A DNA stretch of 64,000 nt from contig NZ_FOTC01000002.1 in NCBI RefSeq assembly GCF_900114455.1, forward strand, positions 963,012 through 1,027,011, written 5' to 3'. This DNA is from Halogranum rubrum (GTDB lineage Archaea; Halobacteriota; Halobacteria; Halobacteriales; Haloferacaceae). The position numbers and the translations under genes were made by a program. A model generated the notes under the pieces. The model ran no database searches, was not told the origin of the DNA, and worked only from the letters and a program-made list of their open reading frames with translations. Of this stretch, positions 1 through 64,000 are shown piece by piece; within the stretch, counting starts at the first letter, position 1, and each line of letters opens with the position of its first letter.

Positions 1-780
1 GACTCGGTCGACGAGTTACTCGACGCAATCGGCGACGCCAGACGCGGTGGCGACGACGAACGCGGTGACGACACCGACGACAGTTCGACGCTCCCGGTGA
101 CGGACCGCGACGCCGACAGAGGGCGACTCACGCTCCCCAAGCGCCCGACGCCGGGGTCGATTCGAACACGAGTCACCGGGACACTCAAGGACGCCGACCC
201 GCGGGAAGTAGGGAAGTACACCATGGCCGCGACACTGGGGCTGGGAGCCTACGCCATCTCTGCGCCGTTCTCGACGACGGCCGGATTGGCTGCGCTCGCG
301 GCCGGCGGGACGGCGACCGGCCTCTACGCGAGTGCCAACCCAGAGTCGGTCGTCGGCCAAGTCGACCCGATGATGCTCGTGACGACGATGAACCAGCGTG
401 GCCGCCACGTCCACAACAGTCCGATTGCCGGCTCCGCCAACGTCGGCCGAACGCTCGGCGTCGCCGAGTACCTCGGGGGACTGGAGTACGATTCGGCGTA
501 CGCACAGTGGCTCGTCGAGGCCGACATCGACTCGGTCGTCGACGCAGCGGAAGTGGCCCAGCGACGCGCCGAACAGAACCCTGCTCTCGGCGGCCCACGC
601 GAGGCGTCGCTGCTCGGTGCGCTCGGCGGACTCGCGCACGGCTACACGGACTTCGACGGCGATGTCGGCTCGCTCTTCGACCGCGAGACGTCTGATGTGG
701 ACGCGGACGATGCAGTAGACATCCCTACAGTCGACGCACTGCCAGAGGACACCTCCGAAGCGCAGCAGTCGGACGAGTAG
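1..780 (+). CDS. hypothetical protein, 5' end outside window
   Basis: The frame is open from the first base to a stop at 778-780, so the gene probably begins before the window; an internal GTG at 97 would give 227 aa if it is the start. The visible part opens with an acidic Asp/Gly-rich stretch. A hydrophobic Ala/Gly/Leu-rich segment follows at about residues 43-80 counted from the GTG, enough for one or two membrane passes, and then a soluble acidic C-terminal part. I recognise no family. Codon use and acidity are typical of haloarchaeal genes. It runs in the same direction as the oxidoreductase that starts 61 bp downstream. Confidence 0.7.
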   Translation, partial: DSVDELLDAIGDARRGGDDERGDDTDDSSTLPVTDRDADRGRLTLPKRPTPGSIRTRVTGTLKDADPREVGKYTMAATLGLGAYAISAPFSTTAGLAALAAGGTATGLYASANPESVVGQVDPMMLVTTMNQRGRHVHNSPIAGSANVGRTLGVAEYLGGLEYDSAYAQWLVEADIDSVVDAAEVAQRRAEQNPALGGPREASLLGALGGLAHGYTDFDGDVGSLFDRETSDVDADDAVDIPTVDALPEDTSEAQQSDE

Positions 781-841
781 GGTCGGCCGTGCTGTCGCGT
801 TCTCCCCCGCCCACACGCTCTTTGTCTTGCGGTCCTACGCC

Positions 842-1996
842 ATGACCATGCAGATAGCCGTCCTCGGCGCAGGCTACGCGGGACTGACCCTCGCCCGCCG
901 ACTCGAAGACCGACTGCCCAGCGACGTCGACATCGTCGTCGTCGACGAGTCGCCGACCCACCTCGTCCAACACGAGGTCCATCGCGTCGTCCGCCGCCCC
1001 TCTATCGTCGAGGCCATCACCGTCCCGCTGACCGACGTTCTCGACCGTGCAGAAGTCGTCACGGCTCGCGTCGAGAACGTCGACGCCGACGCCCAGACCG
1101 TCGAACTGGACTACGGCGAGACCATCCACTACGACTACGCCGCAGTCTGTCTCGGGGCCGAGACGGCCTACTACGGCCTCCCCGGCGTCGAAGAGCACAG
1201 CACACCGTTGAAACGCGTCGCCGACGCCGAGCAGATTCGAGCGGACTTCCTCGACGTGTGTGACTTCGGTGGCACCGTCGTCGTCGGTGGCGCGGGCCTC
1301 TCGGGCGTGCAAGTCGCAGGCGAACTCGCCGCGCTCGCCGCGGAACAGGACGTCGCCGACGCTGTCGACGTGATGCTGCTCGAACAGATGGACAGCGTCG
1401 CGCCGAACTTCCGCGAGGACTTTCAGGAGGCCGTCCACGACGAGTTGCTCGCCCGCGGTGTGGAGATTCGAACCGGCGCGACGGTCACTCGCGCGACGGC
1501 CGACGAACTCGAACTCGAATCGGGGACCATCGCCTGTGACCAGTTCGTCTGGACGGGCGGTATCAGCGGGTCCGACGCGATGCACGGCGACCGACCCATG
1601 GTTCGAAACGACCTCCGACTGAACGACTCGACGTTCGTCGTCGGCGACGCCGCTCGAATCGTCGACAGCGACGGCCAGGCCGTCCCCGCCAGCGCATCCG
1701 CGGCCATCCGCGAGGCTGGAACCGTCGCCGGCAACATCGAGAAACTCGTCGAGCACGACCTGTTCGACGACGACGACTTCGCACCACGGATGGAGCCGTA
1801 CCGCTTCGAGGTGCCCGGGTGGGTCGTCTCCATCGGTGACGGCGCGGTGGCACAGGTCGGCCCGACTGTCGTCCGCGGTGCGGCGGCGAAAGCCATGAAG
1901 ACGAGCATCGGCGCGGGCTATCTCGGGTCGGTGAAAGCGGTCACGCAGGCGACGGAGTTGGTGCGAGAAGAACTCGGCCACGGCGACGACGACTGA
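842..1996 (+). CDS. NDH-2-like NAD(P)/FAD-dependent oxidoreductase
   Basis: This 384-aa protein has the two-dinucleotide-domain layout of type II NADH dehydrogenases. An N-terminal FAD-binding GAGYAGL is at about residues 9-15, a second GGAGLSG motif near residue 150 binds NAD(P)H, and a C-terminal GDAARI motif contacts the flavin. Enzymes of this family pass electrons from NADH to quinone at the inner face of the membrane without pumping protons. There is no obvious transmembrane segment, so any membrane attachment would be peripheral. ATG 842 was chosen; ATG 848 two codons later is equally possible, and the frame extends back to a TTG at 827. The substrate is not fixed by sequence alone; other flavin disulphide reductase-like roles remain possible. 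Confidence 0.85.
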   Translation: MTMQIAVLGAGYAGLTLARRLEDRLPSDVDIVVVDESPTHLVQHEVHRVVRRPSIVEAITVPLTDVLDRAEVVTARVENVDADAQTVELDYGETIHYDYAAVCLGAETAYYGLPGVEEHSTPLKRVADAEQIRADFLDVCDFGGTVVVGGAGLSGVQVAGELAALAAEQDVADAVDVMLLEQMDSVAPNFREDFQEAVHDELLARGVEIRTGATVTRATADELELESGTIACDQFVWTGGISGSDAMHGDRPMVRNDLRLNDSTFVVGDAARIVDSDGQAVPASASAAIREAGTVAGNIEKLVEHDLFDDDDFAPRMEPYRFEVPGWVVSIGDGAVAQVGPTVVRGAAAKAMKTSIGAGYLGSVKAVTQATELVREELGHGDDD

Positions 1997-2004
1997 GATT
2001 CTGG

Positions 2005-2811
2005 TTATCGACCCGCCGCCGCGACGAGTTCCTTGACGCGCTGTTCGTCGACGGCGTTCGTCGTTCGTCCGCCGCGTTTGAGTGCCGTTCCGACGATTGC
2101 GCCGTCGGCGACGGTGAGTAGTTCACCGACCGTCTCTTTCGTTACTCCACTGCCGACGAACACGGGTGCGCCCACGTCTAACTCGGCGCTCCGCGTGACG
2201 ACGGCGGCCAGTCGGTCGGTGTCGACGGCGTGGCCGGTCCCCGCGCCGGAGACGATGACGCCGTCCGCGAGGCCGCGTTCGACCGTCTCGGCGACGATTT
2301 CGGGGTCGAACCCGTCGCCGCCGAGTGGTGCGGAGTGCTTGACGTCGACGTCGGCGAGCACCCGCACGTCCGAACCGAGTCGTTCACGGAGTCGAATCGT
2401 CTCGTGTGCCTGTCCCTCGACGACGCCTTGGTCCGTCACTCGCGCGCCGGTGTGGACGTTGACGCGGACGAACGCTGCCCCAGTCGCCGCCGCGACAGAG
2501 AGCGCGGCGTCGGCGTCGTTTCGGAGGACGTTCACGCCGACCGGGAGGTCGACGGCGTCGACGACGCTAGAGACGGCCGTCGTCATCTCCGCGACGACGT
2601 GTTTCGGCACGTCGTCGGGGTAGAACGGTGCGTCGCCGAAGTTCTCGACGACGAGGCCGTCGACGCCGCCCGCTTCGAGCGTCTCCGCGTCGGCGACGGC
2701 GCGGTCGTGAATCGTCTGCCGGTCGCCGGCGAACCGCGGCGACCCGGGAAGCGGCGCTAAGTGGACCATGCCGACGACGGGAGTGTCGACGCCGAACACG
2801 TCAGTGTTCAT
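2005..2811 (-). CDS. BtpA/SgcQ family TIM-barrel protein
   Basis: The 268-aa protein matches the BtpA family, with the N-terminal signature GMVHLAPLPGSP near residues 14-25, VVENFGDAPF near 55, and a GVNVLRND motif near 98. The family is named after the cyanobacterial BtpA protein needed for photosystem I accumulation. This archaeon is not expected to have photosystem I, and archaeal members have no settled function; a phosphate-binding TIM barrel acting on a nucleotide or sugar is the structural expectation. It is convergent with the oxidoreductase, whose stop is 8 bp away. Confidence 0.85.
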   Translation of the reverse strand: MNTDVFGVDTPVVGMVHLAPLPGSPRFAGDRQTIHDRAVADAETLEAGGVDGLVVENFGDAPFYPDDVPKHVVAEMTTAVSSVVDAVDLPVGVNVLRNDADAALSVAAATGAAFVRVNVHTGARVTDQGVVEGQAHETIRLRERLGSDVRVLADVDVKHSAPLGGDGFDPEIVAETVERGLADGVIVSGAGTGHAVDTDRLAAVVTRSAELDVGAPVFVGSGVTKETVGELLTVADGAIVGTALKRGGRTTNAVDEQRVKELVAAAGR

Positions 2812-2877
2812 ACGCGCTCGTTCGTGGCGACGGACAAAAGCGTCGTGGGTGCGCCGTCCGGTGGTTTTCGGAGCGAG

Positions 2878-3270
2878 TCAACCACTCGTCTTGAGTTCGA
2901 CGCGGTACCCGAACGGGTCGTGGACGTAGACGGCGGGGGCGACGCCCGTCGCACCGAGCGGTTCGAGTTCGCCTGCGATTTCGACGTCGTGCGCGTCGAG
3001 ACGCGCTTTGACCTCGTCGAGAGACTCACGCACGCGGATGGCGACGTGGTCGTAATTCTCGCGCCGGGTCGGTTCGACGAACTCCTCGTCGGGCCAGAGA
3101 TGGAGCACGCAGCCGTCGGCGAGTCGAACGCTGAAGAACGGCTTCTCGTCGGGATACGTGTCGAGTCCTTCGAGTGAGAAGTCCAGTGCGTCGACGTAGA
3201 ACTCGCGAGCGCGGTCAACTCCGTCCGCGGGAATACGCAGGTTGACGTGGTCGATTGCCTCGGCGTCCAT
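2878..3270 (-). CDS. VOC family (glyoxalase/dioxygenase-like) protein
   Basis: This is a 130-aa single-module vicinal-oxygen-chelate protein. It has the paired beta-alpha-beta-beta-beta pattern, with DHVNLRI near the N-terminus and DHVAIRV at mid-protein, and ends in the typical VYVHDPFGYRVEL motif that carries the metal-ligand Glu. VOC proteins include glyoxalases, dioxygenases and bleomycin-binding proteins, and the substrate cannot be assigned. It is on the same strand as the BtpA gene downstream (66 bp) and the GNAT gene upstream (54 bp), so the three may be cotranscribed. Confidence 0.85.
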   Translation of the reverse strand: MDAEAIDHVNLRIPADGVDRAREFYVDALDFSLEGLDTYPDEKPFFSVRLADGCVLHLWPDEEFVEPTRRENYDHVAIRVRESLDEVKARLDAHDVEIAGELEPLGATGVAPAVYVHDPFGYRVELKTSG

Positions 3271-3324
3271 ACCCTCGCTTGGTTCCGAGAACCGAAAGAG
3301 ACGACGGCCCGAACTCGCTCGGAC

Positions 3325-3768
3325 CTACAACGACTTGGCCATCTTCACGTGCGGGATGTTGGCTTCGAGGAACTCCTCGCCGACCTGTTCGTAGCCGAGT
3401 TTCTCGTAGAAGTCTCGGGCGCTCGTCTGTGCGTGGAGGTAGAAGCGGTCGAACCGCTCCTCGTCGGCGACGCTTTCGAGCGACTCCATCAGCTTTCGTC
3501 CCCAGTCCTCTCCTCGCGCCGACTCCAGGACGGCGACGCGTTCGACTTTGCAGACGCGATTACCGTCGAGTTCGTACTCGCGGAAGCGGGCCGCACCGAC
3601 CGGTCTCCCCTCGTCGTATGCGACGAAGTGCGTCGCCGTCTCCTCGTACTCGTCCCACTCCAGCGATTCGGGAACGCCCTGTTCGTCGACGAACACCGCT
3701 CGTCGAACCTCGAACGCGTCGTCGCGCATCGCCGCACCGTCGGCGACGAAGACGCCGTCTCGTGTCAT
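3325..3768 (-). CDS. GNAT family N-acetyltransferase (ElaA/YjcF-like)
   Basis: A 147-aa acetyltransferase. The segment VFVDEQGVP near residue 25 is characteristic of the ElaA/YjcF group. Acetyl-CoA-binding motif A follows as VERVAVLESARGEDWGRKL, carrying the R/Q-x-x-G-x-G/A-type loop, and the C-terminal part has the FYEKLGYEQVGEEF strand-turn common in GNATs. The ATG at 3768 was chosen because upstream in-frame codons run into the divergent AIR synthase gene starting at 3859. The acyl acceptor is unknown. Confidence 0.85.
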   Translation of the reverse strand: MTRDGVFVADGAAMRDDAFEVRRAVFVDEQGVPESLEWDEYEETATHFVAYDEGRPVGAARFREYELDGNRVCKVERVAVLESARGEDWGRKLMESLESVADEERFDRFYLHAQTSARDFYEKLGYEQVGEEFLEANIPHVKMAKSL

Positions 3769-3858
3769 GGTCCCCTCTTCGCGCGGGGTGGCTTTCGCGT
3801 TTTTGGGTTCGACTCTCGGCTTCGGCAAACCTATCTCACTGGCACCGCGACTCCGACT

Positions 3859-4893
3859 ATGACCGACCTCGGGAAAGTCGACCGCTCGTTCTTCGACGAA
3901 CACATCTACCCGAACTTGGGTGCAGACCGCGACGACGTCGCCATCGGCCCGAAGCACGGCGTCGACTTCGGCATGCTGAACCTCGACGGGACGGCCGTCG
4001 TCATGGCTACCGACCCGCTCTCTGTCCTCCCGCAACTCGGTTTCGACCGCGCCGGACGGTTCGCCCTCCACATCGTCCTCTCGGACGTCGCTGTTTCAGG
4101 CCTACTCCCGACGCATCTCGCCGTCTCCTTCACGCTCCCGCCCGAAATCACCGACGAGCAGTTCGCCGAACTCTGGGCCGCCATCGACGAGGAGTGTCGC
4201 GAGTTGGGCATCAGCATCGTCACCGGCCACACCGCACGCTACGGCGGCGTCGACTACTCGTGGGTCGGCGGTGCGACGGCGATGGCCGTCGGCGACCCCG
4301 ACGACGTGGTTCGCCCCGACGGCGCACGTCCCGGCGACAAAGTGCTCGTGACGAAAGGACCCGCCGTGGAGGCGACGGGTCTCCTGACGACGCTCTTTCC
4401 CGACCAGTTCGACCTCTCCGAGGAGGTTCTACAGGAAGCGCAGTCGCGACTCGACGAGACGCGAACCGTCCGCGACGCCACCACCGCGGCCGCCGCAGGC
4501 CCGGTGACGGCGATGCACGACGCCACCGAGGGCGGTCTGTTCGGCGCACTCGACGAAGTCGCCGAAGGCGCAGGCGTCCGCCTCGACGTCGACACCGACG
4601 AGATTCCCGTTCAACCCGGTGTCTTCGCGGTCTGTGACTCGCTCGGCATCGACCCGTGGCTCTCGACCAGTTCCGGCACGCTCGTGATGACCGTCGGTGC
4701 CGACGGCGTCGACGACGTGCTCGCAGAACTCGACGCGCGAGGGACACCGGCCGCCGTCGTCGGCGAGGTCAGCGAGGGTACGGGCGTCTACGTCGACGGC
4801 GAGTTACTGGAACACCCCGGCGTCGACCCGTCGTGGGCGGCCTACGAGCAGTTGGCAGCCAACGCGGCCGACGCCGCGGACGACGGCGAGTAA
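3859..4893 (+). CDS. AIR synthase (PurM/HypE-like) family protein
   Basis: The 344-aa protein has the two-domain PurM/HypE/ThiL/SelD fold. An N-terminal ATP-binding half contains the ATDPLSVLPQLGFDRAGRFA region, and GHTARYGG lies near the junction. The C-terminal half contains VTAMHDATEGGLFGALDEVA, the helix-forming motif typical of HypE-like members. No hydrogenase maturation genes are nearby, so a true HypE role is not supported, and it belongs to the generic archaeal AIR synthase-related group. It is divergent from the GNAT gene with 90 bp between the starts, room for two leaderless promoters. Confidence 0.85.
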   Translation: MTDLGKVDRSFFDEHIYPNLGADRDDVAIGPKHGVDFGMLNLDGTAVVMATDPLSVLPQLGFDRAGRFALHIVLSDVAVSGLLPTHLAVSFTLPPEITDEQFAELWAAIDEECRELGISIVTGHTARYGGVDYSWVGGATAMAVGDPDDVVRPDGARPGDKVLVTKGPAVEATGLLTTLFPDQFDLSEEVLQEAQSRLDETRTVRDATTAAAAGPVTAMHDATEGGLFGALDEVAEGAGVRLDVDTDEIPVQPGVFAVCDSLGIDPWLSTSSGTLVMTVGADGVDDVLAELDARGTPAAVVGEVSEGTGVYVDGELLEHPGVDPSWAAYEQLAANAADAADDGE

Positions 4894-4904
4894 CTGCTTC
4901 GTCC

Positions 4905-5882
4905 TCACTCGTCGCCCCCGCCCACCCCCACGCTCGCACGGAGTCGCTCGGCCACCGCGTCGAACGCCTCGTCGGCCACGTCGACGGAGTCAGTCAAACT
5001 CAGAAAACCGTGGGTCATCGTCGAGTGATGCTGGTGGTCGACGTCGACGCCTGCGGCGGCGAGTCGCTCGGCGTAGGCGATGCCCTCGTCACGGAGCGGG
5101 TCGAATCCGGCGGTGACGACGGTGGCCGGTGGGAGTTCCGAGAGGACGGACTCGGACGTGTGGAGGACGGACGCATACGGGTTCGCGCCGTCGACGGGAC
5201 TTCGGAGGTACTGCGCCCAGAACCACTCCATGTCCGCTCGCGTGAGCAGGGGTCCGTCAGCGTTCTCGGCGTAGGAGTCGGTGTCGAACGCGTAGTCGGT
5301 GATGGGGTAGAAGAGCGCTTGATGCGCGACGTCGGGGCCGTCGAACTCGCGTGCCCTGAGTGCGACGGCGGCCGCGAGGTTGCCACCGGCGGAGGTGCCG
5401 GCGACGACGAGTCTCGACCCGTCTCCGCCGAACGTCTCGGCGTTCTCGGCCGCCCACTTCAGCGCCGCGTAGGCGTCGTCGAGACCGGCCGGGAACGGAT
5501 GTTCGGGTGCGAGACGGTAGTCGACGGAGACGACGACACCACCGACGCGACGGGCGAGATTTCGACAGATGTCGTCCGCCGAGTCGAGCGTTCCGAGCGT
5601 CCACCCCCCGCCGTGATAGAAGACGAGCGTCGGCGCGGGCGTGGCGATAGTCTCGTCACTGGGTCGGTAGACGCGTACGGGGACGTCGCCGTGCGGGCCG
5701 TCGAAGGCGTAGTCACGGACGAACTCGACGTCCGCTCGCTCGTCGCTCGTGAACACCTCGTCTTCGACGCGGCGGCCGCAGTCGACGCTCATCGCGTGCC
5801 ACTCCGGAACCCCCTCGGCTTCGATGTCGGCGACGACTGCCGCGAGTTGCGGGTCTAACTCTGTCGTCTCGTGGTCGGGCAT
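4905..5882 (-). CDS. alpha/beta hydrolase, HSL-type esterase
   Basis: A 325-aa carboxylesterase/lipase of the hormone-sensitive-lipase group. The oxyanion-hole motif HGGG is at residues 90-93. The nucleophile elbow GTSAG is at 162-166 with Ser164, a variant of the usual GDSAG. The acid GFDPLRDEG and the catalytic His in THGFLSL follow in the expected order. It has no signal peptide, so it is cytoplasmic. Such enzymes hydrolyse short acyl esters; the natural substrate is unknown. The gene is convergent with the AIR synthase gene, 11 bp apart. Confidence 0.9.
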   Translation of the reverse strand: MPDHETTELDPQLAAVVADIEAEGVPEWHAMSVDCGRRVEDEVFTSDERADVEFVRDYAFDGPHGDVPVRVYRPSDETIATPAPTLVFYHGGGWTLGTLDSADDICRNLARRVGGVVVSVDYRLAPEHPFPAGLDDAYAALKWAAENAETFGGDGSRLVVAGTSAGGNLAAAVALRAREFDGPDVAHQALFYPITDYAFDTDSYAENADGPLLTRADMEWFWAQYLRSPVDGANPYASVLHTSESVLSELPPATVVTAGFDPLRDEGIAYAERLAAAGVDVDHQHHSTMTHGFLSLTDSVDVADEAFDAVAERLRASVGVGGGDE

Positions 5883-6019
5883 ATTCGACCCTTCGGCGGC
5901 GGTCAGTTATAGCTCACCGTCCTCGGCGGCCCCGGAGTGTGCCGTCCGTACACACGATTCATACCGGCAATCTCCGGCGATAACCGGCGATTCAAACGTC
6001 TCTACCGTCTTCACTCACT

Positions 6020-7282
6020 GTGGGTATCTTGCAGACGCTCTTCGGTGACGACGCTCGGGTCCTCTACGAGCGGAACTTTCAGCTACTGCTCCTCGCGAGT
6101 CTCAGTTCGCCGCTCGGTGCGTCCGTCGTCTCGCCGATTCTGGAGGGGCTGACCGGACCGCTCGGCACGTCGAGCACCCAAATCGGTCTCCTCATGGCCG
6201 TCTTCACCGCGCCTGCCATCTTCCTCATCCCCGTCGTCGGCGTCGTCTCGGACAGGGTGGGTCGAAAACCCGTCCTCACCGCCGGTCTCTTGCTCTTCGG
6301 CCTCGCCGGACTCGCTATCTCGCTGACGACGGAGTTCCGCGTCGTCCTCGGACTTCGGTTCCTGCAGGGCGTCGGCTACACCGGTATCGCGCCCGTTCTC
6401 ATCACCAGCGTCGGCGACATCTTCGCCGCTGACGACGACGCCGAGGCCGCCGCACAGGGACTCCGGTTCACGGCCGTCGGCCTCTCGCTGACTCTCTTTC
6501 CCGTCCTCTCGGGCGCGCTCGTCGTCCTCGCGTGGCAGTACCCGTTCTTCCTCTACGGACTCGCCGTCCCGACGGCGCTCGTCGTCTTCCTGCTCTTCGA
6601 AGAACCGACGGCCGTCGGCGACGAGAGCGAGGGCGACGACTCCATCGGGGCACTCCTCTCGCTCGCCTCCCATCCGCGAGTGGCGGCGACGCTCGTCGGG
6701 CGAGCGATTCCGTCGTTCCTCTGGTTCGTCTTCCTGACGTACAACTCGGTGGTCGTGGTCCGTCTCTTGGGTGCGAACCCCGGCGTGGCGGGTCTGCTCG
6801 TCGCCGCCGCTAGCGTCGCCTCCTCGGTTAGTTCGACACAGTCCGGACGCATCACCACCGCGTTCGACACGCGGGTCGTTCCGATGCTCGTGTCGACGCT
6901 GGCCGTCGGCGGCGGCGTCGTCGCCCTCGCGTTCGCTCCCTCCACGCTCGTCGCGGGCCTCGGTGTCGTCGTCGCCGGTGCTGGATTCGGCGTCGGTCTC
7001 ACGCTCTACCGGAGCGCGCTGACCGGCAGCGCACCGGTGGACCTGCGCGGTGGTCTCGTCAGCCTCGGCGAGTCTTCGGGCCGACTCGGCAGTACCGTCG
7101 CACCGGTGCTCACCGGTGCAGTCATCGCCTTCGCGACCCCGGCACTCGGGGAAGCCGCGGCGATTCGCTGGGGCATCCTCGGCGTCGTCGCCGCGGGCGT
7201 CCTCGTCGGCGTCGCCAGCGTCGTCGTCGTCGACCGGTACGACGTCCCGACGCGTGCGACGACGGTGACGGCGGCCGACTGA
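6020..7282 (+). CDS. MFS transporter
   Basis: A 420-aa major facilitator with about 12 hydrophobic segments. The loop 2-3 motif DRVGRKP is at residues 78-84, diagnostic for the superfamily and typical of drug/H+ antiporter-like members. A GTG start at 6020 is used because no ATG lies nearby in frame. The protein sits in the cytoplasmic membrane. Kynureninase follows after 47 bp on the same strand, so export or uptake of a tryptophan-related compound is possible but unproven. Confidence 0.88.
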   Translation: MGILQTLFGDDARVLYERNFQLLLLASLSSPLGASVVSPILEGLTGPLGTSSTQIGLLMAVFTAPAIFLIPVVGVVSDRVGRKPVLTAGLLLFGLAGLAISLTTEFRVVLGLRFLQGVGYTGIAPVLITSVGDIFAADDDAEAAAQGLRFTAVGLSLTLFPVLSGALVVLAWQYPFFLYGLAVPTALVVFLLFEEPTAVGDESEGDDSIGALLSLASHPRVAATLVGRAIPSFLWFVFLTYNSVVVVRLLGANPGVAGLLVAAASVASSVSSTQSGRITTAFDTRVVPMLVSTLAVGGGVVALAFAPSTLVAGLGVVVAGAGFGVGLTLYRSALTGSAPVDLRGGLVSLGESSGRLGSTVAPVLTGAVIAFATPALGEAAAIRWGILGVVAAGVLVGVASVVVVDRYDVPTRATTVTAAD

Positions 7283-7329
7283 ACTCGCATATCCGGAACT
7301 GACAACACACCTCCCGCCGAGGGAGGTGC

Positions 7330-8616
7330 ATGGACGACTTCGACCCGAGTCGCGAGGCCGCCGTCGCACGGGACCGCGACGACCCGCTCTCGACACTCCG
7401 CGACCGCTTCTCGCTCCCCGACGACGAGTTCTACATGGACGGTAACTCGCTCGGCCCGCTCTCTACCGACGCCGAAGACACCCTCTCGCGCGTCGTCGAC
7501 GAGTGGCGCGAACTCGGTATCAGAGGCTGGACCGACACCGACCCCGACTGGTTCAACTACGGCGAACATCTCGGCGAGCGACTCGCGCCGATGCTCGGGG
7601 CCGAAGGCGACGAAGTCGTCGTCACCAACTCGACGACGGTCAACATCCACACGCTGGTCGGGACGTTCCTCGACAAACTCAGAGAGGAGGGCGGCCCGCT
7701 GACCGTGCTCGCCAACGACCTCGACTTCCCGACGGACCACTACGCCATCCGCGCCCAACTTCGCCAGCGAGGACTGGACCCGGACGACCACCTCCACCTC
7801 GTCGAGAGTCGTGACGGCCAGACCATAGAAGAAGCAGACGTCGTCGCCGCGCTGGAGGAAGAGGAGATTGGCATCGTGTTCATGCCCTCCGTCCTCTACC
7901 GGAGCGGCCAACTGCTCGATATCGAACGCATCACCGAAGCGGCCCACGATGCTGGAGCATACGCCGGGTTTGACCTCGCACACTCGGTCGGTGCGGTCGA
8001 CCACGACCTCTCGGCACACGGCGTCGACTTCGCCGTCTGGTGCACCTACAAGTACCTGAACGCCGGCCCCGGTTCGGTCGGCGGCCTCTACGTCAACGAG
8101 CGACACTTCGGGACGACACCCGCACTCGCGGGATGGTGGGGCAACGACAAGGAGACCCAGTTCGATATGGACCTGACCTACGACCCCGCCCAGAGCGCCG
8201 GCGCGTGGCAGATTGGAACGGTACACATGCTCTCGGCGGCACCCTTGGAAGGGTCACTCGACATCTTCGACGAAGCCGGCATCGAGGCGGTTCGCGAGAA
8301 GTCCGTCGCCCTCACCGACGCCCTCGCGGCACTCGTCGACGAGCGGTTACCGGAGTGTGAGGTCGGCACGCCGCGCGATGCGGCCCGCCGCGGCGGACAC
8401 GTCGCCATCGAACATCCCGAGGCGTACCGAGTGAGTCTCGCCCTGAAAGACCGCGGCGTCGTCGTCGACTTCCGCCAACCGAACGTCGTTCGCGTCTGTC
8501 CCGCGCCGCTCTACACGAGTCACGCCGACGTGTGGGACGTAGTGGAGATTCTCCGCGAGATTCTCGACGAGGAGACGTACGCCGAGTACGACCCGCGCGG
8601 TGCGGGCGTGACGTAG
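7330..8616 (+). CDS. kynU: kynureninase
   Basis: A 428-aa PLP enzyme of fold type I that cleaves kynurenine to anthranilate and alanine (or 3-hydroxykynurenine to 3-hydroxyanthranilate). It has the family motifs MDGNSLGPL near 36-44, NSTTVNIH near 100-107, YRSGQLLD near 190-197 and FDLAHSVGAV near 214-223. The PLP Lys is K241 in CTYKYLNAGPGS. Length matches the family. No tryptophan or indole dioxygenase or kynurenine formamidase gene is visible in this window. Confidence 0.9.
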   Translation: MDDFDPSREAAVARDRDDPLSTLRDRFSLPDDEFYMDGNSLGPLSTDAEDTLSRVVDEWRELGIRGWTDTDPDWFNYGEHLGERLAPMLGAEGDEVVVTNSTTVNIHTLVGTFLDKLREEGGPLTVLANDLDFPTDHYAIRAQLRQRGLDPDDHLHLVESRDGQTIEEADVVAALEEEEIGIVFMPSVLYRSGQLLDIERITEAAHDAGAYAGFDLAHSVGAVDHDLSAHGVDFAVWCTYKYLNAGPGSVGGLYVNERHFGTTPALAGWWGNDKETQFDMDLTYDPAQSAGAWQIGTVHMLSAAPLEGSLDIFDEAGIEAVREKSVALTDALAALVDERLPECEVGTPRDAARRGGHVAIEHPEAYRVSLALKDRGVVVDFRQPNVVRVCPAPLYTSHADVWDVVEILREILDEETYAEYDPRGAGVT

Positions 8617-8806
8617 GTTTCGAGTTGCAACGTCGCCGGGTCGTTCACCGTCCGTCCCTGCCTGGCCAGCGAGAGGAAGTCGCCGACGAGTACGCCGAAC
8701 GGGTCCGGTACAGCCGACATTCTGGCGGGTAACATCACTCGGAGTGGATTTGTGTTTCGAGGGAGTGTACGAACGCAGAACAGATGGAAACGACCGGTCG
8801 AGTGTG

Positions 8807-9085
8807 CTATCGGACGGCGCGGAACAGGACGCCGACGACGACGGAGATGCCGTAACAGCCGACGACGAACGGGAACCAGAACACCCACAGCGCGAAGTTC
8901 GGAAAGAGGTAGCTCCCGAACGAACTGCCGACCATCATGATGAGGTAGCCGGGATAGGCCAACGGCGTCATCAACCGACCGTCGAGACTGCCGGCGGTGA
9001 GCGGGACGACGAGGAGTGCGAACGTCACGAGCACCGACGGTCCAGCGACCAACCGTCTGAGACTGCTCTCGTTGTCGGTGCTCAC
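8807..9085 (-). CDS. small membrane protein, unknown
   Basis: A 92-aa very hydrophobic protein with about three membrane segments (roughly residues 15-33, 40-60 and 65-90). Its start codon overlaps the stop of the upstream aspartoacylase-like gene by 4 bp (ATGA), so the two are translationally coupled and probably function together at the membrane. I recognise no family. Confidence 0.75.
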   Translation of the reverse strand: MSTDNESSLRRLVAGPSVLVTFALLVVPLTAGSLDGRLMTPLAYPGYLIMMVGSSFGSYLFPNFALWVFWFPFVVGCYGISVVVGVLFRAVR

Positions 9086-9888
9086 GACGCGTCACCTCCG
9101 GTGTGGCGCTCGATACCGTGTTTCGCCAGGAGTGTCTCGGCGATACTCGCCGTCCACTGGGCGGCCGTCCGCGGGTCCAAGATGAACTTCGTCGACTCGA
9201 CGAGGTAGCCCGGTTGCCCGAGGTCACCGGCGACTTTGTGCATCAGGAGCGGGTGGTCGCCGTCGACGAGGTTGCCGCGTTTGTACCGGTGGTACGGCAT
9301 GTACCACGGGACGACTGTTTCGTTCACCTCGGCGATTGTCTGCTCGGCGTACTGTGGTGCAGGTTCGACGCGACTCGGGAAGATGACCTGTCCGACGAAG
9401 CTCTCGTGGGTTCGATAGATTCCCTTCGAGGAGTGGAGGTCGAGGACCACGTCGGGGTCGGCGTCGGTGACGACACCCCACAGCGCGCGCGCCAGTTTCG
9501 TCGTCGGTTGCTCGCCCGGCGGGAACTTCCGGTTGAAGTCGCCTTGGTCGTTCTTTCGCGTTCCACGGTCGATGGCGACGCGGTTCGCCTCCGGGACGGC
9601 GACGATACGGCCGGCGTCGATGTCCCACGACGCGACTTCGGTGGCCGCTCGGTAGCCGCTCGGTTCGTCGCCGTGCATCCCGCCGACGACGACGGCCGTC
9701 GGGCCGTCTGCCGGCGCGTCGATGGTGACGATGTCCGTCTCGTACTTCGTTCCGGCGAGCAACGTCGACGTCGTCCGCTCGGAGACTCGCTCGCCCTGCA
9801 TCGCTGTCGCAGTCCCCGCCGCGGCGACGCCGACGCCCGAACATCCGAGCGCCGCCGTCGCGCGTTCGATGAAGGTCCGTCGTCTCAT
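9082..9888 (-). CDS. Tat-exported succinylglutamate desuccinylase/aspartoacylase-like M14 protein
   Basis: The 268-aa protein begins with RRRTFIER followed by an Ala/Gly-rich hydrophobic stretch to about residue 30, a Tat signal peptide, so it is probably exported folded. The mature part has the M14-family zinc ligands: H72 and E75 in GGMHGDEPSG and H152 in DLHSSKG. It also has DFNRKFPPG at 117-125, conserved in desuccinylase/aspartoacylase proteins, and a candidate catalytic Glu in YLVESTKF. It probably cleaves an amide bond in a small N-acylated molecule outside the cell. It is coupled to a small membrane protein downstream. Confidence 0.85.
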   Translation of the reverse strand: MRRRTFIERATAALGCSGVGVAAAGTATAMQGERVSERTTSTLLAGTKYETDIVTIDAPADGPTAVVVGGMHGDEPSGYRAATEVASWDIDAGRIVAVPEANRVAIDRGTRKNDQGDFNRKFPPGEQPTTKLARALWGVVTDADPDVVLDLHSSKGIYRTHESFVGQVIFPSRVEPAPQYAEQTIAEVNETVVPWYMPYHRYKRGNLVDGDHPLLMHKVAGDLGQPGYLVESTKFILDPRTAAQWTASIAETLLAKHGIERHTGGDAS

Positions 9889-10058
9889 TGTGCGCTCTTA
9901 GAGAGACGAGGAGAATATTATCGGGGGACTAAACGTGAGAGAGGCGGCAATCGGTGCCGTCCGTGCCACGGTCACCCATAGACACGGGGGCAGAGGGACA
10001 ACACAGACACGGACACAGACACACGGTTCTGACGAACACGATTCGGACGCACTGGTCG

Positions 10059-10403
10059 TCACTCGTCGGCGTTCGAGTCGTCGTCGCTCTCTCGCCCCGC
10101 TCGCTCCGGAAGTCGTCGCGAGAGGCGTTCGAACCGACTGCGTGCGCGTTCCCGGCGCGACGCCGTCTCCTGTGTGTCCAACGTCGCCGCCGCGAGTTCA
10201 CCGGCTTCGAGTCGAACACAGAGGACTGAATCGGCCATCCGGCCGAGAGACGGGAGTTCAGCGAGTGGAGCGACGAGTTCGCCGACGGCGTCGCCCTCAC
10301 GTTCGAGGACGAGCACCGCGAGTTCCGCTCCTCTCTCTTCACCCGCTTCGATTCGGTCGACGACGGCGGTGTACCAGCCGTCTGCTGTCTCTACGTCGTC
10401 CAT
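10059..10403 (-). CDS. DUF3006-like protein
   Basis: A 114-aa acidic protein whose N-terminal half (VVDRIEAGEE... followed by LVLEREGDAVGELVAPLAELP) fits the small DUF3006 beta-domain, with a charged Arg/Glu-rich C-terminal tail. It overlaps the stop of the upstream metallo-beta-lactamase gene by one base (TGATG). DUF3006 proteins often accompany ComEC-like MBL proteins, which supports the assignment. The function is unknown. Confidence 0.7.
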   Translation of the reverse strand: MDDVETADGWYTAVVDRIEAGEERGAELAVLVLEREGDAVGELVAPLAELPSLGRMADSVLCVRLEAGELAAATLDTQETASRRERARSRFERLSRRLPERAGRESDDDSNADE

Positions 10404-11881
10404 CAGTACGCCTCCTGTAGGACCGGTTCACCCGCCGCGGTCATCACGGTGACGACGTCGCCGTCGTTGTTCCAGACGGGCGACGACGCGTTCCAGTAGT
10501 ACCGCGTCGTGGTGTCGGTTCCGGCACCGGTAGAGAGCGTCAGTCGTTCGCCGGGAACGAGCGTCGCTCCCACGGGGAACGTGTACGTCGCTCCACGCTC
10601 GTCGCGGACGGTCCATCCCGAGAGGTCGAGCGTCACGTCACCAGTGTTCTCGAAGACGACGTACTCGTCGCCGAGGTTCGTCCGGTCGTCGCCTGCGGCG
10701 TCGGCGTGGACGCTCACGAGTACGAGTCGCCCATCCTCGTCGTCTCCGTCGGGTCGGGCGTCGTCACCACCGTCGGTGACGAGGACGGGCGTCGTCTGCT
10801 CGCCGGTCGACACACGGAGTCGAAGTCTTTCGCGAACGGGGTCGGCCGTTCCCGATTCGACGGCGGGTGCGTCGCGGAGTTCGAGTGGGTCCGTCGGTGC
10901 GGCCCGCTGTGTCGACACGGTGAGCGTCTCGCCGTTGCTTACGACGACGACGTCGCCGTGAGTGCCCGTCCAGTAGGTCGGCAGCGACCGGGCCGCGAAT
11001 CGGTCGAGTGTCTCCTCGTGGGGGTGGCCGAACTGAGAGTCGTAATCACTGGAGACGACGACGAGGAGTGGCTCAGAAGCGTTCAAGAGCGCATCGCTGG
11101 TACTGGTTCGACTCCCGTGGTGGCCCGCTTGCAGGACTGTCGTCCGTAGCTCGGAGCCGTATCGCTCGACGAGATACGCTTCCCCCGTCTCTTCGGCGTC
11201 GCCAGTCAGGAGCACACTCGTCTCTCCGAAGGTGACGTGGAGGACGACGCTGTTCTCGTTTCGGCGCTCCCCGGCGAGGTACGGGTCTGGTGGTGCGAGG
11301 ACGCGCACTGTCGCTCCCGCGAACGGGAGTTCGTCACCTGTCCGGACCTCGTAGAGCGGGACGTCGTACGTCTCGACAGCGTCGAGGTAGCGACCGTAGG
11401 TCGCCGTCGTCGAGACGAGACCGGGGTCGTAGACGGCACCGACGCCGTCGGCCTCCGTCTCGTAGTACGTGATGACGGCGGCGTGCCCGCCGATGTGGTC
11501 GGCGTCGGCGTGGGTCGTCACCAAATGGTCGAGACGGGTCACGTTGGCGCGTTGGAGATACGCGAGCACCTCGTCGCCGTCGTCGGTGAAGTCGCCCGTG
11601 TCGACGAGCATCGTCTCGCCAGTCGGTCCTACCAGGAGGACGCTCGCTGACTGGCCGACATTGACGAAGTGAACCGCGAGCGTGCCGTTCGGTGCACTGC
11701 CACCGTCTCCCCTGCTTTCGGCAGGCGTCGCCGAGGCGTCGAGTGGCGTGAACACCGACTCCGACGACGAGTCGTCCGTCGGCGCGACGAGACAGCACCC
11801 GACGAGAATCACCACTCCACCGACGACTGCGAGGACGACGAGGAACACGAGCGCAAGCGTGAGAACCCGGCGAGATACCAT
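10403..11881 (-). CDS. membrane-anchored ComEC-like MBL-fold protein with lamin-tail domain
   Basis: From ATG 11881 this is 492 aa. One membrane anchor lies at about residues 7-31 and faces the rest of the protein outward. A metallo-beta-lactamase domain of the ComEC/Rec2 type spans about 66-320, with metal-ligand motif HADADHIGGH starting at H124, then LLTGDAEE and QAGHHGSR. An Asp/Gly-rich linker leads to a C-terminal lamin-tail-like beta domain (about 388-492, with YVVFENTGDVTLDLSGWTVRD). An upstream in-frame ATG at 11995 would add 38 residues with no support. It is probably an extracellular nuclease or phosphodiesterase; DNA degradation or uptake is an inference from the ComEC likeness. 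Confidence 0.85.
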   Translation of the reverse strand: MVSRRVLTLALVFLVVLAVVGGVVILVGCCLVAPTDDSSSESVFTPLDASATPAESRGDGGSAPNGTLAVHFVNVGQSASVLLVGPTGETMLVDTGDFTDDGDEVLAYLQRANVTRLDHLVTTHADADHIGGHAAVITYYETEADGVGAVYDPGLVSTTATYGRYLDAVETYDVPLYEVRTGDELPFAGATVRVLAPPDPYLAGERRNENSVVLHVTFGETSVLLTGDAEETGEAYLVERYGSELRTTVLQAGHHGSRTSTSDALLNASEPLLVVVSSDYDSQFGHPHEETLDRFAARSLPTYWTGTHGDVVVVSNGETLTVSTQRAAPTDPLELRDAPAVESGTADPVRERLRLRVSTGEQTTPVLVTDGGDDARPDGDDEDGRLVLVSVHADAAGDDRTNLGDEYVVFENTGDVTLDLSGWTVRDERGATYTFPVGATLVPGERLTLSTGAGTDTTTRYYWNASSPVWNNDGDVVTVMTAAGEPVLQEAY

Positions 11882-12022
11882 CACCGAGAGGAGGAAGCGA
11901 GAGGAGACAACCCTTCTGCCCATCGATGGAGGGTGAGTGCGTGACTGCGCCCACTCGGGAGGAGAAAGCCGGTAAATACAGCCATCAATCATCACTGTTC
12001 TTCACGCGTTACTGGAGATGCA

Positions 12023-12262
12023 ATGGCTCGAAACTTCACCGACGACGACCGAAACAAACCCGTCTACACCGCGACCGGCGACCGAATCGGAACCATCCGC
12101 GACGTCCACGACGACCGTGCGACCGTCGACCGCGACGATGACGCGGACCTCACGGACAAGGTGAAAGACTTCCTCGGCTGGGGCGACGACGACTCGGACG
12201 AGATTCGCAGCGAACACGTCGACTCGAACGACGACGAGATTCGACTCCGCGAGCAGCGGTAG
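12023..12262 (+). CDS. small PRC-barrel-like protein
   Basis: A 79-aa highly acidic protein. The opening KPVYTATGDRIGTIRDVHDDRATVD is the strand pattern of PRC-barrel domains (a stored property, then a switch to a beta barrel). It is followed by an amphipathic LTDKVKDFLGW segment and a closing strand DDEIRLREQR. PRC-barrel proteins in archaea include RNA- and division-related factors, and the role of this short form is unknown. It is monocistronic and divergent from the MBL gene. Confidence 0.75.
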   Translation: MARNFTDDDRNKPVYTATGDRIGTIRDVHDDRATVDRDDDADLTDKVKDFLGWGDDDSDEIRSEHVDSNDDEIRLREQR

Positions 12263-12589
12263 TCCGACAGCCTCCAGTCCAGTTCCAGTTCCTGCTGCAC
12301 CCCATCTCTTCGAATCGACGCACCCAGCGTTCTCGCTCTCGACGAACGTGAGCATCGCGTCTCGCGCTGTCGGCGGAGCCAGCCCCGCCGCACGATTGCT
12401 CGCCAGTCGTACACGCTCGTCTTCCTCGTCGTGTTGTTCACCCGCTTCGCCACGTTTCTCGTCGCGAGACAGTGGATAGACGTGTCGGAGAGCGACCGAG
12501 ACAAACCCGACGACCGAACCGACTCGAACCGAGCCACGTCGTTTTCCGTCTGCCACACGCCTTTTATCGTTCTCGCCGTCGCTACTGCT
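12263..12589 (+). other. intergenic, 327 bp, no gene seen
   Basis: No reading frame here has convincing haloarchaeal codon use or a recognisable product on either strand. The only clear signal is the TTTTAT box at the 3' end, described with the aldo/keto reductase promoter. The rest may hold the 3' end of the upstream transcript. Confidence 0.5.
12561..12568 (+). promoter_or_regulatory. TATA-like box of the aldo/keto reductase gene
   Basis: The AT-rich CTTTTATC lies about 25 nt before the GTG at 12590, the spacing expected when transcription starts at or next to the start codon. It supports choosing GTG 12590 over the longer in-frame extension back to 12431. Confidence 0.6.
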
Positions 12590-13393
12590 GTGACGAATCT
12601 CGACCTACCGGCCATCGGCTACGGGACGTCCGGCGACGAAGACGGCGACGTGTGGACCGACAGCGTCGCGGCGGCGTTGCACGCCGGCTACCGCCACGTC
12701 GACACCGCACAGATGTACGAGAACGAAGCGGCAGTCGGCGCGGGAATCGAACGGAGCGACGTGGACCGCGAGGACGTCGTGTTGGCGACGAAAGTACATC
12801 CCGAGAATCTCGCACCCGACGACGTACAGCGCACAGCGAGAGAGAGTCTCGACCGTCTCGGCGTCGAATCGGTCGACATGCTCTACGTCCACTGGCCGGC
12901 GAAAGCGTACGACGCCGAAGCGACGCTTCCAGCGTTCGACGAACTCCGTGGTGACGGACTGACCGACCACGTCTGTCTGAGCAACTTCACTCCAGAACTC
13001 CTCGACGAAGCGCGCGACGTGCTCGATGCACCCATCGCCGCCCACCAAGTCGAGTGCCATCCGCTCCTCCCACAAGAGGAACTCCGCGAGTACGCGAAGC
13101 AGCACGACCACACGCTCGTCGCCTACTCGCCGCTGGGCCGCGGGAAGATTATCGACCACCCGGTTCTCGTCGACGTCGCGGAGAAACACGACGTCTCGAC
13201 GGCGCAGGTGTGTCTGGCGTGGGCCGTCGAACACGACGTCGTCCCGATTCCGAAATCGACGGGCGACCACATCGCCGACAACCTCGACGCGACGACGCTG
13301 GAACTGGACGAAGAGGACCTCGGCAGTATCGACGATATCGAAGAACGGCGGCGCGTAATCGACCCCGAGATGGGGCCGTGGAACCGCGACTGA
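12590..13393 (+). CDS. aldo/keto reductase
   Basis: A 267-aa NADPH-dependent aldo/keto reductase of the 2,5-diketogluconate reductase-like group. The catalytic tetrad is visible: D38 and Y43 (HVDTAQMY), K68 (ATKVHPE) and H101 (YVHWPA). The coenzyme-binding end has VPIPKSTGDHIADNL. It is cytoplasmic and reduces a carbonyl compound to the alcohol; the substrate is not predictable. Start GTG 12590 is supported by the TATA-like box just upstream and by family length. Confidence 0.9.
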   Translation: MTNLDLPAIGYGTSGDEDGDVWTDSVAAALHAGYRHVDTAQMYENEAAVGAGIERSDVDREDVVLATKVHPENLAPDDVQRTARESLDRLGVESVDMLYVHWPAKAYDAEATLPAFDELRGDGLTDHVCLSNFTPELLDEARDVLDAPIAAHQVECHPLLPQEELREYAKQHDHTLVAYSPLGRGKIIDHPVLVDVAEKHDVSTAQVCLAWAVEHDVVPIPKSTGDHIADNLDATTLELDEEDLGSIDDIEERRRVIDPEMGPWNRD

Positions 13394-13432
13394 CGCGACT
13401 GACGTGAGTGTCTGTGGTCGGCTACTCTCCGC

Positions 13433-14506
13433 TCAACGCTGTGAGTCGCGGAGGATGAACGGCCCGATAGCGAGTGTCCGCTTCGCGATGGTCGCGATAC
13501 GTGCGATGTACGAGATGAGTAGTAAGAAGGGAAGAGACGTCACGGCGAACCCACTCGCGGTCATCCAGATGAGGTTCGGGACGCCGAGCGATTCGCCGGT
13601 TATCGCACTCCCGCCGAGATACGTCGTGATGAACCCGGCGACGATGAGCGCCGGCAACGAGAGATAGAGGATGTTCTGTGACAGGCTGATGAGTTCCCAC
13701 TCGAAGTACAACGTCTTGATGTGCTCGCGAGCGGGGCCGAACATCGAGAGCGCGCGCTTCAGGTCGTCGAAGATGGTGAGCGTCTCGTCGGAGATGTCGT
13801 CGTCGTACTCGTCGACGAGTCGCTCGACTTGGAAGATTTTCCACCCGTAGTTGTAGTCGAGTGCCGCGGCGAGGACGGTGTAGGACCCGAACTTCCGCCC
13901 TTCGAGTCGGTCCGCTGCGGTGTCGGCGTTGTCGATGAGACTGTCGGTGAATTCGGCGACTTCGCTCCGGAGCGTCTCGTTGTCGGCGTCGGCGACCGAG
14001 TCGCGGAGAGCCGTCGCGTAGTCTTTGCTCTCCAAGATGAGCGCACGGAGGAATTCCGAGGGGTCTGCCGGAACCGGTGTCCCGGTAATCTCTTTCGTGT
14101 ACTCGCGAAAGTCCATCGTGCTGCTCATCCGTTCGTGCTGGTCACCGAGCGGGCCGTTCTCCTGTGAGATGACTATCTGCGAGATGGTCAACACGAGTGT
14201 GACCCCGGTGATGATGGCTGCAATCATCGTCGAGAAGACGGTTTCGACCGTGTCGGCGGTCTGTGCATCGGTCAGGTAGTACTGATAGAAGAACGTCCCA
14301 CCGAAGACGAACACGCCGAAGATGAGAAGCGACATCAACCCGGCCACGAACAGACGGTTTCCGTCGAGGACGACCCACGTCTTGACGCGCGTCTCGCCGG
14401 CGCGCTTGCGCATCGTGTTCGCGGTACTGACTTCGTCGACGTCCGACGCGTCGACGTTCGGATTCTCCGCTCGCGTCTCGATGCTCTCTGCGGAGTCTTC
14501 ACTCAT
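13433..14506 (-). CDS. haloarchaeal membrane protein, paralogue of 15265-16278
   Basis: From ATG 14506, 357 aa. After an acidic N-terminal tail there are two membrane segments (about residues 45-70 and 80-107), a long cytoplasmic-looking helical region of about 150 residues, then two or three more membrane segments near the C-terminus (about 265-345). It aligns along its length with the protein encoded at 15265-16278: both have VETVFSxxxxAIIT, then LG-Q-RM-TMDF, MFGPxREx(I/V)KxLYxxW, and a closing TL-x-x-GP-x-IL. No characterised family is recognised. The topology (short helices flanking a large soluble domain) could suit a channel or a sensor, but that is inference. Confidence 0.8.
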   Translation of the reverse strand: MSEDSAESIETRAENPNVDASDVDEVSTANTMRKRAGETRVKTWVVLDGNRLFVAGLMSLLIFGVFVFGGTFFYQYYLTDAQTADTVETVFSTMIAAIITGVTLVLTISQIVISQENGPLGDQHERMSSTMDFREYTKEITGTPVPADPSEFLRALILESKDYATALRDSVADADNETLRSEVAEFTDSLIDNADTAADRLEGRKFGSYTVLAAALDYNYGWKIFQVERLVDEYDDDISDETLTIFDDLKRALSMFGPAREHIKTLYFEWELISLSQNILYLSLPALIVAGFITTYLGGSAITGESLGVPNLIWMTASGFAVTSLPFLLLISYIARIATIAKRTLAIGPFILRDSQR

Positions 14507-14781
14507 CGGCACACACCACTCTCGAAAGAGAGAGTCGTCGACCTCCAGCCCGCGTGTCTGTCGTTCATTCAGGAGACGACCAACGTACGTCGAGCACTTC
14601 AGAACACCGCTCTCACTCACCGCCCTTTCTCACTTCCCCTCTGCTCATCTCTCCTCAGCTCTGCTTATCTCTCCAATCCCCCCTCTCCTTAGCTCGATTC
14701 CTTCGTCGGTCCCATCGCTCACAGCCGAGTGACCGAGCAGCCGCCAGTGCAGTGATAAGGCTTCCACGAGCAGAGTAGCCA

Positions 14782-15177
14782 ATGGAACACACATCTCGAC
14801 TGTGGCGTGTCACTCTCGTCGGACTTCTCCTCGTCGCCTGCAGTGGCTGTGTAACCGTCCAACCGGATGTCGTCGTACAGGAAGACGACTCGAGCGTGTT
14901 CGAATCGGTGACCACGAACAGCGAGTGGGGCACGTCGTCCGTCCAGGCGTCGGTGACGCTCACCTCGTCGGCGACGACGAGCCAAGGGGTGACGCAGATA
15001 AACGTGATAACGAGAGACGGAAAGTCGTTCTACACGACGACAGTCGACAGCGGCCAGACGAACGTCTCACTGCCGGTCCCGACTGGCCAAGCGTCCACAC
15101 TCGTCGCCGTGAACACCGTCAACGGAACTGTCGTCGGGATGCAGAACGTGACCGTCACTGGGACAAGGTATCCGTAA
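14782..15177 (+). CDS. putative lipoprotein
   Basis: A 131-aa secreted protein. A short N-terminal region with Arg is followed by a hydrophobic stretch ending in a lipobox-like LVAC (or GC three residues on), so the mature protein is probably lipid-anchored outside the cell. The remainder is Thr/Ser/Val-rich with beta-strand character and several N-x-S/T sites. It sits between two divergently placed paralogous membrane protein genes and may be their partner. No family is recognised. Confidence 0.75.
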   Translation: MEHTSRLWRVTLVGLLLVACSGCVTVQPDVVVQEDDSSVFESVTTNSEWGTSSVQASVTLTSSATTSQGVTQINVITRDGKSFYTTTVDSGQTNVSLPVPTGQASTLVAVNTVNGTVVGMQNVTVTGTRYP

Positions 15178-15264
15178 GAGACTGTTGCTGCTGACACTGT
15201 CGCCACCGCTGTTCGTCGTCGTTGCGTTCGAACCGAAACACACCGTCGAGTGACTGCGCTCGTC

Positions 15265-16278
15265 CTACGTGAGGATGAGCGGTCCGACGGTCAGCGTCTG
15301 TTTCGCGAGCGTCGCCAGTCGAAGCACGTACGACGTGAACACCAAGAACGGCGTGACCGAGATGGCGAACGCGGCGCTGACGACCCAAAGCATCGTCTCC
15401 AGACCGAACAGCGTCCCGGGGAACGTCGTCGGGTCGACGAAGACGACCATCCCGCCGGCGACGATGAGTGCCGGAACCGACGCGTAGAGAATCGCTCGCG
15501 AGAGTTTGACCAGCGCCCACTGGATGTACAGAACCTTGACGTACTCGCGGACGGGTCCGAACATCGCCACGGCTTCCAACATCTCTCTGAACGCCGTCCG
15601 CTCGTCTGTACTGAGTGCGTCTTCGTACACCTCGCCGAGTCGTCGGATGTCGTGTATCTTCTGGGCGTAGTTGAAGTCGAGTGCCGGCGAGACGACGGTG
15701 AACGTCCCGAAGTCGGCGTCTTCCAACTCCTCGTGTGCCGTCTCTGCGTTGCCGTGGAGGTCGCTGACGTACCGGTCTATCTCGGCCCGGAGTCGCTCGT
15801 CGTCGTTGTCGCCGACCGACTCTCGCAGCGTAGTCGCCCGGTCTTGACTCACGCGAAGGAGCTTTCTGAGGAACGTCGCCGGTTCGGAGGGCGTGGTCGT
15901 GCCGAACAGTTCGTCGGTGTTCTGATAGAAGTCCATCGTCGTGTCCATCCGCGTCCGCTGCGTCCCGAGCGACCCGATCTCTTGCGAGAGAACGAGTTGA
16001 TTGATGGAGACGACGAGCGTCGTACTCGTGATGATGGCACCGACGAGTCCCGAGAACACCGTCTCGACCATGTCGCTCGTCTTCATCATCGACACGAGCG
16101 ATACCGGCTTGAACGCGCCGAACACCACGAACGAGATGAAGACGCAGAGTGCGAGGACTCCCACGAGTACCCAGCGGTTGACGGAGAGCAGCACCCAAAA
16201 GAGGTACTCGTTCACGTCGGTCCGTTTCCGAAGCTTGTTCGGCGTCGACAGTTCTCGTTCGGTCTCGATGTCACTCAT
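15265..16278 (-). CDS. haloarchaeal membrane protein, paralogue of 13433-14506
   Basis: From ATG 16278, 337 aa. It has the same plan as the neighbouring paralogue: acidic tail, two membrane segments near residues 28-50 and 65-92, a large helical soluble region that opens with LGTQRTRMDTTMDFYQN, and two or three C-terminal membrane segments ending in LTVGPLILT. The start overlaps the last codons of the DUF4177-type gene by 8 bp, so those two are likely cotranscribed. The function is unknown. Confidence 0.8.
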   Translation of the reverse strand: MSDIETERELSTPNKLRKRTDVNEYLFWVLLSVNRWVLVGVLALCVFISFVVFGAFKPVSLVSMMKTSDMVETVFSGLVGAIITSTTLVVSINQLVLSQEIGSLGTQRTRMDTTMDFYQNTDELFGTTTPSEPATFLRKLLRVSQDRATTLRESVGDNDDERLRAEIDRYVSDLHGNAETAHEELEDADFGTFTVVSPALDFNYAQKIHDIRRLGEVYEDALSTDERTAFREMLEAVAMFGPVREYVKVLYIQWALVKLSRAILYASVPALIVAGGMVVFVDPTTFPGTLFGLETMLWVVSAAFAISVTPFLVFTSYVLRLATLAKQTLTVGPLILT

Positions 16279-16468
16279 CGAGTACCTGCCGCTTGAGGAG
16301 CAAGAACTTCGTCCCCCCTTTGTCGTAGTCGATGGGTCCAACGAGTTCCCACCCCTCGGCACCCAGTTCGTTGAGTTCGGCCGTCGGGTCGACGACTTCC
16401 CGTTTCGTGAGTCCCTTCGGTGGCTCCAGTGCTTTGTACTCCCACGTCGGTCGACTAGCAGTACACAT
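16271..16468 (-). CDS. DUF4177 family small protein
   Basis: A 65-aa protein with the DUF4177 pattern: an N-terminal strand WEYKALEPP, then a helix LNELGAEGWELVG and a final strand FLLLKRQ. It overlaps the start of the downstream membrane protein gene by 8 bp. DUF4177 proteins are short ferredoxin-like domains of unknown role, often cotranscribed with membrane proteins. Confidence 0.8.
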   Translation of the reverse strand: MCTASRPTWEYKALEPPKGLTKREVVDPTAELNELGAEGWELVGPIDYDKGGTKFLLLKRQVLDE

Positions 16469-16662
16469 ACCCAGTACGTCTCCCCGTCAGCCCTTAAGCG
16501 ATGTCGCCGCTGGAGGGGTTTCGAGGGCGTCGCTGTCTCCATTCTCGGCTACAGCGGTCGTTTGCATAGAAGAGAGAACGGTCTTGCGAACGTCGATATC
16601 TGGACAGTGAGTTCTTCACCCAACGGTTCGAAGCGTGACGCGTTTCCTAGTTAACGAACTCC

Positions 16663-18843
16663 TCACCCACGAAAGCCGAGTAGCCGAAGGCCGTTCAGCG
16701 AGACGAGAACCGTCGAACCCTCGTGACCGACCACTGCGAGCGGGAGCGGGATGCCTCGCAAGAGGATCGTGCCGACCATGAGTGCAATCGCGCCGAAGGC
16801 GATTGCGAGATTGATCGTGAGCGTTCGGCGGGTCTTGCGTCCGAGACCGAGCACGTAGGGAATCTTGCTGAGATCGTCGCCCATGAGTACCACGTCGGCA
16901 GTGTCGAGTGCGACGTCGGTCCCTGCGCCGCCCATCGCTATGCCGAGGGTCGCTGTGGCGAGCGCCGGTGCGTCGTTGACACCGTCGCCGACCATCGCCA
17001 CGTTCTCGTGTCGCTCGACCAGGTCTTCGATCGTCGCTACTTTCTCTTCGGGCAGTAGTTCCGCTTGGACTTCGTCGATGCCGACCTCGTCGGCGATGCG
17101 CTGTGCGACACGCTCGTTGTCGCCCGTCAGCATGACGATGTGCTCTACGCCCAGCGAGCGGAGGTCGTCGATCATCTTGGCAGCGTCAGGGCGGACCGTG
17201 TCGGTGAACGCGAACCATCCGAGTACGCTGACGTCGCCGTGACTCTCTCGGGCAACGAGAACGCTGGTCTTTCCCTCCTCCTCTAACGCCTCGAGGCGTT
17301 CGAGGCCAGGTTCGAGCCCATCGATTGCCACGTCTCCGAGGACGGTCTGGAAGTAACTGCGATTTCCAATGTGGGTCGTTTGGCCACCGACCTCTGCTTT
17401 GACCCCCTTCCCGGCGACCGACTGAAACCGCTCTGCGTCGGCGACGTCGAGTGATTGCGCTTCTGCCGCCCTCACGGTCGCACGAGCGAGGTGGTGTTCC
17501 GAGCGGGCCTGCACTGCGGCAGCGATAGAAAGTAGCTCGTCCTCCGACAGTGTCTCGTCCGCCATCCCGTCACGGACGAATACGTCGGTCAACTGTGTGT
17601 TGCCCTCTGTGAGGGTACCGGTCTTGTCGAACGCGACCGCGTCGATACGTGCTGCGGTCTCGACGTGTTCGCCGCCCTTGAACAGCACTCCCTGTCTTCC
17701 CCCGGAGGCGATTGCGGAGAGGACTGCTGCAGGCGTCGAGATGATTACTGCACACGGGGACGCGGCGACCATGAGTGTCATCGCGCGGTAGAACGTCTCC
17801 GTGAACTCGCTCCCGAACGCGAGCGGAACTGCGATAGCTACGACGGTAAGTGCGAACACCCCGAGGACATACGGCTGTTCGAGTCGGTCGATGAGTCGCT
17901 GTGTCGGCGCCTTCTCGCTCTGGGCGCGTTCCACCATGTTGATGAGGCGGCTGATCGCCGATTCGTGGGCTTGTCGTGTGACTTCGATCTCGAGGCTCCC
18001 GCTCTCGTTGATCGTGCCGCCGAACACCTCATCATCGGGTTCCTTGGGCACGGGCACTGATTCGCCGGTGAGCGAGGCTTGATCGACCGTCCCCTCGCCG
18101 GACACGACGACACCGTCAAGCGGAATTCTGTCGCCGGGGCGGACGACGAACACGTCACCGACGGCGACCTCCTCGATAGGAACCGTCACCTCCTCACCAT
18201 CACGGAGGATCTGCGCTTCGTCCGGTCGCATCTCGACGAGTGACTTGATCGCCCGGCGGGAGCGGCCGATCGCGTAGTGTTGGAGCGTGTTCGACAGCGA
18301 GAACAGGAAGAGGAGCATCGCGCCCTCGAACGGCGCGCCGATCGAGAGCGCCCCGAGCGCAGCAACGATCATCAACAGGTCGATGTCGACAGCGCCGTGA
18401 CGAAGCGTCTCGATCGCTCCCTTGAGCCCGTACCACCCACCGAAGACGTAAGCAACGCCGTAGCCCGCCCACATGATGAGTGTCGGTCCATCGAGCCACC
18501 CCGTCGCCAAGCCGGTCACCATGCCGGCCAGCGTCAGACTGACGAACGATGCCTCCCGCCTGAGGTCCGAGCGGGTGGTCATCTCGTCGGTTGCCGTGTC
18601 GGTCTCGTCTTGGATCGAGACGTCACGGTTGCGGACCGCTCCTCGAAGTTGTTCCTCTGAGGTGACGCTCTCGTCGTAGGTGATTCGAACGCTCCCCGTT
18701 CGGAACGAGACGTCGACGTCGTGGACGCCGGGTACGTCCCGGAGCTGTCGTTCGAGGGCTCGCGCTCCCGATTCGCCGCGACCGCCTCGTCGTTCGATCT
18801 GGACGGCACACGTCGATAGCGGGGGTGATTCAGTCACTGTCAT
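16663..18843 (-). CDS. heavy-metal P1B-type ATPase (P1B-4-like)
   Basis: A 726-aa metal-transporting ATPase. The N-terminal part (about 12-75) is an HMA-like domain without the usual CxxC. The core has TGES at 259-262, phosphorylation motif DKTGT at 406-410, TGDN and GDGVNDAPAL. The transport site in TM6 reads SPC (362-364) instead of CPC, and the last membrane helix carries HEGS at 707-710. SPC plus HEG-S/T is the signature of P1B-4 pumps, which export Co, Zn, Ni, Fe or Cd. It sits in the membrane and probably detoxifies metal. Downstream of a broken UspA gene and near a tRNA, it may have been acquired. Confidence 0.92.
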   Translation of the reverse strand: MTVTESPPLSTCAVQIERRGGRGESGARALERQLRDVPGVHDVDVSFRTGSVRITYDESVTSEEQLRGAVRNRDVSIQDETDTATDEMTTRSDLRREASFVSLTLAGMVTGLATGWLDGPTLIMWAGYGVAYVFGGWYGLKGAIETLRHGAVDIDLLMIVAALGALSIGAPFEGAMLLFLFSLSNTLQHYAIGRSRRAIKSLVEMRPDEAQILRDGEEVTVPIEEVAVGDVFVVRPGDRIPLDGVVVSGEGTVDQASLTGESVPVPKEPDDEVFGGTINESGSLEIEVTRQAHESAISRLINMVERAQSEKAPTQRLIDRLEQPYVLGVFALTVVAIAVPLAFGSEFTETFYRAMTLMVAASPCAVIISTPAAVLSAIASGGRQGVLFKGGEHVETAARIDAVAFDKTGTLTEGNTQLTDVFVRDGMADETLSEDELLSIAAAVQARSEHHLARATVRAAEAQSLDVADAERFQSVAGKGVKAEVGGQTTHIGNRSYFQTVLGDVAIDGLEPGLERLEALEEEGKTSVLVARESHGDVSVLGWFAFTDTVRPDAAKMIDDLRSLGVEHIVMLTGDNERVAQRIADEVGIDEVQAELLPEEKVATIEDLVERHENVAMVGDGVNDAPALATATLGIAMGGAGTDVALDTADVVLMGDDLSKIPYVLGLGRKTRRTLTINLAIAFGAIALMVGTILLRGIPLPLAVVGHEGSTVLVSLNGLRLLGFRG

Positions 18844-19007
18844 GCGATCTCCCCAGATACTGCATTGTGATTCGATACTGTCGGTCTGTCATTGTGTTCC
18901 CATCTGACTGCATACGAAGCGGGTCCTCGAACTGTGGATCTGTCTTCTGTCCTTCTTGTCCGGACGATTCAGTTGACGTCGTCATCGGTATCCGTGTTCG
19001 GCGGGTG

Positions 19008-19168
19008 ACTGTCTCGGCGACTGGTAGGCCGCCAGCCTCCACGTCGATAGCCGAGTCAGCGCTACCGTAACCGAGGTGACGGGCCCGTCCGGGCAGGTTT
19101 CGATAGCGTATGTGAGTGCGTTCGGAAAGTAAGGACCTGTCGAAGTCGACGAGAACGTTGACAGGCAT
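19008..19168 (-). pseudogene. UspA-family universal stress protein remnant, frameshifted and truncated
   Basis: Reading leftward from ATG 19168, the sequence MPVNVLVDFD matches a haloarchaeal UspA start. The reading then continues in a second frame (FPNALTYAIETCPDGPVTSVTV, about 19135-19075), and then returns to the first frame with AIDVEAGGLPVAE (about 19052-19012). Together these give the usual UspA N-terminal beta-alpha-beta order, broken by at least two frameshifts, and the C-terminal two thirds are absent. It lies just upstream of the metal ATPase. This is my alignment by eye from memory of the family. Confidence 0.65.
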
Positions 19169-19494
19169 GAGAAAATGTTCGTGTCGAATCGAAATGAACC
19201 TACTGTCCCGTAGATAGCGGGTCTATCGAACATTCGCACAACTTCTAACTGGTTCGGTCGATGGTTTTCGAGAGGGGTTCGGATTGGTCTCACCGTCACA
19301 CAGATGACTGACAAGAGATTGGTAGGCCATCGACCGGCGATTGGTTTTCTCGGAGACAACCGGTTTGGATATAGGCGAACCCCGGTGGAAACCACGTGTC
19401 GTTCGACTCTTAACCGAAATCAATCACGTGACGCAACACTCGTTTATAAACGATGTACTGCCGTCTTGCGGATTTAGTTCGTTCGGAAAACGAA
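19169..19494. other. intergenic, 326 bp, no gene seen
   Basis: The stretch between the UspA remnant and the tRNA is lower in GC than its surroundings and has no open frame with haloarchaeal codon character. It looks like decayed sequence on the 3' side of the tRNA gene. Confidence 0.5.
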
Positions 19495-19569
19495 TGGGCG
19501 CTGCAGGATTTGAACCCACGGCAACTTGGTCCGAAGCCAAGCACTCTGTCCAGACTGAGCTAAGCGCCC
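19495..19569 (-). tRNA. tRNA-Arg (anticodon UCG)
   Basis: Read on the minus strand, the 75 nt fold as a complete cloverleaf. The acceptor stem GGGCGCT pairs perfectly with AGCGCCC. The D stem is GCTC/GAGT, the anticodon stem CTTGG/CCAAG encloses the loop CTTCGGA (anticodon TCG), and the T stem GTGGG/CCTGC encloses TTCAAAT. The discriminator is A and CCA is not encoded. No intron is present. A GCTTAAG box about 30 nt upstream (19597-19603) may be its TATA element. Confidence 0.95.
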
Positions 19570-19648
19570 TTACACTATCGGGTACACGACAGCCCCGCTT
19601 AAGTCCCGCGGTTCGTCGTCGGGTGTGGGGTCCCGTCCCAACATCGAT

Positions 19649-20935
19649 TCACTGGTTCGTGCTCAGATGCGACACTGGCAACTCTGTGTCGTCACCGAGG
19701 TCCAAGCGCCGAGTCAGCACGTCGACAGCAATCGTCCGGGCGAGCGTTCGACTCGCCTCACCCGCCGTCGACTGGAGGTACCGTTCACCGGGGAGGGTGT
19801 CGGTCTGTTCGTCGACGAGTGAGCAAACGTCGTCGCGCGTCTCCGGCCCCGCCTCCGCAACAACCGCTTCGAGTCGTTCTAGTTCGAGAACGGTTCGGAC
19901 CGTGGCGACGAGGTATCGCTCGGCTGTCGCCGTCGGGTCGTCGACGGAGGGAACCGTCGAGAGGTAGCGTCTGGCGGCGGATTCCTCTACGCCGACGGTG
20001 TCTGTCACCCACTCGCGGACCGTCCGCACGTCTGCGTCGGGCGAGAGGTCGGTCCGTGCGTCGGCGCAGATTTTTGCCTCCTCGGCGGCGACGTCGTGGA
20101 ACACGTCGCCGACGACGACGGTGTCGGCACCGGCGTCGAGCATGGCCTGTGCGTGTTCGCGCGAGTCGAGTCCGCCGCCGTACCAGAGTCGCGACCAATC
20201 GAGACTCTCGGAGACGGCCGCGAGGATGTCCGCCGCCTCGTCGCCGCCGTAGGTGCCGGAGTATTCGAGGTAGACGAGTTCGCTCTCCAGGTGGCGTTCG
20301 GCGGCCATCGAGTGTTGTTTCGCCGCGCGCGCCGAGAGCAGGTCGTCTTCATCGACGTTGGCCTCGCGAGCGGCGGCGCTGTCGGGGTTCTGGATGATGT
20401 AGGCTTCGAACACTGCCTCCGAGAGGAGGAGTGAGGTGGCGACGTTCGAACAGGCGTCGAGTACCCGATTCGGCGTCCACCACGGGAGTTTCTCCGAGAG
20501 CATTCCGGGGGTGAGTTCCTCGCGGATGTACTCCGTGCCGACGCCGAGCGTCCCGACGAGTGACTCGGAGTCGCCGTTGAGCACTTCGGGGATTGCGATG
20601 AACGCAGCGGATTCGCGAGTGCGTTCGGTGACGTGTTTCGCCTCGCTCGGTTCGTGGAACGCGGGGACGGAGAGTGGTTCGAGGAGTGAGAACGTCTCTT
20701 CGGTGTTCGCGGCGGTGACGTCGCTCGACCCGCCGACGGAGACGGCGCTCGTGTGTCGGAGAAACAGCGGGTAGAGGAGGGGGAGTTTCTTCGCGTCTTC
20801 CGGGTCGAGTTTGGTGACGTGACTCCAGTCGGCGGGGACCGGGTTGGTGTCGAACGGACCGACCGTCCGAGCGACGATACCGAGTCCGTCCACCAGCCTG
20901 CCGAGTCTGCGTGGGAGCGCGTCGAAGGCAACCAT
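19649..20935 (-). CDS. GGGP-synthase-like protein with long C-terminal extension
   Basis: From ATG 20935, 428 aa. Residues about 35-285 match group I geranylgeranylglyceryl phosphate synthases, which make the first ether bond of archaeal lipids. WSHVTKLDP is at 37-45, then PAFHEPSE, IPEVLNGDSES, the NPDSAAAR block (183-190), YLEYSGTYG (222-230) and the phosphate-binding YGGGLDSRE (252-260) with VVVGD (273-277). Canonical enzymes are about 210-250 aa. This one has an insert near 140-175 and an extra helical acidic domain of about 140 residues (285-428). Active-site motifs look intact. It is divergent from an unknown gene 124 bp away. A canonical paralogue would be expected elsewhere in the genome. 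Confidence 0.8.
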   Translation of the reverse strand: MVAFDALPRRLGRLVDGLGIVARTVGPFDTNPVPADWSHVTKLDPEDAKKLPLLYPLFLRHTSAVSVGGSSDVTAANTEETFSLLEPLSVPAFHEPSEAKHVTERTRESAAFIAIPEVLNGDSESLVGTLGVGTEYIREELTPGMLSEKLPWWTPNRVLDACSNVATSLLLSEAVFEAYIIQNPDSAAAREANVDEDDLLSARAAKQHSMAAERHLESELVYLEYSGTYGGDEAADILAAVSESLDWSRLWYGGGLDSREHAQAMLDAGADTVVVGDVFHDVAAEEAKICADARTDLSPDADVRTVREWVTDTVGVEESAARRYLSTVPSVDDPTATAERYLVATVRTVLELERLEAVVAEAGPETRDDVCSLVDEQTDTLPGERYLQSTAGEASRTLARTIAVDVLTRRLDLGDDTELPVSHLSTNQ

Positions 20936-21059
20936 CACTCGAACTGCGACGAGCAGTGAGTAAATAGCTCGCGAAACGACTCCGAGTCGGCGGCGACTCC
21001 CCGAACCGACCGCCGCGTTCACAACCCCTATTAGTAGCTGGTCGTGTACCACACAAGCA

Positions 21060-22184
21060 ATGCAGGATGTAGCCGTCACGCCGTGGTCACGAATCCCACC
21101 CATCGCCCGGGCGTTCCTCCGCTACGTCAGTCGGTCTCCCCACCCCAGCGTGATTCCCGTCCTCGTGCTTCGCTCCGAAGTCGACGACGACATCGACGCG
21201 ATGACGGGGCGTATGTTTCGCGAGGTGGAACTCGAACTCGACTCGGCGCTCGCTGCGGGCGAAGTAGAGACGGTCGACGTCGGAGACGCAGTCCGGTTCG
21301 ACTACGACACGCGACTCGTCCTCCCCGCACTCTTGACGCTCGGTCGACTCTGTGTCCTCGCCAACGACGTCCCGGTCGTCAGGCACGTCCGCGACGTCGA
21401 CGAGGAACTGGCTCGCGAGAGTCGCACGACGACGTACAACATCGTCCAGGCGCTCGTCGACGGCGACATGCGCGACGCCATCAACGACGAGGAGTACGAA
21501 GACTTCGTGACGAACGCGCGCCCGAAGTCCCGCGTCGCCGAGCGTGCACAGGCCCGATTGGCCGAGAACGTCCAACGGTGGTTCGGGAAGGCAGAGACGC
21601 CCGCGGCCGTGCGTGAACACTACGAACACGCCGTCGGTCTCTCTGAGGGCCACCAAGACGACGACGAGGCGTTCCGTGACTTACTCGACCGCTATCACGC
21701 GACCGAGGGAACCGACCGGGCCGACGTTGCCGAGGAGATACGGGAGTCGTACAAGTTCGCGGAGCACGACGAACCACTCGGTCTGTTCGACGCCGATAGC
21801 TCGTTGCCGTACTTCCTGACGCAGTACCTCCGAGTCGGAATCCTCTACGAAGATATGCTGAACATGTACGAAGCCGACTTGGATATCGACCTCGGTGACG
21901 ACTTCAAACGCGCCATCGTCCTCATGGTCATCGCCGCACAGGTGGGACTCGACGACACGGACGACTACCCCGAAGACCGTCGGACGCAGTTGACGCCGGT
22001 GACTGCCGAGTTGAACCTCGCCGACGACCGGGAGACGGGTGTCGAGAACCTCCGTGAAGTGGTCGTCGACTATCTCGACCGGGCCGAAGCGTGCTCGCCG
22101 GACCACCTGACGAGTATGGCAATCGAGTTCATCCGCCAGCAGTCACTCGACAGACTCGCGGCGCTGCCGACGAGCGACCAGTGA
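21060..22184 (+). CDS. hypothetical protein with DDxxD...RR motif
   Basis: A 374-aa mostly helical acidic protein with no membrane segment. I do not recognise a family. Near residues 298-308 the sequence DDTDDYPEDRR follows a hydrophobic helix; this spacing (DDxxD then four residues then RR) resembles the first Asp-rich motif of polyprenyl synthases or the NxxRD-xxED-xRR segment of phytoene/squalene synthases. A DDDID lies at 42-46. Acidic haloarchaeal proteins produce such motifs by chance, so this is only a hint. The divergent arrangement with a GGGP-synthase-like gene makes a lipid link worth testing. Confidence 0.75.
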   Translation: MQDVAVTPWSRIPPIARAFLRYVSRSPHPSVIPVLVLRSEVDDDIDAMTGRMFREVELELDSALAAGEVETVDVGDAVRFDYDTRLVLPALLTLGRLCVLANDVPVVRHVRDVDEELARESRTTTYNIVQALVDGDMRDAINDEEYEDFVTNARPKSRVAERAQARLAENVQRWFGKAETPAAVREHYEHAVGLSEGHQDDDEAFRDLLDRYHATEGTDRADVAEEIRESYKFAEHDEPLGLFDADSSLPYFLTQYLRVGILYEDMLNMYEADLDIDLGDDFKRAIVLMVIAAQVGLDDTDDYPEDRRTQLTPVTAELNLADDRETGVENLREVVVDYLDRAEACSPDHLTSMAIEFIRQQSLDRLAALPTSDQ

Positions 22185-22418
22185 ACACGAGACTCGGTTC
22201 GGAGACACTGCCGTGTCTCCCTCCTCGGCAGCGGCGTCCGTCTGTCGAGACGACGAAGCCGTTCCAGAAGTCACAGATGGGGTACACCGTGCGCTATCTT
22301 CCTAATCAAAAAGAATATTACCGGTTCACCGTATCTTGTTATCAGTTGATGACTCCCGGTGAGGCGGAGCGTCATGCTGTAAGACCACGAACAGCCCTTG
22401 GCTCGGGAGTGATTGTCG

Positions 22419-23030
22419 ATGTATAACCTCGACCCAGCGTTCGACTACGAAGTCGCCCCAGGAACGAACATCCTCGTCACTGGCGCTCCCCTGACAGGGA
22501 AACGTGCACTCGCGCTCGACGTCCTCGCCGAGGGAACACGCAAGGGTGACAGTTCGATCATCGTCACGACGAAAGACAGCGGAAAACGCATCCTCAACGA
22601 CTACGCGACGCGGACGGCGTACGAGGGCCGTCCGGTCGCCGTCGTCGACTGTGTCACTCGCCAACAGGGGGTCAACGACCTCCGAGACGACGACCGAGTC
22701 AAGTACACCTCGTCGCCGGTCGACATGACCGGCATCGGAATCAAGCTCTCGGAGTTCCTCCAAGCGTTCTACCAAGAACAGGGTATCGAGCGAAACCGGA
22801 TCATGGTCCACTCGCTGTCGACACTCCTGATGTACTCGGACCTCCAGACCGTGTTTCGGTTCCTCCACGTCTTCACCGGCCGCATCCAGAGCGTCGGCGG
22901 ACTGGGTCTGTTCTGTATCGACTCGACCGCACACGACGACCGGACAATGAACACCCTCAAACAGCTGTTCGACGGTATCATCACGACGTACGAGGACGAG
23001 GAGTCGTCGATTCGACTCGCCAGCGACTGA
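22419..23030 (+). CDS. KaiC/RecA-like ATPase of haloarchaeal type
   Basis: A 203-aa single-domain P-loop protein like the HTR-like/RadA-like proteins of haloarchaea. The Walker A region is GAPLTGKR at residues 22-29, with Arg where Ser/Thr is usual, and the Walker B-like strand is in IMVHSLSTLLMYSD. ATG 22419 was chosen; a TTG at 22413 is in frame two codons upstream, and a GGGAG at 22404-22408 could serve as ribosome-binding site. It is probably cytoplasmic and signalling-related; the function is unproven. Confidence 0.8.
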   Translation: MYNLDPAFDYEVAPGTNILVTGAPLTGKRALALDVLAEGTRKGDSSIIVTTKDSGKRILNDYATRTAYEGRPVAVVDCVTRQQGVNDLRDDDRVKYTSSPVDMTGIGIKLSEFLQAFYQEQGIERNRIMVHSLSTLLMYSDLQTVFRFLHVFTGRIQSVGGLGLFCIDSTAHDDRTMNTLKQLFDGIITTYEDEESSIRLASD

Positions 23031-23081
23031 CCCCGGCGAATCGCACGAACGTTTTTACTCGCCGTCGCCCTCTCGGCAGCT

Positions 23082-23501
23082 ATGCCGCTCACGAGCGACG
23101 ACGACATTCGGTCACTGCTCGACGTCGAGACGATTGCCGTCGTCGGCTGTTCGACGACACCTGGAAAAGCCGCCCACGAGATACCGGCGTACCTCCAGCG
23201 CCAAGGGTACGAAATCGTTCCGATCAACCCCTTCGCCGAGGAGATTCTCGGCGTCCGAGCGTACGACTCGCTGGCCGACGTCGACCAAGAAATCGACTTG
23301 GTAGACGTCTTCCGCCCGAGTGAGGAGGTGCCGAGCATCGTCGACGAGGTGCTCGCGCGGCACGAAGCCCGCGGTGACGTCGAAGCACTCTGGCTTCAAC
23401 TCGGCATTACGCACGAGGCGACGGCCCGCGCCGAGGAGGCGGGTCTTCGTGTCGTCCAAGACAAATGTCTGAAAGTCGAACACCAACGACTCCGCGGCTG
23501 A
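23082..23501 (+). CDS. CoA-binding domain protein (YccU-like)
   Basis: A 139-aa Rossmann-fold CoA-binding protein. The N-terminal VETIAVVGCSTTPGKAAHEIPAYL is the nucleotide-binding turn, followed by YEIVPINPFAEEILGVRAYDSLADV and VDVFRPSEEVP, all typical of the YccU/CoA_binding_2 family. It ends with CLKVEH, with the Cys conserved in the family. It may take part in CoA storage or redox protection; the function is not established. An upstream TTTTTA at 23052-23057 fits a leaderless start at 23082. Confidence 0.88.
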   Translation: MPLTSDDDIRSLLDVETIAVVGCSTTPGKAAHEIPAYLQRQGYEIVPINPFAEEILGVRAYDSLADVDQEIDLVDVFRPSEEVPSIVDEVLARHEARGDVEALWLQLGITHEATARAEEAGLRVVQDKCLKVEHQRLRG

Positions 23502-23540
23502 ACGTCAGCGTTTTTTCGTTGGGGGCGCAGAAGTCGAAGT

Positions 23541-24941
23541 GTGGTCGTCCGACTACTCCACTACTCGGACCTCGAACGTGCGTTCGACGACCCTCGCCAC
23601 GCAGCACGCGTCGCTGCTGTCGTCGACGAGCGACGCGACTCACAGACGATGGTCCTCGGAACGGGCGACAACACCGCACCGAGCGTTCTCGGCGTCGAGA
23701 GCGACGGTCGACAGGCACTCGACTTCTTCAACGCCGTCGGGACGGACTTCGAGACGTTCGGGAACCACGACTTCGACTACGGACTCGACGCGACCCGAGC
23801 ACTGGTCCGCGATGCACCCAACGAGTGGCTCACAGCCAACATCTTCGACGACGGGGGCGAACGCTTCGGTGACCCACTCACCGAACCGTGGGTCGTCACC
23901 GACGTCGACGGCACGCGCGTCGGACTCGTCGGCGTCTCGACGACAGAGACGACGACCACCAGTCCACGCGCCGCGTCGCTGACCGTCACCGACCCCGTCG
24001 ACGCTGCCGTCGACGCCATCGCCGAACTCCGTGCCGCGGGAGCGACGTTCGTCGTCGTCCTCGCACACGTCGGCGACGCACGCCTCGCAGCGGCCGTCGA
24101 CGCAGACGTCGTCCTCGACGGGCACTGTCACGACCCGGTCGTCTCGACACACGGCGGGACGACCTACGTCCGAACGGGTGACGGCGGGACGCAGGTGACC
24201 GAAGTTCGACTCGAAGCGGACGAGACGCCGGAGGTTCACACGCACGTCGTCGACGACGCGGCGGTCGTTCCGGACGAGACGCTCCTCCAAGCACTCTCGA
24301 CCCGCATCACAGCGGCGGGACTCGACGAAGTCGTCTCTCATCTCGACGACCCTATCGACCGCGACGACGAGGCGGTGAACTGTGGGGAGAGTCGCATCGG
24401 AAACGTCGTCACGGACGCGATACGCTGGGCGACGGAGGCCGACACCGCCGTCATCCCGGCTGGTGGGTTCTGTGCCGGGCCACCCCTGTCCGGAGACGTG
24501 ACCGCGCTGGACCTCCGCCGCGTCGCCCCCTACGACGACGTCTTCCAAGTGGTCGAATGTACGGGGGCCGACCTCCGGGCGACGGTGCGAGACCTCTCAC
24601 TCGTCGACCTCGAACCGGACCTCGCCGAAACGTGTTTCGGACACGTAAGCGGGATGCGCGTCGTGTGGGACGACGAAGGCGAGTCACTTCGTGAACTCAC
24701 TGTCGACGGTGACCCCGTCGTCGACGACGACCGATACACGCTCGCGACGGTTGCGTACTTCCTCCAGACAAGACGGCGACTCACGGCCGTCGACACCTCG
24801 GACGTCGTCACGACCTATCACGGCGAGCATCCGTTCGTCGCCTACGCTCGGGTGGTCGGACTCGCTCCCGAGATAGAGGGTCGAATCGAGAGGCCAACGT
24901 TCGACACACGTGGCACTCGGCCGCGACGACAGACCGAGTGA
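23541..24941 (+). CDS. 5'-nucleotidase/2',3'-cyclic phosphodiesterase family protein
   Basis: A 466-aa two-domain enzyme. The N-terminal calcineurin-like phosphoesterase domain has LLHYSDLE, GTGDNTAP, TFGNHDFDYG, LAHVGD and LDGHCHDPV, which carry the dimetal ligands. The C-terminal 5'-nucleotidase domain has ESRIGNVVTDAIRW and VAPYDDVF. Family members hydrolyse nucleoside monophosphates or cyclic nucleotides. Unlike most relatives there is no signal peptide, so it should be cytoplasmic. The GTG at 23541 is preceded by a TTTTTT tract at 23510-23515 that can act as the TATA element. Confidence 0.88.
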   Translation: MVVRLLHYSDLERAFDDPRHAARVAAVVDERRDSQTMVLGTGDNTAPSVLGVESDGRQALDFFNAVGTDFETFGNHDFDYGLDATRALVRDAPNEWLTANIFDDGGERFGDPLTEPWVVTDVDGTRVGLVGVSTTETTTTSPRAASLTVTDPVDAAVDAIAELRAAGATFVVVLAHVGDARLAAAVDADVVLDGHCHDPVVSTHGGTTYVRTGDGGTQVTEVRLEADETPEVHTHVVDDAAVVPDETLLQALSTRITAAGLDEVVSHLDDPIDRDDEAVNCGESRIGNVVTDAIRWATEADTAVIPAGGFCAGPPLSGDVTALDLRRVAPYDDVFQVVECTGADLRATVRDLSLVDLEPDLAETCFGHVSGMRVVWDDEGESLRELTVDGDPVVDDDRYTLATVAYFLQTRRRLTAVDTSDVVTTYHGEHPFVAYARVVGLAPEIEGRIERPTFDTRGTRPRRQTE

Positions 24942-24968
24942 CCCGCGTCGAGAATAGCTGAGTGACGA

Positions 24969-25949
24969 CTATCCGTCCCACTCCTCGTAGGATTTGTAGA
25001 CACCCTTCGAGAGATAGCGCTCGCTGGAGTCGGGGAAGACGGTGACGACGGAGTCGAACGGTACGTCGATGTCGCCGTCGCGGATGTCGCGGGCGACCTG
25101 CTGGGCGACGAGGCTGTTGGCCGCCGAACTCGACGCGACGAGGTGGCCCTCCTCGCGAGCGAGTCGCTGCATCTCGGCGTGGGTGTCTCGGTCGGGGACT
25201 TGGACGATGTCGTCGACGAGTTCGACGTCGAACAGTTCGTTCGTCGACGGGTCGTGGGTACCGATGCCCTCCGTCTTGTACTCGGCTTCCTCGGCGTCGC
25301 TCCCCTGCAGTGTCGAGTAGAGCGACCCCTCGGGTTCGACGGCGACGACGTAGGTATCTTCGTCTGCCTCGCGGCCGTACCGAGCCATCCCCATCAGCGT
25401 CCCCGCGGTGCCGCATCCGGCGACGAGCGCACCCACCTCACCGTTCAGCGCCTCGTATATCTCGGGGGTGGTCGTCTCGTAGTGCGCCTCCGCGTTGAGC
25501 GGGTTCTGGAACTGCTGGGGGACGACGGCGTCGTCGAGTTCGGCGGCGAGTTCGTGGGCGCGGTCGATTGCCCCGCCCATCCCGTCTTCGGTAGGTGTGT
25601 TGATGACCTTGGCACCGAGCGCGCGCATGAGTTGCTGTTTCTCGACGCTGAACCGCTCGGGGACGACGAAGACGGCGTTCACGTCGAGTTGACCGGCGGC
25701 GACGGCGATGCCGATGCCGGTGTTGCCCGCGGTCGGTTCGATGACCGTCCCGCCGGGCGAGAGCGTCCCCTCGGCGAGCATCTGTTCGAGCATGTACTTC
25801 CCGATACGGTCTTTGATGCTGGCACCGGGGTTGAACGATTCCAGTTTCGCGTAGACGGGCACGTCGTCGGGGGCGGCGTGGACTGAGACGAGCGGCGTCT
25901 CACCGACCGTGTCCAAGACGGACGCAAGCGGGGACGGATGGGTCGTCAT
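24969..25949 (-). CDS. cysK: cysteine synthase (O-acetyl/phosphoserine sulfhydrylase family)
   Basis: A 326-aa PLP enzyme of fold type II. PLP Lys K46 lies in NPGASIKDRIG and the substrate loop EPTAGNTGIG is at 71-80. The phosphate-binding GCGTAGTLMG and the C-terminal SSSAAN motif follow. It makes cysteine from an activated serine and sulfide; cystathionine beta-synthase activity cannot be excluded, and the choice between CysK and CysM is uncertain. It has its own promoter region (TTAA near 25975). Confidence 0.88.
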   Translation of the reverse strand: MTTHPSPLASVLDTVGETPLVSVHAAPDDVPVYAKLESFNPGASIKDRIGKYMLEQMLAEGTLSPGGTVIEPTAGNTGIGIAVAAGQLDVNAVFVVPERFSVEKQQLMRALGAKVINTPTEDGMGGAIDRAHELAAELDDAVVPQQFQNPLNAEAHYETTTPEIYEALNGEVGALVAGCGTAGTLMGMARYGREADEDTYVVAVEPEGSLYSTLQGSDAEEAEYKTEGIGTHDPSTNELFDVELVDDIVQVPDRDTHAEMQRLAREEGHLVASSSAANSLVAQQVARDIRDGDIDVPFDSVVTVFPDSSERYLSKGVYKSYEEWDG

Positions 25950-26002
25950 TACGCTGGCAAATGTTGCCCCGGCCCCTTAACGTTGCCATCCGGGTCGTCT
26001 CT

Positions 26003-26389
26003 CTAGCGAGAGTCGTTCGTGTCGTGGCCACCGTCCGAAGCAGGTGGCGTCTCCGTCGTTTCGCCCGACTCGCCCGTCTCGGCGGCCACGTTCGTCTCAC
26101 CGGCGGCGGCGTCAACGGCGTCGCTCGCGAGTGAGTCGTCTTCGGCCTGTGCGATGTGTGCCTTCGCCGTCACCGCGTCGAGGTCGACGCCCTGCTCTCT
26201 CGCGATGGCTTCGAGGATGGCCCGTTGCTCGGCGTTCTCGGCTTCGAGCGCCTCCACGCGACCCTTCGTGTCTTTGACCGTCACCTGCATCTCCTTGACT
26301 TGGTCGCGGACCTCGTTGAGTTTCTTGTAGAGTTCCTCTGCCATATCCGCGATTCGCTGAATCTTCTTCGCCGTGCTTCCGAGTCCCAT
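26003..26389 (-). CDS. DUF5798 family coiled-coil protein
   Basis: A 128-aa haloarchaeal protein. The first 70 residues are a heptad-rich helix (KKIQRIADMAEELYKKL... to ENAEQRAILEAIA) predicted to form a coiled coil. The remaining tail is low-complexity and acidic, rich in Ala, Glu, Thr and Ser. The N-terminal GLGSTAKK is the DUF5798 start. It may be a scaffold or adaptor; the function is unknown. The stop is 53 bp before the cysteine synthase start on the same strand. Confidence 0.8.
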   Translation of the reverse strand: MGLGSTAKKIQRIADMAEELYKKLNEVRDQVKEMQVTVKDTKGRVEALEAENAEQRAILEAIAREQGVDLDAVTAKAHIAQAEDDSLASDAVDAAAGETNVAAETGESGETTETPPASDGGHDTNDSR

Positions 26390-26709
26390 AGTCGAAGATA
26401 CGTGCGCTCCTTTGTGTGCGTTCCGGCTTTTACTCTCGACTCTCCTCTCCTGTCTACTCTCGTCTCATCGACGCGGGCGCGCCGGCCCGTCACACCCTCG
26501 TAGTCACCGCCGCACTCTAAGAAGAAGTACGGCAGAGCGACGACGGGGAGCATCGGCGTCACCGTCGCAATCGCTTAGCGATCGGCTGAACTCCGTGCTG
26601 TTTCTCCGCAGAGGTGCAGAAGCGTCAGTTCGGAGCCATTTCTACCCAGATATCGGGTAAAGTCATCGGAAATATTGATTGTGTCTTGGTTCGAGTGTTC
26701 GGGTACCGC
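26390..26709. other. intergenic, 320 bp, no gene seen
   Basis: This lies between two divergent genes. It contains a pyrimidine-rich stretch near 26425-26465 and an AT-rich part at 26650-26690 that should hold the promoter of the gene at 26710. No coding frame on either strand is convincing. Confidence 0.5.
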
Positions 26710-27123
26710 ATGTCGGAGATGATGACCCAGCTGGCAGACGCGCTTCGAGCGGAGATTGGGGACAGCCTGCGGGGGGTGTTCTACGGCGACTTCAAGACGC
26801 GCGAGTACACTATCGCCTACGCTCACGAGGAGACACTCGACCAGTATACGGCCGAGCAGACGGAGCAAATCGTCGACGACATCGCACTCGAACAGGTCGG
26901 GAGGGCGCGACAGGAGGCGCTCTTCGAGCCAATCGGCTCACTCCGATTCACCGTCCGGTACTTCGACGACGGTATCAACGTGATGGCGTGGGGTGTCGAG
27001 GACGTTCCGACCGTCTACATCGGCCTCGACGGCGACGCGAAGAACGTCCCAATCGTCCTCGAACAGTTGCGAGCGCTCGCTGGAGCGGACCGGACGAGCG
27101 AAGAGTCAGAAGACGACCGTTGA
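26710..27123 (+). CDS. haloarchaeal conserved hypothetical protein, paralogue-like to 53852-54244
   Basis: From ATG 26710, 137 aa, or two to four codons shorter from the following Met codons. It is an alpha/beta acidic protein with IGDSLRGVFYGDFKTREYTIAYAHEETL at residues 15-42 and a later strand pair LRFTVRYFDDGINVMAW and VPTVYIGLDGD. The pattern GDSLR-x-x-x-Y-x-DY-x-x-x-Y-x-R/H-x-D/E-L recurs in the protein at 53852-54244, so both probably belong to one small haloarchaeal family of unknown function. Confidence 0.75.
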   Translation: MSEMMTQLADALRAEIGDSLRGVFYGDFKTREYTIAYAHEETLDQYTAEQTEQIVDDIALEQVGRARQEALFEPIGSLRFTVRYFDDGINVMAWGVEDVPTVYIGLDGDAKNVPIVLEQLRALAGADRTSEESEDDR

Positions 27124-27179
27124 CACGACGAGAGCGGGTCCATCGGTGCGCTTTTGCGCTCGCCACCGCACGTTCAGCC

Positions 27180-27965
27180 ATGGGCACACCCCGCATCCTG
27201 CTGACCAACGACGACGGTATCGAGAGCGTCGGCTTCCGGGCACTCTACGACGCACTCGACGAGTTCGCCGACGTGACCGCCGTGGCCCCCGCCGAAGACA
27301 AAAGTGCCGTCGGACGAGCGATGTCGCACGAAGTCGACGTCGTCGAACACGAACTTGGGTACGCCATCCACGGAACGCCCGCAGACTGTACGGTCGCGGG
27401 ACTCGAAGCGCTCTGTCCGAGCGTCGACATGGTCGTCGCTGGCTGCAACAAAGGGGCGAACCTCGGCGCGTACGTCCTCGGTCGGTCGGGGACGGTCAGC
27501 GCCGCCGTCGAGGCGGCGTTCTTCGACGTTCCCGCGATGGCCTTCTCTCTCTACGTTCCCGGCGGAACGGGCGACTGGCGCGACAAGGCCACGGACCCCG
27601 AAGATTACCGTGAGGCGACGAACGCGGCGAGCTATCTCGCGGAGCACGCACTCGACGCGGGCGTCTTCGAGCAGGCTGACTACCTGAACGTGAACGCGCC
27701 GATGCCCGCAGACGACCCCGCAGAGATGGTCGTCACCGCGCCGTCGACGCTGTACGACATGACCGCCCAACACGAGAACTCGACCGTCCACCTCGTCGAC
27801 CGTGTCTGGGAGCGGATGCGCGACGGCGACATTCCGGACCCGGAAGGGACCGACCGCCGAGCCATCGTCGACGGCAAGATCAGCGTCTCGCCGCTGACCG
27901 CACCGCACACCACACACCACCACGAGTCGTTGGACGCGCTGGCAGAGACCTACCGGTCGAACTGA
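27180..27965 (+). CDS. surE: 5'/3'-nucleotidase SurE
   Basis: A 261-aa SurE phosphatase. The N-terminal LLTNDDGIES has the adjacent metal-binding Asp residues, followed by AVAPAEDKSAVGRAMS, a GTPADCTVAGL loop, and SGTVSAAVEAAFF with the conserved Ser/Asn region GCNKGANLG. SurE removes phosphate from nucleoside 5'/3'-monophosphates and is linked to stress survival. Length is normal. ATG 27180 was chosen by homology; the frame runs further upstream through the previous gene only as a shadow. Confidence 0.93.
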   Translation: MGTPRILLTNDDGIESVGFRALYDALDEFADVTAVAPAEDKSAVGRAMSHEVDVVEHELGYAIHGTPADCTVAGLEALCPSVDMVVAGCNKGANLGAYVLGRSGTVSAAVEAAFFDVPAMAFSLYVPGGTGDWRDKATDPEDYREATNAASYLAEHALDAGVFEQADYLNVNAPMPADDPAEMVVTAPSTLYDMTAQHENSTVHLVDRVWERMRDGDIPDPEGTDRRAIVDGKISVSPLTAPHTTHHHESLDALAETYRSN

Positions 27966-28009
27966 GCGGCGCGACACACGCTTATCCTCCCTGCCATCGT
28001 ACGACTCGC

Positions 28010-28483
28010 ATGTCTTCAGAGGCGTTCGAGTCGTCCGACCACGAGTTCTACCCGATGCCGCTCTTCGTCCAACTCACCGTCTCGGACCTCCCAACGTCCG
28101 TCGCGTGGTACCGTGACCTCGGCTTCGACGCGGTCTACGAGATGCCGACGATGGCACACCTGCGCTATCGGAAGTACGCCGACGTGCTGCTCGTCACCGA
28201 CAGCGTCCCTACCAGTTCCGCCAGTTCCGACTCGCAGTCGGGCGAGGACGTCTCTCGTGGACGGGGTGTCGCCGTGTATCTGACGCTCGAAGGCGAGTCC
28301 GTCGACGACGTGGCGAAACGAGCCGAGACAGCCGGTGCGACGGTCGTCGCCGACCCGCACGAGACTTCGTGGAACACCCGCGAACTGACCGTCGCAGACC
28401 CCGACGGCTACGAGTTCGTCTTCTCGGCAGTCGTCGACGCCGACCGGTCGTTCGAGGACGTGGTCGGGTCCGGCGAACAGTAA
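28010..28483 (+). CDS. VOC family protein
   Basis: A 157-aa vicinal-oxygen-chelate protein. The N-terminal PLFVQLTVSDLPTSVAWYRDLGFDAVYEMP and the C-terminal ELTVADPDGYEFVFS are the two half-motifs of a glyoxalase/bleomycin-resistance fold. A Ser-rich loop (SVPTSSASSDS) interrupts the middle. The substrate is unknown. It follows surE by 44 bp, probably with its own promoter (CTTATCC near 27981-27987). Confidence 0.85.
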   Translation: MSSEAFESSDHEFYPMPLFVQLTVSDLPTSVAWYRDLGFDAVYEMPTMAHLRYRKYADVLLVTDSVPTSSASSDSQSGEDVSRGRGVAVYLTLEGESVDDVAKRAETAGATVVADPHETSWNTRELTVADPDGYEFVFSAVVDADRSFEDVVGSGEQ

Positions 28484-28609
28484 GGTCCGTCGCTCTCTGC
28501 CTCCAGTTTCAGCGGAGACACCGGTGTGCCGAGAGGAAAGACGAGAGACGAGAAGGAACGAAGACGAGAGACCGGAACGAAGAAAGAGTGCGTGTGAGAG
28601 CCTCCGAGA

Positions 28610-29713
28610 CTACGACTCGTCCGTATCCTCGTCGAACGGGTCTTCCAACTCGCCAGTGATGACCTCGAAGCCGTCCGTCGCGGTGACCATCCCCTTCGTC
28701 TCGCCGTCGTCGACGACGAGTGCCAGTTCTTGGTGTGCCTCTTGGAAGGCGTCGATGAGTTCGCTGACCGGGAGGTCGGGCGCAATCTTCATCGGGTCGA
28801 CGGCGATGTCGGCGAACTCCATCTCGCCCGCTTCGAGTTCGGATTGGTGCTGTAAGAGTGCCGGGACGTAGATGACGCCGAGAGGGTCGTCGAGACTCGC
28901 TCCGACGAGGGGAAACCGGGTGTGTGGCGTATTCCGTATCGTCTCGAAGTTCTCCGCCGTCGACTTCGAGGTAGAGACGGCGACGATATCTTCCCGAGGA
29001 ATCATGATGTCGGCTGCACTGATACGGTCGATAGCGAGCGCGTTGATGACTTCGCGGCGGCGCTCCGTCGGCAGGTCCAAGTTCGACAGCACGTTCCCCA
29101 TCTGACTGACGAGTTCGCCACGTGTGGTCGCTTCTTCGGCACCCTCTTCGAGTTCTTCTTCGGCCCACGAACGCGTGATTTCGACGCCGAACAGCGAGAG
29201 GAGTGCCTTCGCCGTCCAGTCGGCGAGACGGATGATGGGTGAGAGGATGCGCGTCCACCAGTAGAGAACCGGCCCACCGTACTTCGCGATGGTCTTGGTG
29301 CGCTCGATTCCGAGGTAGGTGGGTGCTTGCTCGCCGATGGTGAGATGTAGGAGGTTGATGATGGCGAGCGAACCGAACGCGGCGAGTGCCGTGTGGCCGC
29401 CCTCACCGCCGGAGCCACCGCCGCCGAGTCCGACCATCTGGACCAGCGGGTCGAGCAGCGCCGAGAGCGCGGGTTCGGCCGCGACGCCGAGGCCGACACT
29501 ACAGATCGTGATTCCAAGCTGACAGCCAGAGAGGTAGATTTCGAGTCGTTCCGTCATCTCCCACGCGCGTTCGAGGCCACGCGACCCTTGGAACTCCGCT
29601 TCGGAGAACTGCCTGACACGAGTCATCGCGAACTCGGTCGTGACGAAAAAGCCGTTGCCGAGTAAGAGTACAATCCCGGCGAGAAGTCTGAGGAAAGTTG
29701 CCGTTGTTACCAT
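28610..29713 (-). CDS. CNNM-domain/CBS-pair membrane protein (CorC/HlyC-like)
   Basis: A 367-aa protein. An N-terminal CNNM (DUF21) transmembrane domain spans about residues 1-200, with GNGFFVTTEFAMTRVR at the start and LSGCQLGITICSVGLGVAAEP. A pair of CBS domains follows (about 215-345, with ISAADIMIPREDIVAVS and RFPLVGASLDDPLGVIYV). The acidic C-terminus is short and a full CorC_HlyC domain is missing. Relatives are involved in Mg2+ or other cation efflux. A Gly-rich loop (GLGGGGSGGEGG) lies near residue 95-106. Confidence 0.88.
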   Translation of the reverse strand: MVTTATFLRLLAGIVLLLGNGFFVTTEFAMTRVRQFSEAEFQGSRGLERAWEMTERLEIYLSGCQLGITICSVGLGVAAEPALSALLDPLVQMVGLGGGGSGGEGGHTALAAFGSLAIINLLHLTIGEQAPTYLGIERTKTIAKYGGPVLYWWTRILSPIIRLADWTAKALLSLFGVEITRSWAEEELEEGAEEATTRGELVSQMGNVLSNLDLPTERRREVINALAIDRISAADIMIPREDIVAVSTSKSTAENFETIRNTPHTRFPLVGASLDDPLGVIYVPALLQHQSELEAGEMEFADIAVDPMKIAPDLPVSELIDAFQEAHQELALVVDDGETKGMVTATDGFEVITGELEDPFDEDTDES

Positions 29714-29810
29714 CGTTTCGTCTGTCGAGAGACCCGCGGGGAGGTGTTAAAGTCACTCCCCGTGTGTCGATTCTGCCGCAACTCTCGCGGGAACGATTGC
29801 AGGAGTACCT

Positions 29811-29819
29811 ACATATATC
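29811..29819 (+). promoter_or_regulatory. TATA-like box of the carbonic anhydrase gene
   Basis: ACATATATC lies 26-34 nt before ATG 29845, the expected distance for a short-leader or leaderless archaeal transcript, in a region that is otherwise GC-rich. Confidence 0.6.
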
Positions 29820-29844
29820 TCGATGGGTCCCATGAGTCACGACC

Positions 29845-30525
29845 ATGCGCCGAGCACTCGTCGACCTCTTGCAACGTAACGCAGAGCACGCAGAGACGTT
29901 CCAGTCGAAATTCGACGACGTCCAGGACGCCCAACACCCCGACGTAGTCACCGTCTGCTGTTCGGACTCCCGAGTCTTACAGGACCACATCTGGGGGAAC
30001 GACGAACCGGGAGACATCTTCACGTGTGGCAACATCGGCAACCGTGTCGTCCAGCGGACCGAGGGCGGCGACGTCGTCTCCGGCGACGTGCTCTACCCGG
30101 TCGCACACACCGGCACGGAGACTATCGTCGTCGTCGGCCACAGCGGGTGTGGTGCCGTGACGGCGACGTACGACGCGCTCACGGACGGTCTCTCGGACGC
30201 CCCGGGAATCGAACACTGTCTCGACGTGCTGAAGCCGTACCTCGAACCCGGAGTCCACGAACTTCCGTCTGACCTCGACCGAACCGGAGCCATCAACCAC
30301 CTCGTCGAGTACAACGTGGACCGACAGGTCGAGTTCCTCCTCGACAGCGACGAGATTGCCGACGACGTCGACGTCGTCGGCGTCGTCTACGACTTCCAAG
30401 ACGTCTACGGGGGACGCCGAGGCGAGGTCCACGTGGTCAACGTCGACGGCGAGACCAGTGTCGAGACGCTCCGCGAGGAGTACCCGGACATCGCGTCCCG
30501 AGTCGACCGACTCTGGGAGTACTGA
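29845..30525 (+). CDS. beta-class carbonic anhydrase
   Basis: A 226-aa enzyme converting CO2 and bicarbonate. Zinc ligands and catalytic residues are in place: C39 with the D41-R43 dyad (CCSDSR), then H99 and C102 in GHSGCGA. CGNIGNRV at 61-68 and SGDVLYPV are also family-typical. It is cytoplasmic with no signal peptide. Inserts of acidic residues around 125-160 fit a halophilic form. Confidence 0.93.
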   Translation: MRRALVDLLQRNAEHAETFQSKFDDVQDAQHPDVVTVCCSDSRVLQDHIWGNDEPGDIFTCGNIGNRVVQRTEGGDVVSGDVLYPVAHTGTETIVVVGHSGCGAVTATYDALTDGLSDAPGIEHCLDVLKPYLEPGVHELPSDLDRTGAINHLVEYNVDRQVEFLLDSDEIADDVDVVGVVYDFQDVYGGRRGEVHVVNVDGETSVETLREEYPDIASRVDRLWEY

Positions 30526-30912
30526 ACTCGGTCTCCCCGACGTCGTTCTCGGATATCTTGTCCAACTACTTATTCAAAAGCGAGAGCGAAGGAGTCTATA
30601 CTCGTGAGACAACGCTGTCTGGTCGCTCTAGAGAAATGGTAGTCGAACGAATCTAGCGGCGTTCTCTGTACCTCTCGGACCCCATTCCGTGAGTTCGCTC
30701 TCGATGTGTTTGTCAGTCCCATTCGAGAGCAGTCGAGGTGTTTATTAGTTCCCACCGCCACACGATATGGGCATTTTAGTACTTTTTTGTAGGTTTATAG
30801 AGCCATTTATTCTTTAAATGAACACTCTAAAGACAGTGTCCGTGTTTTTAGCCACGTTATTCAGAAGAGATGTGTAGACATATTTACTTACACCATCGTG
30901 GCTGTTCGACAC
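30526..30912. other. intergenic, 387 bp, AT-rich, no gene seen
   Basis: GC drops clearly here, with runs such as TTTTAGTACTTTTTTG near 30774-30789 and TTATTCTTTAAATG near 30808-30821. No coding frame is credible. It marks the left border of the catabolic module and separates two convergent genes (carbonic anhydrase and SDR), so the T-tracts may end their transcripts. Confidence 0.5.
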
Positions 30913-31641
30913 TCACCGAAGCATCGACCCACCGTCGACGGTGAGCACCGTCCCGGTCACGTACGATGCATCAGTACACAGGAACGCGACGGCGTCTGCT
31001 ACCTCGTCGGGAGTGCCGATGCGTTCGAGTGGCAGTTGGGCCGCGTAGTCGGCGAGTCCCGCTTCTGTCCAGAGGTCGGAGTCGGTGAGTAGGGGCGTCT
31101 CGATCAGTCCCGGTGCGACAGCGTTGACACGTATCGCGGGACCGAGTTGTTTCGCGAGACCCTTCGTCAGGCCGAAGACGCCCGCTTTCGACGACGAGTA
31201 GTGAACGCCGCCGGTAGCGCTCCCGCGGAGTCCCGCGACGCTCGACACGTTGACGATGGCACCACGGCCCCGTTCGAGCATCCCTGGGGCCGCCGCGCGA
31301 GCGACGAGATACTGCCCTTTGAGGTTCACGTCGAGGACGCGGTCCCACTCGTCCGGCCCGAGGTCCGAGAGGGCGACGGCCTGCGAGATGCCGGCGTTGT
31401 TCACTACCGCCTCGACGGCGGCCACGGACTCGATAGCCTCGATAGTCTCGCTGACGGCGTCAGGGTCACGAACGTCGACGGCGAACCCGTGGACGTCGTC
31501 GGCGTCCTGCCACTCGTCGTCGAGGTCGGCTACGTCGAGACACGCGAGGTAGTCGTACTTGTCACGGAGTCGTTCGACGACCGCTCGGCCGATACCGCTC
31601 GCTGCGCCAGTGACCACTGCCGCACGCTGTTGGTCCGCCAT
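30913..31641 (-). CDS. SDR family oxidoreductase (FabG-like)
   Basis: A 242-aa short-chain dehydrogenase. The cofactor loop TGAASGIG is at 11-18, NNAG at 81-84, and the catalytic Ser (NVSS, 131-134), Y148 and K152 are spaced as usual (YSSSK). The C-terminal VTGTVLTVDGG motif is also typical. It oxidises or reduces an alcohol/carbonyl with NAD(P). It lies at the edge of the module with an LLM oxidoreductase divergent from it and could work on the same substrate. Confidence 0.9.
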   Translation of the reverse strand: MADQQRAAVVTGAASGIGRAVVERLRDKYDYLACLDVADLDDEWQDADDVHGFAVDVRDPDAVSETIEAIESVAAVEAVVNNAGISQAVALSDLGPDEWDRVLDVNLKGQYLVARAAAPGMLERGRGAIVNVSSVAGLRGSATGGVHYSSSKAGVFGLTKGLAKQLGPAIRVNAVAPGLIETPLLTDSDLWTEAGLADYAAQLPLERIGTPDEVADAVAFLCTDASYVTGTVLTVDGGSMLR

Positions 31642-31752
31642 ACCGCAGACACGACGTGGACCGTACTACCGTTTGGGGTCGTGGCGAATCGAGACGCCGA
31701 CGCGAATCGCACGAGTACGAACTGTTTTGCCACCGGACTGTGAGCGAGTGGT

Positions 31753-32706
31753 ATGGAGTTCGCAGTCAACGTTCCGACGAGCGCCGGCGATTCCGTCTAC
31801 TCGCAACTGGCGTTCTGTGACAGTATCTCGTGGGCGGACCAACTCGCGTTCGCCACGTCGATGGAGACGCTCGGTTTCGACGGCATCGCGGTTCCCGACC
31901 ACGTGATGACTGGGAGCGGACCGACGACGGAGTGCTTCGTCACGCTGGCGGCAATCGCTCGCGAGACAGACGACGTGTATCTCTATCCGAAGACGGTCAA
32001 CAACCACCTCCGGAACCCCGCGTTGCTGGCGAAGCAAGCCGCCACACTCGACGCCGTGAGCGACGGCCGCCTGAAACTCGGGATGGGTGCGGGGTGGAAA
32101 GAGAGCGAAGCGCGCGCCTACGGCTACGACTGGCCCGGCGCGCCCACTCGACTGCGGATGCTGGAGGAGTCGATTCGGTTGATTCAGCGCCTGTGGACCG
32201 AAGACACCGTCGACTTCGACGGCGACTACTACACGCTCGACGGCGCGATGTGCCGCCCGCATCCCGTCCAAGAGCCACGTCCACCGATCATGGTCGGCGG
32301 CGGTGGCGAGTCGTTCACGCTCCGTATCACCGCTCAGTACGCCGACTCGTGGAACTTCTGGGGTCCGCCGGAAGTGATGCAGCACAAACTCGACGTGCTC
32401 GAACGTCACTGCGACGGCTACGGCCGTCCGTTCGACGACATCGAGCGCTCGTGGTTCGCGCGCTGTCTCATCCGAGAAGACGAGGCGGAACTCGACGCCC
32501 TCCTCGACGAGCACTTTCCGCGCTTCAAACCCGAGAACCGAGACGAGAGCGAGTTCCCGCTCGTCGGCACGCCGTCTGCGCTTCGAGACGACATCCAAAC
32601 GTTCGTCGACATGGGGTTCGAAGAGGTCGTCGTCGAGTTCGTCGACTTCCCCGAGACGACGAGCGCCGAACTGTTCGCCGAGCACGTCGCGCCGGCGTTT
32701 CAGTAG
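31753..32706 (+). CDS. LLM class (luciferase-like) F420/flavin-dependent oxidoreductase
   Basis: A 317-aa TIM-barrel protein of the bacterial luciferase-like family. Recognisable segments are GFDGIAVPDHVM near residue 40, VYLYPKTVNNHLRNPALLAKQAATLDAVSDGRLKLGMGAGW, the later PPIMVGGGGE, and LVGTPSALRDDIQTFVDMGFEEVVVEF. Haloarchaea contain coenzyme F420, and many such proteins use it. Flavin-dependent members, including RutA, open nitrogen heterocycles; whether this one does is unknown. Confidence 0.88.
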   Translation: MEFAVNVPTSAGDSVYSQLAFCDSISWADQLAFATSMETLGFDGIAVPDHVMTGSGPTTECFVTLAAIARETDDVYLYPKTVNNHLRNPALLAKQAATLDAVSDGRLKLGMGAGWKESEARAYGYDWPGAPTRLRMLEESIRLIQRLWTEDTVDFDGDYYTLDGAMCRPHPVQEPRPPIMVGGGGESFTLRITAQYADSWNFWGPPEVMQHKLDVLERHCDGYGRPFDDIERSWFARCLIREDEAELDALLDEHFPRFKPENRDESEFPLVGTPSALRDDIQTFVDMGFEEVVVEFVDFPETTSAELFAEHVAPAFQ

Positions 32707-32799
32707 CGACACCGGTGGGAGTCGGAGTCGTCCGCACGGCGACCGTACGAACCTGCGCGGAGGGAAACAGCTATCCAACCGATTTTCGTACGTGTACAC

Positions 32800-33618
32800 G
32801 TGACACACCACAGCGTCTGCCTCACGTTCGACTTCGACGGTGTCTCCTCGTGGATTCACTCGTTCGACTCGCCGGACAGTCCGACGGAACTCTCTCGCGG
32901 TCTCTTCGGCGTCGACGTCGGCGCGCCCCGCGTTCTCGATCTCCTCGACGAGTACGACGTCGAGAGCACGTGGTTCACGCCCGGTCACACCATCGATAGC
33001 TTCCCCGAGCGAGCGGCGGAGGTGTGGAGTCGCGGTCACGACATCCAGCATCACGGCTGGTCGCACACCCGCCCTCGGCAGTACGAGTCGGAGGCCGCCG
33101 AGCGTGCAGACATCGAACGGGGCGTCGAGAGCATCGTCGACCTCACTGGCCGTCGCCCGACGGGCTATCGCTCGCCCTCGTGGGACTTCTCGACGCACAC
33201 ACTCGACATCCTACAGGACCTCGGATTCGAGTGGGATTCGAGTCAGATGGCGAACGATTTTACGCCGTACTACGTCCGCGACGGATGGGCCGCGCCCGCC
33301 GACGCTCCCTTCGAGCGCGGTGTCGAAACGGACGTGGTCGAAGTCCCCGTCTCGTGGCAACGCGACGACTTCCCGGCGTTCGCCTTCAGCCGCGAGCGTG
33401 GCTACGCGGACGAACGAGCAATCTTCCGGCAGTGGCGCGAGCAGTTCGACTGGATGGTCGACAACGTCGACGGCGGCGTCTTCGTCCTCACGATGCATCC
33501 GCAGGTCATCGGCCAGTCGCACCGACTCGCCCGACTGGAATCGTTCGTCGAACACGTCGCCGACACACCGAACGTCGCCTTCGAGACAGTCGAGACGGTT
33601 GTGGACCGTTTCGACTGA
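32800..33618 (+). CDS. polysaccharide-deacetylase-family hydrolase (PuuE/imidase-like)
   Basis: A 272-aa NodB-fold protein starting at GTG 32800. LTFDFDG (D11, D13) is at the N-terminus, HHGWSH at 84-89 carries the two metal-type His residues, and GYRSPSWDFS is at 122-131. The whole pattern, including STWFTPGHTIDSFPE, is that of the PuuE allantoinase/cyclic imide hydrolase branch rather than sugar deacetylases. No signal peptide is present, so an intracellular small-molecule substrate is likely. It fits a module with creatininase-family and M20 amidohydrolases. Confidence 0.85.
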   Translation: MTHHSVCLTFDFDGVSSWIHSFDSPDSPTELSRGLFGVDVGAPRVLDLLDEYDVESTWFTPGHTIDSFPERAAEVWSRGHDIQHHGWSHTRPRQYESEAAERADIERGVESIVDLTGRRPTGYRSPSWDFSTHTLDILQDLGFEWDSSQMANDFTPYYVRDGWAAPADAPFERGVETDVVEVPVSWQRDDFPAFAFSRERGYADERAIFRQWREQFDWMVDNVDGGVFVLTMHPQVIGQSHRLARLESFVEHVADTPNVAFETVETVVDRFD

Positions 33619-33716
33619 CTCGGCTCTTCGACTGATTCGACTGGTTCGACCGATGCGACTCGTGACCTGCGCATCGAACAGCAAAAAATACGACCGCGGC
33701 GTCTTCTCGCAGCCCG

Positions 33717-36137
33717 TCAGTACCGGTGGCAGGCGACGATACGGTCCAGACCGTCCGGCGAGTCGAGTGCCGGGTCTTCGGTAGTGCAGATACTCGGGTC
33801 GACGAACGTGTCCGTCAGCAGCGTCGCCGCCTCGCGCCACGCACCCTCGGACGTAAGCGAGAGTGCTTCCTCGACTACGGTGCCCGATTCGCCGCTCGGA
33901 ACGCCGTCGGGGAAGTACGTCTCCCGTGCGTCGGCCGTCCCGGCGTCGCGTGACTCGCGTTGCACCGCTCTGAGGAACCGTCGCACGTCCTCCCACGCCT
34001 CCTCGGAGAGCGCCAGTTCGCTCGGTGCGATGAGTTTCGGACAACGCGTGTGGAACCGACAGCCACTCGGCGGCGTAATCGGTGAGGGAACGTCGCCCGA
34101 GAGGGGTACCGTCTCTCGTTCGGCGCGCGGGTCCGGAACCGGAATCGCCGACAGCAGCGCCTGTGTGTAGGGATGTTTCGGCGACCGGAACAGGTCGTCT
34201 TTGTCGGCGAGTTCGACGAGTTCGCCGAGGTACATCACGGCGACGCGGTCACAGACGTGGCGGATGACGCTGAGGTCGTGACTGATGAAGAGGTAGGTGA
34301 GTCCGAACTCGTCTTGCAGGTCCTTCATCGTGTTGAGCACCTGCGCCTGTACCGACGCGTCGAGCGCCGACGTCGGTTCGTCGCAGACGATGAACTCGGG
34401 GTCTACCGAGAGCGCACGCGCGAGGTTGACACGTTGACGCTGGCCGCCGGAGAACTGGTGTGGATACCGGTTGTAGTGGTCGGCGTCGAGACCGACCGTC
34501 TCCAGCAGTTCCCGTGCCCGTCGCTCCTGTTCGCCGGGGTAGAGACCGTGCGCCTTCATCGGTTCCTCGACGATTTCGCCGACGGTCATCCGCGGGTCGA
34601 GCGACGCCTGTGGGTCCTGAAAGACGAACTGCATCCGCTTTCGCGACTGCCGAAGCTCTTCTCCCGACATCTCTGCGAGGTTCTTCCCGTCGAAGACGAT
34701 GTCGCCCTCGGTCGGTTCGACGAGTCGGAGGAGCGTCCGAGCGAGCGTCGACTTGCCACAGCCAGACTCACCGACCAGCCCGATGGTCTCCCCGCGTCGA
34801 ATGTCGAAGTCGACGCCGTCGACGGCGCGGACGTACTCCCGGTCGACCGTAATCGGGAGCAGTCCACCGTGCCGGTCGATTCGGAGACGGCTGAGAAATC
34901 CGTCCGTCGCGTCGAAGTACTTCTTCAGTCCGCGGACTTCGAGGAGTGGCTCCGCATCGGTTCGCTGTCGGTCCGTGTCCGTCTCGACACCGCCGTCGTC
35001 GAGTACCGACTGTTCCGTGGGCGTCTCTCGACTGCCATCGTGCTCAGTCTGGTTCGCACCGTTGTCGAGCGGTTCGCTCTCCCAGTAGCCGTCGTCGGCG
35101 AACGCGTCGTTCTTCAGACACGCCGCTCGGTGCGGCGACGAGTCGTCGCCCGACTCCACGAGACGGGTGTCGGGGTGTGTCCGGACGCAGGCTTCGCGCG
35201 CGTCGGGGCACCGGTCGTGGAACCGGCAGCCACTGGGCGGGTTGATGGCTTCGGGCATGATGCCCGTGATGGGCGACAGGCCGTCGACGTCGCGGTCGGG
35301 TCGGGGAATCGAACCGAGGAGTGCCTCGGTGTACGGATGTCGCGTCTCGTGGAACAGTTCGTCGACCGACGCCTGTTCGACGATTTCGCCGAGATACATC
35401 ACGCTGACGCGGTCACAGATTTCGGCGACGACGCCCATGTCGTGCGTGACCCAGATGAACGATGTCTCGTATCGGGTCGTGAGCTCTTTGACGAGGTCGA
35501 GAATCTGCGCCTCGACGGTGACGTCGAGTGCCGTCGTCGGTTCGTCGGCGACGATGAGACTCGGTTCGCAGGCGAAGGCCATCGCGATGAGGACGCGCTG
35601 GCGCATCCCGCCGGAGAACTCGTGCGGATAGTCGTCCATCCGTCGTTCTGCCTCCGGAATGCCGACCTCACGGAGGCGGTCGACGGCAATCTGCGCCGCC
35701 TCGTCCCGTGAGACGTTCCGGTTGAGTTGGATGATCTCGCTCAACTGCTCGCCGATGGTGAAGACGGGGTTGAGACTCTCCGTGGGGTCTTGGAAGATCA
35801 TCGCAATCTCTCTGCCCCGAATGCGCTCTCGAATCTCGCGACTGGAGAGCATCTCCGGTGCGCGGTGTGGTTCCGCGCCGGGGTCGTCACTCGTCTCGAC
35901 ATCGAGGAGCAGGTCGTCTTTGAACCGAATCTCGCCGTTGACGATCCGTCCCGGCGCGTCTATCAGCCGCATGATGCTCCGCGCGGCGACGCTCTTGCCC
36001 GCGCCGCTCTCGCCGACGAGACCGAGTACTTCGCCGCGCTGTACTTCGAACGAGATACCGTCGACGGCCCGAATCGTTCCCTCTTCGGTGACGAAGTGCG
36101 TTTGCAGGTCGCGGACGGTGAGTAACGTATCAGACAT
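33717..36137 (-). CDS. fused OppD-OppF dipeptide/oligopeptide ABC transporter ATP-binding protein
   Basis: An 806-aa protein with two complete ABC ATPase halves. Half 1 has GESGAGKS at 42-49, FSGGMRQR and [11 protein letters not shown]. Half 2 begins near residue 395, with [17 protein letters not shown] and [11 protein letters not shown]. Each half ends with the oligopeptide-type C-terminal motif [12 protein letters not shown], whose Cys residues occur in Opp/Dpp ATPases. A disordered acidic linker (about 335-395) joins the halves. It powers the OppB/OppC channel encoded upstream on the same strand. After the second motif there is a C-terminal tail of about 100 residues. Confidence 0.93.
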
Positions 36138-36371
36138 GAGTTGGGTGAGTCGGGGATAGGGCGGTTCGTGAGTGAGGTGCCTCTGTAGTGACTTCGTTTT
36201 CGAGTTCGGGGCGCTCGCTCGCGTCGACTGACTCGGTGTCGGTGTCGACGGCCCTGTCGAGCGTGCGCGACGGACTCGGCGAACTAGACGGACCGGCCCG
36301 TGTGCCCTGACTGCTCTGAGTGCCCTGACACGGGCCGCGTCTCGCCGAGTGTGTGGTCTCTCGATACATGG
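36138..36371 (-). other. 234-bp spacer inside the ABC operon
   Basis: This gap between the oppC stop and the oppDF start is long for an operon whose other genes overlap. A small ATG frame (from 36368) runs through it into the start of oppDF, but its composition (Ser/Thr/Arg/Pro-rich) is not that of a real haloarchaeal protein. The spacer may carry an internal promoter or processing site. Confidence 0.4.
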
Positions 36372-37346
36372 TCAGTCGTTCGACCGTGGGTCGATTGCGT
36401 CGCGTAGCCCGTCGCCGAGCATGTTGAACCCGATGACGGTCACGAGGATGGCGATGCCCGGCCAGATGCTGAACCACGGGTTGACGATCATGTACTGTCG
36501 CGATTGCGCGAGCATCTGTCCCCACGAGGGCGTCGGAGGCTGAACACCGAACCCAAGGAAGGACAGCGAGGCGACGATGAGGATGTTCACGCCGACTTGG
36601 AGCGTCGACTGGACGAGCACTGGCGCTAAACTGTTCGGGATGATGTGCCGGAAGATGATGTGTCGGTCACGCACGCCGGCGGCCTTCGCCGCCTCGACGT
36701 ACTCCATCTCGCGAACGCTCAGCACCTGCGACCGAATCAGTCGCGTGAACACCGGAATCGTCGTAATCGACACGCCGACGATGGCGATGCCCAGTTCGCG
36801 GCCGAACGCGGACATGATGGCGATGACGAGGATGAGGAACGGAATCGCGTACAGCGACTCGACGAACCGCTGGAGCACGTCGTCGACCCAGCCACCGTAG
36901 TAGCCCGAGACTGCACCGATGACCGTGCCGAGGGTCATCCCGATGCCCGTCGCGAGCAGGCCGACCTGCACCGCGATTCGGGTCCCGTAGACGAGTCTGA
37001 CCAAGATGTCGCGGCCCCGGTGGTCGGTGCCGAGCGGGTGTGCCCAGTTACCCGCGCCGAACTCGTTTTCGATACCGATCGGTGGGAGCAGAATTTCGCC
37101 CCCGGAAGGGTCGTTCTCGGGGTGGTACCAGAACGTCGCCGCGAACTGGTAGTCGAAGATGTCCGCGTCGATGGTCGTCAACAGTGCGACGAGCGTCACG
37201 ATACCGATGACGTAGAGTCCGGCGCGCGAAGCGGAGTTTCGCTTCAGTTGGCGAAACGCCTGCGCCGAGCGCGAGACGGCCGTCCGTTCTTCCGTCGACG
37301 ACCCGACTCGGGTGGACTCGCCGGCCGGAACCGTCGAGTCACTCAT
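36372..37346 (-). CDS. peptide-type ABC transporter permease (OppC/DppC)
   Basis: A 324-aa permease. An N-terminal cytoplasmic tail and one membrane segment (about 47-68) are followed by a long extracytoplasmic loop containing HPLGTDHRGRDIL, the hallmark of OppC/DppC. Five further membrane segments contain the EAA loop VEAAKAAGVRDRHIIFRHIIPNSLAP that contacts the ATPase. ATG 37346 overlaps the 3' end of oppB by 8 bp, showing translational coupling. Confidence 0.93.
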   Translation of the reverse strand: MSDSTVPAGESTRVGSSTEERTAVSRSAQAFRQLKRNSASRAGLYVIGIVTLVALLTTIDADIFDYQFAATFWYHPENDPSGGEILLPPIGIENEFGAGNWAHPLGTDHRGRDILVRLVYGTRIAVQVGLLATGIGMTLGTVIGAVSGYYGGWVDDVLQRFVESLYAIPFLILVIAIMSAFGRELGIAIVGVSITTIPVFTRLIRSQVLSVREMEYVEAAKAAGVRDRHIIFRHIIPNSLAPVLVQSTLQVGVNILIVASLSFLGFGVQPPTPSWGQMLAQSRQYMIVNPWFSIWPGIAILVTVIGFNMLGDGLRDAIDPRSND

Positions 37347-38343
37347 CGGCACCACCGTAGGAGATACGCGGGTCGATGACCGCGTACAGTACGTCGACGA
37401 CCAGTACACCGAGGACGAACATGATGGCGAAGAAAATCGTCGTGCCCATGATCAGTTGGTAGTCTTGTGCCCGGACGGCCGTGATGATGAGGTTGCCCAT
37501 TCCGTTGATGTTGAAGACGGTTTCAGTGAGCACCGCGCCACCGAGGGCGGTGGTGATCTGAATCCCGATTACGGTGAGCACCGGCAGTTGTGCGTTCTTG
37601 AACGCCTGCTTGCGGAGAATCGTCCGCTCGGAGATACCGTAGGCGCGGGCGAGTTGGACGTAGTCTTTGTTGAGCACTTCGAGCATCGACGAACGCTCGA
37701 TGCGCGTGATAGCCGCCATCTGGAGCGTCCCCAGCGTTATCGACGGCAGGATGAGGTGCGACGCCGACGTCGCGAGGACGTCCAGCCGAGAGGTGGCCCC
37801 TTCGACAGACCCGGGCGGTGCCCACGGCATGACGAGTCCGCTCGGCGGCAACAGGTTCGTGTAGTAGGCGAACACGATGATGAGCAGCAACCCGACCCAG
37901 AAACTCGGCGTACTGACGCCGACGAGCGACGTGATACGTGCCAGATGGTCGTAGCGGTTGTTGCGATTCTTCGCAGCGAAGACGCCGAGTGGGATGGCCG
38001 TTCCGATTGCGAGCGTGAAACTCGACACGAGCAACAGCAGCGTCACGGGAAGCCGCTCCAGAATCTTCGCCGTGACCGGCACGCCGCCGTAGTGGATGCT
38101 CGTTCCGAAGTCACCGGTCGCGATTGCGGCGAGATACTTCACGTACCGGACGTACAGCGGTTGGTCGAGTCCGTACTGGACACGCGCGGCTTCGATAGCC
38201 GCGGCGTCGGCACTCGGCCCGACGAGGATGCGCACCGGGTCGCCGGGGATGGAGTTGATGAGGACGAACGTGACCGTGACGACGAACCACAGCACGGGGA
38301 CGATTTGGAGCAACCGTCGACCGATGTAACCGGCTGTCGTCAT
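37339..38343 (-). CDS. peptide-type ABC transporter permease (OppB/DppB)
   Basis: A 334-aa permease with six membrane segments. The N-terminal YIGRRLLQIVPVLWFVVTVTFVL is the typical OppB start, followed by the PGDPVRILVG loop and the EAA motif LARAYGISERTILRKQAFKNAQLPVLTVIG. With OppC it forms the membrane pore. It is preceded by the substrate-binding lipoprotein gene, 67 bp upstream on the same strand. Confidence 0.93.
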   Translation of the reverse strand: MTTAGYIGRRLLQIVPVLWFVVTVTFVLINSIPGDPVRILVGPSADAAAIEAARVQYGLDQPLYVRYVKYLAAIATGDFGTSIHYGGVPVTAKILERLPVTLLLLVSSFTLAIGTAIPLGVFAAKNRNNRYDHLARITSLVGVSTPSFWVGLLLIIVFAYYTNLLPPSGLVMPWAPPGSVEGATSRLDVLATSASHLILPSITLGTLQMAAITRIERSSMLEVLNKDYVQLARAYGISERTILRKQAFKNAQLPVLTVIGIQITTALGGAVLTETVFNINGMGNLIITAVRAQDYQLIMGTTIFFAIMFVLGVLVVDVLYAVIDPRISYGGADE

Positions 38344-38410
38344 AGGTAGTGTGGATGGGGAGTGCGCATTTAGCGTTTGTTAGTGTCGGGGTGTGCTCAC
38401 GTGACTCACG

Positions 38411-40057
38411 CTACTTGTCGACCGAGACGTTGTTGTAGCTGGTGACGAGTCGCGGGTTCTGTGGCGACACCGGGTGCACCTGAAAGTCCTTGACGGACGA
38501 CTTCACGCCGTAGGAGTTCTTGTAGTTGAACGCCGGGAGGTGCACTTTGTCCTCCAAGAGCGTCCCGATCGCAGACTGGTAGAGCTGTTGGCGCTCGGCC
38601 CGGTCGGTCGACTCTCTGGCACCCTTTATCTGCTCCATCACCTCGTCGTTCTTGTAGTAGACGCCCTGGTTCACGCCCTCCGACTCCTCGTGGAACAGGT
38701 TGAACATGAAGTCGTCGGGGTCGGGGTAGCGGACCCACCCGAGGACGTAGATGTTGTAATCGGAGGCGTTGCCGGTGTAGGCCTGACTGAGCATGGCGCC
38801 CCAGTCGAGGCGTTCGACGTGCGCTTCGTAGCCGGCCTCCTTGATTCCGTTTGCGATGGAGAGACCGATGTTCTCGCGGTTGTCGTCCGGCGGAACGATG
38901 ATCTTCGCGTCCCAGTCGGCGGGGACGCCCGCCTCCTCGAACAACGACGTCGCCTGTTCAACGTCTTTGTCGTTGGGGTACTGCTTCCACTGGTCCAGCG
39001 GCATGTCCCACTCTTCGACCATCGGACCCGGAAGCGGCCCGTACTGGCGAAGGCCAGCGGGTGCGATGTACCGCTCGACGGCGTCGTCCATCGAGAAACT
39101 GTAGTCGATGGCCTCACGGACCCGCTTGTCGGCGGTCGGCCCCTCGTTGCAGTTGAACGCGACGTAGAAGTAGCCGACACTCTCGACCGCAGAGATACTC
39201 GTGTCTTGGGCGCTCTCGACCGAGTCCCACAGTTTCGGCGGAATCGTCTCGATGACGTCCACCTCTCCGGTCTTCAGGTTGGTGACACGGGTCGTCGACT
39301 CCCCGATAGGAGTGAACTCGACACCGGCGACGTTCGGCGTCTCCTCGCCCCAGTAGTCGTCCCAGCGTTCGAGCGTGACGTAGTTGCTCTCCTCCCACTC
39401 GACGAACTTGAACGGCCCGGACCCGATAGGCTGTGTCGTGCTGAACGCCTCTTTGTCCTCCTCGCGCACTGCCTTGGGGACGACTTGGTGGGTGAGGACG
39501 TGTTGGAACATCGCGTAGGGGTTCGCGAGGTCGAACTGGACCGTCGTGTCGTCGATGGCCTCGGCCGAGTCGATGACGCTGAAGATGCCCAACAGCGGCG
39601 TCTCCTCTTCGATGGGTGCGAGAAACGAGTACGCGACGTCTTCGGCGGTCACGGGGTCGCCGTTGTGGAACGTCGCGTCCTCGACGATGTCGACGATGTA
39701 CCGCGTGTTGTCTCGCTCGATAGTCGGCATGTCCGTCGCCAGATTCGGCACGACGTCCGTCCCTTCACCGTAGGTGTAGAGTTGACTGAACACGCGGTTC
39801 GCGACGAGTGCGTCCGGGTTCGACAGTTGGGTGATGGGGTCGAACCGAACCGGGTTCAGCGACTGGCCGATGTTTATGGTCGCACTCGAACTGCCGCCGG
39901 ACCCCTGTGCGTCGGTGCCGGTACTGCCACTGCCGCCGTCACCACTGGCGTTTCCGTCGCCTCCATCTCCCGAGTTCGAGGTACACCCGGCGAGGAGTAC
40001 GGGCATCGACACACCGGTCGCTTTCAGTAGGCTTCTCCGTGAGACATTATCTCTCAT
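38411..40057 (-). CDS. ABC transporter substrate-binding lipoprotein, family 5 (Tat-type)
   Basis: A 548-aa extracellular solute-binding protein. Starting at ATG 40057, the signal sequence has the twin-Arg SRRSLLK and ends in lipobox LLAGC near residue 25. A Gly/Ser/Asp-rich linker follows. The mature part has the family-5 signatures PNLATDMPTIERDNTRYIVDIVEDATFHNGDPVTAEDVAYSF and the C-terminal region VHLPAFNYKNSYGVK. It catches the ligand outside the cell for the OppBC-DF importer. Peptide, opine or another amide ligand cannot be told apart by sequence. Confidence 0.93.
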   Translation of the reverse strand: MRDNVSRRSLLKATGVSMPVLLAGCTSNSGDGGDGNASGDGGSGSTGTDAQGSGGSSSATINIGQSLNPVRFDPITQLSNPDALVANRVFSQLYTYGEGTDVVPNLATDMPTIERDNTRYIVDIVEDATFHNGDPVTAEDVAYSFLAPIEEETPLLGIFSVIDSAEAIDDTTVQFDLANPYAMFQHVLTHQVVPKAVREEDKEAFSTTQPIGSGPFKFVEWEESNYVTLERWDDYWGEETPNVAGVEFTPIGESTTRVTNLKTGEVDVIETIPPKLWDSVESAQDTSISAVESVGYFYVAFNCNEGPTADKRVREAIDYSFSMDDAVERYIAPAGLRQYGPLPGPMVEEWDMPLDQWKQYPNDKDVEQATSLFEEAGVPADWDAKIIVPPDDNRENIGLSIANGIKEAGYEAHVERLDWGAMLSQAYTGNASDYNIYVLGWVRYPDPDDFMFNLFHEESEGVNQGVYYKNDEVMEQIKGARESTDRAERQQLYQSAIGTLLEDKVHLPAFNYKNSYGVKSSVKDFQVHPVSPQNPRLVTSYNNVSVDK

Positions 40058-40152
40058 TATGGGTGTCGGAGCATTTCGGTACACCGATGTTAAATCCTCT
40101 TTTTGCGGCAATACACACGTCAACGTGACGAATCAGTGTCTGGAGGGCGAAC

Positions 40153-40163
40153 GACTATATACC
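40153..40163 (+). promoter_or_regulatory. TATA-like box of the creatininase-family gene
   Basis: GACTATATACC lies 21-31 nt before ATG 40184. The 126-bp interval between this gene and the divergent SBP gene must also contain the importer's promoter; an AT-rich ATTTAAC on the minus strand, around 40088-40094, is placed correctly for that. Confidence 0.6.
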
Positions 40164-40183
40164 AGAACTGTGCGTATCTGGCT

Positions 40184-40924
40184 ATGGACTCAACGGAGTC
40201 ACAGTCGCTCCTAGCGGAGATGACGTGGCAGGAAGCCGAACTCGCGTTCGACGAGGCGGATTTCGTCGTGTTACCGTGTGGTGCGACAGAACAGCACTCG
40301 ACGCATCTCCCGACGTCGGTCGACACCATCCGCGCGAAGCATCTGACCGCGGAACTCGCCGACGCGGCGTCGGAGTACGACCTCGATTTGCTCGTCCTCC
40401 CGGTGCTTCCGTACGGCTACTCGGAACATCACCTCAACTACTCGGGAACGGTCTCGGTCGGTGCCGACACGTACCAGGAGATAATCATCGATATCGGCAG
40501 GTCGGTGCAGCGACACGGGGCGACGCGGTTTCTCGTCACGAACTTCCACGCCGGGAATATCGAGCCACACAAACTCGCACTCGACAGACTCCAACGAGAC
40601 CACGACCTCGACTCGTACTACGTCCACTGGACCGACTTCGCCCGTGAGCGGTTAGAAGAGCGGTTCGGAAGCGAGTGGGGACACGCCGGCGAATACGAGA
40701 CGAGCGTCATCGAACACTATCGCCCCGAACTCGTCCACGCCGAGCGTAAGACGCCACAGACGAAGAAGAATCGGTACGAGGTCCGCCAGTACAGTCACTT
40801 CGACGACTTGACCGTCGAAGGAGGACTCGGTGACCCGACGCAGTCCGACCCGGTGTTCTTGGCCGAGGTCATAGAGGAGACGACCGACGACATCTTGGGC
40901 CATCTCCGCTCGGAACGCGAGTAA
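40184..40924 (+). CDS. creatininase family amidohydrolase
   Basis: A 246-aa protein of the creatininase/FAPy-deformylase fold. The metal motif GATEQHSTHLP (E36, H38 and H41) is followed by D47, YSEHHLNYSGT (81-89), FHAGN (121-125), and HAGEYETS near residue 165, in the order of family members that hydrolyse cyclic amides such as creatinine or formamide-type bonds. It is cytoplasmic. Divergent from the importer's SBP gene, it probably acts on imported material. Confidence 0.9.
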   Translation: MDSTESQSLLAEMTWQEAELAFDEADFVVLPCGATEQHSTHLPTSVDTIRAKHLTAELADAASEYDLDLLVLPVLPYGYSEHHLNYSGTVSVGADTYQEIIIDIGRSVQRHGATRFLVTNFHAGNIEPHKLALDRLQRDHDLDSYYVHWTDFARERLEERFGSEWGHAGEYETSVIEHYRPELVHAERKTPQTKKNRYEVRQYSHFDDLTVEGGLGDPTQSDPVFLAEVIEETTDDILGHLRSERE

Positions 40925-41031
40925 CGACCCGACGACCAACGACCGGCCGACGAACGGACTGACAACCACTCACCACTCTCCGCTCGCTGTGTCGTCGAAA
41001 CGAGAGACTGAGATGAGAAGCGAGAGGGAGA

Positions 41032-42444
41032 CTACAACGTGAGGTGGAAGGGTGGCTCTGTTTCTGCGGGCAGTGGTGTCTCGTACTCACCGGGAACCGA
41101 CGTCTCGAACTCTTCGTGGGCCGCGGCCAGCAACTCGTCGTCGGTCAGTAAGTCGAGCGTCGTCGCCGCGAGCACTTTCGCCGCGTACACCGCCGCCTTC
41201 GGCCCGAAGCTCCCGTTAGACGCGACGGCTTGCCACGTGTGTGAGGGCGTTCCGACGGGCCACGACGCCGCCCAGAACTGCGCAGTCGGCGTTATCCAAC
41301 TCACGTCGCCGACGTCCGTCGACCCTTTGAGCACGGTGTCGACGTCGTAGGAGGGTTGGGCCTCGGGATACAGCACAGACGACCGAGCCTCCGCTCGTGG
41401 GCCTTCGGGGAGTTGTGCTGTTCGGGCGTCGACTGTCTCGGGTGACAGCGTCTCTTGGAGCTCTGCTGCGAACGCACGGTCCTCCTCGGTGTACGGAATC
41501 GGACCGGCACGTCGCATGTTCTCCAGCACTCTGTCGGAGAGCACGTGGTTCGCGACGTAGTCGTAACAGCCAGTGTGGAACTGTCGTTCGACGTCCGTCT
41601 GCGTCATGAGGGCGGCCCCCTCGGCGACGTCGTCGAGCCAGTCGGTGATGCGGTCGACTTCCGCTCGAGTCGGCGCTCGGACGTAGTACCACGCCGTCGC
41701 TTCGGCGGGAACGACGTTCGGTGCGCCGCCGCCGTCCGGAATCGTGTAGTGGAGTCGGGCGTCGTCGGAGAGATGCTCGCGCATGAACTCCGCGCCGGTG
41801 TTGAGGAGTTCGACGGCGTCGAGCGCGCTTCGTCCCGACTCGGGGCTGTCGGCGGCGTGAGCCGACTCGCCAGTGAAGTTGTACTCCACGGAGTTCATCG
41901 CGAGTGTCTGGGCCATGAACGGCGCGCTCAGGTGACTCGGATGCCACGTCAGTGCGGCGTCTAACTCGTCGAACGCACCGGCACGCGCCATGAAGACCTT
42001 TCCGACGAGTATCTCCTCCGCGGGACAGCCGAAGAACGTCACCGTCCCGTCGAGATGCTCGTCGTCGATAGCCTCCTTGACGGCGAGTGCAGCGCCGACA
42101 CCGGCCGCCCCGAAGAGGTTGTGCCCACAGCCGTGACCGGGGGCACCGGCTTCGACCGGTTCTCGCGTCGACGACACCGTCTGTGACAGACCGGGGAGTG
42201 CGTCGTACTCACCGAGGATACCGATGTGCGGGTCGCCGTCTCCGTAGGTCGCACTGAACGCCGTCGGCATCCCACCGAGGCCCTCTGTGACGTCGAAGCC
42301 CGCCTCGGCCAGTTCGGTCGAGAGCAACTTCGCAGACTCCGTCTCGTGCAGGCCGAGTTCGGGGTTCTCCCACAGTACTTCGGTAAGCGAGGTAATCCTC
42401 GGTTTTAGCGACTCGACACGCTCGAACACGCTGTCGTGGTTCAT
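41032..42444 (-). CDS. M20 family amidohydrolase (AbgB-like)
   Basis: A 470-aa zinc-dependent amidohydrolase. It has the AbgB/M20D features EYDALPGLSQ (79-88), GHGCGHN (103-109), the catalytic-Glu region PAEEILVGK, and a C-terminal GSTDVGDVSWITP. AbgB is the p-aminobenzoyl-glutamate hydrolase subunit B; relatives cleave N-acyl amino acids and aminoacyl amides. It is cytoplasmic, divergent from the IclR gene with 351 bp between the starts, and probably under its control. Confidence 0.9.
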   Translation of the reverse strand: MNHDSVFERVESLKPRITSLTEVLWENPELGLHETESAKLLSTELAEAGFDVTEGLGGMPTAFSATYGDGDPHIGILGEYDALPGLSQTVSSTREPVEAGAPGHGCGHNLFGAAGVGAALAVKEAIDDEHLDGTVTFFGCPAEEILVGKVFMARAGAFDELDAALTWHPSHLSAPFMAQTLAMNSVEYNFTGESAHAADSPESGRSALDAVELLNTGAEFMREHLSDDARLHYTIPDGGGAPNVVPAEATAWYYVRAPTRAEVDRITDWLDDVAEGAALMTQTDVERQFHTGCYDYVANHVLSDRVLENMRRAGPIPYTEEDRAFAAELQETLSPETVDARTAQLPEGPRAEARSSVLYPEAQPSYDVDTVLKGSTDVGDVSWITPTAQFWAASWPVGTPSHTWQAVASNGSFGPKAAVYAAKVLAATTLDLLTDDELLAAAHEEFETSVPGEYETPLPAETEPPFHLTL

Positions 42445-42528
42445 TGAATCTCACGGAGCAAATCTGGAGTCTGTACAATAAGTGTTTGGTAGCGGGTGAC
42501 GTATGGTGGTCTTTCACGGTGATAACTA

Positions 42529-42547
42529 CAGATACGGGAGAGACGAA
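42529..42547 (+). promoter_or_regulatory. direct-repeat copy 1, putative IclR operator
   Basis: The 19-nt sequence CAGATACGGGAGAGACGAA occurs here, 85 nt upstream of the M20 amidohydrolase start. It returns with one mismatch at 42744. Position and near identity suggest a regulator-binding site. Confidence 0.5.
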
Positions 42548-42743
42548 TCGGCTCGACGGTTTCGGAACCGTCGACGAAGCGCGTAGTACAGCCGCTCTTC
42601 GCGGCGTCGAACCTCTCTGAGTGTCCGTGGACGACATCCATGCGAGCGATGGAGTGGTTGGCACGAAACTGAGCCATTGGTCTTCAGCAGTTGTCTCGTG
42701 GGTGATTGTCACCGTCGCGCGCGTAGTTCGCTAGAGGGAACCG

Positions 42744-42762
42744 CAGATTCGGGAGAGACGAA
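42744..42762 (+). promoter_or_regulatory. direct-repeat copy 2, putative IclR operator
   Basis: CAGATTCGGGAGAGACGAA lies 34 nt before the IclR start at 42796, where bound regulator would overlap or abut the promoter. That fits autoregulation. Confidence 0.5.
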
Positions 42763-42795
42763 AGTACTATGTGTGGAGTTACCAATAGACAGTCG

Positions 42796-43560
42796 ATGGT
42801 TACCAACACGACGGACCGGACCCTGAAGACGACAATTATGACCTTCAGGGTCGTCGAATTGCTCAAGGCACGAGATGGAGCAGGTGTGACCGAAGTCGCT
42901 CACGAACTCGACATCGCACCGAGTACTGCACACAACCACTTGAGTACGTTAGAAGCACAGCAGTACGTCGTCAAAGAGGGAGATACGTACCATCTCGGTC
43001 TTCGATTCATCGGTCTGGGAAACTTCGTTCGGACGCGGAAACAAGGATTTGGGAAAGCCGAACACTACACGACGGTGCTCTCGGAGGAGTCCGAGTGTCG
43101 CTCGATATTCACCGCAGAAGAGCACGGGCGCGGCGTGTACATCCACACAGCGCCCGGAAAACACGGCGTCTGGACGCAGTCGACGGTCGGAAAACGAGTC
43201 TATCTCCACTCTACGGCGAGCGGCAAAGCTATCCTCGCACACATGCCCCGAGAGCGAGTCGAGGAGATCGTCGAGCAGGTAGGACTTCCGCGGGAGACAG
43301 AACAGACGATAGACGACCAAGCAGACCTGTTCGCCGAACTCGAAACGGTCAGAGAGCGAGGATACGCGACGAACGTCGAAGAGCAAATCGAAGGCGTCCG
43401 GGCGATTGGAGCGCCCGTCTTGCAACCCGACGGAAGCGTATTCGGCGCGCTCAGCGTCGCAGGACCGTCGAATCGGATGAAAGGGGCTCGATTCGACGAA
43501 CTGACCGAAATCCTTCTGGGTATCGCGAACGAACTCGAACTGAGTATCGCTCTCTCGTGA
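42796..43560 (+). CDS. IclR family transcriptional regulator
   Basis: A 254-aa regulator from ATG 42796. An N-terminal winged helix-turn-helix (about 15-65, with GAGVTEVAHELDIAPSTAHNHLSTLEAQQYV) is followed by the IclR effector-binding domain (about 80-250, with GKRVYLHSTASGKAILAHMP and SVFGALSVAGP). Family members bind small carboxylic or aromatic ligands and control adjacent catabolic operons. A longer in-frame start at 42769 exists but would put the repeat at 42744-42762 almost on the start codon. Probable targets are the M20 gene and the importer cluster. Confidence 0.9.
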   Translation: MVTNTTDRTLKTTIMTFRVVELLKARDGAGVTEVAHELDIAPSTAHNHLSTLEAQQYVVKEGDTYHLGLRFIGLGNFVRTRKQGFGKAEHYTTVLSEESECRSIFTAEEHGRGVYIHTAPGKHGVWTQSTVGKRVYLHSTASGKAILAHMPRERVEEIVEQVGLPRETEQTIDDQADLFAELETVRERGYATNVEEQIEGVRAIGAPVLQPDGSVFGALSVAGPSNRMKGARFDELTEILLGIANELELSIALS

Positions 43561-44287
43561 GTCGAGCAGAGAATTTCTCTGAATCCATTCCAACCATTAC
43601 AGATGTAAGGTTGTAATATCACTCCAACTCGTTCACTGAACCACCGACCTCACCGAACGGTACGGGTGTCAGTGACGTCGACGACGATTCGGAAGAGACG
43701 AAGCGAATCCGTCACTCCGATGAGTCCACAAACAGAGTGACTTCCCCGAACAGATATCTAATGATTTATATCGAATTTCGATGGCAACTCCACAGGGTTC
43801 TGAGCGCGAAGAGCCCATCGGCCTATAAGATTTCCATCTGCCGGTTTCTTCGCCAGCGTTGATAACGTGAGTTACTGCCTATATTCGCTCTGTAGTCGAT
43901 TAATGCATTAAATAATATAAGAATGAAAACCTATACACTATAACTGGAATTTGCTAGACAGAATACTCATCAAAGTAGAATATCTAGCTGATAGTCGTAG
44001 GTATGATCTTTGACCGACATCATACACAAATTAGCTTAGATAGATTCGCGGGCGATCAGGGTGGTCTGCAGAGGTGGGGTGCGTTCCATGTTCCTTGCTA
44101 ACTCAAAACGTAAAGGGGAGGGTGAATTGAGACATACACCGAGATGATACAAAGATGAATCACAACGACTTCGTCGTCGACGGGATACGGTTGATTGTGG
44201 TCTACAGCGCATCACGGAGCCGCGTATGAGCTACCGTGTACCAGCGGTGCCAAACATTCATTGACCGACCCGCAGTAAATCCGTACA
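43561..44287. other. 727-bp low-GC region without genes
   Basis: GC is much lower than in the flanking genes, especially 43900-44030. A perfect 7-bp dyad, CAGAGAA-T-TTCTCTG, is at 43567-43581 just after the IclR stop. TTACA-GA-TGTAA is at 43597-43608. A third partial copy of the putative operator lies at 43686-43702 (GATTCGGAAGAGACGAA). A 24-codon frame at 44155-44229 has no support. The composition suggests foreign or decayed DNA at the start of the patchwork region. Confidence 0.5.
43686..43702 (+). promoter_or_regulatory. partial third copy of the IclR-region direct repeat
   Basis: GATTCGGAAGAGACGAA matches the last 17 nt of copies at 42529 and 42744 with one or two mismatches. It lies downstream of the IclR gene with no adjacent gene start, so it may be a remnant or an auxiliary site. 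Confidence 0.35.
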
Positions 44288-45271
44288 ATGGTTCAAGGCG
44301 GCCCGATTGTCCAAATCGGCGTGATTCTTCTCTCGATACTGGGTCTGTGGATTGGTGCGCGGTTCTTAGTCGATGCCGTCGTACGGTTGGCTCGACGGTT
44401 CGGGCTCTCGGATCTCACGATCGGGCTGACTATCGTTGCGATGGGAACATCGACACCAGAGCTCGCGGTTTCGGTCGATGCTGCGCTCAAGGGTGCAGGT
44501 AATATCGCGGTTGCAAACGTCCTCGGCTCGAACATCTACAATCTGGCGTTTATTCTGGGCGTGATATCGCTGCTGAAGGTGATTCCAGTCGAAAAATCGC
44601 TTATTCATCGTGATGGCTTCGCTCTACTGGCAAGCACCCTCGTCGGTGGAATCGCAATTTTCGACCTCCAGATTACGAGGTTCGAGGGAACGCTCTTAGC
44701 GGGAGTGTTCGTCGCCTATACGGTCTATCTACTCCGCGCCAACCAGTCGGACTCGACGGTAACCACCAGTCAGTCACCCGAAGGGGGGGTGACCAGCCCA
44801 GTGACCGAGCGTGTGAACTTTCGCGGGCGTGACTTCGGACTTCTCCTGGGTGGACTAGCGCTGGTACTGGTGAGCGGCGACTACATGGTGGCAGCCGCTT
44901 CGGAGCTGGCCCGCAGCGTCGGTATCTCCGAGTGGGTAATCGGCGGGACGATCGTCGCAGCGGGTACGTCGACACCGGAGTTCGCCGTATCGCTGATGGC
45001 ACTCCAGCGAGGGAGCCTTGGCGTCTCGGTCGGAAACGTCGTCGGCAGCAACATCTACAATGTCACGGGAATCTTGGGTGTCGCAGCGGTCGTTAATCCT
45101 CTCGTAGTGAGTAGCCTGGCACTGGAGACGTTAGCATGGTTGGCTGGAATCTCTCTTCTGATGGTTGCCGCCCTCTGGACGGGACGAATCCTCTCTCGGT
45201 TGGAAGGTGCCTTACTTGCCACCTCTGAAATTGCTCGCTGGATTCTCGGTTTGCTTGGATTGGTCGGATAA
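44288..45271 (+). CDS. CaCA family calcium/sodium antiporter (YrbG-like)
   Basis: A 327-aa membrane protein with ten segments in two inverted halves. Alpha-1 repeat: GTSTPELAVS (53-62) with GNIAVANVLGSN (71-82). Alpha-2 repeat: GTSTPEFAVS with GNVVGSN near residues 225-255. These carry the ion-coordinating Thr, Glu and Asn residues of cation/Ca2+ exchangers. It exchanges Na+ for Ca2+ across the membrane. Codon use is less GC-biased than in the core genes (more ATC/ATT and GAT), in line with acquisition. Confidence 0.92.
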   Translation: MVQGGPIVQIGVILLSILGLWIGARFLVDAVVRLARRFGLSDLTIGLTIVAMGTSTPELAVSVDAALKGAGNIAVANVLGSNIYNLAFILGVISLLKVIPVEKSLIHRDGFALLASTLVGGIAIFDLQITRFEGTLLAGVFVAYTVYLLRANQSDSTVTTSQSPEGGVTSPVTERVNFRGRDFGLLLGGLALVLVSGDYMVAAASELARSVGISEWVIGGTIVAAGTSTPEFAVSLMALQRGSLGVSVGNVVGSNIYNVTGILGVAAVVNPLVVSSLALETLAWLAGISLLMVAALWTGRILSRLEGALLATSEIARWILGLLGLVG

Positions 45272-45582
45272 CCTATCTCGAACCCGGGGTGCACCGACCG
45301 AGTGACGGTTCTCGCCCGGAGTCTGACTCATGAAACCCGGACGGACGAGGTACCGTGTCGTCAGTCGAAATTGAGAAACGAGATAGCAGCTACTGGAAGA
45401 AGAATCAACCACCTGAGCAGCAATACAGGATTTGAGATGGTCGATTTCGACCACCGACTGCTCCTCTGTTCCACTTTGTCCAGGTGTCAAGCTGACGTTA
45501 CAGATTCCGACTACGTTGTCGCTCTCTGTCTGACATAGAGGAACGACGACGGTTTACCGATGACCCACGAATCGGCCGTTAG
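45272..45582. other. 311-bp spacer with a degenerate aroQ-3'-end-like repeat
   Basis: No gene is seen. The middle contains the repeat described at 45451-45526. The rest has mixed composition and no readable frame. Confidence 0.45.
45451..45526 (-). repeat. degenerate aroQ-3'-end-like repeat (copy D)
   Basis: On the minus strand 45483-45451 reads LDKVEQRSSRW, close to the chorismate mutase end LNKVEQRESR-stop at 48778-48746 (21 of 33 bases identical by my count). The next 43 bases (45484-45526) match 46728-46770 beside copy C at 33 of 43 positions. So C and D are related beyond the short core. Confidence 0.5.
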
Positions 45583-46584
45583 ATGAACTCGAAGCGGTGG
45601 CTTCAACGTCATCAAGTCGGCGTCTATGCAGTCTTCGTTCTCCTCGCCGTTGGCGTCGGAATCGGTCGCTCGAACTCGGCGACGCTTTTCGAGCGACTCA
45701 TCGACCCGATACTGGCCTCTCTGCTCTACGTCACGTTCCTCGAAATCCCGTTCGTCCGACTCCGTCGCGCATTCGCGAACGGGCGATTTGTTGCGGCAGC
45801 ACTGGGTATGAACTTCCTCGTCGTCCCTATCGTCGTCTGGGGACTCACTCGGTTCCTCCCCCAACGACCAGCCATTCTCGTGGGTGCGTTGATGGTGCTT
45901 CTGACACCGTGTATCGACTACGTGATTACCTTCACCGAACTCGCCGACGGCGACTCCGAACAGATTACCGCGACGACCCCAGCCCTGATGCTCGTCCAAC
46001 TGTTGTTGCTCCCGGCGTATCTGTGGCTGTTCATGGGTTCGGAAGTCGCGGAAGTCATCGAGCCGGGGCCGTTCGTCGAGGCGTTCTTGATAATCATCGC
46101 GCTCCCACTGACGCTCGCGTGGCTTACCGAAGTGTGGGCGGAACGGTCGTCGAGGGGTAACGCGTGGCAGGAGACGATGGGGTGGTTACCGGTTCCGATG
46201 ATGGGCGCGACGTTGTTCGTCGTCATCGCGTCACAACTTCCCCGGGTACAGAGTTCGATTGCACAGATTGCAGTCGTCGTTCCGGTGTACGTCGCCTTCC
46301 TCGTCGTTATGCCAATACTCGGACGACTCGCAGCGGGAGTCTTGCAGATGGATGCCGGGGAGGGTAGGGCGCTCGTGTTCACGTCGGTCACCCGTAACTC
46401 GCTGGTCGTCCTCCCACTCGCACTTGCGCTTCCGGCAGGTTATCGACTGGCACCTGCGGTCGTCGTGACACAAACGCTCGTCGAACTGGTCGGGATGGTT
46501 ACTCTGACGCGAGTCGTCCCGGCGTGGCTCGTACCGGACTCGCCGAAGCGACTCTCACTTTCCAGACTGACGAGTCGTAAGTGA
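45583..46584 (+). CDS. arsenic-resistance-like ACR3/bile acid:sodium symporter family transporter
   Basis: A 333-aa ten-helix membrane protein. YVTFLEIPFVRLRRAF at 49-64 and LLTPCIDYVITFTELADGD at 107-124, with Cys110, are typical of the ACR3-related BASS subgroup annotated as arsenic resistance protein; a Cys in TM4 is essential in true ACR3 arsenite pumps. No arsR, arsC or arsM gene is adjacent, so the substrate is open (arsenite, or an organic anion). The gene is bracketed by repeat copies D and C. Confidence 0.85.
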   Translation: MNSKRWLQRHQVGVYAVFVLLAVGVGIGRSNSATLFERLIDPILASLLYVTFLEIPFVRLRRAFANGRFVAAALGMNFLVVPIVVWGLTRFLPQRPAILVGALMVLLTPCIDYVITFTELADGDSEQITATTPALMLVQLLLLPAYLWLFMGSEVAEVIEPGPFVEAFLIIIALPLTLAWLTEVWAERSSRGNAWQETMGWLPVPMMGATLFVVIASQLPRVQSSIAQIAVVVPVYVAFLVVMPILGRLAAGVLQMDAGEGRALVFTSVTRNSLVVLPLALALPAGYRLAPAVVVTQTLVELVGMVTLTRVVPAWLVPDSPKRLSLSRLTSRK

Positions 46585-46694
46585 GGTCTATGGGAACCGT
46601 GTCCTCGTGCAACGACCGAGAGACGAGAGAGCAACTGCCCAAAGAAGAGTCAACTAACAAAACTGCGATACAGGTCTCAGAATCCCAAAATCAG

Positions 46695-46770
46695 CTACCG
46701 CTTCTCGCGCTGATGAACCTTGTTCGGGTCTCGGACTGATGTTACAGATTTCGTCTACTTTGCCGCTTTC
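46695..46770 (-). repeat. aroQ-3'-end-like repeat (copy C)
   Basis: The core 46695-46727 read on the minus strand gives NKVHQREKR-stop, the chorismate mutase C-terminus in a version that differs from the resident gene. It matches copy B at 31 of 33 bases. The adjacent 43 bases match the flank of copy D at 77 percent. Confidence 0.65.
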
Positions 46771-46820
46771 TCGACATCGGCCCCGACGATGGTCGCTTCT
46801 TCACCAAGTAGTGCGTAAGT

Positions 46821-47363
46821 TTAGAGTTCGTTCTCTTTCCACTGAACCAACTGTTGATGCCAATCAACGAACTCCTGAATCGTTCCCGCCGTCGTGCGTC
46901 TAATGCCCGCATCTTTCATCGTTGCGACGACGGTCTCGGCTAACTCTGCGACTGCGTTGTATAGCGTCTTCGGCTGAAGACGGTACTGGTGGGCTCCGAT
47001 TGGATTTCCGACTAAGTCCTCCATAATCAGTCTGGTCTCCGAATCTACCGTTTCGAGCCGCCAATCAAGATACGCACATCCTCTATCCCCGCAAACACAA
47101 CAAAATGGGTTTGCGCTTGCGGAGCCAGTCCTCTCGAATTCACTACTCATCTCAAACATCGATTTCACGGTATCCGATACGTCGAACTCATCCGGAATTC
47201 TCCGCTCTACACACAGTTCATCCCCGTTCAGATAGAGATGGACTCGGCCAATTACTGCAGAACCATACAGTCGTGTGCCCTCTCGAAAATCCACTCCTGC
47301 TTCGACGTAATCTAGTTTCTCTGTCTCGAATCGAATTGTTCTGAGCAGAGGCCTGTTGTTCAT
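46821..47363 (-). CDS. unknown protein with Cys cluster CCxCGDxGC
   Basis: A 180-aa protein unlike its neighbours in base and codon use (low GC, few GAC/GTC runs). It starts MNNRPLLRTIRFETEKLDY, has a Cys-rich turn FCCVCGDRGCAYLDW at about residues 86-100, and a helical C-terminal half ending in EFVDWHQQLVQWKENEL. A C-x-C-G-x-x-G-C turn occurs in some bacterial proteins of unknown function, and it could bind zinc. I recognise no family. It is the only gene between repeat copies C and B. Confidence 0.7.
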   Translation of the reverse strand: MNNRPLLRTIRFETEKLDYVEAGVDFREGTRLYGSAVIGRVHLYLNGDELCVERRIPDEFDVSDTVKSMFEMSSEFERTGSASANPFCCVCGDRGCAYLDWRLETVDSETRLIMEDLVGNPIGAHQYRLQPKTLYNAVAELAETVVATMKDAGIRRTTAGTIQEFVDWHQQLVQWKENEL

Positions 47364-47448
47364 TTTAGAAGCAGTTACTAGAACGAGAGATAAATCTTAT
47401 TAGCTAATTAGACAGTAGTGTTCAATATTCTCTCTCGAATGTTATATG

Positions 47449-47481
47449 CTACCGCTTCTCGCGCTTATGAACCTTGTTCAG
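47449..47481 (-). repeat. aroQ-3'-end-like repeat (copy B)
   Basis: On the minus strand the core and its 5' flank read VIELNKVHKREKR-stop, matching LIELNKVEQRESR-stop of the resident chorismate mutase. The core is 31 of 33 bases identical to copy C. It lies between the Cys-cluster gene and the alpha/beta hydrolase gene. Confidence 0.65.
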
Positions 47482-47586
47482 TTCAATAACTCACGTAACA
47501 CGGTCGCGTGTACTTTTCCGGTATCCAAGTATCCCTTCTGTGGTAGTTGGTGATCGTTCATCTCTCTCGCGTCCGAACAGTTGTGT

Positions 47587-48372
47587 TCACTCGTCGTTCG
47601 CAGTGCTCGTAAGGATTAGTTCGGTCGCCTCGTCGGGAGCGTCCCAATGAGGGTAATGCCCACTGTCCTCGAACCAGTACAACTGAGCGTTGGGGAACCT
47701 GTCCAGCGCGCGTTTTGCCTGCCTGGGCAGGGTAACTCGATCCTTGCGCCCCCATCCGATTACGACCGATCCCGGTGTGGAGTCCGTCCCCGGTTGGCTC
47801 GGGCCGAACGCCAACCGACGAAGTAGTTCGTCAAACGACGGCGAGTCGGCGAAGGTCCGCATCTCCTCCCGTGTGACCTCGGCGGAGAGGTCCCAGGGCC
47901 GTGCCGAGAGCTGAATCAGGAGCATGGTCCGACCGACGGCACTCCCCATCAGCCGGTCCATCACGGGTTGGAGGAGGCGAACGAGACGTATCGAGGGGGC
48001 GAGCGTCGCGTAGAAGAAGTACCGCTCCCACCCCTTCCAGAACCCACCGGGATCGAGTGCAACGGTTGTGCCGACCTCCCCGCGGCGCGCGAGTTCGAGG
48101 ACGAGTCGCGCTCCCATCGAGTTGCCGACCACGTCGACGCCGGCGAGGTCGTTCGCATCGAGAAACGAAGTGACGGCATCGGCAAGGGTGTCGATGGATA
48201 CTTCACCGGAGAGCGCCGGCGTCTCCCCGTGACCCGGGAGGTCCACTGCGACGACTTCCCGTTCGGCGGCCAACCCGTCGAGGATGGGGGTCCACGTCCG
48301 CCAACTCCCGCCCAGTCCGTGGATCAAGAGTAACGGTTCACCGGACCCGCGACAGACGTGATTCATCTCCAT
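47587..48372 (-). CDS. alpha/beta hydrolase
   Basis: A 261-aa hydrolase of the MhpC/BioH-like type. The oxyanion region is LLLIHGLGGSWRTW (14-27) and VDLPGHGETP follows. The nucleophile elbow is GNSMGA (Ser near residue 85), the acid lies in GWGRKDRVTLP, and the catalytic His is in DSGHYPHWD near the C-terminus. It is cytoplasmic; the substrate is unknown. It sits between repeat copy B and the aroQ 3' end and so is probably part of an acquired segment. Confidence 0.9.
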   Translation of the reverse strand: MEMNHVCRGSGEPLLLIHGLGGSWRTWTPILDGLAAEREVVAVDLPGHGETPALSGEVSIDTLADAVTSFLDANDLAGVDVVGNSMGARLVLELARRGEVGTTVALDPGGFWKGWERYFFYATLAPSIRLVRLLQPVMDRLMGSAVGRTMLLIQLSARPWDLSAEVTREEMRTFADSPSFDELLRRLAFGPSQPGTDSTPGSVVIGWGRKDRVTLPRQAKRALDRFPNAQLYWFEDSGHYPHWDAPDEATELILTSTANDE

Positions 48373-48745
48373 ACACTACTAGGGGGACTCCAGGGTTGTA
48401 TCAGTTCGTGTACGAAATCGAAACTCGTCGTCGCGTGCCGCTCGCGGTTGTCCACGAACAGCGATTCTGCGTCAGGGGATGTTGGCCACTGAACGACATC
48501 TGATTGAACGGAATACGGTCGCAATCCGACCGTCTTGTCGAGGCCCCTCGGCAGGGACTCGATACCGCTGGCGTCCCTGACTCGTGAGTCGCCAGTCGAG
48601 CCCCGCCAGTCGATGAGTCAGGCAGTCGACCGACCGACGGTTGCGTCGGGGCCCAGCAGGAGGGTCCCGTCCAGTGACTCGAGGCCGATGTTGTACTCGT
48701 TAGCTCCGTAGATACAGGTACGTAAACGGGACGTCCGGGTCCCTA
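48373..48745. other. 373-bp spacer between hydrolase and aroQ
   Basis: No recognisable gene. On the minus strand about 27 codons near 48705-48625 are open and acidic (ANEYNIGLESLDGTLLLGPD) before a stop, which may be the tail of a lost gene. Short repeated words (GACTCG, CAGTCGA) occur at 48590-48630. Confidence 0.4.
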
Positions 48746-49060
48746 CTACCTGCTTTCCCGCTGCTCTACCTTGTTCAACTCGATGAGTAACCGGAAAATC
48801 GCTTTCACCAGATTCGCGTCGACTTCGAACCGTTCGGCGTTCAGGCCAGCACGCTCCATCACTTTATCCTCCTGCGATTCGTCCGTCGTCGGCAGGTCTT
48901 GTTCGGCTTTGACCTGTGCGACGGTGTCGGCGACGTAGGTTCGCCGGGCGATGAGTTCGACGATTTCACGGTCGATGTCCTCTATCTCTTCGCGCAGTTC
49001 GTCCAGGCTCATGTCCTCCGGTCGTATCTCGGTCATCTCGTTCGTCTCGTTCTGTGTCAT
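48746..49060 (-). CDS. aroQ: chorismate mutase (AroQ type)
   Basis: A 104-aa all-helical chorismate mutase making prephenate for Phe/Tyr synthesis. LDELREEIEDIDREIVELIARRTYVADTVAQVKAEQ holds the active-site Arg residues of helix 1, followed by the Lys of VAQVKAEQ, and the last helix is LVKAIFRLLIELNKVEQ. ATG 49060 overlaps the shikimate kinase stop by 4 bp. Its last codons (48778-48746) are the sequence that recurs in degenerate form at three places downstream. Confidence 0.92.
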   Translation of the reverse strand: MTQNETNEMTEIRPEDMSLDELREEIEDIDREIVELIARRTYVADTVAQVKAEQDLPTTDESQEDKVMERAGLNAERFEVDANLVKAIFRLLIELNKVEQRESR

Positions 49061-49908
49061 AGGGTTCGTGCTCCGTCGTTTCGTGTCGTCGTCTGCCACG
49101 TTGTTCCATCGCGTTCGTCCCAGCGTTTCTGCACGTCTTCCAGTCGCGCTCGTTCGCCGACGGCGACGACGCTCGGTCCGGTACCCGAAAGCGAGACACC
49201 GTCGACGCTCGGCATCGCCTCGACGGCGGGGTCCGTCGGAAATCCGAGGGCCGCCGAGAAGGCGAGACCGTTGACCGTCATCGCCTCGCCGTACCGGCCG
49301 TCGAGTGCGAGGTCGGCGACGAGGTGGGCCATCGGCGCGACCTGTTTGCAGCGGTCGACGTCGGCGTCGGCCGAGAACGCCTGTTCGGGCGGTGTCCAGA
49401 CGAGGACGTCCCACTCGACCTGTTCGCGTGAGAGCAAGTCGTCCGTCTCGTTGTCGGTGACGGTGACGCCGCCGAGCATACTCGCCGTGGCGTCGTCGAA
49501 CGCGCCGGTGACGGTGACGCCGACGTCGCGGGCCGCCTGCACGCCGATGCGACAGGCGTCTTCGCGGTCGATGTCGTCTGTGGCGTCCAGCGCCGAGAGC
49601 GTCGCCAGCACCGTCGCGTTCGCGGCCGCGCTGGAACTCTTGAGTCCCGAAGCCATCGGGAGGTCGCTCTCGGTTCGCACGTGTCCGCCCTGCCCGTCGC
49701 CGAACTCGTCGACGACGAGTTCGACACAGCGCTCAACGAGACGCGTGTCGGCGTCCGGCGAGTCGTCGATTTCGCCAGTGACTTCGTCGCTGCTGTCGAG
49801 TTCGACGCTCGCTCGCGTCTCGGCGTCGATGGCGAACGCCGACCCGACACCGGTAGCGAGAGCGTTCAGTACGGTTCCCGCCCCGAGGGCGGCCGCTCGG
49901 CCGTTCAT
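49057..49908 (-). CDS. shikimate kinase, archaeal GHMP type
   Basis: A 283-aa GHMP-superfamily kinase phosphorylating shikimate. It has the N-terminal GRAAALGAGTVLNALATG, the ATP-binding motif LPMASGLKSSSAAANA (about 84-99) and the C-terminal VSLSGTGPSVVAVG. This is the archaeal enzyme, unrelated to bacterial AroK. It forms a two-gene aromatic amino acid operon with aroQ. ATG 49908 fits family length; longer in-frame starts run into the divergent promoter. Confidence 0.93.
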   Translation of the reverse strand: MNGRAAALGAGTVLNALATGVGSAFAIDAETRASVELDSSDEVTGEIDDSPDADTRLVERCVELVVDEFGDGQGGHVRTESDLPMASGLKSSSAAANATVLATLSALDATDDIDREDACRIGVQAARDVGVTVTGAFDDATASMLGGVTVTDNETDDLLSREQVEWDVLVWTPPEQAFSADADVDRCKQVAPMAHLVADLALDGRYGEAMTVNGLAFSAALGFPTDPAVEAMPSVDGVSLSGTGPSVVAVGERARLEDVQKRWDERDGTTWQTTTRNDGARTL

Positions 49909-50032
49909 ACACTGAGACTGCCAACCATCGCAATAGGTGTGGCGGTCCCTGCCGTATTCGCGTCTCCGAGTCGGACCGCCGCGACGCTCCCGAGACGCGA
50001 CGCTTTTCCCCACGCCCCCGGTAGCGTCGTAC

Positions 50033-50467
50033 ATGAGCGCACGCAACGACGTCGCCCCGAGCACGCTCGGCGTCGAACTCCGCGAGGAGGGTGTCGTCGT
50101 CGAGTATCTCGACGGCCGAACGACCCTCTACCGAGGTGTCCCCCGGACAGTCAGTGACACGCTGACGACGGGCCCCGGCAAGGAGACGCACATCCTCGTC
50201 ACCGACCCGACGGAGACAGAGGGCGTGTTGATGTACGTCAACGACCTCAAGACGCACGACGACATCCTCGAACAGAGCGGTGTCGGCCGCGTCATCCTGA
50301 ACGCCGACGAGGAAGAGGAGCTGTTCCCCGGCGTCACCGTCCACCGAATGGGAGGAATGCGCACCGAAGTCGCTGCCGACCCCGACGTGGCCCGTGGCCG
50401 CGTGTTCGTCTTCGTCGAGGACGACTGGGGCGAACAGAGCTACGAGTTCGTCGCCGACGCGTCCTAA
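50033..50467 (+). CDS. DUF5796 family protein
   Basis: A 144-aa conserved haloarchaeal protein of unknown function. It begins STLGVELREEGVVVEYLDGRTTLYRGVP, with beta-strand character, and contains TGPGKETHILVTDPTETEGVLMYVNDLKTHDDILE, both characteristic of DUF5796. It is probably a soluble beta-rich protein. ATG 50033 is preceded by GCTTTTCC at about -30. The next small gene begins 3 bp after its stop. Confidence 0.85.
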   Translation: MSARNDVAPSTLGVELREEGVVVEYLDGRTTLYRGVPRTVSDTLTTGPGKETHILVTDPTETEGVLMYVNDLKTHDDILEQSGVGRVILNADEEEELFPGVTVHRMGGMRTEVAADPDVARGRVFVFVEDDWGEQSYEFVADAS

Positions 50468-50469
50468 CC

Positions 50470-50703
50470 GTGGCGCTCCGCAAACAGTGGCGCACGTTGG
50501 ACAGAGCGACTGTCGGGAAGGCTCCCGACCGCTTCGGTTACTACGAACTCGGCGACGCGGACGGAGCCGTCGTCGATAGCAGCGTCGGCGTCCTTCGGGA
50601 CGCGCTGAAAGACGCCCTCTCCTACGGCAGTGCCAGCAAGGTGCGGTGGACAGAGGCGACGTCCCGAGAGCACGCCGAGCGACTGGCCGAGGAACACCGG
50701 TAA
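50470..50703 (+). CDS. small haloarchaeal conserved protein
   Basis: A 77-aa protein starting at GTG 50470, directly after the DUF5796 stop, so the two are almost certainly cotranscribed. It contains DRFGYYELGDADGAVVDSSVGVLRDALKDAL, a strand-turn-helix pattern loosely like a GIY-YIG fold, and a closing helix SREHAERLAEEHR. It probably belongs to a haloarchaeal DUF family; the function is unknown. Confidence 0.78.
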   Translation: MALRKQWRTLDRATVGKAPDRFGYYELGDADGAVVDSSVGVLRDALKDALSYGSASKVRWTEATSREHAERLAEEHR

Positions 50704-50811
50704 CGCCGGGGCCGCGTCGAGTCACCTTCTACCGACTACCAACAGTACGACGGCGAGTCACTCGCGAACCGCTGGGGAAGGGTAAAGGTCCGGCCACGCC
50801 AAGCCGGGGAC

Positions 50812-52995
50812 ATGAGCGACGAGACGGCACTCGAACTCACCGTTCGCGGTGCCGAGAAGCGTGATGCGGGCAGGGGAATCGCCCGACTACCCGAAGACGC
50901 ACGCCAGCGACTCGGTGTCCTCAGTGGCGACACCGTCGTCATCGAGGGAGAACGCGAGACGGTCGCGAAGGTGTGGCCCGCCCGTGGCGGTGCGACCGGT
51001 CAGAGTATTCAAGTCGACGCCGACACCCGCACGAACGCCGGCGTCAAGATCGGCGAGTCGGTTCGCGTCCGACGACAGGCCGTCGAAGAGGCCGTCGCCG
51101 TCACCCTCGCCGCCCCCGACGACCTCGGGTTCGACGACAGCGACCTCGTCCGGCAGAGCGCCAAACGGGACCTACTCGACCGACCCCTCCACCAAGGCGA
51201 ACGCGTTCGTATCGAACGTCTCGGCGGGAGCGCGTTCGTCGTCACGAAGACGGTTCCCGACGGCACCGTCCGCGTCACCGAAGACACGAGTGTGACGATT
51301 ACCCGGAAATCGAGCGTGCGCGAGAGCGTCAGCAAGACCGTCGACAGCGTCACCGGCGACGGGTCGACATCGACGCCGAAAGCCGACGACCGAACTGGTG
51401 TCACCTACGAAGACATCGGTGGGTTGGACGAGGAACTCGACCTCGTCCGCGAGATGATCGAACTCCCGCTCTCGGAACCCGAGGTGTTCGCTCGTCTCGG
51501 CATCGAACCGCCGAAAGGCGTACTCCTCCACGGCCCACCGGGGACGGGAAAGACCCTCATCGCGAAGGCCGTCGCCAACGAAGTGAACGCGACGTTCATC
51601 ACCGTCTCGGGGCCCGAGATAATGTCGAAGTACAAGGGGGAGTCCGAGGAGAAGTTGCGCGAGAAGTTCGAGGAGGCCGAAGCCAACGCACCGGCCATCG
51701 TCTTCTTCGACGAGATAGACTCCATCGCGGGCAAACGTGACGACGGCGGCGACGTGGAGAACCGCGTCGTCGGCCAGTTGCTCACGCTCATGGACGGACT
51801 CGACGCCCGCGGCGACGTCATCGTCATCGGCGCGACGAACCGAGTCGATTCACTCGACCCCGCACTCCGTCGCGGCGGTCGATTCGACCGCGAGATAGAG
51901 ATTGGCGTCCCCGGCGAGGCAGGCCGTCGCGAGATTCTGGACGTCCACACCCGCCGGATGCCGCTGGCCGAGGACGTCGACGTGGACCGCATCGCCAGTC
52001 GGACGCACGGCTTCGTCGGTGCCGACCTCGAATCGTTGGCGAAGGAAGCCGCGATGACGGCACTCCGTCGGGTGCGTCGCGACGGCGAGCGTGTCCCACT
52101 CGACGAACTGGAAGTCGTACGCTCTGATTTCGAGGCGGCGATGGCCTCCGTCGAACCGAGCGCGATGCGCGAGTACGTCGCCGAGACACCGGCGACGACG
52201 TTCGAGAACGTCGGCGGCCTCCAAGATGCGAAGGACACGCTCGAACGCGCCGTCACGTGGCCGCTGACCTACGGCCCGCTGTTCGAGGCGGCCAACACGT
52301 CACCACCGTCTGGTGTCCTCCTCTACGGCCCACCCGGAACCGGGAAGACGCTCCTCGCCCGCGCCATCGCCGGCGAGAGCGGCGTCAACTTCATCCACGT
52401 CGCCGGACCGGAACTCCTCGACCGATACGTCGGCGAGTCCGAGAAAGCGGTGCGAGAGGTGTTCGAGCGCGCTCGACAGGCGTCGCCGGCAATCGTCTTC
52501 TTCGACGAGATAGACGCCGTCGCGACCAACAGAGACAGCATGGGTAGCGACTCGGGTGTCGGTGAACGCGTCGTCTCGCAACTGTTGACCGAACTCGACC
52601 GCCTGACGGACAACCCGAATCTCGTCGTTCTTGCGGCCACGAATCGCCGTGACGCCCTCGACCCGGCGCTCCTCCGACCCGGTCGACTGGAGTCTCACGT
52701 CGAAGTCCCCGCACCGGACCACGACGCTCGCCGGGCCATCCTCGCCGTTCACACCCGCGACAAACCCGTCGACGACGACGTCGACCTCGACGCGCTCGCC
52801 GGGCAGTTGGAGGGCTACTCCGGGGCCGACCTGACGGCCGTCTGCCGAGACGCCGCGATGTCCGCCATCCGCGAGGTGGCCGACCAGTACGAGAGTCCCG
52901 ACGAGGCCAACGAACACCACAAGGAGATACTGATTCGGCGGGAGCACTTCGACGCCGCCGTCGAGTCGGTTCGGCCGTCGCTCGGCGCGGTTTAA
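50812..52995 (+). CDS. Cdc48/VCP-like AAA+ ATPase
   Basis: A 727-aa double AAA ATPase. The N-terminal Cdc48 N-domain (about 1-190) has [15 protein letters not shown] and double-psi beta barrel strands. The D1 ATPase has GPPGTGKT at 241-248 and [11 protein letters not shown]2 has GPPGTGKT near 506-513, [11 protein letters not shown], and arginine fingers in [16 protein letters not shown]. It unfolds ubiquitin-like-tagged or aggregated proteins, probably feeding the archaeal proteasome. Length is close to archaeal VAT/CdcH. Confidence 0.95.
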
Positions 52996-53726
52996 CGTCG
53001 AGACGACTTCTCCAGTACGGCCCGATAGTGCCCACCGCTTGGGTTCTGGTGAACTTCGCTCACCGACCACGGCGTCCCCACCGCCGCGTCGCGGAGTCGC
53101 TCGGGACCGAAGAGGACGAACGAGAGCGTCCGCTCGACGAGTCGCTCGTCGTCTCTGTCGTACTCGAAGTGAAAGGCACGACGAGCGACGCTTTCCCGCG
53201 GGTCCGACCGGTAGCCGAGTAGCTTCGTCGCGTCGGGGTCGCATGGGTCGTAGTTGTCGACGACGGCCGTCGCCTCGGCGTCGGTGACGAACGCGAGGTC
53301 AGAGAGGAGTGCCGAGACACCCGCCAACGACCCGGCCAGACCGAGTTGCGTCCCGCACATCCACACCGAGCGAAAGCGGTCACGCGGGAACGACAACTCG
53401 AACATGTCGGCGACGAGTGCGTCGTCGACGCCGCGGGCGCGGGCGGCGGCGACGGCCCCCGGACTCACGTCGAAGGCGACGCAGTCGTCGACTCGCTCTT
53501 GCAGATACAGCGCGTGGTTGCCAGCACCACAGCCGACGTCGACGATTGGTCCGTCGAGCGAGTCGAGGAGGCGCTTCGTCGATGCGTTCCACTGTGTGGG
53601 GTCGCCGAAGTAGTTCTCGTGGATGTGCGCGTCGGCCGTCTCCGCGCCGTCGACGTACCGGCAGTCGCCTCGCAGACCGTCGCGTTGGTAGTCGAACATC
53701 GCCAGTCCGAGTGCATCTACGGACAT
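52992..53726 (-). CDS. class I SAM-dependent methyltransferase
   Basis: A 244-aa protein. Motif [16 protein letters not shown] is at about residues 56-70, the acidic loop [10 protein letters not shown] binds the SAM ribose, and later [17 protein letters not shown] is motif IV-like. The substrate is unknown. It is convergent with the Cdc48 gene and the two overlap by 4 bp. Confidence 0.88.
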
Positions 53727-53818
53727 GATGTGGGGTACTCTGCCACATTACATAAATCTGTCACGACGATAGTCGATAGCACACCACGGCGTCGGGTCGA
53801 CCCGGTCGCACGCCGCCG

Positions 53819-53826
53819 GATATATG
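53819..53826 (+). promoter_or_regulatory. TATA-like box for the gene at 53852
   Basis: GATATATG lies 26-33 nt before ATG 53852 in otherwise GC-rich DNA. It supports that start over the upstream in-frame codon at 53840. Confidence 0.55.
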
Positions 53827-53851
53827 TGGGTGCGTCACGGTGTGGCAGCCA

Positions 53852-54244
53852 ATGGAGAATCAGTTACTCCCCGAGAAAGCGAAAGATCGTCTCACCCGAA
53901 CCTGCCGAACCGCCGTCGGCGACAGCCTCCGGTCGCTGACGTACATCAACCGCTTCGACTACGAGCAGGTGTATCTCCGCGACGACCTCGAACGCGACGC
54001 CGACCTCAACTCCTTCATCGGCAACGAGTGGCACGACTTCAAGATGACCCAAGACGCCTACCGAGGGTCGGAGTTGGGTGACTACCGGTACACGATTCGC
54101 GTCTTCGAGAACGGCTATCTCGTCCGTATCACCATCGAGGACTCCGGCGTGTTCATCACGACGGACGGCATCACGATGCAGGATTTCGAGGCACTCTCGC
54201 AGGCAGTCGAGGGCGTGCTCGACGAGTGGGCAGTCGCCGAGTAA
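53852..54244 (+). CDS. haloarchaeal conserved hypothetical protein, related to 26710-27123
   Basis: A 130-aa alpha/beta protein. VGDSLRSLTYINRFDYEQVYLRDDL at about 22-46 resembles the N-terminal pattern of the protein at 26710-27123, and the second half contains strands YRYTIRVFENGYLVRITIEDSGVFITTDG and a final amphipathic helix. It is probably a small regulatory protein family of haloarchaea; the function is unknown. Confidence 0.78.
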   Translation: MENQLLPEKAKDRLTRTCRTAVGDSLRSLTYINRFDYEQVYLRDDLERDADLNSFIGNEWHDFKMTQDAYRGSELGDYRYTIRVFENGYLVRITIEDSGVFITTDGITMQDFEALSQAVEGVLDEWAVAE

Positions 54245-54326
54245 TCGCCGAGTCGTCGACGAATCATCGCCACGTTCTGGAACCTTTTGCGTCTGTTCCA
54301 AGTACGTAGCGCACCTATAGCGTACT

Positions 54327-55334
54327 ATGAGCGCAGTTCACCCGGGCGACGACGAGTGCCGGCTCGCCGAAGCTGCCCTCCACCACTTCCCAGAAGAAGT
54401 AGCCATCCTCGACATCGACGGAAACGTCGTTCTGACGAACCTCGCGTGGCGAATGTTCGGCGAAGCCAACGGCTACCGCGGCGACATCGAGATGGTCGGC
54501 GAGAACTATCTCGCCGTCTGCGACGCCGCCAGCGACGAGGGTGCGACGATAGCCGCAGCAGGGATCCGCGCTGTCTCGGCCGGCGAGCGCGACAGATTCA
54601 GTTACGAGTATCCGTGTCACAGCCCCGACGAGCAGCGGTGGTTCGTCATGCAGGTGGCTCCGTTCGACGTCGGCGAGGAGCGATATCTCCTCGTCGCACA
54701 CCAGAACGTCACCGAGCGCAAGCAGGCCGAACTCACCGTACAGACACGGACAGAACAGTTAGAGGGTATCGCGACGCTCCTCTCGGAGGATCTCCACGAC
54801 GAACTCACGACGGCGCTCGGGCGGGCGGTCCTCCTCACCCGAGACGTCGGCACGGCCCCGTGTCTCGAACTCGAAGCGTCGCTCCACCGCGTGAACGCAC
54901 TCGTCACCGACGCGCTCACCCTGCTCAGAGGCGACGACGTCGACAGGTCGATGGTCGACCTCGAAGCGAGTGCGAGAGCGGCGTGGCGGAAGGTCGATAC
55001 GCTCGACGCGACGCTCTCGGTGGACGGGTCGGGAGTGCTCGCCGCCGACGTCGGACTGCTCGGCCGCCTGTTTCAACATCTGTTCGAGTGTGCGCTCGTC
55101 CTCGGCGGAACGGACGTCGAGGTCACCGTCGGACTCAACGACGACGGCCTCTACGTCGAGTTCGACAGACAACTGGCTGTCTCGAAGACGGTCGACGGAG
55201 AGAACGAATCCAACCGAAGTGGGTCCAACGTCGCCGTCGCCGCACGGATTGCGGAAGTTCACGGTTGGTCGCTGACCAGGGAGACCGACGGCAGAGTCAG
55301 ATACGAGGTGAGCGGTATCGAGTGGCGGGCGTGA
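54327..55334 (+). CDS. PAS-domain histidine-kinase-like protein with degenerate H-box
   Basis: A 335-aa soluble sensor. A PAS domain (about 20-130) starts HFPEEVAILDIDGNVVLTN and ends VAPFDVGEERYLLVAHQNVTERKQAE. The helical DHp-like region has LSEDLHDELTTALGRAVLL, where haloarchaeal kinases usually have SHDLRNPL; the phospho-acceptor His position is occupied by Glu. The ATPase-like C-terminus (about 215-330) keeps GSNVAVAARIAEVHGWSLT but has no clear N-box Asn. It may sense a ligand or redox state and signal without autophosphorylation. Confidence 0.8.
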   Translation: MSAVHPGDDECRLAEAALHHFPEEVAILDIDGNVVLTNLAWRMFGEANGYRGDIEMVGENYLAVCDAASDEGATIAAAGIRAVSAGERDRFSYEYPCHSPDEQRWFVMQVAPFDVGEERYLLVAHQNVTERKQAELTVQTRTEQLEGIATLLSEDLHDELTTALGRAVLLTRDVGTAPCLELEASLHRVNALVTDALTLLRGDDVDRSMVDLEASARAAWRKVDTLDATLSVDGSGVLAADVGLLGRLFQHLFECALVLGGTDVEVTVGLNDDGLYVEFDRQLAVSKTVDGENESNRSGSNVAVAARIAEVHGWSLTRETDGRVRYEVSGIEWRA

Positions 55335-55363
55335 GTCTCGACACTGGACGACCGTGTGACGAC

Positions 55364-55912
55364 TCAGCGTTCGAACGCCGTCGACGGCGCCGCCTCCTCG
55401 CGTCCGTCGACATCCTCGGCTCTCTCGGAGTCGATACCGGACAGTTCCGCTGTCGCGCAGGCCAGACAGTAGTGGTTGTGCTCCTCGGAGACCGTGTAGA
55501 CCGGGATACCCGCGACAACGTACTCCGAGCGGAACCGGCGGTCGAGTCCCTCGTCGACGCGGGACTCACAGACGACACAGCGTTCGCGACAGTGCTCCGC
55601 CGCGCGAACGACGCGCTCGTCGACGCTTCGGACGGAACCGAACTGGCTCACGGCGTGCCGACGGTCCAGACGGCGGCGGAATCGGGGGTTGACGAACACG
55701 CCGAAGGTGACTAACAGCAGTGAGAACAGGGTCAACAGTGCGACGACGGCGAGGTTCGGAGAGGGAGCCGTCGCGTCGAAGAGTTGGACGACCGACCCGC
55801 CAGCGGCGAGGAGACCGACCGACCCGGACGCGATCAGTATCCAGCCAGCGACACCGTTCATCAACTCCGAAACCGAGTCGGCGAGTGCGACGATGGAGGG
55901 TTCGTCGGACAT
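55364..55912 (-). CDS. membrane protein with C-terminal Cys-rich zinc-type domain
   Basis: A 182-aa protein with two membrane segments (about 20-44 and 53-74). A cytoplasmic domain follows in which Cys residues are arranged as HCRERCVVCESR near 107-118 and HYCLACATAE near 147-156, suitable for one zinc. The C-terminal tail is acidic. It resembles haloarchaeal zinc-ribbon membrane proteins of unknown role. It is convergent with the PAS gene. Confidence 0.78.
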   Translation of the reverse strand: MSDEPSIVALADSVSELMNGVAGWILIASGSVGLLAAGGSVVQLFDATAPSPNLAVVALLTLFSLLLVTFGVFVNPRFRRRLDRRHAVSQFGSVRSVDERVVRAAEHCRERCVVCESRVDEGLDRRFRSEYVVAGIPVYTVSEEHNHYCLACATAELSGIDSERAEDVDGREEAAPSTAFER

Positions 55913-55960
55913 ACTCGGACGTTCACGCGAGCGAACAAAAGCACACCGAGGGAGAGAGTC

Positions 55961-58801
55961 TCAGTCCCAGAACGATTTCGTCCGCGCGAACTGTCGTTCT
56001 TGCGAGAGAATGTCGCGGTAGAAGTCGTCCTCGTTCTCTCGCAACTTGGCGATGATGCGCGCCGCGTTGTGAGGGCCGACGCCGCGAGCGGCGAGGGCGA
56101 CGACGGCCTGTTTACCGTGGCTCTGGACGAGGTTCGCCGACCGGTAGGCTCGCTGCGCCAGTTCTTCCTGCTCGTCGTCTCGGTCCTGCGACTGGACGGC
56201 TTGAACCGTCTCGTCGTCCCAGGGGTTCAACGCCGCGATTCGGGTCGACCCGCATTCGGGACACTCGGGTTGCTCGCGAACGCGACGGACCTTCGTCTTG
56301 CGCGACCAGTCTCGACAGTGCAGACAGACGAGGATGACGCGGTCGTTCTGAATGCGCTCGCGAACCGTCTCGATGACGCTCGCGTCGGCGTTCTCGGGGA
56401 CAAGGAAATCCCGACCGCTCGACGACCCGGCGCTCCCGACCGGGGTGCGTTCGCGGGCGACGACGAGTTCGACGTCGCCCGACCGCATCCGTTCGAGTAC
56501 CTCGACCGTCTCCTCGACGGCGAGGTCCGTGTGGAACACTTCTCTGACTGCCTCGTCGTAGACGGGTGTGTCTTTCAACGCCGCGAGCAGTCGGTCGCCA
56601 CCGAACCGCTTTCGACCCTGATACCGCTTCAGCGATCCGAACTTCGCGGCGACCTGTGCGAGCGTGAACTTCAGCGAGTCGGCGTTCTTCAGTGCGAGTT
56701 CGAGCAGTCCCTCGACGTGTCTCGGGTCGGTCGATTCGAGAACCTCGACGAAGACGTTCGGCCCGACTTTCGGCGGCACCTCGAACTCGATGCGGTAGGG
56801 GTCGACGTCCATCCCGACCGACGACCCGGTTCGCTGGGCGATGAGCGCCGAGAGCAGTCTCCCAAAGGTTTTGTTGACCTTGTGGCCGAAGCAGGCGTTG
56901 ACGACGACGGTTCGGCCCTGTCCCTCGACGACGACCCGGTCGTGCGTCGGCATGGGGTTGTCAGCGTTGGCCTGTCGTTCGAGCACCGCCAACGCCTCGC
57001 TGACGGTGTACTCGTCGGTCGGATACCGCCGTACGAACTCCGTGGCGACGGACTGTCGCGGTGCGCCGCGTTCGAACTGCGGTCCGGCGACGGCCCGCAT
57101 CTCGCCCACCTCTTGGGCGACGGCTTTCGGGACGGGAATCTCCGACCCGACCCACGAGGGAACCTCGCCTGCGGGGTCCTCGATGGGCGCGACGTTGACG
57201 CGCCCTTCATCCTCGTCGATGTCGTTGATGCGCCACATCTCACCGCGCTGGATGAACACCTCGCCCGGTTCCGCGAAGTTGACGACGAACTTCTCGTCTA
57301 AGGTCCCAATCTGTTTGCGCGAGGAGATGTCGTGGACCTCGTACGTCTCCTCGTCGGGAATCATCGAGAGGTTCGCGTAGAAGTACTGCCACGTCCCGCC
57401 GGACTTCTCCAGTAAATCCTTCTCCTCGTTCAGCCAGAGCAACCGATTCCCGTGGAGTTCGCGGACGACCGACTGGAACTGCGCTTCGCGCAAGTCGCGA
57501 AACGGGTAGGCGTCGGTGAGCAGTTCGTACGTCTCGCGGGCGCTCACCTCGCCGTGGTCCATCACACAGCCGACGATTTGGTTGGCGACGACGTCGAGAC
57601 TCCCGTGGTGGATGTGGGCGGGTTCGACTTCTCCAGCCTCCGCGCGGCGAGCGATTGCCAGCGCCTCGAACGTGTCGTCGGCGTCGCTGGTGATGACCGT
57701 CCCTTCACTCACAATGCCCATCCGGTGACCCGCGCGGCCGACACGCTGGAGCAGGCGAGCGACCTCTCTGGGACTGCCGTATTGGACGACGTGGTCGACG
57801 CGGCCCACGTCGATACCGAGTTCCATCGACGAGGTACAGATGAGTCCGTCGAGTTCTCCCGACTTGAACGCGTCTTCGACTTCGATACGGGCCTCCTTCG
57901 ACAAGGAACCGTGGTGGACGCCGATTGGCGTGTCGAGATTCTTGAACCGCGACCCGAGTGCCTCCGCAGTCTGGCGGGTGTTGACGAACACGAGCGTCGA
58001 GGTGTGGCCCTCGACGATGTCGCGAATCGCTCGCACGTGACTGGCGATTTCGGCGTCGGTCGCCAGTTTCCCGGCGAGTCGTTCGTCCTCTTCGGTAATC
58101 CGCGGATGCGTGACCGTGAAGTCGACGCGGTTGTCGACGTCGACTTCGACGATGTCGAAGGGTCGGTCGCCGGTGAGGAACTTGCCGACCTCTTCAGGAG
58201 AACCAACAGTCGCCGAGAGACCGATGCGCTGGTAGTCGCCCGCGAGTTGGCACAGTCGCTCGAAGGCGATGGTCAACTGCGCGCCGCGCTTCGAGGAGGC
58301 GAGTTCGTGCACCTCGTCGACGACGACGTGCTGGAGGTCCGAGAGCGCCTTTCGCAACTTCTTGCCCGTCAGCATCGCCTGCACCGTCTCGGGTGTCGTC
58401 ACCAACACGTCCGGCGGGTCGTTCGCCTGCTTCCCTCGCTGGTACTGCGTGGTGTCGCCGTGGCGGACGTCGATATCGAGGTCGAGATAGTCGCCCCACC
58501 AGTCGAGACGCTCGCGCATGTCACGGTTGAGCGCCCGGAGGGGCGTGATGTAGAGCGCCGAGATACCGAATCGGTCCTCGGACTCGGCAATCGCGTCGAA
58601 GACCGGCAACATCGCCGTCTCCGTCTTTCCCGTCCCCGTGGGTGCGATGACGAGCGCGTTCTTCCCTGCTGCGAGCGGCGGAATCGCTCGCCGCTGTGGC
58701 TCCGTCGGTGTCGAGAAACCCCGTTCGGAGAGCGCCGACCGAACGGCCGAACCGAGATGTGTGAACGCGTCAGCACCGTCGCTGACTGTCGGTTCCGACA
58801 T
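55961..58801 (-). CDS. Lhr-like DEAD/DEAH ATP-dependent helicase
   Basis: A 946-aa superfamily 2 helicase. Motif I APTGTGKTE is at about 53-61, motif II is DEVH, motif III is LSATV, and motif VI is LLQRVGRAGHR. It then has the Lhr-specific winged-helix and DUF-type region (YEVHDISSRKQIGTLDEKFV) and a four-Cys zinc site CLHC...CPEC near residue 840-875. A C-terminal helix-hairpin-helix-like stretch ends ARGVGPHNAARIIAKL. It likely remodels DNA in repair. ATG 58801 has a TTAAT box about 26 nt upstream. Confidence 0.92.
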   Translation of the reverse strand: MSEPTVSDGADAFTHLGSAVRSALSERGFSTPTEPQRRAIPPLAAGKNALVIAPTGTGKTETAMLPVFDAIAESEDRFGISALYITPLRALNRDMRERLDWWGDYLDLDIDVRHGDTTQYQRGKQANDPPDVLVTTPETVQAMLTGKKLRKALSDLQHVVVDEVHELASSKRGAQLTIAFERLCQLAGDYQRIGLSATVGSPEEVGKFLTGDRPFDIVEVDVDNRVDFTVTHPRITEEDERLAGKLATDAEIASHVRAIRDIVEGHTSTLVFVNTRQTAEALGSRFKNLDTPIGVHHGSLSKEARIEVEDAFKSGELDGLICTSSMELGIDVGRVDHVVQYGSPREVARLLQRVGRAGHRMGIVSEGTVITSDADDTFEALAIARRAEAGEVEPAHIHHGSLDVVANQIVGCVMDHGEVSARETYELLTDAYPFRDLREAQFQSVVRELHGNRLLWLNEEKDLLEKSGGTWQYFYANLSMIPDEETYEVHDISSRKQIGTLDEKFVVNFAEPGEVFIQRGEMWRINDIDEDEGRVNVAPIEDPAGEVPSWVGSEIPVPKAVAQEVGEMRAVAGPQFERGAPRQSVATEFVRRYPTDEYTVSEALAVLERQANADNPMPTHDRVVVEGQGRTVVVNACFGHKVNKTFGRLLSALIAQRTGSSVGMDVDPYRIEFEVPPKVGPNVFVEVLESTDPRHVEGLLELALKNADSLKFTLAQVAAKFGSLKRYQGRKRFGGDRLLAALKDTPVYDEAVREVFHTDLAVEETVEVLERMRSGDVELVVARERTPVGSAGSSSGRDFLVPENADASVIETVRERIQNDRVILVCLHCRDWSRKTKVRRVREQPECPECGSTRIAALNPWDDETVQAVQSQDRDDEQEELAQRAYRSANLVQSHGKQAVVALAARGVGPHNAARIIAKLRENEDDFYRDILSQERQFARTKSFWD

Positions 58802-58921
58802 TGGCTGGACTAGTGGACGAGTGTGATTAAGCACACCGTTCGCGGCCAACGAGCAGTCTACGGAAAAGTCGGCACCTCGGTTTCGGAACCAGCGTCGGCG
58901 ACTCCGCCGACGTCGAACCGC

Positions 58922-59056
58922 TCAGAAGTTGAGGAATCGAGCCACTGCACCGATGACGAAGATGATGATGCCGATCACGGAGAGTCCCGGAATGGGGAGA
59001 CCGAAGATGGTGAGCGCTGCGCCGATTGCCATGACGATGGTAGATGCCTTCATCAT
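58922..59056 (-). CDS. 44-aa membrane peptide
   Basis: From ATG 59056 this is a 44-residue protein with two hydrophobic segments separated by GLPIPGLSVIG, ending RFLNF. The frame continues upstream to 59197 but that part overlaps the divergent gene at 59184 and looks non-coding. Short two-helix membrane proteins of this kind are common in haloarchaea. No function is known. Confidence 0.6.
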   Translation of the reverse strand: MMKASTIVMAIGAALTIFGLPIPGLSVIGIIIFVIGAVARFLNF

Positions 59057-59183
59057 CGGTCGATTCACCCGCGCGACGGGAATGGGTTGTGGCCGCCGGA
59101 AGCCGGGTATCCAGTCAGCTCCGAACAGACTCTCTACGCGGGCAGAACACGTGTTCATGCTGGTTGCGCGCCATCCTCTACGT

Positions 59184-59495
59184 ATGAGTAAGGTCACGAA
59201 ACTCGGTTCACTCGGCGTCTTCGACCACGTTCAGGTCCTCCTCGGCGACGACACGGAACTCGAAGGTCGAGCGACGGCCATCGATTACGTCCCGGAAGAG
59301 CGTCTTCGACTCGAACTCCGACCGCGTAACTCCGGTGTCCGCTACGAACTCTCGGCCGAACACGGCGAGTCTCGCTGGAGTCCGGTTCGCGTTCGCCGAT
59401 GTGATACCGAGGCAGATGCAGATGCTCTCAAGTGGGAGTCGCTGGGGAACGTAGTGAGCGTCTCCGTGCGGCCGGATAGTTCAGCGTCCGTCTGA
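59184..59495 (+). CDS. hypothetical protein, 103 aa
   Basis: A small soluble beta-rich acidic protein. Segments GVFDHVQVLLGDDTELEGRATAIDYVPEERLRLELRP and GNVVSVSVRP alternate strands and turns, as in Sm-like or PRC-like small barrels. I recognise no family. It lies 18 bp before a small membrane protein gene on the same strand. Confidence 0.7.
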   Translation: MSKVTKLGSLGVFDHVQVLLGDDTELEGRATAIDYVPEERLRLELRPRNSGVRYELSAEHGESRWSPVRVRRCDTEADADALKWESLGNVVSVSVRPDSSASV

Positions 59496-59513
59496 CGGTG
59501 TGTTTTTGTCATC

Positions 59514-59804
59514 GTGACTGAATATGTGTACGTGAACGTTCCTCGCCTCTACCGCGCCGCAATCACCCTCTTCGGTCTCAGCTTCGCGCTCAACGCACTC
59601 GATGCGATTCGAGTCGACGGATTCACCGTCCTCGACGCCGGGGTGGCTCTCGTCGGAAGCGGAATCGCCGCGCTCACGCTCGTCGCTCGCGACCCAGAGC
59701 GACACGGTTACCCGACAGAACGAAACCTGCAGTTCTACCTCGTCGTCGTCGGGTCGATTCTCGTGGCCGCGAGTGTATTCGCCCCAATGATTTCGGTGCT
59801 CTAA
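59514..59804 (+). CDS. small membrane protein, 96 aa
   Basis: From GTG 59514 (other in-frame GTGs lie at 59526 and 59532) the protein has three hydrophobic segments (about 12-30, 38-58 and 73-94). Between the last two is a loop ARDPERHGYPTERN, which probably faces the cytoplasm. The family is unknown. Confidence 0.7.
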   Translation: MTEYVYVNVPRLYRAAITLFGLSFALNALDAIRVDGFTVLDAGVALVGSGIAALTLVARDPERHGYPTERNLQFYLVVVGSILVAASVFAPMISVL

Positions 59805-59818
59805 GCCGCCGAGACGGA

Positions 59819-60583
59819 CTACACCCGCCGATAGTCGCCGAGTCGCGTGCCGTCGAGCAGGTACGCTTCGCCATCGACGAGTCCCGCCGGAAGGAACGGC
59901 GAGAGAAAGCCCTGTCCCTCGACGTTTATCCACGTGCCGCCGGACCGCCCGTTGAACGCCGGGAAGACGACGAGTTCGGGGTCGTGCCAGTCGAGTTCGG
60001 CGGCGTCGACGTCGAGTCTCTCGGCGAACGTATCTCTGTCCAGTCGGCCGCGAAGCCACGCCCGTTCGACGCGGCTTCCGCCGACCGAGTCGGTGAGTTT
60101 CACTGCGGGGTGTTCGTGACCGATACAGACGACGTCCGCTGCGAGCACATCTTCGCTCGGCCACGTGTGGCCGTGGAGGACCCCGACGTCGCCGAACCGT
60201 GCGCCGTCTGCGGGTGTCACTTCGATTCGGTCACCGAACATCTCGGCGATGCCGCCGTCGTGGTTCCCCTTCGCGAGCGTGAACGGAACCCGGTCGGTGA
60301 CGGCGTCGACGAGCGTCTCCAGTTCGTCGAACTCGTCACCCTTCGGGTCGCCGATACGGTGGCCGAGGTCACCGAGGACGACGAGTCGCTCTGCGCCCGT
60401 GCGGTCGAGCAGCGACAACAGACGCTCGCGGCGCACGTCGGCGTTGCTCTCGAGTTCGACGCCTCGCTCGTAGCGGAGCGCACGCTCGATACCGCAGTGG
60501 ACGTCGGCGACGACGAGCGCACGTTCGCTTCCGACGTCGGCGATGGCGGCGGGTTCGCCCGGCAGCGGTTCGACTGCAGGCAT
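59819..60583 (-). CDS. rpe: RPA-associated metallophosphoesterase
   Basis: A 254-aa calcineurin-like phosphoesterase. The dimetal site is complete: VVADVHCGIE (D28, H30), VVLGDLGH, KGNHDGG, VLHGHTWP and CIGHEHPA. The gene lies 15 bp after rpap1 in the order rpa1-rpap1-rpe, as in the Haloferax volcanii operon where this phosphoesterase was named Rpe. It probably acts on nucleic acid ends or nucleotides during repair; bacterial relatives accompany Lhr, and an Lhr-like helicase is encoded nearby. Confidence 0.9.
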   Translation of the reverse strand: MPAVEPLPGEPAAIADVGSERALVVADVHCGIERALRYERGVELESNADVRRERLLSLLDRTGAERLVVLGDLGHRIGDPKGDEFDELETLVDAVTDRVPFTLAKGNHDGGIAEMFGDRIEVTPADGARFGDVGVLHGHTWPSEDVLAADVVCIGHEHPAVKLTDSVGGSRVERAWLRGRLDRDTFAERLDVDAAELDWHDPELVVFPAFNGRSGGTWINVEGQGFLSPFLPAGLVDGEAYLLDGTRLGDYRRV

Positions 60584-60598
60584 CTCAGCGAGTCACAC

Positions 60599-62308
60599 TC
60601 AGATGGCCTTCAACTGCCCTTCGTCGGGTTCGTAGCACTGCCCACCCATCAGCGCGTCTTGGATGGCTGCTTCGACGGCGTCGGGGTCGACACCGTACTC
60701 GTCGACGACTGCCGCCACGACGGCGTCGTGGGCCGCGCCGTCGCCGTCGTCGAGTTCGTCCATCGCCTCGACGGCCGCGGCTTCGAGGTCGACGTCTGCG
60801 GCCGATGGGGCCTCCGCGGCGTCGGCGCCGTCGGATTTCTCGGCCACGTCCGTCTCCGTCTCGACATGCGTGTCTTCGGCCTCCTCGGCCTCTTCGTCGA
60901 GTTCGGCCTGTAGGTCGTCGGCGTCCGGCACGTCGATGTCGGCCTCGCCGGGGTCGTCGACTTCACTGCCGGTCGAGAACTCGGTTCCGAACTCGTCTTC
61001 GACCTCCTGTCGTTCGTCTTCGGGGAGTTCGTACATCCCGTCGCTCGACTCTTCGGAGTCCACAGCGTCGCCGTCGTCGAAGTCGTCGAGTCCGGACTCG
61101 GACTCGTCGTCGAAGTCACCTAACCCGTCGTCGGACGGGGAGACGGCTTCTGCCGGTTCGGCGGCACCGTCGTCACTCGTGTCGACGACGCTCTCCGTCG
61201 AGGCGGCAGCGTCACCCGTCTCGGCGACGGCGTCGGTCGAATCTGTCGGTGTCGACTCCGACGACGACTCGTCGGCGACGGCCGTGTCGGTCTCGTCGGC
61301 GTCGTCCATCGATGGACTGGTATCGGTCGTCACGGCCTCTGCCGGTTCGGCCGCTACGTCGCTCGACTCGGGAGTTCCGTCCGCTTCGTCGGGTTCGCCA
61401 GTTTCGGCTTCGGTAGCCGAGTCGTCGACGAGCGTCTCCGTCGACGCCGCAGCGTCACCGGTCGTCGCCGTCGGCGTCTCGGTCTCCTCGGTCGCTTCTG
61501 TCGCTTCGGCTTCTTCGGAGTCTGCAACCTCCGCAGGCGTCTCCAGTTCGGGTGCGTCTGCGAGGTCCAGTTCTGGGAGCGGGCCGAGCGTCACGTCGCC
61601 GCCTTCGCCGGGAGCGACGTCGAGCGACCGAACCTCTTCGCGGTCGCCCGTGACGACTTCGAGCGCGTCGACGGCGAGTTGCCGGACAGCTTCGAGGTAG
61701 GCGCGGGTCGTCCCGTAGTGCTCTATCGCCAGCGGAATCCCGGACGCCAGCGACGGAGCGACGCCACGGGCTTCGAGTTCGCGGGCGAGTGCCTCGCCGC
61801 GGGCGTCCGAGTCGAGTGCCTCGTCGAAGACGGCGATGCGTTCCAGCGTCGCTTCCGCCGTCGTGACGACCCAGCGGTCACGGGTGTCGCCGTCGACGTC
61901 GTTGAGGCTCTCCGGGCGTACGGAGGTGAACACGCGGTCGGAGTCCTCCGGTTCGAACGTCCGAGCCTTCCCCGTCAGCGCGAGGAACGCCGGCGGGTTC
62001 GTCCGGTCGAGGTACGCCATCTCGTCGGGTTGGTACTGTCCGGCGTAGGTGACGAACGCACCCGTCGGGTCGGCGATACGTCCTCGGAGCACGTCCTCGT
62101 TGACGTCCTCCTTCTCGGTCAGCACGCCAACTGCGAAGAGGCGATTGACGCGCGCGCCGGTCGGGGTGACGACGTAGTTCGGCGCACGCTCCTCGTCGCT
62201 CTCGGAGTACGAGAGCGAGGCGTCGTCGAACTCGGCGGCGAACAGTCGGTGAGCGACTTCGCGTCGCCCCGGACCGTTGTCAGAGGAGTTCGAATCTGTC
62301 GAACTCAT
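60599..62308 (-). CDS. rpap1: RPA-associated protein RpaP
   Basis: A 569-aa protein. The N-terminal part (about 15-230), with REVAHRLFAAEFDDASLSYSESDEERAPNYVVTPTGARVNRLF and a following OB-fold (GRIADPTGAFVTYAGQYQPDEMAYL), is the conserved COG3390 domain. A very long Asp/Glu/Ser/Thr/Ala low-complexity region covers about 230-490. A small C-terminal helical domain (AVVDEYGVDPDAVEAAIQDALM) resembles a winged helix. It binds the RPA1 ssDNA-binding protein in H. volcanii. It overlaps the rpa1 stop by 4 bp. Confidence 0.9.
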   Translation of the reverse strand: MSSTDSNSSDNGPGRREVAHRLFAAEFDDASLSYSESDEERAPNYVVTPTGARVNRLFAVGVLTEKEDVNEDVLRGRIADPTGAFVTYAGQYQPDEMAYLDRTNPPAFLALTGKARTFEPEDSDRVFTSVRPESLNDVDGDTRDRWVVTTAEATLERIAVFDEALDSDARGEALARELEARGVAPSLASGIPLAIEHYGTTRAYLEAVRQLAVDALEVVTGDREEVRSLDVAPGEGGDVTLGPLPELDLADAPELETPAEVADSEEAEATEATEETETPTATTGDAAASTETLVDDSATEAETGEPDEADGTPESSDVAAEPAEAVTTDTSPSMDDADETDTAVADESSSESTPTDSTDAVAETGDAAASTESVVDTSDDGAAEPAEAVSPSDDGLGDFDDESESGLDDFDDGDAVDSEESSDGMYELPEDERQEVEDEFGTEFSTGSEVDDPGEADIDVPDADDLQAELDEEAEEAEDTHVETETDVAEKSDGADAAEAPSAADVDLEAAAVEAMDELDDGDGAAHDAVVAAVVDEYGVDPDAVEAAIQDALMGGQCYEPDEGQLKAI

Positions 62309-63591
62309 GCCTCTACCTCCTGCGTCGAGACGACGGCAAGCAGTTCACGGGCACGGTCGGCCGGGTCGTCGTCGGACTCGTCGAAGGTGTCGGCGTCGAG
62401 GTTCGCGCCGTACTCGTCGACCGAGAGGCTCCCGCGGACGCGGAACTCACGGCCGACTATCTCTTCTCGAATCGCGTCGGCGACGACTTCCTTGTCCATC
62501 GCGTCGCGCGCCGCCTCCTTCGCGTCGGTCACGTCTCCGCCGTAGACCGCCTCGGTGAGGTCGGCGTCGAGGACGACGGTGACGGTGTCGCTGCCGTCGT
62601 CGAGGATGCCTTTCACGCGTAGGTCGTCCTCGCCCTCGACGGCCCCGTGGCTCCGGCACTGACCGTTCTGAATGACGCGAGCGCACTCGGGGCAGCGTTC
62701 GATGAGGCCGGACCCGTCGCGAACGGCGAGCAGACTGCCGACGACTTCGACGTCGAACATGCCGCCGCTGTCGACGGCGTCGCGGACGCCCAGTCGGGGT
62801 GCCGAGTCGTTCACGTCGACCGGACTCGCGAGTTCGGTGACCGTCGTGAACTCAGAGAGGTTCACCGAGGGAACGCCGCGGAACTCGCGGATGTAGACGT
62901 CCTCGATACGCAGACTCGCCCCTTCCTCGATTTCCGCGTGCGGGTTCCAATCGGTGAAGGGGAGTCGCGCGCTCTCGTCGCCGAGGACGCCCGAGAGGAT
63001 GTCCGTCTGGCCGTCGCGGCCGTCGATTGTTCGTTCTTCGACTTCGAGCACACGGACCTCGACGTTCCGGCCTCGGTCACCGGGTTCGAGTTCGAGCAGG
63101 TCGGCGTCGCCGCCGACGGGGTAGTCGACTGCGATCTCCTCGGACGCCATCGCGACGGTCGAACTGTCGTTGAGGTTCAGTTCGGGTTTGCCGTCCCACT
63201 CGCGGATGTTGGCGTTTCCAATCGTCACCGAGTCGCCGGCTTCGAAGCCGAAGTCCTGCCACGAGGTGTACGAAACTTTCCCCGTCGCGTCGGCGAGTTC
63301 GCCCTCGCGGATGGTGATGTCGTCACCCTGATATCGAATCGTTCGGGTGCCGACGGTGAGCACCGTCGCCGTCACGTTGACACTGCTGTCGTCGGGCGTG
63401 ATGTCGGCGACATCTTTCGTCGAGGGAGCACCGCCGCCCCCGCCACCGCCGCCGTGTTTGCGGCGGATGCTCTGCTTTGCTTCGTCCAGTGGAACGCTGT
63501 ACTGGACGAGGTTCTCTAAATCGCGCTTGACCTCCTCTTTGTCAACGCCGAGAGCGGAGGCAAGCTCCTCGGCATGGTCGTCTAACTGCAT
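62305..63591 (-). CDS. rpa1: replication protein A (ssDNA-binding), RPA1-type
   Basis: From ATG 63591, 428 aa. A short N-terminal helical domain (1-45) and an octa-Gly linker (about 47-54) precede three OB-folds (about 60-165, 170-270 and 275-400). The last is interrupted by a zinc motif CPECARVIQNGQCRSHG (CxxC...CxxH). It covers ssDNA in replication and repair. A TTTTTAT box on the minus strand around 63613-63622 gives the promoter. The downstream genes rpap1 and rpe overlap or follow closely. Confidence 0.92.
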   Translation of the reverse strand: MQLDDHAEELASALGVDKEEVKRDLENLVQYSVPLDEAKQSIRRKHGGGGGGGGAPSTKDVADITPDDSSVNVTATVLTVGTRTIRYQGDDITIREGELADATGKVSYTSWQDFGFEAGDSVTIGNANIREWDGKPELNLNDSSTVAMASEEIAVDYPVGGDADLLELEPGDRGRNVEVRVLEVEERTIDGRDGQTDILSGVLGDESARLPFTDWNPHAEIEEGASLRIEDVYIREFRGVPSVNLSEFTTVTELASPVDVNDSAPRLGVRDAVDSGGMFDVEVVGSLLAVRDGSGLIERCPECARVIQNGQCRSHGAVEGEDDLRVKGILDDGSDTVTVVLDADLTEAVYGGDVTDAKEAARDAMDKEVVADAIREEIVGREFRVRGSLSVDEYGANLDADTFDESDDDPADRARELLAVVSTQEVEA

Positions 63592-63694
63592 CGAGCGAGG
63601 GTTGGTCCCCCTGCGATAAAAACCGTTGCACACCCGGTGGTGAGAGAACCAATCGGTACGAACTGCTAAGTGAATCGCGCGTCCATCGACCTGT

Positions 63695-64000
63695 ATGAGC
63701 GAAGCCAGCGAGTCGCCGGAGACGTTCGACTGTTCGATGCGTGTGGCCAACGACAAGACGGAGATAACGATCACCGGCACACAGGAGGCTGCCGTCGTCG
63801 TCCGCTCCGAGAGCGGCGAGCGAGTCTATCTCCCACCGGAAGGGTTCGACGCCGACGCCGACCTCGACAGTCCGTACCAAGCGGCACGGAGCGACAGTCC
63901 CTACCAGTCCGTCGACAGCGATAGCCCCTACCAGTCAGCGCGTGACGACAGTCCGTATCAGTCGATTCGCCGCGGTCCAGGCGTCACGAAGATAGAGAAC
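63695..64000 (+). CDS. protein with tandem SPYQ repeats, 3' end outside window
   Basis: The frame is open from ATG 63695 to the window edge (102 codons). An N-terminal domain (about 10-55) has MRVANDKTEITITG and VVVRSESGERVYLPPEGF. Four copies of a roughly nine-residue repeat follow, each with D-SPYQ (residues 63-67, 72-76, 81-85 and 90-94), ending RRGPGVTKIEN. The gene is divergent from rpa1 with 103 bp between the starts. The function is unknown; similar short repeat proteins occur in haloarchaea. Confidence 0.8.
   Translation, partial: MSEASESPETFDCSMRVANDKTEITITGTQEAAVVVRSESGERVYLPPEGFDADADLDSPYQAARSDSPYQSVDSDSPYQSARDDSPYQSIRRGPGVTKIEN

Follow-up and report, generated by a model that had tools for sequence, protein, structure and literature searches.

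Geranylgeranylglyceryl phosphate (GGGP) synthase carries out the first committed step of archaeal lipid synthesis, determines its stereochemistry and fills the sn-3 position. The protein analysed here, a long form from Halogranum rubrum, stands close to several described enzymes. The closest solved structure is the A. fulgidus GGGP synthase (2f6u, 8ruw), which has in common with it the residues Y124, Y165 and E167 and the Asp of the KLDP motif; however, the A. fulgidus enzyme lacks the N-terminal extension, the insert and the C-terminal domain, and its Trp99 is not kept in the long form. The canonical haloarchaeal enzyme (IaH1, TIGR04147) has the same fold, catalytic residues and presumed reaction, but is 240 aa long and carries the Trp limiter, whereas the long form has 428 aa and lacks it. 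The PcrB heptaprenylglyceryl phosphate synthases belong to the same family but to a different clade. In the account of Peterhoff et al. (2014) given by a review (PMC9385802), a second enzyme, IaH2, occurs in haloarchaea with C20-C25 lipids and has its Trp limiter replaced by Leu, and the short sister clade of the long form is named IaH2 here after that description. IaH2 resembles the long form as a group I enzyme and second haloarchaeal paralogue that lacks the Trp limiter, has part of the insert and forms its sister clade; in contrast, it is about 256 aa long, is not extended at the N-terminus, and has neither the C-terminal domain nor, at the loci examined, a neighbouring partner gene.

A further parallel comes from moenomycin synthesis, where MoeO5, a GGGP synthase-like barrel, and MoeN5, a transferase of the prenyl-synthase fold, act in one pathway; both are among the fold matches of the long form and its partner. 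Theirs is a bacterial antibiotic pathway, and the likeness to the haloarchaeal pair is a resemblance only.

Architecture of the long gene

The analysed window is a 64,000 nt stretch of the Halogranum rubrum genome (contig NZ_FOTC01000002.1), in which the long gene occupies 19649..20935 on the minus strand, with its stop codon at 19649-19651. On the same strand, the N-terminal extension (residues 1-34; 20834..20935) has a helix at residues 6-25 in the model and ends, in the alignment, in a conserved DTNPVP. The GGGP synthase TIM barrel (residues 35-285; 20081..20833) contains the catalytic Y179, Y222 and E224, together with D44 (of KLDP), S226 and G227, and is interrupted relative to the canonical enzyme by an aligned insert (residues 139-162; 20450..20521) that the model places between helices 123-149 and 156-173. 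The C-terminal helical domain (residues 286-428; 19652..20080) comprises 143 residues with the core pattern AA.YLSTIPSV.DP...A..YL.ATV. The initial annotation, made from the sequence alone, had described a protein of about twice the usual length with about 140 extra C-terminal residues, and both statements agree with these boundaries (the canonical copy of the genome has 240 aa, the long form 428 aa). Its placing of an insert near residues 140-175 is approximately correct, the insert being about 24 residues long and much of it common to IaH2; the conserved 34-residue N-terminal extension and the divergent partner gene were absent from that annotation.

The ATG at 20935 is taken as the start because a TATA-like TATTTA (20961..20966, minus strand; read by eye) is centred 28 bp upstream and because homologues begin at the same place; the start codon of a longer, 484-aa frame was rejected, as it lies far upstream of where homologues begin. 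The partner gene starts divergently 124 bp away, and its own TATA-like box, TATTAGTA (21029..21036, plus strand), is likewise read by eye and centred about 28 bp before its ATG. The position of these boxes suggests leaderless starts for both genes. A tRNA-Arg gene lies downstream of the long gene. The closest named relative, Halogranum amylolyticum, has the same flanking genes and a long form with 81% identity. Moreover, a length of 417-447 aa is kept across the curated long-form set, which excludes chance read-through as the origin of the extra residues.

Catalytic core and clade

The core of the protein is recognised as a GGGP synthase by Pfam (PF01884, residues 36-283, E-value 9.5e-27; score 94.4 bits, cut-off 23.9), while it scores below the cut-offs of the canonical haloarchaeal model (TIGR04147, 99.6 bits against 300) and of PcrB (NF003197, 85.8 bits against 260). 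It contains the motifs KLDP, EPS, NPDSA, YLEYSGTYGG, YGGGLDSRE and VVGD, which comprise all those listed initially, with EPS in addition. The decisive A. fulgidus residues named by the review (PMC9385802), Y124, Y165 and E167, correspond to Y179, Y222 and E224, and K42, D44, Y179, Y222, E224, S226, G227 and the YGGG stretch are invariant across 60 aligned sequences. The phosphate loop reads VVGD in Halogranum rubrum and most long forms, and VVGN in some. Between the two Halogranum species, the 251 codons of the core differ by 22 amino-acid changes against 54 silent ones. The predicted structure (pLDDT 94.3) is a modified TIM barrel, and the best fold matches of the core model are to the A. fulgidus enzyme (8ruw, E 5.4e-15; TM about 0.81 by target length), with PcrB enzymes next.

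In a tree of the common core, for which the bootstrap converged incompletely, the long form (100/99) and IaH2 (100/96) are separate, supported clades that group together (100/99) against the canonical enzymes, the canonical archaeal and bacterial sequences both lying outside. Judged by its sequence, the long form is most likely a catalytically competent group I GGGP synthase that represents a third haloarchaeal clade, sister to IaH2. It occurs in 29 of the 195 sampled genomes of the order, and close relatives are found in named genomes of Halogranum, Halorussus, Halosimplex, Halovenus, Halorhabdus, Halapricum, Salinibaculum, Halolamina, Halomarina and Halorubellus. In databases, long forms have been entered as heptaprenylglyceryl phosphate synthase and the partner as a hypothetical protein, names that the present assignments correct.

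The Halogranum rubrum assembly contains two PF01884 genes, the canonical 240 aa copy (2.8e-59) and the long form (1.5e-26 in the genome search), so that the gene is a paralogue, as had been proposed. In contrast, the long form is the sole recognisable GGGP synthase in six genomes (G003, G075, G109, G119, G143 and G182), all at least 98% complete, whose remaining PF01884 matches are fragments below the cut-off. The case of a sole and functionally ordinary GGGP synthase, which the initial annotation had set against its own reading, thus does not apply to Halogranum rubrum and applies in part to its relatives. The organisms of these six genomes must make archaeol. These genomes bear directly on the suggestion, also made initially, that the protein is a regulatory or non-catalytic paralogue: the added domain and the change from VVGN to VVGD in many members would suit such a role, but the catalytic residues are invariant, VVGN is present in at least four of the six long-form-only genomes, and all six have to make archaeol with no other recognisable enzyme. 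Because of these invariant residues and the genomes in which it stands alone, the long form is neither dead nor merely regulatory, and a regulatory role is highly improbable. Its enzymatic activity would be expected from the catalytic residues, the long-form-only genomes and published lipids.

Other variations in GGGP synthase content were observed. In four complete genomes of one family (G087, G134, G169 and G140; loci L143-L146), the sole GGGP synthase found is of the short IaH2 type, and the canonical enzyme seems to have been lost there too. Six genomes of one genus (G194, G190, G108, G152, G166 and G171; family f17, genus g38) have 5-11 PF01884 matches each, and plasmids of Haladaptatus carry PF01884 genes.

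The C-terminal domain

The added C-terminal domain noted initially is helical in the model, confidently so across residues 303-410, and has no solved counterpart. It has no match in Pfam or among PDB sequences, and none of the best 50 PDB fold matches of the long-form model covers it; a known fold was rejected on these sequence and fold comparisons. Confident copies occur only in long-form genes (12 genomes), with two marginal matches elsewhere (E 0.02). The domain varies rapidly around its conserved core pattern: its mean column identity is 34%, and 68 of its 143 codons differ in amino acid between the two Halogranum species, compared to 22 of 251 in the core. The likeliest role of this clade-specific domain is in docking or assembly, between copies of the long form or between it and the neighbouring protein.

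A divergent partner with a predicted prenyl-synthase-like fold

The partner gene (21060..22184, plus strand) encodes a 374 aa protein of no known family with a predicted isoprenoid-synthase-like fold. Its AlphaFold2 model is confident (pLDDT 93.4, pTM 0.91), and its best 50 PDB fold matches all belong to the trans-isoprenyl diphosphate synthases or their relatives, including MoeN5, mostly with probabilities of 0.9-1.0; the Foldseek E-values all exceed 1e-3 (best 2.8e-3), with TM scores of about 0.45-0.55 for the best. Two Asp-rich motifs with invariant columns lie at the ends of helices. Motif 1, DGDMRDAIND (residues 134-143; 21459..21488, plus strand), ends helix 115-142 and follows the pattern DGDMRDAxND, in which a GDxxD preceded directly by an Asp stands instead of DDxxD, with no RRG after it. 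Motif 2, LDDTDDYPEDRRTQLTP (residues 297-313; 21948..21998, plus strand), follows the pattern LDDxDDxxxD at the end of the late helix 280-306. The Asp-rich motifs of prenyl synthases sit at the ends of two such helices. Overall, 58 columns are invariant across 35 partner sequences, and these cluster in the Asp-rich motifs and helix 250-266.

The partner therefore resembles the trans-isoprenyl diphosphate synthases (PF00348) in its predicted all-helical fold and its two Asp-rich motifs at helix ends, but differs from them in its larger size, its altered motif 1, its missing RRG and its lack of detectable sequence similarity. In particular, there was no match in Pfam (including PF00348), NCBIfam or PDB sequences, and a profile-profile comparison with haloarchaeal prenyl synthases (hhalign) gave a probability of 0.2% and no relationship; sequence homology to known prenyl synthases was thus rejected, and the fold and motifs carry the assignment. 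The partner is probably a divergent, metal-dependent enzyme of trans-isoprenyl-diphosphate-synthase-like fold, as its predicted structure suggests, and may be a new branch of that fold. It is additional to the ordinary prenyl synthases, because PF00348 is found in all sampled genomes but one, which is incomplete; a role as their substitute was rejected on the same count. The departure of motif 1 from DDxxD and the missing RRG could also indicate a degenerate prenyl synthase that serves only as a scaffold or membrane anchor, with the C-terminal domain of the long enzyme as its docking site. That is rather unlikely, since the invariant columns lie in the Asp-rich motifs and helix 250-266, as expected for an active site, and since the partner survives in genomes without the long enzyme.

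Linkage of the long form and its partner

Every one of the 29 sampled long-form genomes also has the partner, as do 12 of the 166 genomes that lack the long form (Fisher p 2e-25, a value that ignores shared ancestry; one weak match, in G134, is left out). In most of the named long-form loci the two genes adjoin, in several arrangements: divergent in Halogranum, Halorussus and Halolamina; codirectional with the partner upstream in Halovenus, Salinibaculum, Halorhabdus and Halapricum; and convergent with the partner downstream in Halosimplex. In Halococcoides they lie far apart. At the loci examined, the partner is near no IaH2 gene. The five partner-only genomes in the sample branch inside those with both genes, consistent with a single loss of the long gene. 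Further, the pair is carried on a 437 kb plasmid of Salinigranum marinum (NZ_CP100462.1), and the two genes may therefore move as a unit. On this plasmid, glycosyltransferase and epimerase genes flank the pair.

These patterns bear on the reading that the long form is a redundant isozyme for other conditions, with an extra domain that stabilises it and an unrelated neighbour for a partner. Such an isozyme would have the intact, strongly conserved catalytic core that is observed, next to the canonical copy of Halogranum rubrum, but it would leave unexplained why the partner accompanies the long form in every one of its genomes, across several arrangements and also on a plasmid, and why the extra domain is kept throughout the clade despite its fast variation; we consider it doubtful.

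A gene for a geranylgeranyl-reductase-family flavoprotein often adjoins the partner, mostly divergently. The cut-off of NF041385 (haloarchaeal digeranylgeranylglycerophospholipid reductase) is exceeded in Salinibaculum (L068) and in G162, a partner-only genome; the remaining partner-only loci have genes that fall into the same cluster. The cut-off of TIGR02032 is exceeded in Halovenus and Halorhabdus utahensis loci. Within the Halogranum rubrum window, no reductase gene was found beside the pair. A DUF7504 / KaiC-like ATPase gene (22413-23030, plus strand) comes after the partner, as it does in the Halogranum amylolyticum and Halorussus loci, and is possibly co-transcribed with it.

A proposed route to the sn-3 chain

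We propose, with a probability of about 0.72, that the locus encodes a competent GGGP synthase of a third clade and a divergent partner of prenyl-synthase fold that would act in the same lipid pathway. The TIM barrel of the long form would attach the chain of a prenyl diphosphate to the sn-3 hydroxyl of glycerol-1-phosphate; this chain would normally be C20, although C25 would be tolerated to some extent. The C-terminal domain would assemble the long form with itself or with the partner, which, through its two Asp-rich and probably metal-binding motifs, would supply or hand over the prenyl diphosphate. In Halogranum rubrum, this pair would operate alongside the canonical enzyme; for Halorhabdus and Halococcoides, no other route was found. 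A stronger version, in which the two proteins form one enzyme docked via the C-terminal domain and pass a prenyl diphosphate of chosen length onto glycerol-1-phosphate, thereby setting the sn-3 chain to C20 or C25, is tentative and somewhat improbable.

Published lipids make Halorhabdus and Halococcoides natural test cases. Strong but indirect evidence identifies two of the long-form-only genomes, each a single contig, as Halorhabdus utahensis AX-2 (G075) and Halococcoides cellulosivorans HArcel1 (G003; genome PMC10267330). The former has C20 diphytanyl ether phospholipids (PMC3035240). Of the core lipids of HArcel1, C20-C20 archaeol makes up 81%, and extended archaeol in which C25 occupies sn-3 makes up 13% (PMC6423904 Table 2, columns read from tabs; the values for HArcel1 and for AArc-Sl each sum to about 99, in support of this column reading). 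Most other C25 strains in that study carry C25 at sn-2; Halalkaliarchaeum AArc-Sl has 7% with C25 at sn-3, and AArcht-Sl has 49% of an sn-3-C25 monoether that the study itself regards as an artefact caused by unsaturated lipids (PMC6423904). The sn-3 C25 of AArc-Sl means that the link between such lipids and the long form may not be specific.

These data can be read as the work of a chain-length specialist adapted to C25 (geranylfarnesyl) diphosphate, whose sn-3-C25 lipids would complement the C20 product of the canonical enzyme. The long forms examined lack the Trp by which the A. fulgidus enzyme is restricted to C20, with no Trp at either candidate limiter position, and C25 is at sn-3 in a long-form-only strain while most C25 strains have it at sn-2 (PMC6423904). 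However, HArcel1 is 81% C20, C20 lipids are likewise reported for Halorhabdus utahensis, which also has only the long form, and the limiter position is ambiguous, as the A. fulgidus Trp aligns with G133 or Y136 depending on the gap. Moreover, the Halogranum rubrum genome has only two conventional prenyl synthases, and relatives that lack the long form have at least as many. A C25 specialist is accordingly unlikely. The preferred reading, based on the long-form-only genomes and their published lipids, is that the long form makes C20 and can probably also place C25. For the non-standard ether lipid precursor suggested by the initial annotation, the 13% of HArcel1 gives modest indirect support; an exotic lipid is nevertheless not the default product, as HArcel1 is mostly C20 and the phospholipid core of Halorhabdus utahensis is C20. 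The long-form clade takes the place of the canonical enzyme in several genera and has a domain and a linked partner of its own, and it provides a testable handle on sn-3 chain-length choice in haloarchaea.

Additional observations

A UbiA survey of ten genomes gave no support for the partner as a substitute for the UbiA-type second-chain enzyme, and no gene in these ten could be singled out as the second-chain (DGGGP) synthase. In Halococcoides (G003; L226, L239 and L218), PF01040 finds three UbiA-type genes only: the best-scoring one (probably CtaB), a MenA over its cut-off and a LyeJ-like one. In some genomes, a UbiA-like part and a lycopene-cyclase domain (TIGR03462) form a single protein (L246:732-1937, L249:638-1858 and L253:564-1793), which is apparently split in Halogranum rubrum (G000:C6:975974-977177). 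The UbiA-like part is matched in 156 of the 195 genomes; the protein with both parts had been suspected as the second-chain enzyme, but is missing from many ordinary haloarchaea.

Elsewhere in the window, two neighbouring membrane-protein-like genes on the minus strand (13433-14620 and 15265-16542), which have no Pfam family, are 44% identical and constitute a local duplication.

Follow-up and report, generated by a model that had tools for sequence, protein, structure and literature searches.

The locus considered here raises the question of how a low-GC gene for an unrecognised protein came to lie between two copies of a repeat beside the chorismate mutase (CM) gene of Halogranum rubrum, and what role this protein may play. 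The window, i.e. the whole 64-kb stretch of DNA analysed, shows a GC content of 63.3% versus 50.1% for the orphan gene, which descends from an ATG start at position 47363 to position 46821 on the minus strand and displays 52.5% GC at third codon positions (GC3), compared with GC3 values of 0.73 for the CM gene and 0.81 for an AAA ATPase gene. The encoded protein comprises 180 residues, with the sequence CCVCGDRGC at residues 88-96. A sequence-only reading had described a low-GC gene with codon use unlike the core, encoding an unrecognised protein with a CCxCGDxGC turn and representing the only cargo between repeat copies C and B. This description holds: the composition and codon statistics set the gene apart, no family matches the protein above cut-off, the repeats are real, and the orphan gene is the sole gene called between copies B and C (caller minimum, 55 aa). 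The features of the locus are as follows.

46821..47363, minus strand: orphan Cys-cluster gene for a 180-aa protein with CCVCGDRGC, alone in its cassette (ORF, codon statistics, homologue alignment)
46726..47479, minus strand: Cys cassette, 754 bp, reaching from core B, itself included, up to core C (site and interval scan)
47471..47479, minus strand: copy B, core GAACAAGGT, then a CM-like tail with stop codon
46717..46725, minus strand: copy C, core GAACAAGGT, with the right-end motif ATCTGTAACATCAGTCCGAGACCC before the core
45473..45481, minus strand: copy A, diverged core GGACAAAGT, right-end motif ATCTGTAACGTCAG
48746..49060, minus strand: chorismate mutase (CM_2) gene, its 3' end being the anchor site (CM_2, E 1.5e-18)
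48768..48776, minus strand: core GAACAAGGT within the CM 3' end
47480..48776, minus strand: alpha/beta-hydrolase cassette, 1297 bp, gene at 47587-48372 (98.7% identical to the cassette of genome G338)
45482..46725, minus strand: 1244-bp cassette with an SBF-family transporter, the gene lying on the plus strand at 45583-46584

At a tolerance of 3 mismatches, the 31-bp repeat word has two occurrences in the window and 0 in 100 shuffles. Copies B and C, together with the diverged copy A, resemble the 3' end of the CM gene; in the reading direction of CM, GAACAAGGT is common to copies B and C and to the CM gene, and in each it leads into a version of the CM tail with a stop codon after it. The orphan gene is very probably the lone cargo of a mobile 754-bp cassette that belongs to a tandem array at the CM 3' end and is moved by an unspecified site-specific recombinase acting in trans. 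The alignments indicate that cassettes start and end at the core TGAACAAGGT, with a CM-like tail and its stop codon keeping CM intact, and that they share right-end motifs and recur across genomes with differing neighbours.

Three genera carry the same single-gene Cys unit at their CM 3' ends, which strongly supports the earlier proposal that the gene is cassette cargo. The Cys cassette is second in the window array and first, directly behind CM, in G024 and G313, whose genes are the two close relatives of the orphan gene (84-87%; other genera, same family). The window cassette is 86% identical to that of G024 and 85% to that of G313 inside, versus 53-54% past the right core, whereas G024 and G313 are 94% identical to each other inside and 51% past the right core. 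In both genomes the CM tail reads HQRENR, and the cassette is followed by tail-like sequence and a short stretch, TAGYCGAAWTC...TTTCAGGG; a similar stretch sits directly after CM in G001, G101, and G058. The Cys cassette is thus read as having been inserted into the CM 3' end, with the gene restored. A hydrolase, an SBF transporter, CNNM/CorC, and DUF2270 are the genes that adjoin the orphan gene across the window, G024, and G313.

The clearest evidence of sharp boundaries comes from the hydrolase cassette, 1297 bp long both in the genome of the window and in G338, from another family, with 1289 of 1306 positions identical and no gaps; the identity block starts at the core inside CM and stops at the next core, with CM upstream 76-81% identical and resemblance confined to the CM tail past the next core. 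Altogether, 13 same-label cassette pairs between genomes are 73-99% identical inside versus 39-54% past the right core in all cases. Two pairs adjacent to CM, AbrB-PIN (79% inside versus 78% outside) and VapBC (73% versus 84%), lend no support to recent exchange on the left side. Position within the array also varies, the LysE cassette taking first place in G021 but fourth in G135, and the MazEF cassette second in G228 and third in G135. The CM tails are in frame in 28 of 30 loci, the other two having been mis-parsed by the script, and the changed tails in G024, G313, and G395 are read as replaced tails.

The pattern is much wider than the earlier reading could show. A 32-nt right-end pattern (up to 3 mismatches) matches 5 of the 170 family genomes, 3 of them new as the pattern was built from sites including those of the window and G024, with 0 matches in the reversed control; all five matches lie 0.7-2.0 kb downstream of CM. 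Of the 391 Halobacteria genomes, 300 contain a core-plus-CM-tail pattern (0 for its reversal among the matches listed) and 125 contain it two or more times by hand count, both being rough counts that tails with other stop codons may escape; a single match is probably the CM gene proper in most cases. Among the places listed, some matches lie away from CM, as in G039 and G005 (separate places) and in G024 (strand opposite to its CM). The stray att-like site of G039 (L090, C1:1875931), far from CM, was seen by eye to lie beside a PemK-like fragment and IS-like genes.

The scan for sites covered 37 loci, including the window and four named Natrialbaceae plasmid regions, most of them chosen from search matches, so that the share of arrays is not a frequency. 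Two or more sites are present in 34 of the 37 loci, delimiting 62 intervals of 276 to 6265 bp (median, 950 bp), with 50 under 1.5 kb, 12 at 1.5 kb or more, and one, of 276 bp, holding no called gene. In 19 loci, the site was found 55 times in the sense orientation, 0 times in antisense, and 0 times in reversed sequence. The consensus derived from 60 cassette sites, ACCTGAACAAGGT, comprises an imperfect palindrome, ACCT-GAACA-AGGT, that leads into the CM tail; the right ends preceding ACCTG fall into at least two types, CTGTAACGTCAGTCCGAG and ATGGTGGATTTCAGCT.

As to cargo, a toxin of one of six reference types occurs in 29 of the 62 intervals (phmmer E 1e-4) and is missing from 33, with a labelled antitoxin accompanying the toxin in 28 of the 29. 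Integrons, too, are rich in toxin-antitoxin cassettes. Pfam confirmed RHH_1, ParE_toxin, PIN, and PemK_toxin in typical toxin-antitoxin members, the same scan giving no match for the AbrB-like partner, and assigned other cargo to LysE, Abhydrolase, SBF, and Na_Ca_ex. On plasmids, the annotations behind the shikimate kinase and chorismate mutase genes include PIN with AbrB, RelE/ParE with RHH, PemK/MazF, VapBC, GNAT, and Nramp. These are large Natrialbaceae plasmids (L121-L124) that carry both metabolic genes with small cassettes behind them, L123 displaying four toxin-antitoxin pairs in a row. A further locus, L072 (G197), has a second chorismate mutase gene on the same contig, about 4 kb from the first, and a toxin-antitoxin interval behind each. 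A carbonic anhydrase-like gene, perhaps the ancestral neighbour of CM, was seen by eye downstream of the array in L010, L041, L073, L089, L095, L096, and L098. With regard to a possible attP on viruses, viral_contigs contain 0 matches to the exact CM-tail pattern, and a looser 22-mer matches 22 contigs of 2.9 million viral ones, a degenerate short pattern for which chance matches may well occur.

Cassette movement would proceed by conservative site-specific recombination at the core, with the enzyme supplied in trans and most likely being a tyrosine recombinase from another part of the host genome. Among the 127 ORFs called in the intervals, not one matches the assembled set of tyrosine recombinases, which two positive controls do match; this set holds 40 of the 48 listed matches (7 of 14 in G384, 9 of 10 in G289), with ORFs picked by a rough rule. 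No PF00589 match lies within 51 kb of CM in any of eight array genomes, the nearest one being further off or on a different contig. One orthologous group of tyrosine recombinases, 344-362 aa long and with XerA and XerD among its few solved sequence relatives, is present in all eight and is the candidate for a Xer-like host enzyme acting in trans; it may also be a housekeeping recombinase only, since presence in eight of eight genomes is expected of either. Tyrosine recombinase genes also lie beyond the carbonic anhydrase-like gene in two loci of one genus (L095, 4128-5234; L096, 3856-4911, oriented coordinates), but none is so placed in the other loci inspected by eye, and the ortholog common to the eight genomes is preferred as the cassette enzyme.

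Two other accounts of the array deserve consideration. The repeats might serve ordinary homologous recombination as nothing more than short homologies, with the CM 3' end as a generic hotspot of gene gain without a dedicated recombinase, an account to which the interval ORFs, free of tyrosine recombinases, and the conserved CM gene, able to supply one-sided homology, are favourable. Nevertheless, it appears highly unlikely given that the shared core amounts to only ~10 bp, with identity falling to 39-54% past the right core in 13 of 13 pairs, that the right-end motifs common to cassettes are missing from CM, that the sites keep one orientation (55 to 0), and that the 98.7% identity block of the hydrolase cassette ends within the core on both sides. 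A true integron, with IntI and attC sites, would likewise show tandem, mostly small cassettes, and both clusters of cassettes without an integrase (CALINs) are common and some archaea carry integrons, according to one study (PMC9668308). This identity is extremely improbable: single-strand folds of four cassette sites and the CM site give z values of 0.70, -1.36, -0.98, 0.32, and -0.04 against shuffles, not clearly more stable; the arrays are anchored in the 3' end of a coding gene, not at an attI beside intI; and no integrase is found in the intervals or within 51 kb in the eight genomes, although this last feature alone does not set the arrays apart from CALINs.

The preferred reading, a cassette array served by a recombinase in trans, describes a platform that is both integron-like and dif-module-like. 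Tandem integron cassettes are exchanged between species, often without an adjacent integrase (PMC9668308), a likeness that extends to the CM arrays; the latter differ in having no attC-like hairpin and no nearby integrase in the tested genomes, and in being anchored in the chorismate mutase gene. The dif (pdif) modules of Acinetobacter plasmids comprise adaptive genes, including toxin-antitoxin pairs, flanked by Xer-type sites and mobilised through the dif/Xer system of the host, with a 28-bp dif-like site and a mainly plasmid location (PMC6449649). They resemble the present cassettes as short site-bounded modules with toxin-antitoxin and other adaptive cargo (here, median 950 bp), whereas the CM arrays display a protein-gene 3' end as anchor, a tail supplied by the cassettes, one orientation across 19 loci, and a candidate recombinase only. 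Integrative elements at gene 3' ends, such as those of tRNA-targeting archaeal integrases, share the duplicated gene end that leaves the target intact (PMC8371274, for tRNA sites). The ORFs called in the cassette intervals match no tyrosine recombinase of the collected set, whereas gene-3'-end integrative elements usually encode their own. SCC elements at rlmH, for instance, integrate into the 3' end of that gene and restore it.

A broader interpretation, somewhat favoured, is that of a cassette platform extending across the class Halobacteria, in which the CM 3' end would serve as universal dock and a host-encoded Xer-like recombinase would act in trans on toxin-antitoxin-rich arrays traded between families and onto plasmids, the Cys protein being one cargo and perhaps the founding member of a new immunity-like family. 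If so, haloarchaea would trade genes, toxin-antitoxin pairs above all, via a defined dock in a metabolic gene, in the manner of bacterial integrons and dif modules. This would provide a direct route for intergeneric gene exchange, which has been reported between haloarchaeal genera (abstract of PMC6011602), as well as cargo genes to screen for roles in defence or competition and, in the 10-bp docking core within a conserved gene, a possible genetic tool. No report of the CM 3' end as an integration or cassette site is present among the literature matches listed on haloarchaeal integration, cassettes, and toxin-antitoxin hotspots, a body of text with most subscription journals and preprints outside its coverage. 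The main text of the review on archaeal tyrosine recombinases (PMC8371274) contains 'chorismate' and 'cassette' 0 times, and the archaeal integron paper (PMC9668308) contains 'Halobacter' and 'halophil' 0 times.

Turning to the cargo protein, the orphan family comprises 7 full-length members in 391 Halobacteria genomes, own genome included, with 3 in the 170 genomes of the family Haloferacaceae and 1 in the 3 of the genus; a phylum sample of 392 genomes yields 2 full-length members and one fragment. Two matches were left out of the count of seven: that in G292 lies in another frame of an archaeosortase-like region, as judged by eye, and that in G081 (L030) is a 32-residue Cys-family fragment with a stop codon, possibly a pseudogene. 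Close homologues present as conserved chromosomal genes in most haloarchaea would have told against the sequence-only reading; the counts show that they are not. Between genera, NG86 dN/dS values of 0.070/0.379, 0.089/0.327, and 0.027/0.099 (0.18-0.27) indicate that purifying selection acts on the gene. The residues invariant in seven aligned sequences include C89, C91, C96, F87, W101, D116, G119, I122, G123, and Y127, while C88 is missing from one of the seven.

Besides the cassette-borne genes of G024 and G313, four distant homologues (27-35%) are located elsewhere, and no att-like site occurs in the 15-17 kb flanking each of them, so that the gene family is not tied to cassettes. Pfam scans of ten of their neighbours show neither a toxin nor a restriction gene above cut-off; these neighbours are metabolic, ribosomal, transport, beta-propeller, or unassigned proteins, together with one homing-endonuclease-associated repeat protein; the beta-propeller neighbour shows a SUKH-4 immunity match just under cut-off (24.5 versus 25.5 bits). 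A VapBC pair (PIN, VAPB_antitox; L011, 12816-13446) lies 4.2 kb from the G177 homologue.

Searches of Pfam, NCBIfam, PADLOC, and PHROGs give the orphan protein no match above cut-off or at E 0.001. A DUF294 identity (PF03445) was rejected at 16.5 bits versus the Pfam cut-off of 21, with one of seven homologues matching, as was any identity from PDB sequence profiles (best E 0.19). Among the anti-phage defence models of PADLOC-DB, the orphan protein has no match, and one of the seven homologues resembles HEC-01B at only E 0.041. The distant homologue of G177 matches phrog_8242 at E 2e-4 over residues 36-98; a search for this phage family retrieves the G177 locus only (1 of 6 genomes; 0 of 14 controls), and phrog_8242 serves as a lead to the identity of the orphan family. 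The gene is absent from viral_contigs, phages gave one chance match at E 4, and plasmids gave no accepted match, 222 weak ones having been dropped and those shown having E 1 or worse.

The AlphaFold2 model of the orphan protein, built from a three-row alignment, has pLDDT 75 and pTM 0.75, with the Cys turn partly ill-modelled (residues 92-95, pLDDT under 50). Its top match in Foldseek and VIA is the immunity protein CdiI of Enterobacter cloacae (4ntq_B; Foldseek E 9e-3, probability 1.0; VIA Z 6.7 over 106 residues at 3.5 A), with other immunity proteins at Z 5.1, 4.7, and 4.1 (5hkq, CDI complex chain) and Pur-alpha chains at Z 4.8-5.7. The model of a homologue, which has lower confidence (pLDDT 59), also ranks 4ntq_B first (Z 7.5, 116 residues, 3.5 A), with Pur-alpha at Z 5.0-6.2 and a tie in Foldseek, where 8chv_B equals CdiI at E 4.8e-2; it uses the same three-row alignment and is not independent evidence. 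Whirly proteins appear lower in the lists of both models. No fold match reaches Z 8, and values under 8 may, according to the tool, mean merely a common arrangement; the Foldseek and VIA lists leave room for other folds. The best predicted viral structure is A0A7D0KZ26 (E 7.8e-4, TM 0.39).

From these models one can only infer that the protein is immunity-like. The cargo protein would be small and soluble, with a CdiI/Pur/Whirly-like beta-sheet-plus-helix fold and a Cys cluster, would bind a toxin or nucleic acid, and would be kept by protecting the carrier or itself; as a whole, this proposal is tentative and rather doubtful. The comparison with CdiI (4ntq, 5ffp, 5hkq) and NMB0503 (4q7o) relies on 4ntq_B as best-ranked fold neighbour in two predicted models, against 8% identity, Z below 8, and the lack of a toxin gene adjoining the orphan gene, CdiI immunity proteins being encoded beside their cognate cdiA toxin. 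An alternative with a reasonable chance, albeit short of probable, is that of a nucleic-acid- or metal-binding regulator with a Pur-alpha/Whirly-like fold and a housekeeping or stress role instead of immunity: Pur-alpha ranks near CdiI, with one tie in E-value, and Whirly proteins further down; the conserved C89, C91, and C96 could hold a metal; and the distant homologues adjoin metabolic and other genes. Against this regulator stand the four fold lists, all headed by CdiI 4ntq_B (one tie), and, for a housekeeping role, the sporadic presence of the gene. The frequency of toxin intervals, nearly all with a labelled antitoxin, the solitary VapB antitoxin of one interval (L094), and the VapBC pair near the G177 homologue would suit half a toxin-antitoxin module, i.e. 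a solitary antitoxin or a toxin with a lost partner, yet this is unlikely for a protein that matches no toxin or antitoxin family above cut-off and whose gene has no companion in any of its three cassettes.

What the sequence-only reading had said of function thus stands in part. A selectable or selfish role fits both the purifying selection and the toxin-antitoxin cassettes of the arrays. The suggested link to immunity or defence finds a weak similarity to the CdiI fold on its side, with Pur-alpha close behind, and no PADLOC, Pfam, or NCBIfam family.

Beyond copy A, the low-GC DNA contains short CAGATACGGGAGAGACGAA-like repeats at 42524, 42739, and 43686 that flank an IclR-type gene (42769-43560); a defence assignment of this gene was rejected, as the CasR/CARF/Csa3 matches in PADLOC (E 9e-7 to 9e-4) extend over the helix-turn-helix and Pfam assigns IclR. 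A Na/Ca exchanger gene in the same direction (44288-45271) has a close counterpart, together with an SBF transporter, in the CM-side region of G395 (L039), and the presence of exchanger and SBF transporter near CM in both G395 and the window suggests a shared older array.
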